From IMG/VR virus record IMGVR_UViG_3300025889_000549, positions 1 through 32,069 of that record: a stretch of DNA of 32,069 nt. The stretch is one strand, 5' to 3'. A model generated the notes under the pieces. The model did not search any database. It was not told where the DNA came from and saw nothing but the letters and a program-made list of their open reading frames with translations. Below are positions 1 through 32,069 of this stretch, in pieces. The DNA comes from a virus. A program made the translations under genes and the position numbers. Each line of letters starts with the position of its first letter. Within the stretch, counting starts at the first letter, position 1.

Positions 1-605
1 TGTAGTTTGAAGTAGACATCCTTGCAAGCTCGGACATCAGCCATCGCATCGTGAGCACCCTCGAAGTCATACCCCATGAAGTAGATGTGAGCTTCCTGCA
101 GGCGTGGATTCTTGTACTGCTGATCAATGCCTTTGTCTTTGAAGAATGAAGCCTGAGCCTCGCTGAGTGGCAGCTTCATGATGTCTCGTGAATTGAGCAT
201 GGTACAGAATACCTGAGATCCTGCCAGTGTCTCTCGCCATAGAGCGACAATGCCCTGGCTCTCACCCTCAAAATAATCAAGCTCTATATTCATAAGATCC
301 AGGTCATACTCTGCATTGTGAGCCACCACAACATCAGCCAGATCGACCAGCTCGAAGAATGCTCCGAGGCCAGTCTTGCGATCGATGCCTGCCTTCTTCA
401 GTAGCTCGTAGCTGAAGCCATGCACATTTGCTGCAGCTTCAGGTACTGTATCGAAGCCTTCTGGATGGAGCAGCACATTCAGCTCAGCCAGAGTCTTGCC
501 ATCATTGTCTGTGAGTAGAGCACCGATCTGGACCACTCTCGGCAGGAAGGTTGGATTCTTCCAGTCTCGGATGCCAGTAGTCTCGGTGTCAAAAAATAGG
601 ATCAT
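1..605 (-). CDS. DnaQ-like 3'-5' exonuclease (DEDDh), partial
   Basis: The frame starts at 605 and is still open at the left edge, giving 201 residues of an incomplete protein. All three DEDDh exonuclease motifs are visible: FFDTETTG (D6, E8), AHNAEYDLD (D101) and GAHDAMADVRA (H185, D190). The family removes 3' nucleotides using two metal ions and acts as a polymerase proofreading subunit or as a stand-alone exonuclease. The start has a GAGGG ribosome site about 7 nt upstream. It is the last visible gene of the minus-strand series and lies downstream of the RecT-family gene, so a role in phage DNA replication or recombination is likely. Whether a polymerase or helicase domain follows cannot be seen here. 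Confidence 0.9.
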   Translation of the reverse strand, partial: MILFFDTETTGIRDWKNPTFLPRVVQIGALLTDNDGKTLAELNVLLHPEGFDTVPEAAANVHGFSYELLKKAGIDRKTGLGAFFELVDLADVVVAHNAEYDLDLMNIELDYFEGESQGIVALWRETLAGSQVFCTMLNSRDIMKLPLSEAQASFFKDKGIDQQYKNPRLQEAHIYFMGYDFEGAHDAMADVRACKDVYFKL

Positions 606-635
606 ATAATTCCCTCGTCTATGTTTTGTGATTGG

Positions 636-661
636 GAGGGAGTGGCCCGAAGGCCACACCC
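636..661 (-). other. TTCG-tetraloop hairpin between genes
   Basis: On the minus strand GTGGCC-TTCG-GGCCAC (642-657) forms a 6-bp stem capped by a UUCG tetraloop. Three further G-C pairs are possible across one mismatch. No U-tract follows, so it looks more like an mRNA stability or processing hairpin than a terminator. It lies between the 69-residue gene and the exonuclease. Confidence 0.5.
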
Positions 662-690
662 ACATTGTAACTCGTGTGAGAGCCTGCTCT

Positions 691-900
691 CTATTCGTCA
701 GATTCTGCTTCAGCGATAGCTTCGAGCACTAGGCTTCCGAGCTTGGCTTTTGCTGAGTGGAGACCAGCGTAGTTTTCACTCACTCGCTTCCATCGGCCAT
801 TTGCCTGTCGCTGCTGCACATAGAATTCTCGATCACCCCAGGATGCTTGATCATCCTGAATGCGATATACAGGAATCGTGATCTCAAAGATCTTTGCCAT
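691..900 (-). CDS. hypothetical protein, 69 aa
   Basis: This is a small protein of unknown function with no recognised motif. The N-terminal half has alternating hydrophobic and charged residues typical of beta strands (MAKIFEITIPVYRIQDD), followed by QQRQANGRWKRV and a helical, acidic C terminus. The gene is supported by an excellent ribosome site, GGAGGTGCAA (905-914) just before the ATG. The same motif precedes the RecT, endolysin, tail chaperone and RmlB-like genes. It stands alone between two short gaps rather than overlapping a neighbour. Confidence 0.7.
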   Translation of the reverse strand: MAKIFEITIPVYRIQDDQASWGDREFYVQQRQANGRWKRVSENYAGLHSAKAKLGSLVLEAIAEAESDE

Positions 901-959
901 GTGATTGCACCTCCATTTTCTTTTATACCCTCCATCCGATCGACCTTCGGACTGTCAAA

Positions 960-1253
960 TTAAACTCTCTCCAGTAGTTGCAAATGCTCGAAGGGAATGA
1001 TCACCAGCATTGTGCCTTTGATCATCTGCTTCTCGAAGTCGAGCTCTTGAAGAAGCCTGCCATCAAAATAATATGGATCTGGTATCGATCGCTCACCATC
1101 GGATTTGCGGACATAGGTGAAGTGGATCTCATTGTGATAGGTGATCCGCTTGGCATCCAGGCCGACCATCTTCTTGCCACCATTCCATATCGGGGCTCGG
1201 ATCTTGAATAGGTTGCAGACTGTATTGCGGTCCAGTTGTTTGATCTCACTCAT
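960..1253 (-). CDS. hypothetical protein, 97 aa
   Basis: The protein is unrecognised. It is basic in the N-terminal half (LDRNTVCNLFKIRAPIWNGGKK) and continues with beta-rich sequence and PDPYYFDG. Its start overlaps the stop of the upstream 76-residue gene in an ATGA arrangement, which argues for translational coupling and for this frame rather than the competing antisense frames. AAGG lies about 9 nt before the ATG. The location among small early-type genes beside RecT and an exonuclease fits an accessory DNA-metabolism or takeover protein, but nothing in the sequence fixes a function. Confidence 0.7.
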   Translation of the reverse strand: MSEIKQLDRNTVCNLFKIRAPIWNGGKKMVGLDAKRITYHNEIHFTYVRKSDGERSIPDPYYFDGRLLQELDFEKQMIKGTMLVIIPFEHLQLLERV

Positions 1254-1480
1254 GACTTCTGGTCCTTCTTGGGATCGTAGTCTTTGAATGGAATCTCTTT
1301 GCCAGTCTCATCGAGCATCCCGAGAGGGAAGTCTTCGAGCTTGCCACTGTGCCGAGCCCATGCAGATCGCTGGCCTGCAATGCTCGCTCCACGCTTATTT
1401 CGTTTGAAGTTGCCACCGCTTGCCTTGCCACCTTTGCGACCAGCAGCCACCTTCTTCGGATCTTTTTTATGCTTGATCAT
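1250..1480 (-). CDS. small basic KGG-like protein, 76 aa
   Basis: A very lysine- and glycine-rich N-terminal half (KKDPKKVAAGRKGGKASGG) resembles the KGG/stress-protein type of low-complexity basic motif. A more ordinary acidic tail ending in DYDPKKDQKS follows. It could bind nucleic acid by charge. The gene overlaps the end of the upstream zinc-ribbon gene and the start of the downstream gene, so it sits within a tightly coupled run. The family resemblance is only to a composition-biased motif; no enzyme function is implied. Confidence 0.7.
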   Translation of the reverse strand: MIKHKKDPKKVAAGRKGGKASGGNFKRNKRGASIAGQRSAWARHSGKLEDFPLGMLDETGKEIPFKDYDPKKDQKS

Positions 1481-1712
1481 GAGTACCCTCCAGCTCCTCC
1501 TTCGTGACTATGCCCTGTCTCTTGAGAGCATCACAGCCACAATGTTCACACAATTTTTTGACCTTCTTGGTCGGATCATTATTCTTGTAATAGCCTGAGC
1601 CTATCATCGCATCATTGGCATTCACCCATCGGCAATTTCGCCTGACTGATGTGACCTGGATCAGCTTGCAATTCAGGCAGCGAGTCTCCAGCTCATATGT
1701 GAGAGTCGGCAT
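1467..1712 (-). CDS. zinc-ribbon protein, 81 aa
   Basis: The chosen start gives MPTLTYELETRCLNCKLIQ. CLNC near the N terminus and CEHCGC in the second half make a four-cysteine zinc ribbon, with a basic segment (VRRNCRW) between them. A longer frame begins at 1784, but the 24 extra residues overlap the upstream gene completely, and GGAGGGAGACAAGG lies directly before 1712. The gene overlaps the upstream zinc-ribbon gene by 20 nt. Binding of DNA, RNA or protein is possible; the exact role is unknown. Confidence 0.75.
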   Translation of the reverse strand: MPTLTYELETRCLNCKLIQVTSVRRNCRWVNANDAMIGSGYYKNNDPTKKVKKLCEHCGCDALKRQGIVTKEELEGTHDQA

Positions 1713-1986
1713 CCTTGTCTCCCTCCGCTGCACAGAAGAGACAGTCAGATCCCTCCATGTACTTTGTCGCTCCACACCCCTCACACTTATAGACAGCCAT
1801 CAGCTTCTCATGAGTATCGATCTCTTCTGCAGTCATGGTGATAATCTCAAGCTGAGCAAATTTGTCAGCCAGTGCCATCATGAATCGGCCGATCGTACTA
1901 TCCAGGAAGCGGACCATGAAATTATTCGTGGTGACACCCTTCACCTCAATGGTGTACCTTCGCTTGAATACTCTATTGCGAGCCAT
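1693..1986 (-). CDS. zinc-ribbon protein, 97 aa
   Basis: The N-terminal two thirds are beta-rich and basic (MARNRVFKRRYTIEVKG) and lead into a helical part. The C terminus has CEGCGATKYMEGSDCLFCA, a C-x2-C...C-x2-C zinc knuckle of the rubredoxin-knuckle type. Stop and start of neighbours interlock: TGATG joins the upstream 62-residue gene to this ATG. It is the second of two consecutive zinc-knuckle proteins here, which may bind nucleic acids or phage or host polymerase components (inference). Confidence 0.75.
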   Translation of the reverse strand: MARNRVFKRRYTIEVKGVTTNNFMVRFLDSTIGRFMMALADKFAQLEIITMTAEEIDTHEKLMAVYKCEGCGATKYMEGSDCLFCAAEGDKDADSHI

Positions 1987-2174
1987 CAGAAGATCCTCCT
2001 GACCAGTTTGATATCAGCCACATTGATTAGATTCAGGAATGCCTGCAGCTCTGTGATCAGATCTTCGGCAGCATAGGCATCATAGTAGACAGTCTTGCCA
2101 TCGACTGAGCACTTGAGCTCTGGATACTTCTCCCGAAGGATCTGCTCCAGAGGCTTCTTCTCAGCGAGGCTCAT
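1986..2174 (-). CDS. hypothetical protein, 62 aa
   Basis: A small helical protein (MSLAEKKPLEQILREKYPEL, then DLITELQAFLNLINVADI) with no known motif. It overlaps the RecT-family stop codon by ATGA at its start and the next gene by TGATG at its end, so it is almost certainly translated as part of the operon. The tight coupling to the annealing protein suggests a recombination accessory role, but that is inference from position only. Confidence 0.7.
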   Translation of the reverse strand: MSLAEKKPLEQILREKYPELKCSVDGKTVYYDAYAAEDLITELQAFLNLINVADIKLVRRIF

Positions 2175-3301
2175 ACAATCTTCTCCTGCTCTCCAGCATC
2201 GGTCCGCTGATCGGTAGGCAATTCTTCATCGCCAGATAGTACAGCAGATGATCGGTCCATTAGAGCTCGCCACTTCTCATCGGTCTTGATTGAATTCTTT
2301 GTGATCACTCCAGTGACATCCTTCAGCCAGCGGAGCTTGTACTGAGCCTTGATAGGCAGAGCTTCGTATTGACCCCATGCAGCCTCTTTGAATTCATCAT
2401 CTACTGGAGGCAGTGGCTCGGCCACTTCTTCAGGCTCAGGATCTGCAGGAGCTTCCTCGACAGCAGGCTCTTCATCAGGACCACTTGCTTCGGCTGGCTC
2501 ATTCGGATCGGTGATATCTGGATGATCTTCTGTACCTTCATTGCTTGGATCGACTTCCACTGCTGCTTCCTCCTTCTCAGATTTTGGACTACTTTTTTGT
2601 TCAGGCATATTCGTGATGTTGCCATCGGCATCCATATCAATGACCATGCCATCTGCTGACACTCGAGCATTGAGCTCATCGGGAGTGTAGACTAGCATGC
2701 CACTGAAGACATCAGGGCAGTATGTCCTGACACCATTGCTGATGCATCGAGCGAACATCATGGCCTTCGGATAATTCTTCCAGTTGTCTTTGCACAGACA
2801 GCCATCCTTCGATTCATTCTGCTTCTTCCATTTATTCCAGCGAGAGATCGGTCGGATGTTGTGCTTGAGCGGAGCTTCCTCACACTCAGGATCAAGCAGG
2901 CCAGCCATGCGAGCCTCATCAATATCGAAGCTCTCTGTGCCTATCTTGGTCCGTTTGCCAGACCTGATCTCATAGAAGTCTATGACACAGCCATCGAGCT
3001 CCTTCTTCTTAATGTCATAGTCGTATCGACCAGAGCTTTTGACCATGCCTGCCATCGTATTTGCCGACAGCGTGGCATTGCCTTCGATCACATGGACCGC
3101 TCGCATTGAAGCGAATGGAGCAAGGCCGAGCTCCTGGCCTGCCATGATCTTTGTGATTGCCTTTGATGTTCGGTCCATATCGCCACCGAACATTCCCGAA
3201 GCCACGAATGCTTTGCCGACCTGCTCGATTTCCGAGTAGCTCAGTTGCTTCCTGACTTGGATCTGTGACTCTTCAGCCACAGGCTTTTGCTTCTCTCCCA
3301 T
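2171..3301 (-). CDS. RecT-family single-strand annealing protein
   Basis: The 376-residue protein shows the RecT-type core. AITKIMAGQELGLAPFASMR and VIEGNATLSANTMAGMV lie in the first 110 residues, and WKNYPKAMMFARCISNGVR with YCPDVFSGMLVYTPDEL near residues 180-215 matches the conserved end of the core. A long acidic, proline-rich linker (EEAAVEVDPSNEG...PADPEPEEVAEP) and a short C-terminal helical domain follow. RecT proteins anneal complementary single strands during phage recombination. The start at 3301 has AAGGAGGTGCAACTCTT before ATG; an in-frame upstream start at 3379 has no ribosome site and overlaps the HNH gene. A partner exonuclease may be the DnaQ-like gene or lie outside the window. 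Confidence 0.85.
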   Translation of the reverse strand: MGEKQKPVAEESQIQVRKQLSYSEIEQVGKAFVASGMFGGDMDRTSKAITKIMAGQELGLAPFASMRAVHVIEGNATLSANTMAGMVKSSGRYDYDIKKKELDGCVIDFYEIRSGKRTKIGTESFDIDEARMAGLLDPECEEAPLKHNIRPISRWNKWKKQNESKDGCLCKDNWKNYPKAMMFARCISNGVRTYCPDVFSGMLVYTPDELNARVSADGMVIDMDADGNITNMPEQKSSPKSEKEEAAVEVDPSNEGTEDHPDITDPNEPAEASGPDEEPAVEEAPADPEPEEVAEPLPPVDDEFKEAAWGQYEALPIKAQYKLRWLKDVTGVITKNSIKTDEKWRALMDRSSAVLSGDEELPTDQRTDAGEQEKIV

Positions 3302-3354
3302 AAGAGTTGCACCTCCTTCTGTGCTTATGATTATATGTGCTTCGTTAGCCAGTG

Positions 3355-3627
3355 TCAAGCATAATTTTCTGCATGCCATGCATATGCTTTGACCCTTACT
3401 GAAGGCAGCCTTCCGATCGGCTTCGGAATGAGATTCATCTCTCGATCATAGGCATGGTGACATTTTGCACATACCTCCTGCCATTCTTCGGGATCAAGCC
3501 GATACTGATGATCGATGTTCGACCATTGTGTAGATCCCCACGCTCCACAATAGAAGCAGGTCCGAGTCCGCTTGAGATTTCTCTCGGCCCATTTATGTGC
3601 TCGATTGTATTCTGTCTTGGTTATCAT
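3355..3627 (-). CDS. HNH-like zinc nuclease-type protein, 90 aa
   Basis: The residues TCFYCG (C24, C27), NIDHQYRLDPEEW (H40) and VCAKCHHAYD (C53, C56, H57) reproduce the layout of small phage HNH-fold proteins with a CxxC...CxxC zinc site. In related phage proteins the line N-x-S/D-H/G-x-YR-x-DP-x-x-W is common. The catalytic residues are variant, so nuclease activity is uncertain; it may instead be a structural zinc fold that binds DNA. AGAGGTG lies just before the ATG. The upstream DNA holds a hairpin and a divergent plus-strand promoter. Confidence 0.75.
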   Translation of the reverse strand: MITKTEYNRAHKWAERNLKRTRTCFYCGAWGSTQWSNIDHQYRLDPEEWQEVCAKCHHAYDREMNLIPKPIGRLPSVRVKAYAWHAENYA

Positions 3628-3649
3628 GACACCTCTTAATATCTATAAT
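3621..3649 (+). promoter_or_regulatory. plus-strand promoter of short RNA 1
   Basis: TTATCA (3621-3626), a 17-bp spacer and a perfect TATAAT (3644-3649) form a sigma-70-type promoter pointing right. The expected start, about 3656, is the base of the stem of the hairpin at 3657-3688. The promoter overlaps the start and ribosome site of the minus-strand HNH-like gene. Confidence 0.5.
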
Positions 3650-3655
3650 AAATAC

Positions 3656-3699
3656 AGAGACCCCTGTAGTTGCACCTCCAGGGGTCTCGCTTTTATTTC
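3656..3699 (+). ncRNA. candidate small RNA 1: terminator hairpin with RBS-complementary loop
   Basis: A perfect 10-bp stem (3657-3666 with 3679-3688, GAGACCCCTG/CAGGGGTCTC) closes a 12-nt loop TAGTTGCACCTC and is followed by GCTTTTATTT. The unit begins where the TATAAT promoter at 3644 should start transcription, so the RNA would be about 40 nt and nearly all hairpin. Loop plus stem edge contain AGTTGCACCTCC, a 12-nt complement of the RecT-family ribosome site (GGAGGTGCAACT), and 10-11 nt complements of four other phage ribosome sites. The alternative is a simple bidirectional terminator between the 97-residue and HNH-like genes. Confidence 0.4.
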
Positions 3700-3986
3700 A
3701 GCAGATGGACAAAGAAGCGACCAGGCGATCCACGATGATACTTCCTGGCCTTGTATGCTTGCTCCAGGAATCGGCCCTTGCCGAGCTCATATAGCTTCTT
3801 GTAAAAGAATGGATTGAATTTCGGATCATCGATCAGATCCTGGCAGTCTGCAATTATTGCATCTGCTTCTTTGGCATTCGGTTTATCTTTGACTATAGCT
3901 ATAGAAGTTCTTCCAGATTTATTCTCTATAGCTATAGTCTTGATGCGATCGCTAACTAGAGAGCCCACGCTAGATGTAGTGCTCAT
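3693..3986 (-). CDS. hypothetical protein, 97 aa
   Basis: The start at 3986 is chosen because TATGGAGGTG lies 9 nt upstream; the frame stays open to 4199 but the extension has no ribosome site and looks non-coding. The N-terminal third (MSTTSSVGSLVSDRIKTIA) is unremarkable. The C-terminal half (ADCQDLIDDPKFNPFFYKKL, GKGRFLEQAYKARKYHRGSP, GRFFVHLLK) is a compact basic helical domain that looks DNA-binding. It lies beside the candidate origin region, so a replication or regulatory role is conceivable, but I recognise no family. Confidence 0.65.
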   Translation of the reverse strand: MSTTSSVGSLVSDRIKTIAIENKSGRTSIAIVKDKPNAKEADAIIADCQDLIDDPKFNPFFYKKLYELGKGRFLEQAYKARKYHRGSPGRFFVHLLK

Positions 3987-3991
3987 GATTC

Positions 3992-4092
3992 TTGACACCT
4001 CCATAGAATCCCTGTACACTAGAAGGGAATCTTCCACTTCGCATAAGCAAAGTAAAGATAGCCTCTGACTGCAATCAGGGGTTATTTTATTT
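3992..4092 (+). ncRNA. candidate plus-strand promoter-terminator unit (short RNA 3)
   Basis: A perfect TTGACA (3992-3997), 17-bp spacer and TACACT (4015-4020) form a plus-strand promoter. About 45 nt after the expected start near 4027, CCTCTGA/TCAGGGG (4062-4068 and 4075-4081, one G-U pair, loop CTGCAA) is followed by TTATTTTATTT, an intrinsic terminator. The RNA would be about 65 nt and has no start codon with a ribosome site. The promoter overlaps, on the other strand, the ribosome site of the 97-residue gene, so transcription either way could interfere. The loop does not show the CACCTC motif. Confidence 0.35.
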
Positions 4093-4282
4093 GTCCGAGA
4101 TCTCGAGCTCCCAGAATTGTTCTTCCACCTCCCATAAAGATTTTTTGTCTTTGAATGGTTGGTCATTTCATAATACACCATGCTCTGCTCGGTCTGCAAG
4201 CTGCTTATCCTTCGCCTGTGGAATACTATATGTATTCAGTGGATAAGTAAGATTTCTAACAGTGGTAGATGTTTGTCCACAC

Positions 4283-4313
4283 TTGACTCATAAAAGTATG
4301 CTCATGTTAAAAT
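4283..4313 (+). promoter_or_regulatory. promoter of the plus-strand lytic transglycosylase-like gene
   Basis: TTGACT (4283-4288) and TAAAAT (4308-4313), with a 19-bp spacer, point right toward the only convincing plus-strand gene. The start of transcription would fall near 4318-4320, giving a leader of 15-25 nt. The TTGTCCACA box ends 2 bp before the -35 element, so a bound protein there could affect expression. Confidence 0.45.
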
Positions 4314-4332
4314 GATTATGGCAACATAATCG

Positions 4333-4953
4333 GTGGTAGATATATTGCGTAGAAAATTCAAATTGCTGATCGTAGCGACATCAGCTCTCATCATCAGCTT
4401 CGGCTGCATTGCTGCAGTCGATAACTATAAACAAGTGCAACACACACAGTCTCAGATCAAGCGTCTTGAGACTGAGCGACAGCAGTTACATAACAAGACT
4501 GAAGAGCTCCAGAAGGCCAACACACAGACTGAGAAGCAGCTCCAGGATCAGAAGCAGCTCGAAGAGCAGCTTCGTAATGAGATCAAGAATCTGCAGGCTG
4601 TGAAGGCAGAGAAGCAGAGACTTGCTGCATTGGCATCCAGTCCGAAGGCATTCGCTGAAGAGCCTGTGAAGGCCAGCGGATCTTGTGCCGACTGGATGGA
4701 TGCAGCAGGAATCCCGAGTACATACTCCACGAATAAGCTCATCATCAATGAGAGCGGATGCAATCCGAATGCGGTGAATCCGAGCTCTGGAGCGTGTGGT
4801 ATACCTCAAGCCCTGCCATGTAGCAAGATCGCTCATTGTGGTGTAGAGCCTGTGTGTCAGCTCCGATGGATGGATAGCTATGTGCAGGGTAGGTATGGCT
4901 CATGGGATGGAGCTCTAGCTGCCTGGAATAGCAGATATCCACACTGGTACTGA
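4333..4953 (+). CDS. membrane-anchored lytic transglycosylase-like protein
   Basis: A 206-residue secreted or anchored protein. Residues 9-29 are one hydrophobic segment after a basic RRKFK start, so a signal anchor is likely; SFGC is not a good lipobox. Residues 33-97 are a Gln/Glu/Lys coiled coil. Residues 115-206 are a lysozyme-like domain with LIINESGCNPNAVNP (E140, candidate catalytic), GACGIPQALPCSK and RYGSWDGALAAWNS. Six cysteines suggest disulfides outside the cell. The family cleaves peptidoglycan. GTG 4333 is the longest start; TTG 4345 has GGTGG 8 nt upstream and is equally possible. It has its own promoter and terminator against the direction of all other genes, like a moron. Confidence 0.8.
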   Translation: MVDILRRKFKLLIVATSALIISFGCIAAVDNYKQVQHTQSQIKRLETERQQLHNKTEELQKANTQTEKQLQDQKQLEEQLRNEIKNLQAVKAEKQRLAALASSPKAFAEEPVKASGSCADWMDAAGIPSTYSTNKLIINESGCNPNAVNPSSGACGIPQALPCSKIAHCGVEPVCQLRWMDSYVQGRYGSWDGALAAWNSRYPHWY

Positions 4954-4974
4954 GATCACAGCCAGAATATAAAA

Positions 4975-4996
4975 TACCTCACAGACATATGAGGTA
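4975..4996 (-). terminator. minus-strand terminator
   Basis: TACCTCA and TGAGGTA (4975-4981, 4990-4996) form a perfect 7-bp stem with an 8-nt loop. On the minus strand the stem is followed by TTTTATATTC, an intrinsic terminator that would end leftward transcription just before it runs into the convergent plus-strand gene. Confidence 0.55.
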
Positions 4997-5090
4997 GAGC
5001 AGGGGATAATACAGGTGGAGAATTGCACCTCAATTCTTCATATCTTCCATCGATGGAGGGCCAGTCATAGATCTGGCCCTCTTATTATTT
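4982..5090 (+). ncRNA. candidate small RNA 2 or structured 3' UTR with RBS-complementary loop
   Basis: CAGACA (4982-4987), a 17-bp spacer and GATAAT (5005-5010) form a weak promoter. From about 5017 the RNA would hold a 7-bp hairpin AGAATTG-CACCT-CAATTCT (5019-5037), a short linker and the strong terminator at 5056-5090, about 75 nt in all. The segment TTGCACCTCAATT (5023-5035) is complementary over 13 nt to the major capsid gene leader (minus strand, 19249-19261), including its GAGGTG. It could instead be the processed 3' end of the upstream plus-strand gene. Confidence 0.35.
5056..5090 (+). terminator. plus-strand intrinsic terminator
   Basis: GAGGGCCAG (5056-5064) and CTGGCCCTC (5073-5081) form a perfect 9-bp stem with the 8-nt loop TCATAGAT, followed by TTATTATTT. 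It ends plus-strand transcripts from the lytic transglycosylase-like gene or short RNA 2. Its downstream arm overlaps the stop codon region of the 46-residue minus-strand gene. Confidence 0.75.
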
Positions 5091-5225
5091 GGCGATGATT
5101 GACTTCAATTTGTATACGATGAATTGATTGCGGTTGCGAAGATGGCCACCTTCCCATATCGGGAGGAATTCGCCAGGCTTGTATGTATAGAATCGATCTT
5201 CAATTTTTTGTTTTATGTATTGCAT
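5085..5225 (-). CDS. hypothetical protein, 46 aa, probably leaderless
   Basis: The frame from ATG 5225 reads MQYIKQKIEDRFYTYKPGEF and then LPIWEGGHLRNRNQFIVYKL with a basic end, and stops at TAA 5085-5087. The composition is that of a folded small protein rather than random sequence. There is no ribosome site. A minus-strand promoter ends only a few bases before the ATG, so the mRNA would be leaderless. It fills the gap between the convergent plus-strand gene and the 118-residue gene. No family is recognised. Confidence 0.6.
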   Translation of the reverse strand: MQYIKQKIEDRFYTYKPGEFLPIWEGGHLRNRNQFIVYKLKSIIAK

Positions 5226-5231
5226 AACACT

Positions 5232-5263
5232 ATTATAGTATCACACAGAAGGAGATTTGTCAA
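5232..5263 (-). promoter_or_regulatory. promoter for the 46-aa gene
   Basis: On the minus strand TTGACA (5258-5263) is followed after 17 bp by TACTAT (5235-5240), which overlaps a perfect TATAAT (5232-5237, 20-bp spacing). Transcription would start between about 5229 and the A of ATG 5225, so little or no untranslated leader is expected. Confidence 0.6.
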
Positions 5264-5265
5264 TA

Positions 5266-5622
5266 CTATAATGACTTCAGTTCTTCATCTAGTGACTTAG
5301 ACTCAGCTCGTATATACCAGTCTTCTGTATTGCCATCTGGTATTGGATCAAAACTGTATGGGTATTCATTCTCCATGAGTTGATCCATAAAGTCCTGGCT
5401 GACTCTGATGCCCTGAAGCTGGCCATCATCATGTCGATACTCTACATGATTCATCTGAGCCCAGTTATCACCGAATATCCTGATGCGAGTATTGAGGTAT
5501 GTGAATCTGAAGAGCTCATCACCCATCTGGACTTCGATACATGGCGTGGTCCAGACTGGCTCGCCCTCTTCAAAATGCATACCTTCCATATATTTATTGT
5601 GCCATAAAAAGCGACAAGCCAT
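5266..5622 (-). CDS. hypothetical protein, up to 118 aa
   Basis: The protein is acidic with many aromatic residues (MEGMHFEEGEPVWTTPC, MGDELFRFTYLNTRIRIFGD, YSFDPIPDGNTEDWYIRAES) and has the look of a beta-rich single domain; no family is recognised. The start is uncertain. ATG 5622 lies inside the 3' arm of a 9-bp hairpin and lacks a ribosome site; ATG 5589 and 5580 are alternatives, the last with GGAAGG too close. The gene has its own strong promoter with a palindrome in the spacer, so it is regulated separately from the lysis genes upstream. Confidence 0.65.
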   Translation of the reverse strand: MACRFLWHNKYMEGMHFEEGEPVWTTPCIEVQMGDELFRFTYLNTRIRIFGDNWAQMNHVEYRHDDGQLQGIRVSQDFMDQLMENEYPYSFDPIPDGNTEDWYIRAESKSLDEELKSL

Positions 5623-5650
5623 GCTTCGGTGGTATTCGGCAGCATGGCTT
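5606..5650 (-). promoter_or_regulatory. leader hairpin / possible attenuator
   Basis: AAGCCATGC (5616-5624) and GCATGGCTT (5642-5650) form a perfect 9-bp stem with a 17-nt loop. On the minus strand it is followed by GTCGC and five T residues (5606-5610), so it may be a terminator. It occupies the whole leader expected from the promoter at 5662-5691 and contains the ATG at 5622, so it could end transcription or hide that start. Confidence 0.45.
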
Positions 5651-5661
5651 TATCTGTTTGA

Positions 5662-5691
5662 ATAATACTGTCTGGAGATCTCCAGTGTCAA
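5662..5691 (-). promoter_or_regulatory. promoter with palindromic operator-like spacer
   Basis: On the minus strand a perfect TTGACA (5686-5691), an 18-bp spacer and TATTAT (5662-5667) form the best promoter match in the window. The spacer contains the 14-bp perfect palindrome CTGGAGATCTCCAG (5672-5685), placed where a dimeric repressor or activator could control polymerase. It drives the 118-residue gene. Confidence 0.65.
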
Positions 5692-5746
5692 TACAAAATG
5701 GAAGAGCCAGAGAGTTGCCTCCCTGACTCCACCTCACACATACATT

Positions 5747-6016
5747 CTACTGCTGCAAGAAGCTCGGAGCAATACCCTTTGATGGTGTATTTTCCGATGT
5801 GTGGCGATATCGATCCACAATCTTTGCTAGTGCTGCGACACCAGCCACAATCAATGCACCGACATTGACTGTGAATCCGAGCACTGTGATATCTGCTGCA
5901 GCCACTTCAGGACTACCAGCCACCACAGTCAGGATCAGAGCCACGACTCCGAGCAGTCCGAAGTAGACTGCACGAGCGACAGATTTTGCTGTCTCGACTA
6001 GAGCTTTGTTTGACAT
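5747..6016 (-). CDS. holin, 89 aa
   Basis: Two hydrophobic segments, about residues 17-33 (YFGLLGVVALILTVVAG) and 45-63 (LGFTVNVGALIVAGVAALA), are joined by a short loop and followed by a charged, hydrophilic tail (KIVDRYRHTSENTPSKG). Size, topology and position directly after the amidase gene fit a small holin, which opens the membrane to let the endolysin reach the cell wall. AAGGGAGGAAG lies before the ATG. The family cannot be named from motifs alone. Confidence 0.75.
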   Translation of the reverse strand: MSNKALVETAKSVARAVYFGLLGVVALILTVVAGSPEVAAADITVLGFTVNVGALIVAGVAALAKIVDRYRHTSENTPSKGIAPSFLQQ

Positions 6017-6027
6017 ATCTTCCTCCC

Positions 6028-7203
6028 TTATTTATTGAATCCGCTGAAAATACTGGACAGGAAGTCCAAGATCTTCTTCACCAGAGCTTCCAGAGCGGAT
6101 AGCCTCTCGACTACATCGCCTTGTCCTGGCACAGTTGGATCGACATCGATAGGTGGCTCTGGTACTGGTTCACGAGGAGGCTCAGGCTGTGTGCTTGGCA
6201 CTTCACCGAAGCGACTGAGTTCAATACCCCAGTTCTTATTGTTGGTCAGTGACCAATTGCTTCGAGCGAATACTCGGCCAGGTGAGACTGTCTTCAGTTC
6301 GACTAGATCGATATCAGTGCCGACTGCCACGAGCTCACCGAATTCCTTCATGGTGTCGAGGTCTGTGACATAGCTGGCCACAAGCAATCGCATCTTGCGA
6401 GGATTGAGCATGGCTTCCCACTTCTGCTCTACTGTCGGAGGCTGAGTGATCTCAGGTACATAGTCCACAGCATCTTTGACATTGAAGCCATTGGTCTGTC
6501 GGATCGCTCCACCATTGTATGAATAAGCAGTCATGTAGTATTCACCACCGAGAGCATTCTTCGCTACTGCCACAACATCGATGACAGCACCATTCTCATA
6601 TGCTTTGACAGCTTGAGCTTTGCTCCAGTCTGTGAAGTTAAAATTCCAGAGGTTAGTAGCACGAGTCAGTTTGATACGCTTCGGAGTGATCGGTGTGTAC
6701 ACAATCGATGGAGCAGGTGGCTTCGGAGGATTGAGCCATGATGTCACCTTATCCCACACAGCACGAGCATATCCCTTATCTTTGAGATCTGCAGGGCAGA
6801 GAGTGATCTTGTCGCTGACATCTTTGTGGTACTGAATATCTGCAGTCGGATAATTCTTGCGTATCTGCTGCAGTAGAGTCTCGAGGTTGTTCAATGTCTG
6901 TTGATCATAGTACCCACGCCAGTCACCTCGGACCTCAATGGTGATGCTCTGCAGATTGCTCTGCCAGTTGCCATTGGTCCAGGCTGTGTCATCAGTATCG
7001 ACATACTGCTCGATCTGGCCAGGCTGATTGCCGACCCAGAAGTGGCTTGATCCGTTGCGATTTGGATCAGCCCAGAGGTATCGGAGAGTCGCTTCCCATC
7101 CTGCAGAGTGGTGGATCGTTACATACCTGACAGGGTTTCCACTGCGACCAGGAGAGAAGTTATTCCCGTTCGCCTGGTAGAAGTTTGCTATTGATAATCG
7201 CAT
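6028..7203 (-). CDS. endolysin: N-acetylmuramoyl-L-alanine amidase (Amidase_2)
   Basis: The first 150 residues are a zinc amidase of the T7 lysozyme/PGRP type. VRYVTIHHSAGW gives H31, and YHKDVSDKITLCPADL gives H126 and C136, the three zinc ligands; SHFWV and TIEVRGD are also conserved. It cuts the lactoyl-peptide bond of peptidoglycan. Residues 175-250 (TPKRIKLTRATNLWNF, YENGAVIDVVAVAKN) resemble a wall-binding or SH3-like repeat. A Pro/Glu linker and a short amphipathic C-terminal helix (KKILDFLSSIFSGF) follow. The ribosome site is AAGGAGGTGCAATC. It is placed between two membrane proteins in a typical lysis cassette. Confidence 0.9.
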   Translation of the reverse strand: MRLSIANFYQANGNNFSPGRSGNPVRYVTIHHSAGWEATLRYLWADPNRNGSSHFWVGNQPGQIEQYVDTDDTAWTNGNWQSNLQSITIEVRGDWRGYYDQQTLNNLETLLQQIRKNYPTADIQYHKDVSDKITLCPADLKDKGYARAVWDKVTSWLNPPKPPAPSIVYTPITPKRIKLTRATNLWNFNFTDWSKAQAVKAYENGAVIDVVAVAKNALGGEYYMTAYSYNGGAIRQTNGFNVKDAVDYVPEITQPPTVEQKWEAMLNPRKMRLLVASYVTDLDTMKEFGELVAVGTDIDLVELKTVSPGRVFARSNWSLTNNKNWGIELSRFGEVPSTQPEPPREPVPEPPIDVDPTVPGQGDVVERLSALEALVKKILDFLSSIFSGFNK

Positions 7204-7215
7204 GATTGCACCTCC

Positions 7216-7506
7216 TTACTTTGTAAAATATGACTGAATCAGAATAGCCAAAACAGCACCAAGTACTGCAGACAAGATTCCTGTGATTGCCACCGTCACT
7301 GAGTTCTTCAGTTTGACCTTCTCAAATTCCTTTTTCATTTCAGCAAGCTCAATAGCAGTCGCTTCTTTGAATTCTGAGAATTGAGTGTGGTTCACAACAG
7401 TTGGCATCACTTGATCGAATTTGTGCTGCAGGTCCTTGACCCCTTCGATCACTGTGTCCATCTTTGTTTCTACTGCCACAAGCCTCTCCAGCTCCGTCTT
7501 CGCCAT
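7216..7506 (-). CDS. XhlA-like lysis-associated membrane protein
   Basis: With the start at 7506 the protein has 96 residues: a helical, coiled-coil-like region (ELERLVAVETKMDTVIEGVK, FKEATAIELAEMKKEFEKVK) and one C-terminal membrane segment (VAITGILSAVLGAVLAILI). This is the layout of haemolysin XhlA and related phage lysis accessories encoded next to the amidase and holin. GAGGGAG is 12 nt upstream of this ATG; in-frame starts at 7527 and TTG 7539 are possible. Confidence 0.75.
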   Translation of the reverse strand: MAKTELERLVAVETKMDTVIEGVKDLQHKFDQVMPTVVNHTQFSEFKEATAIELAEMKKEFEKVKLKNSVTVAITGILSAVLGAVLAILIQSYFTK

Positions 7507-7576
7507 GTATTCTTGTTGCTCCCTCATAGATAAAAACAATAATGCTTATCCACCATCTATACTCATTGTGACATAA

Positions 7577-7915
7577 TCAGGCGATCTTAATAGACCGCTC
7601 GACATATGGCTGGCGATCCTCCTCGGGTATAGTATTGCCACAGATCTGACACTGATATTTGCTGCCTCCGACCAGACCACAATAGAAGCAAGCCATGCAT
7701 CTCCTGCAGGTTGCTCGATATTCGGTCTGCTCAGCACGACAGCGAGGGCATTGCAGAGTGGAGCAGATCTTCAAATTCGTATCTTGAGGGATCTTGTTTT
7801 GATCCACATCAATGTTATCGAGTGATCGCTTCATCATTTTATGCATCGACTTGCTGCCGAGCTTCGGTACGATCACCGTATTCCTGTGGTAGTGAAGAGA
7901 CCGTCTATCTTCCAT
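7577..7915 (-). CDS. multi-CxxC zinc-binding protein, 112 aa
   Basis: The C-terminal half has CPRCRAE, CRRCMACFYCG and CQICG, eight or more cysteines in CxxC pairs that fit two zinc ribbons. The N-terminal half is basic. It overlaps the end of the upstream gene by 43 nt. AGGAG lies 10 nt before the ATG. It is the last gene of the tail-tip series before the lysis cassette. A structural or chaperone role in the virion, or a nucleic-acid-binding role, are both possible. Confidence 0.65.
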   Translation of the reverse strand: MEDRRSLHYHRNTVIVPKLGSKSMHKMMKRSLDNIDVDQNKIPQDTNLKICSTLQCPRCRAEQTEYRATCRRCMACFYCGLVGGSKYQCQICGNTIPEEDRQPYVERSIKIA

Positions 7916-8370
7916 ATCTCCATATCTCCTACTGTTGATGTATTTGCAAGTGTCTCTGGCAGAAGGATCTCGACTGCAGTGTATCCTGTTGTCGGACCAT
8001 CATCGAATGCATCCTCTTGATATGATACATTGTCGTTCTTCAATAGGTGACTCAGATCAATACTGAGATCCACCCTGCGATTAGCATCGGCCGACTGATT
8101 GACTGTCTGTCTTCTCTGATAGTTTGATATAGCCGACATAGGGAATGGCACAAGCTCATCGACAATACCGACTGATACTATCCTCCGATCGGCTGCAGCC
8201 ACGCTCGAATCAAACAGGAAGACACAGTGGCAGAAGAGTCGCTCGATTGTCAGGGCATCCTTCGGTGGTATGAGATACATGAAGAATCGATTCAAGCACA
8301 TTGAATTGTTGGCAGCAAGCACAGTCTTCAGGCTATATGGATATGGCTGGAGTTTGTTCTGGCTTCCCAT
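7873..8370 (-). CDS. hypothetical tail-region protein, 165 aa
   Basis: A beta-rich protein with the segments CLNRFFMYLIPPKDALTIER and VSVGIVDELVPFPMSAISNY, followed by TGYTAVEILLPETLANTS. It starts with an ATG that overlaps the stop of the upstream gene. The place downstream of the fibre and next to other beta-rich tail-region genes suggests a virion appendage or decoration protein. No family is recognised. Confidence 0.65.
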   Translation of the reverse strand: MGSQNKLQPYPYSLKTVLAANNSMCLNRFFMYLIPPKDALTIERLFCHCVFLFDSSVAAADRRIVSVGIVDELVPFPMSAISNYQRRQTVNQSADANRRVDLSIDLSHLLKNDNVSYQEDAFDDGPTTGYTAVEILLPETLANTSTVGDMEIWKIDGLFTTTGIR

Positions 8371-8909
8371 TATTGCTTCACCTCATAATTATGTTGGACC
8401 ACTCGGAGATACTGCACATTGTCTACATAGAGCTGATCACTCACAAAGAGCGAATTTGTCCAGACTATGTGACACCAGATCTTGCCATCCCATCCTGTGT
8501 CTGTTGGCTGTGGCAAAACATTGCGACCACTAGCTTCAATATCAAATGGAGGTGTGAGGTTATCCTGTAGCAGATTCTGAGCAATGACCTCAGCATCGGT
8601 CATGACACCATCGGCCGACAGCCCGAGATACCAGTCTTGCGGATTGTTTACATTATAACTGTTCGGACACAAACCATCTGATCCGAGATCCTGATATAGT
8701 ACAATGCCACCGAATTCAGGATTGCGGAATGTGATAGATTTATTCTTCACTAGGTATGGATTCACATCGATTGCAAATTTGACCTGAGTCTTGTTCTGTA
8801 CATATGGACACGCTCCACCGCCAGCTCCACCACAATACCTGTAGATAGCCCAGTCCTTCTTCTGCTGGCTCTTGCCATAGCCGATTTGCTTTGTATCAGA
8901 TGCACCCAT
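8370..8909 (-). CDS. hypothetical virion protein, 179 aa
   Basis: The sequence is rich in Gly, Asn, Tyr and Trp with short beta segments (FAIDVNPYLVKNKSITFRNP, IWCHIVWTNSLFVSDQLYVD) and has CGGAGGGACPY near residue 26. There is no membrane segment or enzyme motif. Composition and position among tail-tip genes fit a receptor-binding or baseplate-appendage protein. It joins the next upstream gene by overlapping stop and start codons. Confidence 0.65.
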   Translation of the reverse strand: MGASDTKQIGYGKSQQKKDWAIYRYCGGAGGGACPYVQNKTQVKFAIDVNPYLVKNKSITFRNPEFGGIVLYQDLGSDGLCPNSYNVNNPQDWYLGLSADGVMTDAEVIAQNLLQDNLTPPFDIEASGRNVLPQPTDTGWDGKIWCHIVWTNSLFVSDQLYVDNVQYLRVVQHNYEVKQ

Positions 8910-9544
8910 TATGCCAGCCCCATCTGCATTGTGCAGTCGATCTCAAACTTTGTAAATGTATATCCAGTGCCTTTGCTCGGAGCTTGATCAAATGCAAGTA
9001 GTAGTACGAAGGCATCATCGAGGAAGCGAGCATCGCCACGATGATACATGGCTGGATAGAGATTCACCCTCGGAATATCAATAGATCCTGCAGCAGCAAT
9101 CGAGTATGGAGATTCTCTGCCTGTGATCATACGATGACTATCAGCAATCTCCTGGCCACTATATGATGTCTGTGCAGTGTAGCCTGAGCTGAAGTATCCG
9201 ATGCCGATCCAGAATCTGCGAGCAGCTTCGGCCGAAGCCATAGTGAATTTGATATTCAGGTTTGCTTCAATGATGTCACCGTACTGAGGCTGCAATACCC
9301 TGATCGCATTGACTGCAGATATCGCTGTCTGAGTGGCATATGAAGAAGGCTGCATTTTTGAGAGATCGCCAGGTACATTAGTGTCTGAGATATCAAAGTC
9401 AGAATCGGTTGCCCGATTGTATCCCCATACATTTGCATAGTATGGTATTGCCCTAGATCTCAGTGATTTGTCTTCTATCCCCACGATGATGCTTCTCCTT
9501 GTCTGCCTGGCATTCATCGCATTCTTTGCCGATAAATTTTTCAT
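8909..9544 (-). CDS. hypothetical virion protein, up to 211 aa
   Basis: A beta-rich protein (RSRAIPYYANVWGYNRATDS, IIEANLNIKFTMASAEAARR, FVLLLAFDQAPSKGTGYTFT) without recognised domains, probably part of the tail tip. The start is uncertain: ATG 9544 and 9517 both overlap the upstream 74-residue frame (92 or 65 nt) and neither has a good ribosome site. It ends where the 179-residue gene begins. Confidence 0.65.
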   Translation of the reverse strand: MKNLSAKNAMNARQTRRSIIVGIEDKSLRSRAIPYYANVWGYNRATDSDFDISDTNVPGDLSKMQPSSYATQTAISAVNAIRVLQPQYGDIIEANLNIKFTMASAEAARRFWIGIGYFSSGYTAQTSYSGQEIADSHRMITGRESPYSIAAAGSIDIPRVNLYPAMYHRGDARFLDDAFVLLLAFDQAPSKGTGYTFTKFEIDCTMQMGLA

Positions 9545-9677
9545 GAATTAGGCAGGCTCTTTGCATTGTGCCTGGAGCTCGCTCGACTATGGCCCAGGTC
9601 TGACTCTTGTCTTGTGGTACTACCATCTGCCGATCCTTGAGCTTGCCTTCTTTTATGATGGCAAATTGCTGGATCAT
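9453..9677 (-). CDS. hypothetical protein, 74 aa
   Basis: A small charged protein beginning MIQQFAIIKEGKLKDRQMVV and ending HEKFIGKECDECQADKEKHH and RGDRRQITEI. One CDEC pair could contribute to metal binding. Its ATG overlaps the stop of the fibre-like gene, and its own 3' end overlaps the following gene by up to 92 nt. The long overlap lowers confidence in either this stop or the next start, though both frames look coding. Confidence 0.55.
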   Translation of the reverse strand: MIQQFAIIKEGKLKDRQMVVPQDKSQTWAIVERAPGTMQRACLIHEKFIGKECDECQADKEKHHRGDRRQITEI

Positions 9678-10210
9678 TATGCGAGCTCACCTATGGAATG
9701 CCATTGATAGAAGCCATTGCCTGCAGCAAAGTTAGTACCACCGGTCTTGTGTATTTGTGCAATGAATGAGGTTGTAGTCACTGTATGCATCTTGAAGTTC
9801 AGCAGACCTTCCACAAGGTTTCCTCCAGCACCATATGTAGAAGATGAGCCATGATCACCACCGAATACACCGACAGGAATCGGAATCGCATCGAAGGTTA
9901 TGCCATAGGTTACAGTATCAGTGACATTAGAAGCACCAGTGTTGTATGCCACAAGACCCCATCCAGTCAGAATAATTGAATTATTCTTGTATGCATTTGT
10001 GGTGTTGTCTTGCCTGAGCACAGCGACCTTCACGAATTTGTTTGTACCTGGTGTCAGGACTAGATGATTCGCTGAGTTAGCAGTGATTGGATTGCTGATA
10101 TTATTGAGGCCAGATCCATCATTGAAGCTGGCATCATTGCTCCAGAGCTTATTCCATTTTGCTGTTGTTGGTTGCTCATCGGCAACGAATGTATCTGCTG
10201 AATATGCCAT
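9677..10210 (-). CDS. tail fibre / receptor-binding-like protein, 177 aa
   Basis: The N terminus (MAYSADTFVADEQPTTAKWN, then KLWSNDASFNDGSGL) is a virion-attachment motif seen in phage appendage proteins that begin with a P-T-x-x-x-W-N-x-L-W-S/A-N-D-A segment. The rest is Gly/Asn/Thr-rich beta sequence (LTGWGLVAYNTGASNVTDTV, KTGGTNFAAGNGFYQWHSIG), as expected for a trimeric fibre head. It is placed after the tail-tip genes. Receptor recognition is inferred. Confidence 0.7.
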   Translation of the reverse strand: MAYSADTFVADEQPTTAKWNKLWSNDASFNDGSGLNNISNPITANSANHLVLTPGTNKFVKVAVLRQDNTTNAYKNNSIILTGWGLVAYNTGASNVTDTVTYGITFDAIPIPVGVFGGDHGSSSTYGAGGNLVEGLLNFKMHTVTTTSFIAQIHKTGGTNFAAGNGFYQWHSIGELA

Positions 10211-10211
10211 C

Positions 10212-10832
10212 TTATACCCTCTCTACTTGGAATGATTCAAAGTGTTTTATGTTGCCGACCTTCTTAAAGTCTGCCTTGTGATTTGTCTGAGCGATCTGCT
10301 GTCGGATCTTGTGCTTCTCGAATGGAGACAGAGTAGCCTGGTGTGGACCGACTGGCACATGACCACGCTCAATATCAGCGATTCGAGTGTCATTGCCACA
10401 TGGGATAAACTCTGGCACATTGGACATCAGCGGAGGCTGATATGCAGGCTCTTCAGTCTTGGCAGCTTTGGCCTTGACAACATCCTTCTGGAATTGCTTC
10501 TCATATGCATTGAGCTCTTCCTGGTGTGCTTTGACTGCAGCAGGATAATCAGGGTTAGCGACTGGAGCACCACACTGATACCCCATCATCCGCTCGCCTG
10601 TTGGAGCTTCGTCAAGTCTGACTCGACTGGATAGTAGATTCTCACCGATCGGAATGATGTACTTGCCGAGCTCATTCGGAGCAAGGCCCATGCCATCGCC
10701 TCCAGAGCACTCGAATGCGAGAGCCACACTACACTTTGAGCAGCTCACCACTTCGACAATCTGGAAGTGTTGCTTATAAAAATGAAGCATCTGCTCTGCA
10801 TCGTGTTCGCTTGTCTCGCTGCCTAGTATCAT
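10212..10832 (-). CDS. hypothetical tail-region protein, 206 aa
   Basis: The first half has CSKC near residue 31, then a single C near 42 and another in YQCGAPVANPDYPAA, a possible zinc site. The middle is a charged helical segment (VKAHQEELNAYEKQFQKDVV) and the end is basic. No family is recognised. Upstream lies one copy of the TATAAT-N3-AACAGAGG element (10840-10856), whose AGAGGAG also serves as ribosome site, so this gene may head a separate transcript for the distal tail genes. Confidence 0.65.
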   Translation of the reverse strand: MILGSETSEHDAEQMLHFYKQHFQIVEVVSCSKCSVALAFECSGGDGMGLAPNELGKYIIPIGENLLSSRVRLDEAPTGERMMGYQCGAPVANPDYPAAVKAHQEELNAYEKQFQKDVVKAKAAKTEEPAYQPPLMSNVPEFIPCGNDTRIADIERGHVPVGPHQATLSPFEKHKIRQQIAQTNHKADFKKVGNIKHFESFQVERV

Positions 10833-10839
10833 ATGATCT

Positions 10840-10856
10840 CCTCTGTTGTTATTATA
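10840..10856 (-). promoter_or_regulatory. late-gene element TATAAT-N3-AACAGAGG, copy 1
   Basis: On the minus strand the 17-nt element reads TATAATAACAACAGAGG and is followed 9 nt later by the ATG at 10832. The TATAAT has no good -35 element at the normal distance. The same arrangement occurs before four other morphogenesis genes. Confidence 0.45.
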
Positions 10857-10865
10857 GCTCGAATC

Positions 10866-12470
10866 TTATGGAGCGATAAGATCAGTGCCACCTATCTTCG
10901 ACTGATTGATGGTGAAGTATCGACTGATTGTCCGCTCCTCTACCTCTAGTGTCTGCATGTAGTCAGCATTCCACTGAATCACATTAGTGACTCCAGTGAT
11001 GTATACATTTTTTACTTCATTAGTATCATTGATCAGCAGCAATCCCTGATCCCCGATCTGGAGAGCAGGATCGCTTTGAATAACTACAGGACAGATGTAT
11101 CGCTTGCCAGGAGATTTGTATTCCTTGACAAGAGTATATGCAAGTGTTCTGGCTGTGCTCTTGTCTTGGATGAGGTCATTCTCGATTGTTATCGGCTCTC
11201 CATTGTTTGAAGGGTTTCGGCCGAAGGCATCGATGGATGTAGTATCTTGAATCCGCTCCTCGATCACCTGAGTCACCTTTGCAGGTGTGGCATAGATCAC
11301 AAGCTGAGTCAGATAGAGTCGGCTGCCATAGGTATTGCGGAAGATCAGCTTATATGTAGAGCCGAAGCTATAGGCAGAGATCAGTGCCACATAACTATTC
11401 TGAGGCTGGCCTGATCCATCCTCGGAAGTGTTTGTCACATAGAAGCTCTGAGCTCCTGAAGCTGAGGTGATATAGACTGGTGTGCTGACTGAGGTTGTTG
11501 GGAGCGGACCATTATCATCAGAGAAGTCCACGAAGTATTCAGTGTCTTGATTCGGTTCAAGCACAATGGCCGAGTCAGCTTCCCATATCTTCTGCCTTGC
11601 CTGGACCGCTCGAGGCTTGGCCTTCACAATCACATCATTGATGATCGGAGTATTCTGCCACTGCAGATCTGAGAGCTTTGAATAGCTGAGCTGGAAGCGA
11701 GGTGTACCTGATGTTGTCAGGAAGTGCTGTCGATTCCAGAAGCGAATGATACCACCCTCATCCACGAACATCAGAGCCTGCTCAGCTTCAGTACCATCCT
11801 TGAATACATCACCCCATTTTCTGTCATAGGTTGCGAGGTATCCGATATTCTGCTGCAGTGATTTGTCGATCACATACTGGCTTGAGCTGAAGCCCATCTC
11901 CTGCATACCAGAAGCAATGACATTGTGTAGTGGAGCATTCACGAATGCACCGCTGATTGTCGAGCGATAGCCATTGATATAGTTGAATGCATCGAAGGCA
12001 TGTACCTGGACCACTCGATTATTCAGTGTGGCCTTTGGCTGTGAGGTATATCCCACAAATAGCTTCACGAATTCATCCTCAATGCCGATCGAGATCTTCA
12101 TCGGCCGATTAGGTAGACCAACACCAGAGCCGATTGTAGTGTCATAATTTGGCAGGAATTTTTTGCTGTTATTGTCGAGCTCCACATCTGCTTGAGCCAT
12201 GATCACGCCATATGGATATTGACCGATATTCTTCTGGACTGATATCGATGTCACGAATGGAGAGATGTCATCATACCTGAAGCGATCAAAGAATGCCACG
12301 AAGTCACCAGACCCCTTGATCATGTCTGGTCCACCGATACGACTTTGATTGATGGTGAAGTACCTGACCCCTGTTGCACTGGTCCGCATCCAGGCCATGA
12401 GTACACCATAGCCGATGTGTCGAGCACCAACTGAGATTTTATTCCCCCATCCGCTCGATACTGTCTGCAT
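10866..12470 (-). CDS. tail-tip / baseplate hub-like protein, 534 aa
   Basis: A long structural protein following the tape measure and a short tail protein, the position of tail-associated/hub proteins. It contains beta-rich domains such as SISVQKNIGQYPYGVIMAQA, RPMKISIGIEDEFVKLFVGY and FNYINGYRSTISGAFVNAPL, and late segments like GDQGLLLINDTNEVKNVYIT. A distinctive feature is the motif RYFTINQS(R/K)IGG-x-D-x-I, present at residues 36-51 and again at 517-532, at the very end. Hub proteins connect the tail tube to the tip and help start infection. No peptidase or lysozyme motif is visible. Confidence 0.75.
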   Translation of the reverse strand: MQTVSSGWGNKISVGARHIGYGVLMAWMRTSATGVRYFTINQSRIGGPDMIKGSGDFVAFFDRFRYDDISPFVTSISVQKNIGQYPYGVIMAQADVELDNNSKKFLPNYDTTIGSGVGLPNRPMKISIGIEDEFVKLFVGYTSQPKATLNNRVVQVHAFDAFNYINGYRSTISGAFVNAPLHNVIASGMQEMGFSSSQYVIDKSLQQNIGYLATYDRKWGDVFKDGTEAEQALMFVDEGGIIRFWNRQHFLTTSGTPRFQLSYSKLSDLQWQNTPIINDVIVKAKPRAVQARQKIWEADSAIVLEPNQDTEYFVDFSDDNGPLPTTSVSTPVYITSASGAQSFYVTNTSEDGSGQPQNSYVALISAYSFGSTYKLIFRNTYGSRLYLTQLVIYATPAKVTQVIEERIQDTTSIDAFGRNPSNNGEPITIENDLIQDKSTARTLAYTLVKEYKSPGKRYICPVVIQSDPALQIGDQGLLLINDTNEVKNVYITGVTNVIQWNADYMQTLEVEERTISRYFTINQSKIGGTDLIAP

Positions 12471-12844
12471 TAGAATTGCCTTATCTTCACCTTATATGTG
12501 GTGAGCAGTGAATCTCCTGGACCATAATCATCAGACTCATCAGGGAATGGCAGGCCAGAGAAGCTGAGCACTCCATATTTAGAGCTCGGATTGTAATAGT
12601 TCACACCAGATCCAGCAGTGAAGTATGCATCGAGAGCACCGAAGTCAGTGACATTTATATTCTCGAAGATCATCTCCACATTGTATTTGAAGCCTAGCGG
12701 ATTGGCTGGAGTCCTGATTCGATTCCTCTGGATAGCTCCATCAATAGCGAATTTGTCTGTCTGAATATACTCACGCCACTCTCTGAGCTTTGACGGTTGG
12801 CGAGGTAGTGTGCCTGAGTTTACTGTGATTGGTAGTACTGCCAT
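12470..12844 (-). CDS. minor tail protein, possibly distal-tail-like, 124 aa
   Basis: A beta-rich protein with segments such as LREWREYIQTDKFAIDGAIQ, KYNVEMIFENINVTDFGALD and LLTTYKVKIRQF at the end. It lies between the tape measure and hub genes, where distal tail (Dit) or tip adaptors occur, but it is shorter than classical Dit proteins and has no clear signature. Its ATG overlaps the stop of the tape measure gene and its stop overlaps the hub ATG. Confidence 0.7.
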   Translation of the reverse strand: MAVLPITVNSGTLPRQPSKLREWREYIQTDKFAIDGAIQRNRIRTPANPLGFKYNVEMIFENINVTDFGALDAYFTAGSGVNYYNPSSKYGVLSFSGLPFPDESDDYGPGDSLLTTYKVKIRQF

Positions 12845-14694
12845 TATTGTGACCTCGCTCCGATTGTTTGAAGTTTAATACCATTGCTCATAGCGATCCT
12901 CTGGAATTCTACCCATAGTCTCTCGGCCATTTCACGATACTCTGTAGGCATGCCAGCATACATTCCGATCTGTATCTGAGGATCAAAGTTGATCACAGTC
13001 TGAGGCCCAGCCTGTAGGCCACCAGTGTCAGTACGATTATCACCGCTGAATACCTTCGGCATACCAGTCATCTGATCGACATCCTTCTGAGGAATAACAT
13101 ACTCACCCTTGTGGACAATACCAGCGATGTCATTGACTCCACCTCTACCAGTGAATCCACCTTCAGCGAATCCAGGAATGACATCTCGGACCTTACCGAG
13201 TGGACCTGGTATATCCCAGTCTCCGAGCTTATCTCGAAGAAGCTGACCGACATTGCCGACAGCTCCGACAATCTTGCCAGGTATATCCTTGATGAAGTTG
13301 AATGCCTTCTCGAATGGAGATGTGATTGCATTATAAACACCAGCGAGAGCTGATCCGATCTGGCCTGCGATCCTGCCGACTGTGCCGATGAAGTCCTTGA
13401 GCCAGCCGATCGCTCCTGCGATCCAGCCGATGATGTTGCTCAGCCATTCAATGCCGAGCCTCAGAGCATTCACGAAGATCATAATCTGAGCAAATATCAC
13501 AGCACCGAGAATGATACCGAGAGTCTTGAGCACTGGAATGAGGATCGGAGATATCTGCTCCCACAGTTGCTTGAGAGCTGGCAGTAGTCGCTCCTGGAAT
13601 ACCTTCCAGATCTCCATCAATGCAGGTTGCAGGTATGTCTTCCACAGCTCGGTCATCACCTGGATAACTGGCTGCAGCTTCTTCATCACCCCATCGAGTC
13701 CACCGAATTGATCCATCAGCAGCTTCACACCGAGACCCAGTGCAGCACCTGCTGCTATGAATGGCAGCAGCGGAGCGAGTGCAGTCCATATCGATACACC
13801 GAGGGCCACGAATGCAGGCACGAGCCCCCCGATAATTGCACCAGCAATAACAGGAAACCAGGGAGCGAGACTCTCCATTGTATCCTTGATAGCTTTGATC
13901 ACACCTTCAGGACCACCCATAGATTCAAACCAGTCATTGAATCCCTGCACCAGCGGACCGACAAGGTTGCTGGAGAATTCACCGACCAGCTCCATGAAGT
14001 CACCGAAGGTATTCTTGAATGCGGTCATCTGACCCTGTGGAGTTTTGCGGAGTGCCTCATTCACCTTGCCATAGTTTTGAGCCAGGACTTCATTCAATAC
14101 ATTGGCCCTTTGAGTCTCATCGCCATTCTTGAGCAGCTCCTTCTGAGTATCAGATAGAGTCACACCATATTTGCTCAGAGCTCCGACATTGCCTGTCATC
14201 ACCTTACCGACCAGGTTATTGATCGTGACCATATCTTCGGCAGTGGCATTGTGGCCCTTGAGTTGTGCCACCATGTCAGCGATCTTCGGAGTCAGCTTCT
14301 GGATCGTAGATCCCTGGAGGTTGAATGTAGCGAGCTGTGATTGACCAGCTAGGATCACATCATCCTCAATAACACCGAGCTTCTGCAGTTCGCTGGCTTG
14401 AGTCTGCAATGCTTTGACATGTTCTTCAGTAGCACCCTTCACATTGAGCAGGTTGGTCCTGAGCTTTGTGCTGGCTTCGACAGATGCATTGTATGCCTCC
14501 ATCGACTTTGCACCGAAGACTGCAGCACCGATGCCAGCAGCAGTCAGGCCACCGAGTAGAGCGAATGATGAGCCCTCAGCTTTTTTGAATGCAGCACCGA
14601 GACCACCAGAAGATTGCTCCGCTTTGCCGAGAGCCTTCTCGAGACCACTTGTGTCTCCGTTGATTTTTACTAGTAGATCTCTTGTGTTTGCCAT
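12844..14694 (-). CDS. tail tape measure protein, 616 aa
   Basis: Typical tape measure layout: the N-terminal LLVKINGDTSGLEKALGKAE and a helical stretch; then phage tail tape-measure repeats (VIEDDVILAGQSQLATF, VLNEVLAQNYGKVNEALRKT); several hydrophobic segments at residues 270-430 (VIAGAIIGGLVPAFVALGVS, LLPFIAAGAALGLGVKLLMD, LGIILGAVIFAQIMIFVNAL); and GFAEGGFTGRGGVNDIAGIV near the C terminus, common in these proteins. It sets tail length and may form a channel at injection. The usual rule of about 0.15 nm per residue would predict a tail of roughly 90 nm. Confidence 0.9.
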   Translation of the reverse strand: MANTRDLLVKINGDTSGLEKALGKAEQSSGGLGAAFKKAEGSSFALLGGLTAAGIGAAVFGAKSMEAYNASVEASTKLRTNLLNVKGATEEHVKALQTQASELQKLGVIEDDVILAGQSQLATFNLQGSTIQKLTPKIADMVAQLKGHNATAEDMVTINNLVGKVMTGNVGALSKYGVTLSDTQKELLKNGDETQRANVLNEVLAQNYGKVNEALRKTPQGQMTAFKNTFGDFMELVGEFSSNLVGPLVQGFNDWFESMGGPEGVIKAIKDTMESLAPWFPVIAGAIIGGLVPAFVALGVSIWTALAPLLPFIAAGAALGLGVKLLMDQFGGLDGVMKKLQPVIQVMTELWKTYLQPALMEIWKVFQERLLPALKQLWEQISPILIPVLKTLGIILGAVIFAQIMIFVNALRLGIEWLSNIIGWIAGAIGWLKDFIGTVGRIAGQIGSALAGVYNAITSPFEKAFNFIKDIPGKIVGAVGNVGQLLRDKLGDWDIPGPLGKVRDVIPGFAEGGFTGRGGVNDIAGIVHKGEYVIPQKDVDQMTGMPKVFSGDNRTDTGGLQAGPQTVINFDPQIQIGMYAGMPTEYREMAERLWVEFQRIAMSNGIKLQTIGARSQ

Positions 14695-14695
14695 A

Positions 14696-15237
14696 TCACT
14701 TCATCTCAGCTTCGAGCTTTTGCCTCTCGATGTCTTTGAAGCTCCCCTCTATTCTTATTATAGTCAAGAATTCGAGTATCCTATCTGAAGGCTGCTCATC
14801 AAGCTCACCGATAGTCCACCCGAATTCCTTGCAGAGAAGGTAGTCCAGGTATGGTCTCGGCACTGGTCGCTCCTTGTCATCAGAGCTGAAGTAGGATATC
14901 AGGTCTTGGCTGAGTTTTTTTTTGACTCTTTGGCAGTTGCCTCATCTGCACCAGATTCTTTGATCAGGTATAGAGCATCTGCAGGCTCAAGCATATCCAT
15001 ATTCTCTTCAGTGATCTCGGCAATAGTGCCATCGGCCTTGTCGAGATTCCAGTCCTTCACGATCATCATCAGCATCTTGTCTGCTGACATGACCATATCT
15101 ACTTCACCATCTTCCTTCAGGACCATCGAATGCTTGGTCTGACCCCATTTGATGCCGAGATAGATCTCGACCCAGTAATCTTTGTTAGTCGGTAGAGTGA
15201 CCTTCCGAGTCGCTCGGCCTTCCTTAAAATACGCCAT
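14696..15237 (-). CDS. tail assembly chaperone, -1 frameshift fusion (G-T type)
   Basis: Slippage by -1 at the A9 run (14915-14923; heptamer A AAA AAC) joins the 112-residue chaperone to a second frame starting LSQDLISYFSSDDKERPVPR and ending RQKLEAEMK, stopping at 14696. The fused protein has 180 residues and ends 2 nt before the tape measure ATG (14694). This is the conserved arrangement of lambda gpG/gpGT, where the long form recruits tail tube subunits to the tape measure and both forms are needed for tail assembly. No gene starts otherwise explain 14700-14898. Confidence 0.9.
14746..14762 (-). promoter_or_regulatory. late-gene element TATAAT-N3-AATAGAGG, copy 2
   Basis: TATAATAAGAATAGAGG lies inside the frameshifted part of the tail chaperone gene, about 50 nt before the tape measure start. 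The sequence also codes for amino acids here, so it could be chance, but it matches the other four copies exactly in spacing. Confidence 0.35.
14899..15237 (-). CDS. tail assembly chaperone, short form (G type)
   Basis: A 112-residue protein (MAYFKEGRATRKVTLPTNKD, GEVDMVMSADKMLMMIVKDW) located between the tail tube and the tape measure, the fixed place of tail assembly chaperones. Its last residues ESKKNSAKT are coded across the A9 slippery run. It starts with an AAGGAGGTGCAAC ribosome site. The protein is not expected in the mature virion; it coats the tape measure during assembly. Confidence 0.85.
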   Translation of the reverse strand: MAYFKEGRATRKVTLPTNKDYWVEIYLGIKWGQTKHSMVLKEDGEVDMVMSADKMLMMIVKDWNLDKADGTIAEITEENMDMLEPADALYLIKESGADEATAKESKKNSAKT

Positions 15238-15255
15238 GTTGCACCTCCTTATTTA

Positions 15256-16221
15256 CTAGTAGCTTGATCTGACATTCCTTAGCACTGCATCGACACTAGC
15301 ACTGTTGGCATTATCGTATGCACAGCGGAGCTTGAATTTGACAGCATAGAAGTCTGAGAGACCTGTCTCAAGAGGGAAGTCTTCGTAGTATGTTCGATAC
15401 ATGCGGACCTCTAGGCTTGAGCTGTAGCCTCCACCGATACCAGGACCATTGACCTTCCAGCTTGCAGCATTGCGATTCAATGCGTAGAAGTCATCTCTCT
15501 GAGTAGTGCCTTCGAAGTAGAGTGAGGCTTCGACAGTTGCTTCGAATTCACCATGATTGATTGTGTCTGGTTCTGCAGATCCATGTCGGAATACTGCACT
15601 GGTGTTGTTTTCGAGTGTGAGCTTGAAGTCATGTGGCTTCAGGTTGTCAGCAGCACCTGCTGCAGCGACTGTAGCACCGAATGCGAAGCGAGAGTCAGCG
15701 AAGCTGTACACGCTGCCTGAAGCGGTCGTGAGGCTTCCTGATGTGGTAGTGATAGGGAATTTGCCGAGCAATGATGCCTTCGCTTCCACGAGCCCATCGC
15801 TGACTGAGAATTCCAGAGTCTTCACTGCGACATTGCGGTAGTACTGCTTGTCGATAGATCCACGAGCCTGATTGATTGTCAGTGTCTTTGGAGTGTTGCT
15901 GTTATTGCGGACCATAGTGTGATCATAAACTGATCCAGCGACATTGCTTGGAGTGTTTGTGCCGAGTGCAGCATACAGGAAGAGCCCTGTATTTGTAGCA
16001 TCAGCATTGATTGACATAGATCCTTCGGACCACTTCTTGCCGATCACTGCATCGAAGGTCTTCTCTCGGACACCATAAGCTGCTTCGTTTGGAATAGGCT
16101 CATGCTTGGCCATCAATGTATTTTCGGTGAATGGTACGATGTCAGTCTGTGGTACAGGCACACCAGCGGTAGCCTCTACTGCGACTCCAGCCCATCCTTT
16201 TCTTCCGATATCTAGTGACAT
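15256..16221 (-). CDS. major tail tube protein, 321 aa
   Basis: The start MSLDIGRKGWAGVAVEATAG and VPVPQTDIVPFTEN match the N-terminal arm of tail tube proteins. Long beta segments and the large size point to a tube protein with an added Ig-like or inserted domain (VRNNSNTPKTLTINQARGSI, FKLTLENNTSAVFRHGSAEP). It polymerises as stacked hexamers around the tape measure. It is preceded by the TATAAT-N3-AATAGAGG element and an AGAGGAG ribosome site, in line with a highly expressed late gene. Confidence 0.85.
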   Translation of the reverse strand: MSLDIGRKGWAGVAVEATAGVPVPQTDIVPFTENTLMAKHEPIPNEAAYGVREKTFDAVIGKKWSEGSMSINADATNTGLFLYAALGTNTPSNVAGSVYDHTMVRNNSNTPKTLTINQARGSIDKQYYRNVAVKTLEFSVSDGLVEAKASLLGKFPITTTSGSLTTASGSVYSFADSRFAFGATVAAAGAADNLKPHDFKLTLENNTSAVFRHGSAEPDTINHGEFEATVEASLYFEGTTQRDDFYALNRNAASWKVNGPGIGGGYSSSLEVRMYRTYYEDFPLETGLSDFYAVKFKLRCAYDNANSASVDAVLRNVRSSY

Positions 16222-16231
16222 GATTTATTCT

Positions 16232-16248
16232 CCTCTATTCGTATTATA
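16232..16248 (-). promoter_or_regulatory. late-gene element TATAAT-N3-AATAGAGG, copy 3
   Basis: TATAATACGAATAGAGG on the minus strand, ending 10 nt before the tail tube ATG at 16221. It lies between the tail terminator stop and the tail tube start. No TTGACA-like sequence occurs 16-18 bp upstream. Confidence 0.5.
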
Positions 16249-16260
16249 TTTGATTTGGCT

Positions 16261-16680
16261 CTACTGTATAACCACACAGGTCAAGATAATCTCTGACATG
16301 CGAGTATTGACTTGCTCACCTTGCACGAATGACCACCTGCTCGGGATCGGCCGACAGAAGCCACGCCCCTGAAGAGTTGCTCCGAGATAGATGTCTGCAT
16401 CGAATTTGCTGATCAGATCATCGACAATGGTCCGCATGATCCGCTCGCTGGCTTCTTCACCCTGCTCCATCCGCTCCTGGTAGATCCTGATTGCGAAGTT
16501 ATATGACCGCTGATTCCTCGAGGTGTCAGCAAAGAATGCCTCTGGATTCTCCAGAGGTGTGATAGTGATACATGGATAGTGCTCCATTTTGCTCTTGGCA
16601 TAGTCGAAGACTTGAGTCGAATCGACCTCATTGCTTGTCTGGACCACAGTCTTGATCGCTGCCGATAATTCATTCCACAT
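16261..16680 (-). CDS. tail terminator / completion protein, 139 aa
   Basis: MWNELSAAIKTVVQTSNEVD begins a protein with the alpha/beta layout of tail terminators (U/gp17-like): an N-terminal helix, beta segments (YPCITITPLENPEAFF, SYNFAIRIYQERMEQGE) and an amphipathic helix (ASERIMRTIVDDLISKFDAD). It follows the HK97 gp10-like gene and precedes the tail tube gene, exactly where these proteins lie. They cap the tail tube and form the joint to the head. Confidence 0.75.
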   Translation of the reverse strand: MWNELSAAIKTVVQTSNEVDSTQVFDYAKSKMEHYPCITITPLENPEAFFADTSRNQRSYNFAIRIYQERMEQGEEASERIMRTIVDDLISKFDADIYLGATLQGRGFCRPIPSRWSFVQGEQVNTRMSEIILTCVVIQ

Positions 16681-16681
16681 G

Positions 16682-17161
16682 CTATCTCCTCCCCATCAGA
16701 GCGGACATCAGCTTGTCCATGACTCTATCGAATTGATTATTGATGAATCCTTGTGAGGCTTCCCATCCAGGACCGAAGAATGGCTGTGCTCGAGTACCAC
16801 GCTTCTCGATGGTCTTGATGATCGGCCAGAGTGCTTTGCTCGGGATACCCTTCTTCTTGATCCATCGCTCGATAGCATCGGATGGAGGCGTGTGGCCACT
16901 AGTGCCATACTCGACATCGGCAGCATAACTCTCCTGAGCTTCTACCTGGCCTTCTGGATAATTGACTTCAGCCAGGACCGATCGCTGCAGTGTACCGAAT
17001 GCATGTGGAGCTCGCTGTCTGATCTCGCCTTGAGCGTGTGTGGTGGAGTTTGTCAGGGCAGCAGTTACTAGAGGCTCGGCATCTCCGCCTGCTTTCTTGA
17101 TGTCATGGATCAGATCATTCAATCCGACCACTTCCACATTGACTGCTAGTCCACCGCTCAT
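16682..17161 (-). CDS. HK97 gp10-like head-tail joining / minor tail protein
   Basis: The 159 residues include LNDLIHDIKKAGGDAEPLVT, RQRAPHAFGTLQRSVLAEV, SYAADVEYGTSGHTPPSD and TRAQPFFGPGWEASQ. These are hallmarks of the HK97 gp10 family: an N-terminal helix, a TG-x-L-RxS-like segment, V-E-Y-G-T and a P-F-x-x-P/G-A motif near the end. The proteins act in the neck between head and tail. The gene overlaps its upstream neighbour by ATGA. Confidence 0.85.
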   Translation of the reverse strand: MSGGLAVNVEVVGLNDLIHDIKKAGGDAEPLVTAALTNSTTHAQGEIRQRAPHAFGTLQRSVLAEVNYPEGQVEAQESYAADVEYGTSGHTPPSDAIERWIKKKGIPSKALWPIIKTIEKRGTRAQPFFGPGWEASQGFINNQFDRVMDKLMSALMGRR

Positions 17162-17508
17162 CGCTTATCCTTTGTCAGTACCAGCTCATAATGGTCTGGC
17201 AGAATTCCATTGTCATGTACCTGTCGGCCTCTCACGAAGTACTCCTGGCCAGTGCCAGAGACAGTCACCTTCATGCCTTCCACGACTCCAGATGCTGAAG
17301 TAAACATGTCGAAGGTCTTGCCGAATACACCATCCACCAGGACAGTTGTCTCGGCCGATGATGGCTGGATATTGGCCCTCACTGCAGCGGTTGTGATTTG
17401 GCCTGGTCCTACGAATCCAGAGTGTGTGACATACCGCTCCTTGTCGATGTCGGTAGAGGTCTTCTCGAATCTCGAGATGAATACAATCTTATCAAGTACA
17501 GGAGGCAT
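17158..17508 (-). CDS. head closure / head-tail adaptor, 116 aa
   Basis: A small beta-barrel-like protein (DKERYVTHSGFVGPGQITTA, VVEGMKVTVSGTGQEYFVRG, PDHYELVLTKDKR at the end) between the connector and the gp10-like gene, which is the position of head closure (gp16/stopper-type) proteins. No catalytic motif. Its ATG overlaps the stop of the connector gene. The family is inferred from location and length. Confidence 0.7.
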   Translation of the reverse strand: MPPVLDKIVFISRFEKTSTDIDKERYVTHSGFVGPGQITTAAVRANIQPSSAETTVLVDGVFGKTFDMFTSASGVVEGMKVTVSGTGQEYFVRGRQVHDNGILPDHYELVLTKDKR

Positions 17509-18170
17509 CAGATCACCTTCCTGGCATAGCCTCCAGAGTCCAGAATATCTTCAGCAGCAGAGACCAGTGCAGACTTTGAGCGACCTGCTGAATAGCCGAA
17601 GCTCATACTGACTCGACCTTGTGTGAAGCTCTGTGCTCCAGTCGGATTGAATTTGCGAGCGACCATATCACGAATGTACAGTGTGCAGGCTTCCTTGAGA
17701 TCTTCAGGGAGATCCGCAATGTCTGTGGCATAGCCTCCTGTGTAGTCGATCTCATAGAAGAGATCTGAGCTGTCCAGGTGGAGCAAGCCTCGACCCATAC
17801 TGATCAGATAATTGCTCGGGTAGATCACATAGGTACTCGGCTTCGGAATGAAGTAGATTCTGCTGCCACTATCTTCCAGTGTCAGGCTCTGACTCAGGCC
17901 GACTCCGACCAGTCGAATTGCACTGATGTCACCATCGGCCACTGGCCTTCGCCTGAAGCTGATGGTCATATCACCATTCGGAGAGATCAATGCTCGCTCA
18001 CGCTCATTCGTGACAGCCATCTTGAAGAAGCCATCGACATCACAGTAGTTTGTGATGATCTTGGAGGCACGAGATATCATCCCTGATATGGTGGCCTGAC
18101 TGAATGTAGACAGGTCAAGATCAGGGGCATATGCTTCGAGTTCTGCTTGTGTGATAAGATTCTCTGCCAT
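17508..18170 (-). CDS. head-tail connector (gp6/gp15-like), 220 aa
   Basis: MAENLITQAELEAYAPDLDL and SQATISGMISRASKIITNYC give the N-terminal helices typical of gp6/YqbG-type connectors. Next comes a beta-rich middle (DMTISFRRRPVADGDISAIR, YEIDYTGGYATD), then LPEDLKEACTLYIRDMVARK, the hallmark helix before the C terminus. The protein forms a ring under the portal. The start at 18170 is favoured by GAGAGGG just upstream; a longer frame to 18215 runs into a hairpin. A copy of the TATAAT element precedes it. Confidence 0.8.
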   Translation of the reverse strand: MAENLITQAELEAYAPDLDLSTFSQATISGMISRASKIITNYCDVDGFFKMAVTNERERALISPNGDMTISFRRRPVADGDISAIRLVGVGLSQSLTLEDSGSRIYFIPKPSTYVIYPSNYLISMGRGLLHLDSSDLFYEIDYTGGYATDIADLPEDLKEACTLYIRDMVARKFNPTGAQSFTQGRVSMSFGYSAGRSKSALVSAAEDILDSGGYARKVI

Positions 18171-18177
18171 CATGCCC

Positions 18178-18194
18178 TCTCTGTATTCATTATA
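18178..18194 (-). promoter_or_regulatory. late-gene element TATAAT-N3-WACAGAG, copy 4
   Basis: TATAATGAATACAGAGA on the minus strand, 7 nt before the connector ATG at 18170. It differs from the other copies in two positions of the AAYAGAGG part. It lies just downstream of a strong hairpin at the end of the capsid gene. Confidence 0.4.
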
Positions 18195-18203
18195 GCTCAG
18201 AGT

Positions 18204-18230
18204 ACTCCCCTCCATAGATTGAAGGGGAGT
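18204..18230 (-). other. hairpin between capsid and connector genes
   Basis: ACTCCCCT and AGGGGAGT (18204-18211, 18223-18230) form a perfect 8-bp stem with an 11-nt loop. No U-tract follows in the leftward direction, so it is more likely to protect the 3' end of capsid mRNA or mark a processing site than to end transcription. The TATAAT element follows at once. Confidence 0.5.
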
Positions 18231-18246
18231 CGCTCTAGGCTACAGA

Positions 18247-19230
18247 TTAGGATGTAGCTAGGCCACCGATTTTGTACTGATATGGTTCACCGATCACCTT
18301 CAGCACTGTGGTCTCGAAGACACGAGATTGGATACTGTGGTTAGCGGTTGGCACATCGTAGATCGACAGAGTTTCGAGGTCACTCATCTCGATCCAGTTC
18401 TCACCAGCAGCGGAGCGGACTGACAACAGGAAGGCCCATGATGCAGCGTAGCGACTAGTCACCACTTTGATCAAGTTACCAGTGTTACCATCCACGATGT
18501 TTGCAAGGTGTTGGCCACCAGTTGCAGCACCTTGATTGTCGATGACAATACGCTGGATGCTTCCACTACCTTCGAGCTGATCAGACAGAGCTCGGTTCTG
18601 ACGAGGGTTCAAGACCAGGTGAGACACCAGGTCAGCACCATTCTGGAAGAGAGTCTGAGCGTAATTGCTTACACCAGAAGCGGTCAAGAGACCAGCACTT
18701 CCTGAGTTGGTGGTGATGAGCTTGCTGAAGCCTGAGTACTCTGTGCTGTACAGAGCAGCATCACCAGTGAGAGTCATCACTTCCTCACCGAGCAAGACCT
18801 CTGTGGTCTTGATAAGCTCTTCACGAGCTCGGATGTCTTCCAGGTTGCTACCACGATTGGCAGCGATTTGCTGACGACCGATCTCGACATCACGACCCAG
18901 GTTCTTGTATGGGTAGCTGACGAATTCGTATGTCTGGCTAGTTTGTGAAGGCTGGCCAGCATCTGCGAATCCTACACGAGTACCAGTACCCGTAGCAGTA
19001 GGATCGATCTTGCTTGTTAGTTTGTTAAAAGATGCAGCTTCTCCCATGCCACCGACACGAGGAATGAAGCCACGAACAGGCGTAGCTGTTGGCACAACAG
19101 TCTTCACTACTGGATCAAGATTCTCTGGTGAGTAAATTGATCGGTCACTTGGACTGAATGTGTATGTGCTTTGAGTCACCGCTTTGCGGATCTCATCTTG
19201 CACCATTTGAGCGATTTGATTTGCTTCCAT
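18247..19230 (-). CDS. major capsid protein (HK97 fold), 327 aa
   Basis: The N-terminal helix (MEANQIAQMVQDEIRKAVTQ) is followed by segments usual in HK97-fold capsids: ATPVRGFIPRVGGMGEAASF, FVSYPYKNLGRDVEIGRQQI, REELIKTTEVLLGEEVMTLT and the P-domain-like LVLNPRQNRALSDQL. It forms the icosahedral shell. Codon use is distinct: arginine is mainly CGT here, while most other genes use CGA, CGG, AGA and AGG, which suggests selection for high expression. The ribosome site near the ATG is weak (AAGG); a better GAGGTG is 24 nt upstream. Confidence 0.9.
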   Translation of the reverse strand: MEANQIAQMVQDEIRKAVTQSTYTFSPSDRSIYSPENLDPVVKTVVPTATPVRGFIPRVGGMGEAASFNKLTSKIDPTATGTGTRVGFADAGQPSQTSQTYEFVSYPYKNLGRDVEIGRQQIAANRGSNLEDIRAREELIKTTEVLLGEEVMTLTGDAALYSTEYSGFSKLITTNSGSAGLLTASGVSNYAQTLFQNGADLVSHLVLNPRQNRALSDQLEGSGSIQRIVIDNQGAATGGQHLANIVDGNTGNLIKVVTSRYAASWAFLLSVRSAAGENWIEMSDLETLSIYDVPTANHSIQSRVFETTVLKVIGEPYQYKIGGLATS

Positions 19231-19280
19231 CTGAAGACTACCTTATCTTTGCACCTCAATTATTGACTGTTGAATATCTA

Positions 19281-20957
19281 CTACTTGCTGAAGGTTGCTC
19301 GGACTGCAGCGTGTTTTGCAACACTGGCAGGGTCAAGAAGCCGAGAGTACTTGCGAAGTTCGAATGCTACTCGCAATCGCTCATCGTGTGTACCGACATT
19401 TGGATCAGCAGCAAGCTCATCAGCTCGCTTCAATAGCTCATCCATCTTCTTCTTGTTCTGACCATCGGCCGAGTTTGGATCTGTGTCTGGATTATCCACT
19501 TCATCCCCCTTCTTCACTGTATAGGTCTTGCGGACCTTTGAGGCAGCAGGCTGACTCTTCAGGTTGGCGATCTCCTCTTTTAGAGGCTCGACTGCTTTCG
19601 CAATCCCTGCCTCTACTGCAGCAGATACCATCTTTGCAAGATCACTCTCACCAGTGGACTTTTTCAATGTGGCTTTAGGAGCAAACTTTTTGCCCTTGCC
19701 ACCCTTGCCAGATTTGTCTTCATCGGCAGCAGGAGTCTCTGGCTCTTCTTCCTCTGCATCTTCAGGTGTTTCGACTTCTTCATCTTCGACAGCATCTTCT
19801 TCGGTCTCGACTGCTTCGCCATCATCATCGACTTCGACAAGCTCTTCGCCATCTGAATTGACAAGAGGCTGCTTGACAGTCTGCTTCTCACCAGTTGGCT
19901 TGCCTTCTTCATCGAGCACATCTTGCTCGACTTCAGCACCAGCTACAGGTACACCTGCTTCTGCTGCTCGCTCTTCAGTGTCATTGATCGGTCGGCCGTT
20001 TTCTTCGGCAGTGGTCACGACTGCAGCATCTGCATCACGATCCTCTTGACCAGTTACTGATTTTGCTCGCTCTCGTACTTGCTTGGACATAGTAATTAGC
20101 TCCTCACTCTTCTTAATGTTTAGTGCCTTTGCAGCATTCTCGATTGATTCCTCGTAGTCGGGGAAGTTTTCAGGCTCAAGAATTTCTTGTGCTGCAGCAG
20201 CTTGGATAGCTTCCAGGGCAGACTTCAGTTGAGTGAGATCCTTCTCGCCATCATATGATTGCCAGAAGATATAGTCTGACAGACACATGGCTAGATCAGC
20301 GAGCATTGCTCCCTGCCATAAGCTCTTAGCGAGTGTATCTTGTTTGCCCATACTATTTTTATTGTAGACCATAACTGAGCCCTTCATAATGTTTTGCGAA
20401 TCTGAATACTGATATTGCTTCTCCCACCATGCGACAGGTCGGCCATAAGTCTTCTCGAATGACTCCTCATGGACCAGGCCACCATCGACTGATTTGACCA
20501 TCTGGAATACAGCCGAAGCGACTGCAGGATTGTCCACCAGCGAAGTCTCACCGAGATCATAGTCGGTGATCACATTGACCATCTTCTTCTTGTCATCGAT
20601 CATCATCTGCTGCATCTGAGCATCATTGATTCGGCCACCGATACTGAAGCCTGCAAGCACACCTTCTTTGACTTTGATCCAGGCATTCTCACCATCTTCC
20701 GATTCGGAGATCTTGGCCGAGATCCAGACACCCTTTGCAGCATCATCGAATTCAATATCGATCGCTTTGCCGACAGCGATATCTTTGTGCATCTCTCGGA
20801 TGTTGCCGATCCAGTTGCTGAATGCCTTCTTGCTGGCCTCGTATGTGATGATCTCACCATGAGAATCGAGCTCCTCGACAGTGGCATATCCATATACCAT
20901 GCGTTGCTCTTCATCGACTTTAGTGATCGGAATCGTGATGTGTAGTGGCTTCTTCAT
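19281..20957 (-). CDS. XkdF-like prohead protease fused to scaffold-like region
   Basis: The start at 20957 has AGAGGTACAACAA before the ATG; an in-frame start at 21002 lacks one. Residues 1-170 form an XkdF/HK97-type protease: VYGYATVEELDSHGEIITYE, IREMHKDIAVGKA (H57) and LAGFSIGG (S105), the likely catalytic pair. Residues about 300-460 are a long acidic Glu/Asp/Pro stretch and residues 470-558 a helical region (VSAAVEAGIAKAVEPLKEEI, KKKMDELLKRADELAADP), as expected for a scaffold domain. The protease would cut the scaffold during head maturation. Located directly before the capsid gene. Confidence 0.85.
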   Translation of the reverse strand: MKKPLHITIPITKVDEEQRMVYGYATVEELDSHGEIITYEASKKAFSNWIGNIREMHKDIAVGKAIDIEFDDAAKGVWISAKISESEDGENAWIKVKEGVLAGFSIGGRINDAQMQQMMIDDKKKMVNVITDYDLGETSLVDNPAVASAVFQMVKSVDGGLVHEESFEKTYGRPVAWWEKQYQYSDSQNIMKGSVMVYNKNSMGKQDTLAKSLWQGAMLADLAMCLSDYIFWQSYDGEKDLTQLKSALEAIQAAAAQEILEPENFPDYEESIENAAKALNIKKSEELITMSKQVRERAKSVTGQEDRDADAAVVTTAEENGRPINDTEERAAEAGVPVAGAEVEQDVLDEEGKPTGEKQTVKQPLVNSDGEELVEVDDDGEAVETEEDAVEDEEVETPEDAEEEEPETPAADEDKSGKGGKGKKFAPKATLKKSTGESDLAKMVSAAVEAGIAKAVEPLKEEIANLKSQPAASKVRKTYTVKKGDEVDNPDTDPNSADGQNKKKMDELLKRADELAADPNVGTHDERLRVAFELRKYSRLLDPASVAKHAAVRATFSK

Positions 20958-21117
20958 TTGTTGTACCTCTATTTGAATTATAACTGGTAGAATCATTCTC
21001 AATAATCACAAGCCTCCTGCAGATCTCATGCATGACAGCATGGATGAGAGCATCGGTCCGCTCGAATAGAGCATCGACTACCGACTCGAGCTCACCCTGC
21101 TCCATGTCATGAGCCAT
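20920..21117 (-). CDS. hypothetical protein, 65 aa
   Basis: MAHDMEQGELESVVDALFER and TDALIHAVMHEICRRLVIIE form a long amphipathic helix, followed by a polar tail rich in Asn, Thr and His. The start overlaps the stop of the MuF-like gene (ATGGCTCATGA) and its 3' end overlaps the protease start by 38 nt. The overlapping region also contains a TATAAT-N3-AATAGAGG element. A small accessory head protein is possible, but no family is recognised. Confidence 0.6.
   Translation of the reverse strand: MAHDMEQGELESVVDALFERTDALIHAVMHEICRRLVIIENDSTSYNSNRGTTNEEATTHHDSDH
20966..20982 (-). promoter_or_regulatory. late-gene element TATAAT-N3-AATAGAGG, copy 5
   Basis: TATAATTCAAATAGAGG on the minus strand ends 8 nt before the protease ATG at 20957 and its AGAGGT is the ribosome site. 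It lies inside the 3' part of the 65-residue gene. Confidence 0.5.
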
Positions 21118-21949
21118 CCCACAGGACATCGATAGAGTCGAGATCGATCTCTTCGCCTGCATCCTCATAACACTCACAGCCTGGATGTCCAGGCGGATGT
21201 GGATCTCCCGAGTCGAAGTCATCATCGATCGGTATTGGACCTTGATCTTCATTGCCCTGACAGATGCTGCAGGTGTTCGGACCAGCTCCGACCCACTGCT
21301 TCTTGCCGATGCCATTCTCTTTGAGGAAGGCTTGCTGAGCTGAGCTCATGGCTTGATTGGCTTCAGTGTTGGCGATCATGAAGGCTCGAGTATCAGAGAT
21401 CCCTTCGAATTCAGACACGATGATCTCGGCCAGCTCATCGATCGTGGCCATGCCAGTCCTTGTGTCTCGGATCAGATTGATCATCCGATTGCGAGTGGTC
21501 TCATCGATACTTGACTTGTTAAGTAAATAATTCGCCTGGTCCTGGAGAGCATCCAGGTAGTAGCTATTGGTCAGCTCGAATGTCACGAATGGATCTGCAG
21601 CCTTCTGCAGCTTGATCCCCTGCCTCTGATAAAAGCTCTCTACTGAATAGGTGAATGCCTGGATCAGTACAGCATAGACATCCTTCTGGCTGACATATTT
21701 GGCGATCGACTTCTGATTGTCTTCCACCCATTTTGTGACACGCTTCTCATCGAATTCTTCATCATTGACCATCCACTTCGGCAGCTTCTTGGCCATCGCT
21801 GAGACCTGATCCAGTATGCCTGCAGACAGAGAATCCTCGAATGACTTGAAGTCATCAGTGGTCCTGAAGGCTTCTAGTGGCTCATTCTTTTTGCTGGCTT
21901 TGGACAAGAATCTATCGACTGCTGCAGAGAGTCGCTGCAGTTTGTTCAT
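21107..21949 (-). CDS. MuF-like minor head / head morphogenesis protein, 280 aa
   Basis: The C-terminal part carries the MuF signature: TRAFMIANTEANQAMSSAQQ, KKQWVGAGPNTCSICQGNED and GDPHPPGHPGCECYED, with the C-x2-C ... HP-x-x-HP-x-C-x-C metal-binding pattern. The N-terminal 150 residues are helical. MuF proteins are head components delivered or located near the portal, and their gene usually sits between portal and protease, as here. The ATG overlaps the portal stop. Confidence 0.85.
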   Translation of the reverse strand: MNKLQRLSAAVDRFLSKASKKNEPLEAFRTTDDFKSFEDSLSAGILDQVSAMAKKLPKWMVNDEEFDEKRVTKWVEDNQKSIAKYVSQKDVYAVLIQAFTYSVESFYQRQGIKLQKAADPFVTFELTNSYYLDALQDQANYLLNKSSIDETTRNRMINLIRDTRTGMATIDELAEIIVSEFEGISDTRAFMIANTEANQAMSSAQQAFLKENGIGKKQWVGAGPNTCSICQGNEDQGPIPIDDDFDSGDPHPPGHPGCECYEDAGEEIDLDSIDVLWDGS

Positions 21950-23676
21950 ACTACTTTGCTCAGGCTCTTCCGAAGGTTGGTGACTTCAGCCAGGAATTGC
22001 ACCTGATAATCTGCCATGTAGTCTTTGAAGATGGAGCGGACCTCATCAGCATCTGCAGCTTTGCTGAGCTTGGTATTCATCTCATCCACTACATTCTGAG
22101 GCAGCACATCAGACTTGAATGCTCTCAGTGCCTTGCCATCCTTCTTGCGATTGACAGCGTACTTGCGGAATGCTCGGAGCTCGGTGACTAGCTGGATATG
22201 ATTCTGCTCGGCCGACTTCTGCTTTTGCTCTGCAGGCACATCACCATTCTCAGGATCTTTGCGATCTTCTTCTGGATCTTTTGGCTCAGGCTTGTCTTCA
22301 TCATCACTGCCCGAAGCCAGGCTTGCTAGTGCTGCAGCAGCATCAGCTCGAGCCTTCTGTGAGTCGGCATCAATGAATGTCGGATTGCCGAGCACGAATG
22401 GTTTGTCCACACCGAGAGGCTTCTTGCCCTGATCCTGTCGGACCTCATCGATAGTAGTCTGGCCAGAGCGGATGAGGATCTCATTCTTCTCTGCTTCAGC
22501 TCGCTCATCGACTTGATCAAGACCAGTGTACTTGAAGGCCAGATTCTCGAAGCCCATATCATTCTGGATAACATCGGTGAAGATCTCCTCGAAGAAGTGA
22601 GCCAGAGGCATCAGACCACTGTTGAATCCGATGTCTTGCTGGACCTCGCCTGTACTCTTGTTCACTGATTCGGTGAAGCCGAGCTCATTCGGTTGGATCT
22701 CGAATAGCATACAGGTCTTCTTCATCAGCCATTCCTGGAGCTCTTTGTATCGCATGTCTTCAGGCTTGACTGCAGGAGTGTAGCCAGTAGCACCCTTGCC
22801 CGATGGCACGAATTTGAGCTTGCTCATGGCACGAGTATCGCCAGACAATGCTGCATCCCATAGTGCCTGGAATTCTTTGATCTGGTCAGGTGTCCATGCT
22901 TCAGGCACACCGAAGAAGCCCTCTGGAATGTTGCCTTCAGTGAGCAGGTGGACATTGTAGATATCTGACTTCAGGGCAGCGGAGACACCGAGTACCAGGC
23001 TCTCAAGTGGAGCAAGGCCATATGGTGTATAGGTCCGAGAATTCATCATCTCGTAGTACATCTCATCGGCTGTGAATGTAGCCACCTCTTTGCCATGAAT
23101 GATCTGTCGGTATGCAGTATCGGGAGGCATTGGAGTGCCACCATTATCATCAAGCTCGAGCACGATCGTGGCTGCATCTACAGGCTCGAGAGCGTATAGA
23201 CCACCACCCATATTCGGTCGCTTGTATAGGACCATTGCATCAAGCACCAGGAGATCATCCACGAGGGTATCAATAAACTCTCGGAAGCGGACCTTGTAGC
23301 CACCGATAGATTTGAAGTCCTTCTTCAATGGCTTGATCTGAGCTGAGTAGTCTGCCTTGTCATCATTCTCGGCTGCGACAATATCCCATTCAAGAGCATT
23401 GAGCTGTCGCTTCCTGCGATTGATAGCAGCTCGAGCCACATCATACTGGACCGAGAATCTCCTCAGTGTTGCGAAGTCGATGCCATTCGTAGAGCCAGGC
23501 TTTGTCCTACCACCTGGATATGGATTGTTGAATGGCAGGCGATCACGAAGCACTGCCTGCATGCCAGAGTTTGATGCACCATTGTCGGCTTTGGCCATCT
23601 CACCGAGATAGTTTGCAAGAGGCTTCAGCACCACACTGGTGTAGATAGACTTGCTTGCATCTTTGATAATTCCCAT
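21946..23676 (-). CDS. portal protein (HK97 type), 576 aa
   Basis: The core has the usual portal segments: LRRFSVQYDVARAAINRRKR, DTLVDDLLVLDAMVLYKRPN, FTADEMYYEMMNSRTYTPYG, APLESLVLGVSAALKSDIYN and CMLFEIQPNELGFTESVN. After residue 450 comes a charged linker (SDDEDKPEPKDPEEDRKD) and a helical C-terminal domain. It forms the dodecameric ring through which DNA enters the head and to which terminase and connector bind. Located directly after the terminase large subunit with overlapping neighbours. Confidence 0.9.
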   Translation of the reverse strand: MGIIKDASKSIYTSVVLKPLANYLGEMAKADNGASNSGMQAVLRDRLPFNNPYPGGRTKPGSTNGIDFATLRRFSVQYDVARAAINRRKRQLNALEWDIVAAENDDKADYSAQIKPLKKDFKSIGGYKVRFREFIDTLVDDLLVLDAMVLYKRPNMGGGLYALEPVDAATIVLELDDNGGTPMPPDTAYRQIIHGKEVATFTADEMYYEMMNSRTYTPYGLAPLESLVLGVSAALKSDIYNVHLLTEGNIPEGFFGVPEAWTPDQIKEFQALWDAALSGDTRAMSKLKFVPSGKGATGYTPAVKPEDMRYKELQEWLMKKTCMLFEIQPNELGFTESVNKSTGEVQQDIGFNSGLMPLAHFFEEIFTDVIQNDMGFENLAFKYTGLDQVDERAEAEKNEILIRSGQTTIDEVRQDQGKKPLGVDKPFVLGNPTFIDADSQKARADAAAALASLASGSDDEDKPEPKDPEEDRKDPENGDVPAEQKQKSAEQNHIQLVTELRAFRKYAVNRKKDGKALRAFKSDVLPQNVVDEMNTKLSKAADADEVRSIFKDYMADYQVQFLAEVTNLRKSLSKVV

Positions 23677-23677
23677 T

Positions 23678-25417
23678 CTATTGTGCTCCTCTATTAGCCT
23701 CTGCTATAGCTGCTGCTGCAGCTCTCTCAGACTCTACTTTATCGGCATAAAATTGTTTTATCCCACTACTATTATTGTAACTGTCATAAGCAAAATTCAT
23801 AAGAGCAGTGCTATCTGGATGATCATCATGAGCATCTTCTTCATCGGGATGGTGGACCACCATGTACTCTCCGACATACCGCTTCTCCAGGTCAATGAAT
23901 TCATCCTCGAATTCTTCCGAGGCAATGGCTGTCTGCTGCTCGACTGTGAGCGGTACTCCAGGAGCAATCATCTTCACACCATGCTTGATCGGATCTTGCC
24001 AGTAGTACATCAGGTTGCCATTGATCTGCTTCTGGTAGAGAGCCTTGTACATGATGTCTTTGGTCATGCGAGAGAATTTCATGCGGAAGATCTTGTATGG
24101 AGTATGCCTCTCAAATTTGTCTGGCATGAAGTCACCCTGGCCAGTGGAGTCGATAGATCCAGCAGCAATCTTGAAGTACTGCAGCTCATCCTTGAGGGTA
24201 TCGAATTGATCCTCATAGTTTGTGCCATGCATGCCACCGACTGATCTCACGATGGTCAGCTTGCCATGAATCATTCGGCCGATCTTCAGGATGGTCTGGT
24301 CAGTGCTCTTGGCTGTGTCGAGACCGAAGTAGTGGTCCTGCTCAAGCCATGCCCTGTAGAGATCATACTGCTCAGGAGCGAGCTGATGCTCTGTGGCCCA
24401 GGCATCACACTCAGGCAGGGATCTTCGGACCGCTGCTTTGTACCAGGTCCGATATTCCAGGAAGACAGGATCTGCTGCTGGATTCTCGAATGGCTTATCG
24501 ATGCGACCAGCGATGAGCTGATGTGTGTCGATGTACATGCCACCCTGAAGCTGCCAGACATTATAGTATGGCTTCTGGATCTCAGGACTCATCAAGCCCT
24601 TCTGAGCGATCTGGCTCTTCACAGTACGCTCATAGACCAGGTGTCGAGCATCGCCTGTCATCTCGTACATTCTCCGCCTGTCGGCAGCAATCTCTGGATA
24701 TGTCATCACATAGGCTCGGCCCTTCTGGATGTCTCGGTAGAAGTCACACTTCACTGAGCCAGCAGTACCGACCTTCACGATCACAGCGTTTGTCGATGCA
24801 CCCATAGGCAGGATGTCTTCATTCACGATCTTGTCATTGATGTCTTGAGCTTCCTCAATAATGATCAGGTGGAGAGTCTTGGACTCAGGCTTCGATGTGG
24901 AGGTCACAGGGAATATGTAGCAGCTCGATCCATTGCCGAGCGTGATGGTCTTGGCATTGGACTCTTCCTTCGCCTTGCGGTTGGCATCGTGATCAATGAC
25001 CATCAGATCCTGCTTTGATTTGGTCAGAGCATTCTTCAGTCGCTTGAAGTCGGTATTTGCCTGCTCCTTCTGTGGAGCAAAGATCCCGATCTCGATCGGC
25101 AGGTCGAATAGCTTGGTCACGAATAGCATGATCGACTCGACTGTATGGACCAGGGATGTTGTCTTGCCTGATTGTCGAGTGTACTCAAAATTCAGCATCA
25201 CCGATTCGAGTGCTTCGATGTCTTCCTCAGTGACCTTCTTGCCTGTGAGCACCAGAAGATTCTGGATCAGAGGCATCAGGATCATTCGCCAGATCCGCCA
25301 CTGGTATCGATAGAATCTAGTCTTGTGGTACTTCCACAGGTGTTTCGCTGTCAGCACTTGCAGCTTCTTGGCTATCTGCTGAGCTGAGAGCGAGCCTGTC
25401 GGATTCTGGCTCGTCAT
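23678..25417 (-). CDS. terminase large subunit, 579 aa
   Basis: ATPase domain: Walker A-like TRQSGKTT (residues 80-87) and Walker B LIIIEEAQD (184-192). RNase H-like nuclease domain: YFGLDTAKSTDQT (D367) and GSIDSTGQGDF (D423) supply acidic metal ligands. The enzyme cuts concatemeric DNA and drives it into the prohead. The start at 25417 overlaps the small-subunit gene by 101 nt; a start near 25285 (MILMPL) would avoid this, but the sequence from residue 10 on looks coding. Confidence 0.9.
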   Translation of the reverse strand: MTSQNPTGSLSAQQIAKKLQVLTAKHLWKYHKTRFYRYQWRIWRMILMPLIQNLLVLTGKKVTEEDIEALESVMLNFEYTRQSGKTTSLVHTVESIMLFVTKLFDLPIEIGIFAPQKEQANTDFKRLKNALTKSKQDLMVIDHDANRKAKEESNAKTITLGNGSSCYIFPVTSTSKPESKTLHLIIIEEAQDINDKIVNEDILPMGASTNAVIVKVGTAGSVKCDFYRDIQKGRAYVMTYPEIAADRRRMYEMTGDARHLVYERTVKSQIAQKGLMSPEIQKPYYNVWQLQGGMYIDTHQLIAGRIDKPFENPAADPVFLEYRTWYKAAVRRSLPECDAWATEHQLAPEQYDLYRAWLEQDHYFGLDTAKSTDQTILKIGRMIHGKLTIVRSVGGMHGTNYEDQFDTLKDELQYFKIAAGSIDSTGQGDFMPDKFERHTPYKIFRMKFSRMTKDIMYKALYQKQINGNLMYYWQDPIKHGVKMIAPGVPLTVEQQTAIASEEFEDEFIDLEKRYVGEYMVVHHPDEEDAHDDHPDSTALMNFAYDSYNNSSGIKQFYADKVESERAAAAAIAEANRGAQ

Positions 25418-25940
25418 CGATTATTATCTTCCCATCTGCCATCAGGCCGAATTCTTCCAGCAATGCTTCCACTGGATCTTTTGCTCCTGCAGGTGGCAGG
25501 TCTTTGACATTGGTAGGCTCACGAAGCTCGACCTTGAGGATCTCATAGCAGAGCTTCTTGTCCATCATGTTCAAGCGATCCCATCTGCCGACATCCTTGA
25601 CAATGTTTGCAATAAGTTGTGCTTTTGCCATTCGGAGTGTAGGCACATTCTTCCGCTCGAGCTCCAGTGCTTTTTCAATAGCTGCTTCAGTTTTTTTAGC
25701 CTGTATGCTTGCCCTCTGCTTGCCCCATCCATTGACCATCCTGCGAGTGTGGCCAGATCTTATTCGTTTGACATCCCACCCCTTGACCTGCTGAAGCCAT
25801 GTGCCGATCATTGTGTGAGTATCTTGGACAATGAATTCACGCCTTAAAGCCTCCCAGTCCGTATAGACTGTGAGTGATGTTATGGCATGCTCGGGATTCT
25901 TTGAGATGCCATCAGTTGCTGTCTGTGGCTTCTTTGACAT
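25317..25940 (-). CDS. terminase small subunit candidate, 207 aa
   Basis: Located directly upstream of the large subunit. The N-terminal half (TDWEALRREFIVQDTHTMIG, WLQQVKGWDVKRIRSGHTRR) resembles a DNA-binding helix-turn-helix of the small-terminase type. Long helices (ASIQAKKTEAAIEKALELER) suggest the oligomerisation region, and a helical segment (VEALLEEFGLMADGKIIIDD) is followed by an acidic low-complexity tail. Small subunits recognise the packaging site. The assignment rests mainly on position and domain layout. Confidence 0.75.
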   Translation of the reverse strand: MSKKPQTATDGISKNPEHAITSLTVYTDWEALRREFIVQDTHTMIGTWLQQVKGWDVKRIRSGHTRRMVNGWGKQRASIQAKKTEAAIEKALELERKNVPTLRMAKAQLIANIVKDVGRWDRLNMMDKKLCYEILKVELREPTNVKDLPPAGAKDPVEALLEEFGLMADGKIIIDDEPESDRLALSSADSQEAASADSETPVEVPQD

Positions 25941-25943
25941 CTC

Positions 25944-26138
25944 CTACCCCTTTTTGATTTGCGGTCTACTATCTCCCGATAGCTCTTCAATTCCGACCAC
26001 AGAATATGTGGTCCGCTGCCTGATAGTCTTGGCTCGCTCGATCGCATTCTCTTCAGTGTCTGCATAGACAGTGATGTGTACGATATTGAGCTTGCCTAGA
26101 TCAGACTCGTCATAGGCTTCGACTGTGAATTTGTACAT
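25944..26138 (-). CDS. hypothetical protein, 64 aa
   Basis: MYKFTVEAYDESDLGKLNIV, then HITVYADTEENAIERAKTIR, and a short polar tail. The beta-alpha pattern with an EENAIERAK helix resembles small phage proteins with a beta-beta-alpha fold. The start at 26138 has AAGGAGGGAGAGAATC before the ATG; the longer frame to 26198 overlaps the upstream gene. It precedes the terminase small subunit gene by a few bases. Confidence 0.75.
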   Translation of the reverse strand: MYKFTVEAYDESDLGKLNIVHITVYADTEENAIERAKTIRQRTTYSVVGIEELSGDSRPQIKKG

Positions 26139-26370
26139 GATTCTCTCCCTCCTTATTTTGCGACTCTGCATCCTCGACCATCTTGAATGCTGACTCAATT
26201 ATATCCTCAGTGTGAAGATCTGACAGATGCTGCCAGTGGTCACGACACAGCAGGAGCTTCTCTCCATTCCTGCTCAGGCATGTGCCAGACCACTTCTTGC
26301 AGCCCTGGAATGCACATCTACCGAAGTTCACTTCTCCCTCACAATCAGATTCAGCTTGCCGAGTGTGCAT
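26110..26370 (-). CDS. small zinc-finger protein, up to 86 aa
   Basis: GRCAFQGCKKWSGTCLSRN and KLLLCRDHWQHLSDL contain a Cys-x4-Cys ... Cys ... Cys-x2-His set, a small zinc-binding unit of a kind often found in phage and actinobacterial proteins. A helical acidic tail follows. The start is uncertain: ATG 26370 overlaps the phosphatase gene by 43 nt, and an in-frame GTG before NFGRCAFQGC has GAGGGAG upstream. Function unknown. Confidence 0.65.
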   Translation of the reverse strand: MHTRQAESDCEGEVNFGRCAFQGCKKWSGTCLSRNGEKLLLCRDHWQHLSDLHTEDIIESAFKMVEDAESQNKEGENHVQIHSRSL

Positions 26371-26711
26371 GCCTGGATGTCATCAATGGCGATGTCTGGC
26401 TGCAGATCGGTCTTGAAGTGATGCTGTGTGCATGTGCCATCTGTACCCTTTGGCTCGGTACATCCGACATCCTCACAGCTCGTGTACTGCTTGTCAGCGT
26501 ACTGGCTGACATATTTATCGATCCCGATTGCTGAGGCCACCTGCCTAGCGTATAGCTCGCCTGATCCAGACCAGACAAGTATTCGAGTATTCTTGAAGCT
26601 CGCCAGAGCGATGAGCAGGCTTCTGATCCTCTCATTGGCCACAGGCTTCCCTGTGTTGCCAGTCTGGATCAGAGTGCCATCGATATCGAATGCGATCGTG
26701 ACCTTCTTCAT
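26328..26711 (-). CDS. HAD-like phosphatase domain protein, 127 aa
   Basis: MKKVTIAFDIDGTLIQTGN contains the HAD motif I DxDGTL (D9, D11), with motif II near ILVWSGSGELYA and DIAIDDI near residue 107 as a motif IV-like acidic site. This is the layout of short HAD phosphatases, which hydrolyse phosphate esters. A Cys-rich insert (SCEDVGCTEPKGTDGTC) is unusual. The ATG overlaps the stop of the upstream 61-residue gene. The substrate cannot be told; a nucleotide or sugar phosphate is plausible. Confidence 0.8.
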   Translation of the reverse strand: MKKVTIAFDIDGTLIQTGNTGKPVANERIRSLLIALASFKNTRILVWSGSGELYARQVASAIGIDKYVSQYADKQYTSCEDVGCTEPKGTDGTCTQHHFKTDLQPDIAIDDIQACTLGKLNLIVREK

Positions 26712-26893
26712 TTGAGATCCTCCAGCTCCTGCTCTAGCTTCGGCAGGAGTGTCTGAGCAAGGTCATGCATCTGCATCATCTCAATATGGTGGAGGTGAGC
26801 AGATATAGCAATGATTCGCCTGCAGACAAATATCCCAGACTTCAGAGCCATCCTCTGATTCAGTCGGTCCAGCAAGCGTGTGAGGCTTTCCAT
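26708..26893 (-). CDS. hypothetical helical protein, 61 aa
   Basis: MESLTRLLDRLNQRMALKSG, then helices with HLHHIEMMQMHDLA and LLPKLEQELEDLK. No domain is recognised. The gene overlaps both neighbours at start and stop (its first base is the last of the HTH gene, and the phosphatase ATG overlaps its stop), which supports expression. Confidence 0.65.
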   Translation of the reverse strand: MESLTRLLDRLNQRMALKSGIFVCRRIIAISAHLHHIEMMQMHDLAQTLLPKLEQELEDLK

Positions 26894-27204
26894 CAGAATG
26901 TACTCCCCAGGCGATTCTCTTTCAGTGCTTGGCGAGCCTCTAGTATAAGCTGAAGCTTCCCATCGGCCAGCTTGAAGCGTAGCCTCCTGACACTACTGGA
27001 GACACTAGGCTGGCTGACATCAAACACAGAGCCGATCTCCGCATGAGTGTATCCTGCACACAGCAGATCGACTATAAGCTGCTCCCTGAAGGTCAGAAGA
27101 TCATATGTCTCCTCGGCAACATTGAAGCCGACAGCCTTCTCTAGTGGAGTTATCTCTGAGTACATGTCATTGAGATCCACTTGCTCGAGTGTTTTTGTTT
27201 TCAT
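26893..27204 (-). CDS. sigma-70 region-4-like HTH protein, 103 aa
   Basis: After a short acidic N terminus (MKTKTLEQVDLNDMYSEITP), residues 40-85 read LLTFREQLIVDLLCAGYTHA, EIGSVFDVSQPSVSSSVRRL. This is the region-4/LuxR-type pattern of sigma factors in which the second helix-turn-helix reads the -35 element. No region 2 is present. The start at 27204 has GAGGCGGA upstream, whereas the longer frame to 27231 lacks a site. It could be a late transcription regulator, anti-sigma partner or a terminase-like small DNA-binding protein. Confidence 0.7.
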   Translation of the reverse strand: MKTKTLEQVDLNDMYSEITPLEKAVGFNVAEETYDLLTFREQLIVDLLCAGYTHAEIGSVFDVSQPSVSSSVRRLRFKLADGKLQLILEARQALKENRLGSTF

Positions 27205-27394
27205 TCCGCCTCGTGATTCCGACAGTGCCATCTTGAGCTCTGCCTATTTTGGCACTCTTATCTCGGACTATGTGAGCAGATACATTTCGACCGCATCGAT
27301 AGCATGGCACGACTACATTCTGCTTCTCGATATTTTCGAGGAAGATGTCCTGCTCGAATCCACACCATTCATGCTTGTATCTGTATACTGGCAT
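27167..27394 (-). CDS. FmdB-like zinc-ribbon protein, 75 aa
   Basis: The start MPVYRYKHEWCGFEQDIFL and VPCYRCGRNVSAHI fit the FmdB/CxxC-type regulatory zinc ribbon (P-x-Y-x-Y-x-C ... C-x2-C), with the first pair reduced to one Cys (WCGF). Such small proteins are common; their role is not well established. A polar basic tail overlaps the HTH gene. Located after the GT4-type glycosyltransferase. Confidence 0.75.
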   Translation of the reverse strand: MPVYRYKHEWCGFEQDIFLENIEKQNVVVPCYRCGRNVSAHIVRDKSAKIGRAQDGTVGITRRNENKNTRASGSQ

Positions 27395-27395
27395 A

Positions 27396-28799
27396 CTATT
27401 TCTTCTGCCTCTCTAGCTTCCGCCTTTGAGCACGATTCATGAATTGCCCTTCAGGACCACGCTTCTGCTCAAGCTCAAAATTCTCTTTGGCAGCAGCGAT
27501 TGCAGCCTCATCGACTACAGCGATCCACTGCTTGCAGATATTGGACCAGTTCAAATTGCTGACCCACTGGAAGGCAGCCTCGACATTTGGCTTCTCTTGG
27601 CCATCCATGATCTTCTCGATTGCATCTGCTGCAGCCTTCACATCCATGAGTGGCCTGATCCGCTCATTGTCACCTTCCTTCACGATCCACATGCTAGGAT
27701 CTGCACCGCTCGGGATCAGCTTGACACGATTCATTGCACCCATCTCTGTGAAGCTCGTATTGTCTGGAGCGACAACAGGAGTCTTTGTGGCCATTGCTTC
27801 GGTCATGGACAGACCCCATCCCTCACCGAGCGTAGTACTCAGCACCAGGTCCGCTGCATTGTATATGCGATTCACATCCTCGATCGGCATACCCTGATTG
27901 GCATTGAAGATCTTCGGACTTGGCAGGAAGAATTCATACTCTTTGCCGAGGCCGAGCTGATTGGCGATAGTGAAGATGTTGCCACCTGAGTCTTCGTACT
28001 GCATGTGCAGGTAGAGCAATGGTCTTCGGCCACGATCCCACAGCTCCTTGAGTATCATGAGGCTTCTGGCTATGTCCTTGCGTGGCTGATTGCGGTTGAT
28101 GTTCACGATCAGGAATCGATCATCGGCTTTGCCATTGAAGTATGAATTTCGGAAGTCGGCCACATCCTTCTTGTCCTGGATCGGGAAGAAGTTGCTCGGG
28201 TTATTGCCATGATAGATAACCTTCAGGCGATCCTCGAGCTCTGGCAGATGCTTCAGGGTTTCGGCCTTGCCATATTCGGTATAAACCACAGGGAAGTCAG
28301 CACCTGCTACTGTGTCCACCCACTGCTTCTTGAGCTGTGCATCGACAGGGTAGTACCAGACTGTCTTGAATACTTTGTGGCCATTCTGAGGCAGGGCATC
28401 CTGAGTCTTCTTGATCTCTTCCATGATCGGCTCGATCACGAAGGTGTCCTGCAGCATGAAGACCACATCATATTTGCCTGAGCCCATGAGGTCCAGGAGT
28501 CGCTGTCGGCCATAGACATCGCCATATGATCCAGCATTCATCATGCCACCAGGCATCGCTGGATAGACATTGCCTGGCCACTTCTCATTGTCCTTCGGAT
28601 CACCTGAGTAATTGATAGCCACGACATCGATATCATACTTGCCTGAAGCGTGAAGCTCTCTGGCTATGTTGCCGAGCACCTGAGCGAAGCCAGTGGCACA
28701 GCAGTAGTCACCATACAGCAAGAGCTTGACCTTCTCAGCACCTGCATCCAGTGCTCGCTTTGCTGCTTGATCGATTGTAGTTTGTCCTATTGCATCCAT
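27396..28799 (-). CDS. glycosyltransferase, GT4-like (GT-B), 467 aa
   Basis: The N-terminal Rossmann domain (EKVKLLLYGDYCCATGFAQV) and the C-terminal domain with ILKELWDRGRRPLLYLHM and ADLVLSTTLGEGWGLSMTEA show a GT-B enzyme with the E-x7-E motif of retaining GT4/GT1 families. It transfers a sugar from a nucleotide sugar to an acceptor. A basic C-terminal end (AQRRKLERQKK) follows. The start at 28799 shares TAATG with the dehydratase stop; GTG 28811 is an alternative. Confidence 0.85.
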   Translation of the reverse strand: MDAIGQTTIDQAAKRALDAGAEKVKLLLYGDYCCATGFAQVLGNIARELHASGKYDIDVVAINYSGDPKDNEKWPGNVYPAMPGGMMNAGSYGDVYGRQRLLDLMGSGKYDVVFMLQDTFVIEPIMEEIKKTQDALPQNGHKVFKTVWYYPVDAQLKKQWVDTVAGADFPVVYTEYGKAETLKHLPELEDRLKVIYHGNNPSNFFPIQDKKDVADFRNSYFNGKADDRFLIVNINRNQPRKDIARSLMILKELWDRGRRPLLYLHMQYEDSGGNIFTIANQLGLGKEYEFFLPSPKIFNANQGMPIEDVNRIYNAADLVLSTTLGEGWGLSMTEAMATKTPVVAPDNTSFTEMGAMNRVKLIPSGADPSMWIVKEGDNERIRPLMDVKAAADAIEKIMDGQEKPNVEAAFQWVSNLNWSNICKQWIAVVDEAAIAAAKENFELEQKRGPEGQFMNRAQRRKLERQKK

Positions 28800-29809
28800 T
28801 ATTTTAGCCACTCCGTATGTCTCACATAGTTTGTTACTGTTCGCTCCAGGCTCTCAGCGAATGAGAGCGGTGGCTTCCACCCGAGCTCTTGGAGCTTCGA
28901 GCCATCCAGACCATAGTGCATATCATGACCAGGCCGAGTAGCGTGGAAGTCCACGATGTCATATTCGAGAGGCTTCTTCAGGATCTTGGCGATCCGCTCG
29001 GCCATCTCGAGATTGGTGAGCTGTGTGTCACCCACGATATTGTATTTGTCAGGATACTCATTCTTCGGACCATAAGCCTTTGGCTGCAGCTCTTCCATAA
29101 TGTAGAGCAGAGCATCAGCATGGTTGCGAGCGTGGAGGTATGATCGAGAGCCGATCTCCTTCTTTGTGCCATGAATCTTGATCCGCTGGCCTGCGAGAAT
29201 GTCTCGAATGACCATTGGCACATACTTCTCCACATCCTGCATCTCACCGATATTATTCATGGTGTTGGTTATCACGAGTGGTACACCATAGGTCCGCCAG
29301 TAGCTGATGGCAATCATCTCCTGAGCTGCCTTGCTTGCTGAGTATGGATTGCTCGGGAGGAATCGCTCCCATTCTGCATATGGATGATCGATCATCGGAC
29401 CATAGACTTCATCAGTGCTGATTTGAATGAAGAGCTCTGGCTGGATCAGGCGAGCATACTCCAGCATATTGACTGTGAGATCCACATTGTTTTTGATGAA
29501 TGGCTTCGGATCTGAGATCGAGCGGTCCACATGAGACTCGCTGGCCATGTTGATGATCACATCGACATCACCGATCTTGTTGAGCTGAGCCACATCCATA
29601 TCCCATGCTAGATTCAAGCGATGGAATTTGAAGCGGTCCTGCCACTCAGGTCTTTTGCCGAGCACCTGATTGATCCTGGCCATGTTGCCACGATGCTGCA
29701 GGCTGTCGATGCCGACTATGTTGCAGTCGGTCTTCTCCAGAAAATGCTCGAGTGTATGAGCTCCGATGAAGCCTGCCACCCCTGTCAATAATACTGTCTT
29801 GCTTCTCAC
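28799..29809 (-). CDS. dTDP-glucose 4,6-dehydratase-like (RmlB-type SDR)
   Basis: A short-chain dehydratase with G10-x2-G13-FIG16 for NAD binding, STDEVYG (T132, D133, E134) and YSASK (Y156, K160), the full RmlB catalytic set. RmlB converts dTDP-glucose to dTDP-4-keto-6-deoxyglucose for deoxysugar synthesis. It is 336 residues, normal for the family, and starts with GTG after AAGGAGGTGCAATC. No rmlA, rmlC or rmlD gene is here, so the substrate and later steps must come from the host or from genes outside the window; related SDR specificities cannot be excluded. Confidence 0.85.
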   Translation of the reverse strand: MRSKTVLLTGVAGFIGAHTLEHFLEKTDCNIVGIDSLQHRGNMARINQVLGKRPEWQDRFKFHRLNLAWDMDVAQLNKIGDVDVIINMASESHVDRSISDPKPFIKNNVDLTVNMLEYARLIQPELFIQISTDEVYGPMIDHPYAEWERFLPSNPYSASKAAQEMIAISYWRTYGVPLVITNTMNNIGEMQDVEKYVPMVIRDILAGQRIKIHGTKKEIGSRSYLHARNHADALLYIMEELQPKAYGPKNEYPDKYNIVGDTQLTNLEMAERIAKILKKPLEYDIVDFHATRPGHDMHYGLDGSKLQELGWKPPLSFAESLERTVTNYVRHTEWLK

Positions 29810-30552
29810 GATTGCACCTCCTTAATTGATAATGGTCCGACTACTGTGCCATCTGCCCTCTTCCATTGAGCAGGTGATAGTGCTGGATCTCCGTATGGTG
29901 TTTTGAATGTCTCATCCAGCAGGCGAGTGACAGAGCCCCACTTCTTCAGGAAGTAGTCATGGCTTTGCTGGCTGTTTGGATTCTCCATCAAGCTCGTGGA
30001 GACACCGCCATAGTGGACCATCGGAGCTTGATTTGTGCAGATCTCTTTGTACCCGAGCAGCCTGGATCGGTAGTGGCTGTCATTGTCTTCGAACCATGCA
30101 GGTATAAAATTCTCATCGAAGAAGCCGACCTTCTCGAAGAAGTCTCGAGCGATCAGGAAGCATGAGAAGTTTGGATGCTCGCTCCATGTGGCAGGAGTAC
30201 CTTCAGCCAGCTTGTAGCTCAGGATGTCTTCAGGATTTGCCAGCTCCAGCATTATATTGTTTGGTGTAACCATCACAACATTCTCGCTCTCATTGAGCTC
30301 TTGGTGTACTCGGACCATCGCATCGATACAGTCAGGACTGAATAAGATATCGTCATTGCAGATCACTGCATAATCACAGCCCTCATCGAATGCTTGCATG
30401 GCCATGTCATTCCAGGCTTGGCTCAGAGGCTTATTGAATCGCCACTGGTCAGCAACATATATCCGAGTCTCATGCTCAGACTTGATGCTATGTACCGCTT
30501 CAGCGAAGCCTTTGAAGTTGTTTAATACTGCGAAGCCGATTCCGATTTTCAT
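29806..30552 (-). CDS. glycosyltransferase, GT2-like (GT-A), 248 aa
   Basis: MKIGIGFAVLNNFKGFAEAV starts a GT-A fold; YAVICNDDILFSPD has the acidic metal/UDP-binding pair, and FLIARDFFEKVGFFDENFIP with WFEDNDSHYRSRLLGYK is typical of the catalytic half of GT2 enzymes. It adds a sugar from a nucleotide sugar. Start 30552 has AAAGG 8 nt upstream and overlaps the previous stop by ATGA; the longer frame to 30582 is less likely. It belongs with the GT4, RmlB-like and FkbM genes. Confidence 0.85.
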   Translation of the reverse strand: MKIGIGFAVLNNFKGFAEAVHSIKSEHETRIYVADQWRFNKPLSQAWNDMAMQAFDEGCDYAVICNDDILFSPDCIDAMVRVHQELNESENVVMVTPNNIMLELANPEDILSYKLAEGTPATWSEHPNFSCFLIARDFFEKVGFFDENFIPAWFEDNDSHYRSRLLGYKEICTNQAPMVHYGGVSTSLMENPNSQQSHDYFLKKWGSVTRLLDETFKTPYGDPALSPAQWKRADGTVVGPLSIKEVQS

Positions 30553-30782
30553 GACTGTGACCTTTCCACTATTTTTTTCCATTGCTCTATATCCATATCC
30601 ATGCCAGCCATATTTTGAGCGATAGCCTCATTGATCTCCTTGACCATTTGGCCACGAGTTTTTTCCGATAGCTCAGACCAGTGCTTCAAAATATAATCTA
30701 CACATGTGCTTACAGAATAAGTCATCCTTCCAAGACAATATCGGAATGCATAAAATACCATGTCTTCTGTTGCCTGATCCAT
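30549..30782 (-). CDS. hypothetical helical protein, 77 aa
   Basis: MDQATEDMVFYAFRYCLGRM, then YSVSTCVDYILKHWSELSEK and a helical end (VKEINEAIAQNMAGMDMDIE). This resembles small phage proteins with a DMVxxAFRYCLGRxTY segment of unknown function. It fits tightly between the methyltransferase and the GT2 gene (stop TAG next to its ATG; ATGA overlap at the end). Confidence 0.75.
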   Translation of the reverse strand: MDQATEDMVFYAFRYCLGRMTYSVSTCVDYILKHWSELSEKTRGQMVKEINEAIAQNMAGMDMDIEQWKKIVERSQS

Positions 30783-31526
30783 CTAGCACCTACCTCTATA
30801 TACTTGATCTGATTCTGGCTTGATATCACTCCTCACGAAGAAGCAATCATTGTGCTCATAGATCGGAGAGTCGAGTGTGAAGCCTTGTGACTTGAGCCAG
30901 GCAGCCACTTCAGCTCCTGGTGTTTCGCCTTTGTAGACAGGCGTGACTGATAATTCGATGCAGAGATATTTGAATTGCTTGAGCCACTTCCCCATGCCGA
31001 GCAGGATCTCCATCTCATTGCCTTGTGTGTCGAGCTGCAGAGTATCGTACTCAGCAAGATTGATGATCCGCTTATTGCCACGACTATCGACATAGAGCTG
31101 ATTATTGTATTGCTTGGCCCATGTGTCGAAGCGGACCAGCTCGATCTCCTCGTGGTCCACGATTGCAGCCTGGCCTTGATTCCAGTTCTTTGTGACCTCA
31201 GGATGATCCCACACACCATCGAATATCGATGAGCCCTTGCCATCGCCTGCAGTGACCTGGAGATCGGCCATCCGATTTGTGTCGTGGAGGCCTAGCTTGA
31301 ATAGGTGAGCCTTGTCACCATACCGCTCATCGAGAATGTTGAATGCTGATGTCAGTGGCTCGAAGCCGATGAGGTGGTCGATACCCATGCGGATGAAGTT
31401 TTCGATCTCTTCACCATCATTCGCTCCACCCTGTACTACACCATTGAGGTCGAATCCTTGAGTCGTAAAATGTGAGAGCTTATTCCGCTCCTCTGCTTCA
31501 TAGAATCCTGGTAGATCACGCTTCAT
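30783..31526 (-). CDS. FkbM-family methyltransferase, 247 aa
   Basis: Residues 30-60 (VVQGGANDGEEIENFIRMGI, DHLIGFEPL) contain the SAM-binding glycine-rich motif I and FEP of FkbM enzymes. DTLQLDTQGNEMEILLGM near residue 165 matches the family's D-x-E/Q-G-x-E-x-x-x-L line. FkbM methyltransferases methylate hydroxyl groups of sugars or small molecules. Next to two glycosyltransferases and a deoxysugar enzyme it most likely methylates a glycan. Confidence 0.85.
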   Translation of the reverse strand: MKRDLPGFYEAEERNKLSHFTTQGFDLNGVVQGGANDGEEIENFIRMGIDHLIGFEPLTSAFNILDERYGDKAHLFKLGLHDTNRMADLQVTAGDGKGSSIFDGVWDHPEVTKNWNQGQAAIVDHEEIELVRFDTWAKQYNNQLYVDSRGNKRIINLAEYDTLQLDTQGNEMEILLGMGKWLKQFKYLCIELSVTPVYKGETPGAEVAAWLKSQGFTLDSPIYEHNDCFFVRSDIKPESDQVYRGRC

Positions 31527-31681
31527 TTTTTCTTCCCTCCATTGAAGCCGAGTACACCCTTGTCTCCATCTTCCATAGCTTTGATAATATCAATCAGCAC
31601 ATCACAGACGGCTTTGACCGCTCCATCACCAGTGAGCTTTTGGATAGTCTTGACTTCAGCGATCAGCTCTTTTGCACTCAT
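31523..31681 (-). CDS. hypothetical protein, 52 aa
   Basis: MSAKELIAEVKTIQKLTGDG and AVKAVCDVLIDIIKAMEDGD, then a glycine/lysine-rich tail (LGFNGGKKK). Two amphipathic helices, no known domain. Start 31681 overlaps the upstream stop by ATGA and has GGAG 10 nt upstream; the longer frame to 31714 lies inside the previous gene. Confidence 0.65.
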   Translation of the reverse strand: MSAKELIAEVKTIQKLTGDGAVKAVCDVLIDIIKAMEDGDKGVLGFNGGKKK

Positions 31682-31983
31682 TCTTCTGGTACTCCATCCT
31701 TCGGATTCCACCACCTGAATGATACTGGTGGCAGTTCTGGAATCTTCTCACCGAGCTTGAGTGACTTGAATGTGTTGGATGTCAGGACCACTGCAAACAC
31801 CTGGCGATTAGAATCATAATAGACATGGTGGAATTGAGTGTCTTCAGGCAGGTGTCCTTCTTGGATCACCCACCTTTTGCTTGTCATGAAGCGTATCATC
31901 GCTTCAGGATGCATCCACAATAATGCTTGCCGACTCATGTCTGGAGTCTTGGCTATGTCTTTTGATCGGCCGAGAATACTCAT
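31678..31983 (-). CDS. hypothetical protein, 101 aa
   Basis: MSILGRSKDIAKTPDMSRQA, then LLWMHPEAMIRFMTSKRWVI, HHVYYDSNRQVFAVVLTSNT and an end with LPPVSFRWWNPKDGVPEE. The alpha-beta pattern with many aromatic residues looks like a folded domain, but I recognise no family. It overlaps the partial upstream gene by ATGA and has GAGGAGGTG 9 nt upstream of its ATG. Confidence 0.65.
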   Translation of the reverse strand: MSILGRSKDIAKTPDMSRQALLWMHPEAMIRFMTSKRWVIQEGHLPEDTQFHHVYYDSNRQVFAVVLTSNTFKSLKLGEKIPELPPVSFRWWNPKDGVPEE

Positions 31984-32069
31984 GCTGCTATCACCTCCTC
32001 TAGTGCTTTTGATTCCGCTTCCTCGTGCTCAAGCCTATGGACCATCACAGTCAGGCGATCGCTTGCCAC
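31980..32069 (-). CDS. C-terminal fragment of a gene cut by the right edge
   Basis: The last 29 codons before TGA 31980-31982 read as a charged helix (LTVMVHRLEHEEAESKALEE, then VIAA). The stop overlaps the next start in ATGA. The rest of the gene lies outside the window, so nothing can be said of its function. Confidence 0.6.
   Translation of the reverse strand: MASDRLTVMVHRLEHEEAESKALEEVIAA

Follow-up and report, generated by a model that had tools for sequence, protein, structure and literature searches.

Does a hairpin next to the recT-like gene of this phage encode a small RNA that acts through its loop, and if so, from which strand and on which messages? The window analyzed here spans an entire IMG/VR virus record (32,069 bases), and almost all of its genes lie on the minus strand. 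Judged on sequence evidence, the hairpin is probably a minimal antisense sRNA of the phage, transcribed as a terminator hairpin and nothing else, with a loop that would pair with the recT Shine-Dalgarno region and block ribosome entry.

Hairpin, stem and loop in four genomes

The hairpin (3657-3688, plus strand) sits between the stop codon of a 97-aa ORF (P0003; 3693-3986, minus), a conserved neighbor of no known function whose end adjoins it, and a 90-aa ORF (3355-3627, minus). The recT-like gene lies farther on (2171-3301, minus); it encodes a 376-aa single-strand annealing protein (PHROG 561, E = 4e-26) and is preceded by a sequence pattern that constitutes a perfect promoter, TTGACA-17-TATAAT (3330-3358, minus). 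The 90-aa ORF carries HNH-like Cys/His motifs without Pfam or PHROG support, occurs in the window only, and is inserted exactly between the -10 box of the hairpin and the recT promoter. It is possibly a mobile endonuclease.

Ten perfect pairs, formed by GAGACCCCTG (3657-3666) and CAGGGGTCTC (3679-3688), enclose a 12-nt loop, TAGTTGCACCTC (3667-3678). A putative promoter, TTATCA-17-TATAAT (3621-3649, plus; boxes at 3621-3626 and 3644-3649, separated by 17 bp), would start transcription at about 3656-3657, and a U-rich tail, GCTTTTATTTC (3689-3699, plus), follows the stem as a putative intrinsic terminator. Promoter, perfect stem, loop and tail had each been described in the first-pass annotation and were found again at these positions. 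The predicted fold of 3650-3705 has an energy of -22.7 kcal/mol with z = -5.3, and none of 200 shuffled sequences folded equally well. Only 0.3% of 9-nt windows, counted on both strands, lie inside the loop of a stem with at least 10 pairs. The sequence TTGCACCTC occurs twice in the window without a gene behind it, at 3670 and 5023, each time in a hairpin loop.

Three relatives in IMG/VR carry the locus: G1 (IMGVR_UViG_3300021604_000007), G2 (IMGVR_UViG_3300011338_000631) and G4 (IMGVR_UViG_3300045242_000106). In this order, RecT is 83%, 77% and 59% identical to that of the window, and the portal protein 85%, 84% and 72%. The hairpin adjoins recT in all four genomes. Its stem in G2 is that of the window, while G1 has GAGTCCGCTTG/CGAGCGGACTC and G4 has GAGATCGCCGTCTG/CAGACGGCGATCTC. 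The full loop reads AAGTTGCACCTC in G1 and TAGTTGCACCTC in the other three genomes; the 12 nucleotides AGTTGCACCTCC (3668-3679 in the window) are identical in all four, even in G4, where RecT is so much less similar and the 97-aa ORF is barely recognizable. When the inner 10 pairs of the three distinct sequences were counted, 100% of the cells were paired and 7 of the 10 pairs had changed on both sides, whereas slid controls left only 33-47% of the cells paired. As the stem pairs have been replaced with full compensation around an invariant loop, conservation of the stem is one of structure alone and that of the loop one of each single base; the loop, kept unaltered while the stem was rebuilt, is thus what matters. 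The first-pass annotation had named a stem that is kept while its loop drifts as the pattern that would speak against a function of the loop, and the three relatives display the opposite, an invariant loop on a replaced stem. The comparison comprises four genomes with three distinct stems, among which loop and target do not change together.

Further searches extended this set by none. A Blast search of 50,697 phage records with the region as query gave no match, and neither a host nor a prophage emerged when 84,980 genomes of bacteria and archaea were scanned twice with profiles of RecT and the portal protein. Two DNA-pattern scans of IMG/VR for TATAAT, a gap and the loop returned 27 and 57 stretches; once these had been checked for the stem, the arrangement TATAAT-stem-NAGTTGCACCTC-stem was left in the known relatives alone. 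A further locus, L007, was set aside since its RecT, at 26% identity, is too distant to inform the comparison.

Strand, putative promoter and tail

Most of the covariation of the stem is compatible with either strand. In all four genomes TATAAT stands exactly 7 nt ahead of the GAG of the stem, with TTAT 17 bp upstream of it. This spacing of the -10 box persists despite differing spacer sequence, and it persists in the window, where all sequence as far as the -10 box has given way to the inserted ORF. The -35 box is weak, agreeing with the consensus at no more than 2-4 of 6 positions. The scored stem contains a single wobble, in G1, which reads U-G on the plus strand but would be a C-A mismatch on the minus strand; likewise, a second hairpin of the window (discussed below) contains two G-U pairs that exist on the plus strand only. 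The tail following the stem on the plus strand is more U-rich than its minus-strand counterpart in G2, equals it over the first 8 bases in the window, is strongest in G1, and is poor on both strands in G4. In sum, the candidate promoter and terminator signals of this intergenic element are a TATAAT at fixed spacing in four of four genomes, a weak -35 box, and a plus-strand U tail in three of four. Because of the fixed TATAAT spacing, the wobbles that pair on the plus strand only and the comparison of the tails, the functional strand is taken, with moderate confidence, to be the plus strand.

Read on the minus strand, the hairpin would form the 3' end of the P0003 transcript and would expose a Shine-Dalgarno-like loop, GGAGGUGCAACU, as a decoy or binding site, be it for a ribosome or for a repressor with a second site at the ribosome site of recT. 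The minus strand is indeed the coding strand, the hairpin comes directly after a stop codon, and the loop is there a perfect ribosome site in the same sense as that of recT. However, the wobble of G1 becomes C-A there, G1 has no continuous minus-strand stem beside the loop, a TATAAT at a constant distance of 7 nt would serve no evident purpose on that strand, no start codon follows the site in the loop, and the ribosome site in the predicted recT leaders does not lie in a comparable hairpin. This reading is therefore unlikely. A small minus-strand ORF starting from a GTG inside the loop was also considered and rejected after its frames had been read, as neither frame nor length is conserved.

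More doubtful still is an ordinary, perhaps two-way, terminator between the 97-aa ORF and recT, whose loop would resemble a ribosome site without function. The position after a stop codon, the G+C-rich stem and the plus-strand U-rich tail in three genomes are what such an element would have. Yet an intrinsic terminator requires an immediate U tract and leaves the sequence of its loop free, whereas here 12 loop bases are invariant across replaced stems, the U tract of G4 is weak and its tails are poor on either strand; the fixed distance to the -10 box would also be left unexplained.

Putative target sites and known antisense RNAs

The plus-strand RNA, which we favor, would present its loop to several messages of the phage. 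The 12 nucleotides AGTTGCACCTCC are complementary at every position to GGAGGTGCAACT (3305-3316, minus), the ribosome site of recT and the best target of the loop. Four secondary targets, also on the minus strand, share the motif GGAGGUGCAA: GGAGGTGCAA ahead of ORF 691-900 (905-914, 10 nt), and sites ahead of the endolysin/amidase gene 6028-7203 (7206-7215, 10 nt), ORF 14899-15237 (15238-15248, 11 nt) and the nucleotide-sugar epimerase/dehydratase gene 28799-29809 (29812-29821, 10 nt). The earlier count of one 12-nt complement at recT and four complements of 10-11 nt at other ribosome sites is thereby correct. G2 has a GGAGGUGCAA site of its own, the ribosome site GGAGGTGCAA of an 88-aa ORF just upstream of groEL. 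In that genome (L077) the 88-aa ORF (8418-8684, minus) precedes a full GroEL gene (6791-8416, minus; PHROG 5725, E = 1e-118).

When the start codons of ORFs of at least 45 aa were ranked in each of the four genomes, recT had the longest and strongest loop match every time. In G4 the match comprises 10 nt and, after a one-base bulge, 3 more, the loop itself being unchanged. The predicted energies of the loop and its closing base with recT are -22.2 (window and G2), -22.4 (G1) and -20.0 (G4) kcal/mol, compared with -16.3, -16.3 and -15.9 kcal/mol for pairing with a canonical 16S 3' end; these values exclude loop strain, which would lower them. In the recT leader of the window, the Shine-Dalgarno sequence is predicted to fall largely within the loop of a short hairpin. 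The excess of the 12-nt match at recT over the 10-11 nt found elsewhere could in part be due to chance. The CAA extension after GAGGTG is commoner in these genomes than in unrelated contigs (5/8 versus 4/22), a small contrast between genomes that are not independent, and it is only suggestive of GGAGGTGCAA as a phage-specific code.

The same ranking bears on whether the plus-strand RNA might be a general brake on translation, in which a CACCUCC loop mimicking the 16S 3' end sequesters many Shine-Dalgarno sites, those of host mRNAs included. CACCUCC is the canonical anti-Shine-Dalgarno core, and the loop would pair to some degree with every GGAGGUG site. Nevertheless, the conserved AGUUG beyond the core matches the ribosome sites of the phage and not the canonical 16S end, and the best phage target is always recT, which makes so unspecific an action very improbable. 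The idea from which this work set out, an antisense element directed against several related ribosome sites, gains support from the invariant loop, the compensated stem, the fixed -10 box and the rank of recT in all four genomes, and it is in these terms that we interpret the locus. The present analysis adds to it the plus-strand bias of the G-U pairs, recT as the main target and the second hairpin at 5015-5041; competition with the 16S 3' end, which the first-pass annotation had named as well, is also possible. An unpaired segment that is conserved and complementary to an mRNA encoded elsewhere, as the 12-nt loop is to recT, is the mark of a trans-acting antisense sRNA.

The hairpin, its covariation, the invariance of the loop, the conserved -10 spacing and the complementarity can be read from the DNA directly; from them we infer transcription, termination and binding, as well as the direction and timing of the effect. 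Plus-strand transcription would begin with the first base of the stem and end in the U-rich tail, freeing an RNA of about 40-45 nt that consists of one stable hairpin. Its 12-nt loop would present AGUUGCACCUC(C) to the Shine-Dalgarno region of the recT mRNA and pair with it over 12 bp, or, in the most distant relative, over 10 bp plus the 3 past the bulge. Ribosomes would presumably be kept from the recT mRNA and RecT synthesis would drop. For the other GGAGGUGCAA genes, that is the endolysin gene, ORF 15237, ORF 900 and the sugar-modification gene, and for the ORF just upstream of groEL in G2, repression would be weaker or would take more of the RNA.

In Firmicutes, RoxS/RsaE, IsrR and the streptococcal csRNAs pair with ribosome sites through an exposed C-rich or anti-Shine-Dalgarno segment; these RNAs are longer than the hairpin RNA, chromosomal, and built from several structural elements. 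A search of Rfam gave no family at the gathering threshold in the window, and the best non-significant hits to the hairpin region had E-values of at least 0.5. The principles involved, pairing through a terminator loop, ribosome blocking by a short RNA and antisense control by phage RNA, are already known from RepG, RNAII and sar, respectively. The RepG sRNA of Helicobacter pylori pairs with a G-rich leader target through the loop of its terminator stem-loop (PMC8295292). The present element is alike in that its only hairpin carries the loop site as well as the U tail (weak in G4), so that the pairing site lies in the loop of a terminator hairpin. RepG is chromosomal, possesses a further 5' part and recognizes a variable G-repeat; in contrast, the hairpin RNA would be phage-coded, would consist of nothing but the hairpin, and has a loop that matches the Shine-Dalgarno sequence itself. 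RNAII of pMV158, a 48-nt trans-acting RNA with a stem-loop, has been proposed to hinder ribosome binding (PMC5703833). It is transcribed across its target and starts pairing through a 5' tail, the stem-loop being auxiliary, whereas the hairpin RNA has no 5' tail ahead of the stem and does not overlap the recT start, and hence is no counter-transcribed RNA of the RNAII kind. Among phage antisense RNAs, P22 sar, lambda OOP, aQ and PAK_P4as15 act on, or are associated with, the gene that they overlap; sar blocks initiation of ant translation and PAK_P4as15 is associated with an endolysin gene (reviewed in PMC12197685). These are likewise short and phage-coded, but the hairpin RNA shares only 10-12 nt with each of several separate targets.

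If real, the hairpin RNA would rank with the smallest known antisense RNAs, being a bare hairpin without a tail or second domain, and sequence alone would suffice to find it, as loop and target are fixed whereas the stem may vary. Its effect on a phage recombinase could be tested directly, its layout of promoter, stem and anti-ribosome-site loop would give a rule by which to search uncultured phages for RNAs of this kind, and translational control would gain a minimal part.

The second hairpin and neighboring elements

The second hairpin, GTGGAGAATT-GCACCTC-AATTCTTCAT (5015-5041, plus), is present in the window and absent from the relatives. It is preceded by a putative promoter, CAGACA-17-GATAAT (4982-5010, plus), likewise confined to the window, and followed by a terminator-like hairpin (5055-5082, plus). 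A 13-nt complement of it, AATTGAGGTGCAA (19249-19261, minus), lies in the leader of the gene assigned as major capsid (SU10_MCP, E = 1e-6), 18 nt ahead of the start codon. The part TTGCACCTCAATT of the second hairpin has one other occurrence in the window, as the complement of this leader, and no shuffled window contained as many matches to it with up to one mismatch as were observed. This arrangement, in one genome, supports the notion that such loops may be tuned to a target.

A wider scheme can be sketched on this basis, in which GGAGGUGCAA is an extended ribosome-site code shared by recT and by lysis, structural and chaperonin-linked genes and is read by a single terminator hairpin of 40-45 nt with an anti-code loop. 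Such loops would have been copied and retuned, as in the second hairpin and its 13-nt match to the major-capsid leader, and one RNA would set the order or level of a phage regulon. This scheme is tentative and on balance rather improbable.

In five genomes a GAGGTGCA site stands about 18 nt ahead of the major-capsid start codon (19230-19261 in the window), which is farther than usual for a ribosome site. A hairpin between Shine-Dalgarno sequence and start codon in this leader was dropped, being weak and not conserved.

Some further elements were observed around recT and the 97-aa ORF. The recT promoter contains TAACGAAGC between its -35 and -10 boxes in the window (3337-3352), G2 and G4, and a similar sequence, AACGAAGC, is found in another promoter of G1 (L002, about 8410); TAACGAAGC is a possible operator. 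The leader of the 97-aa ORF (about 3990-4185 in the window; equivalents in L072, L076 and L077) has two direct repeats per genome, which match inside each genome and differ between genomes, as exemplified by AATATAGGTGGATTC and AATATAAGTGGATTC in G2. The second repeat is spanned by a plus-strand promoter, TTGACA-17/18-TACACT, TACAAT or TATAAT, and by a strong terminator-like hairpin at about 4060-4090, a combination that looks like a counter-transcribed RNA over this leader. Upstream of the 97-aa ORF, all four genomes contain DnaA-box-like sequences, TTATCCAC, TTGTCCACA and similar ones, and this region (about 4190-4290 in the window) is a possible replication origin.
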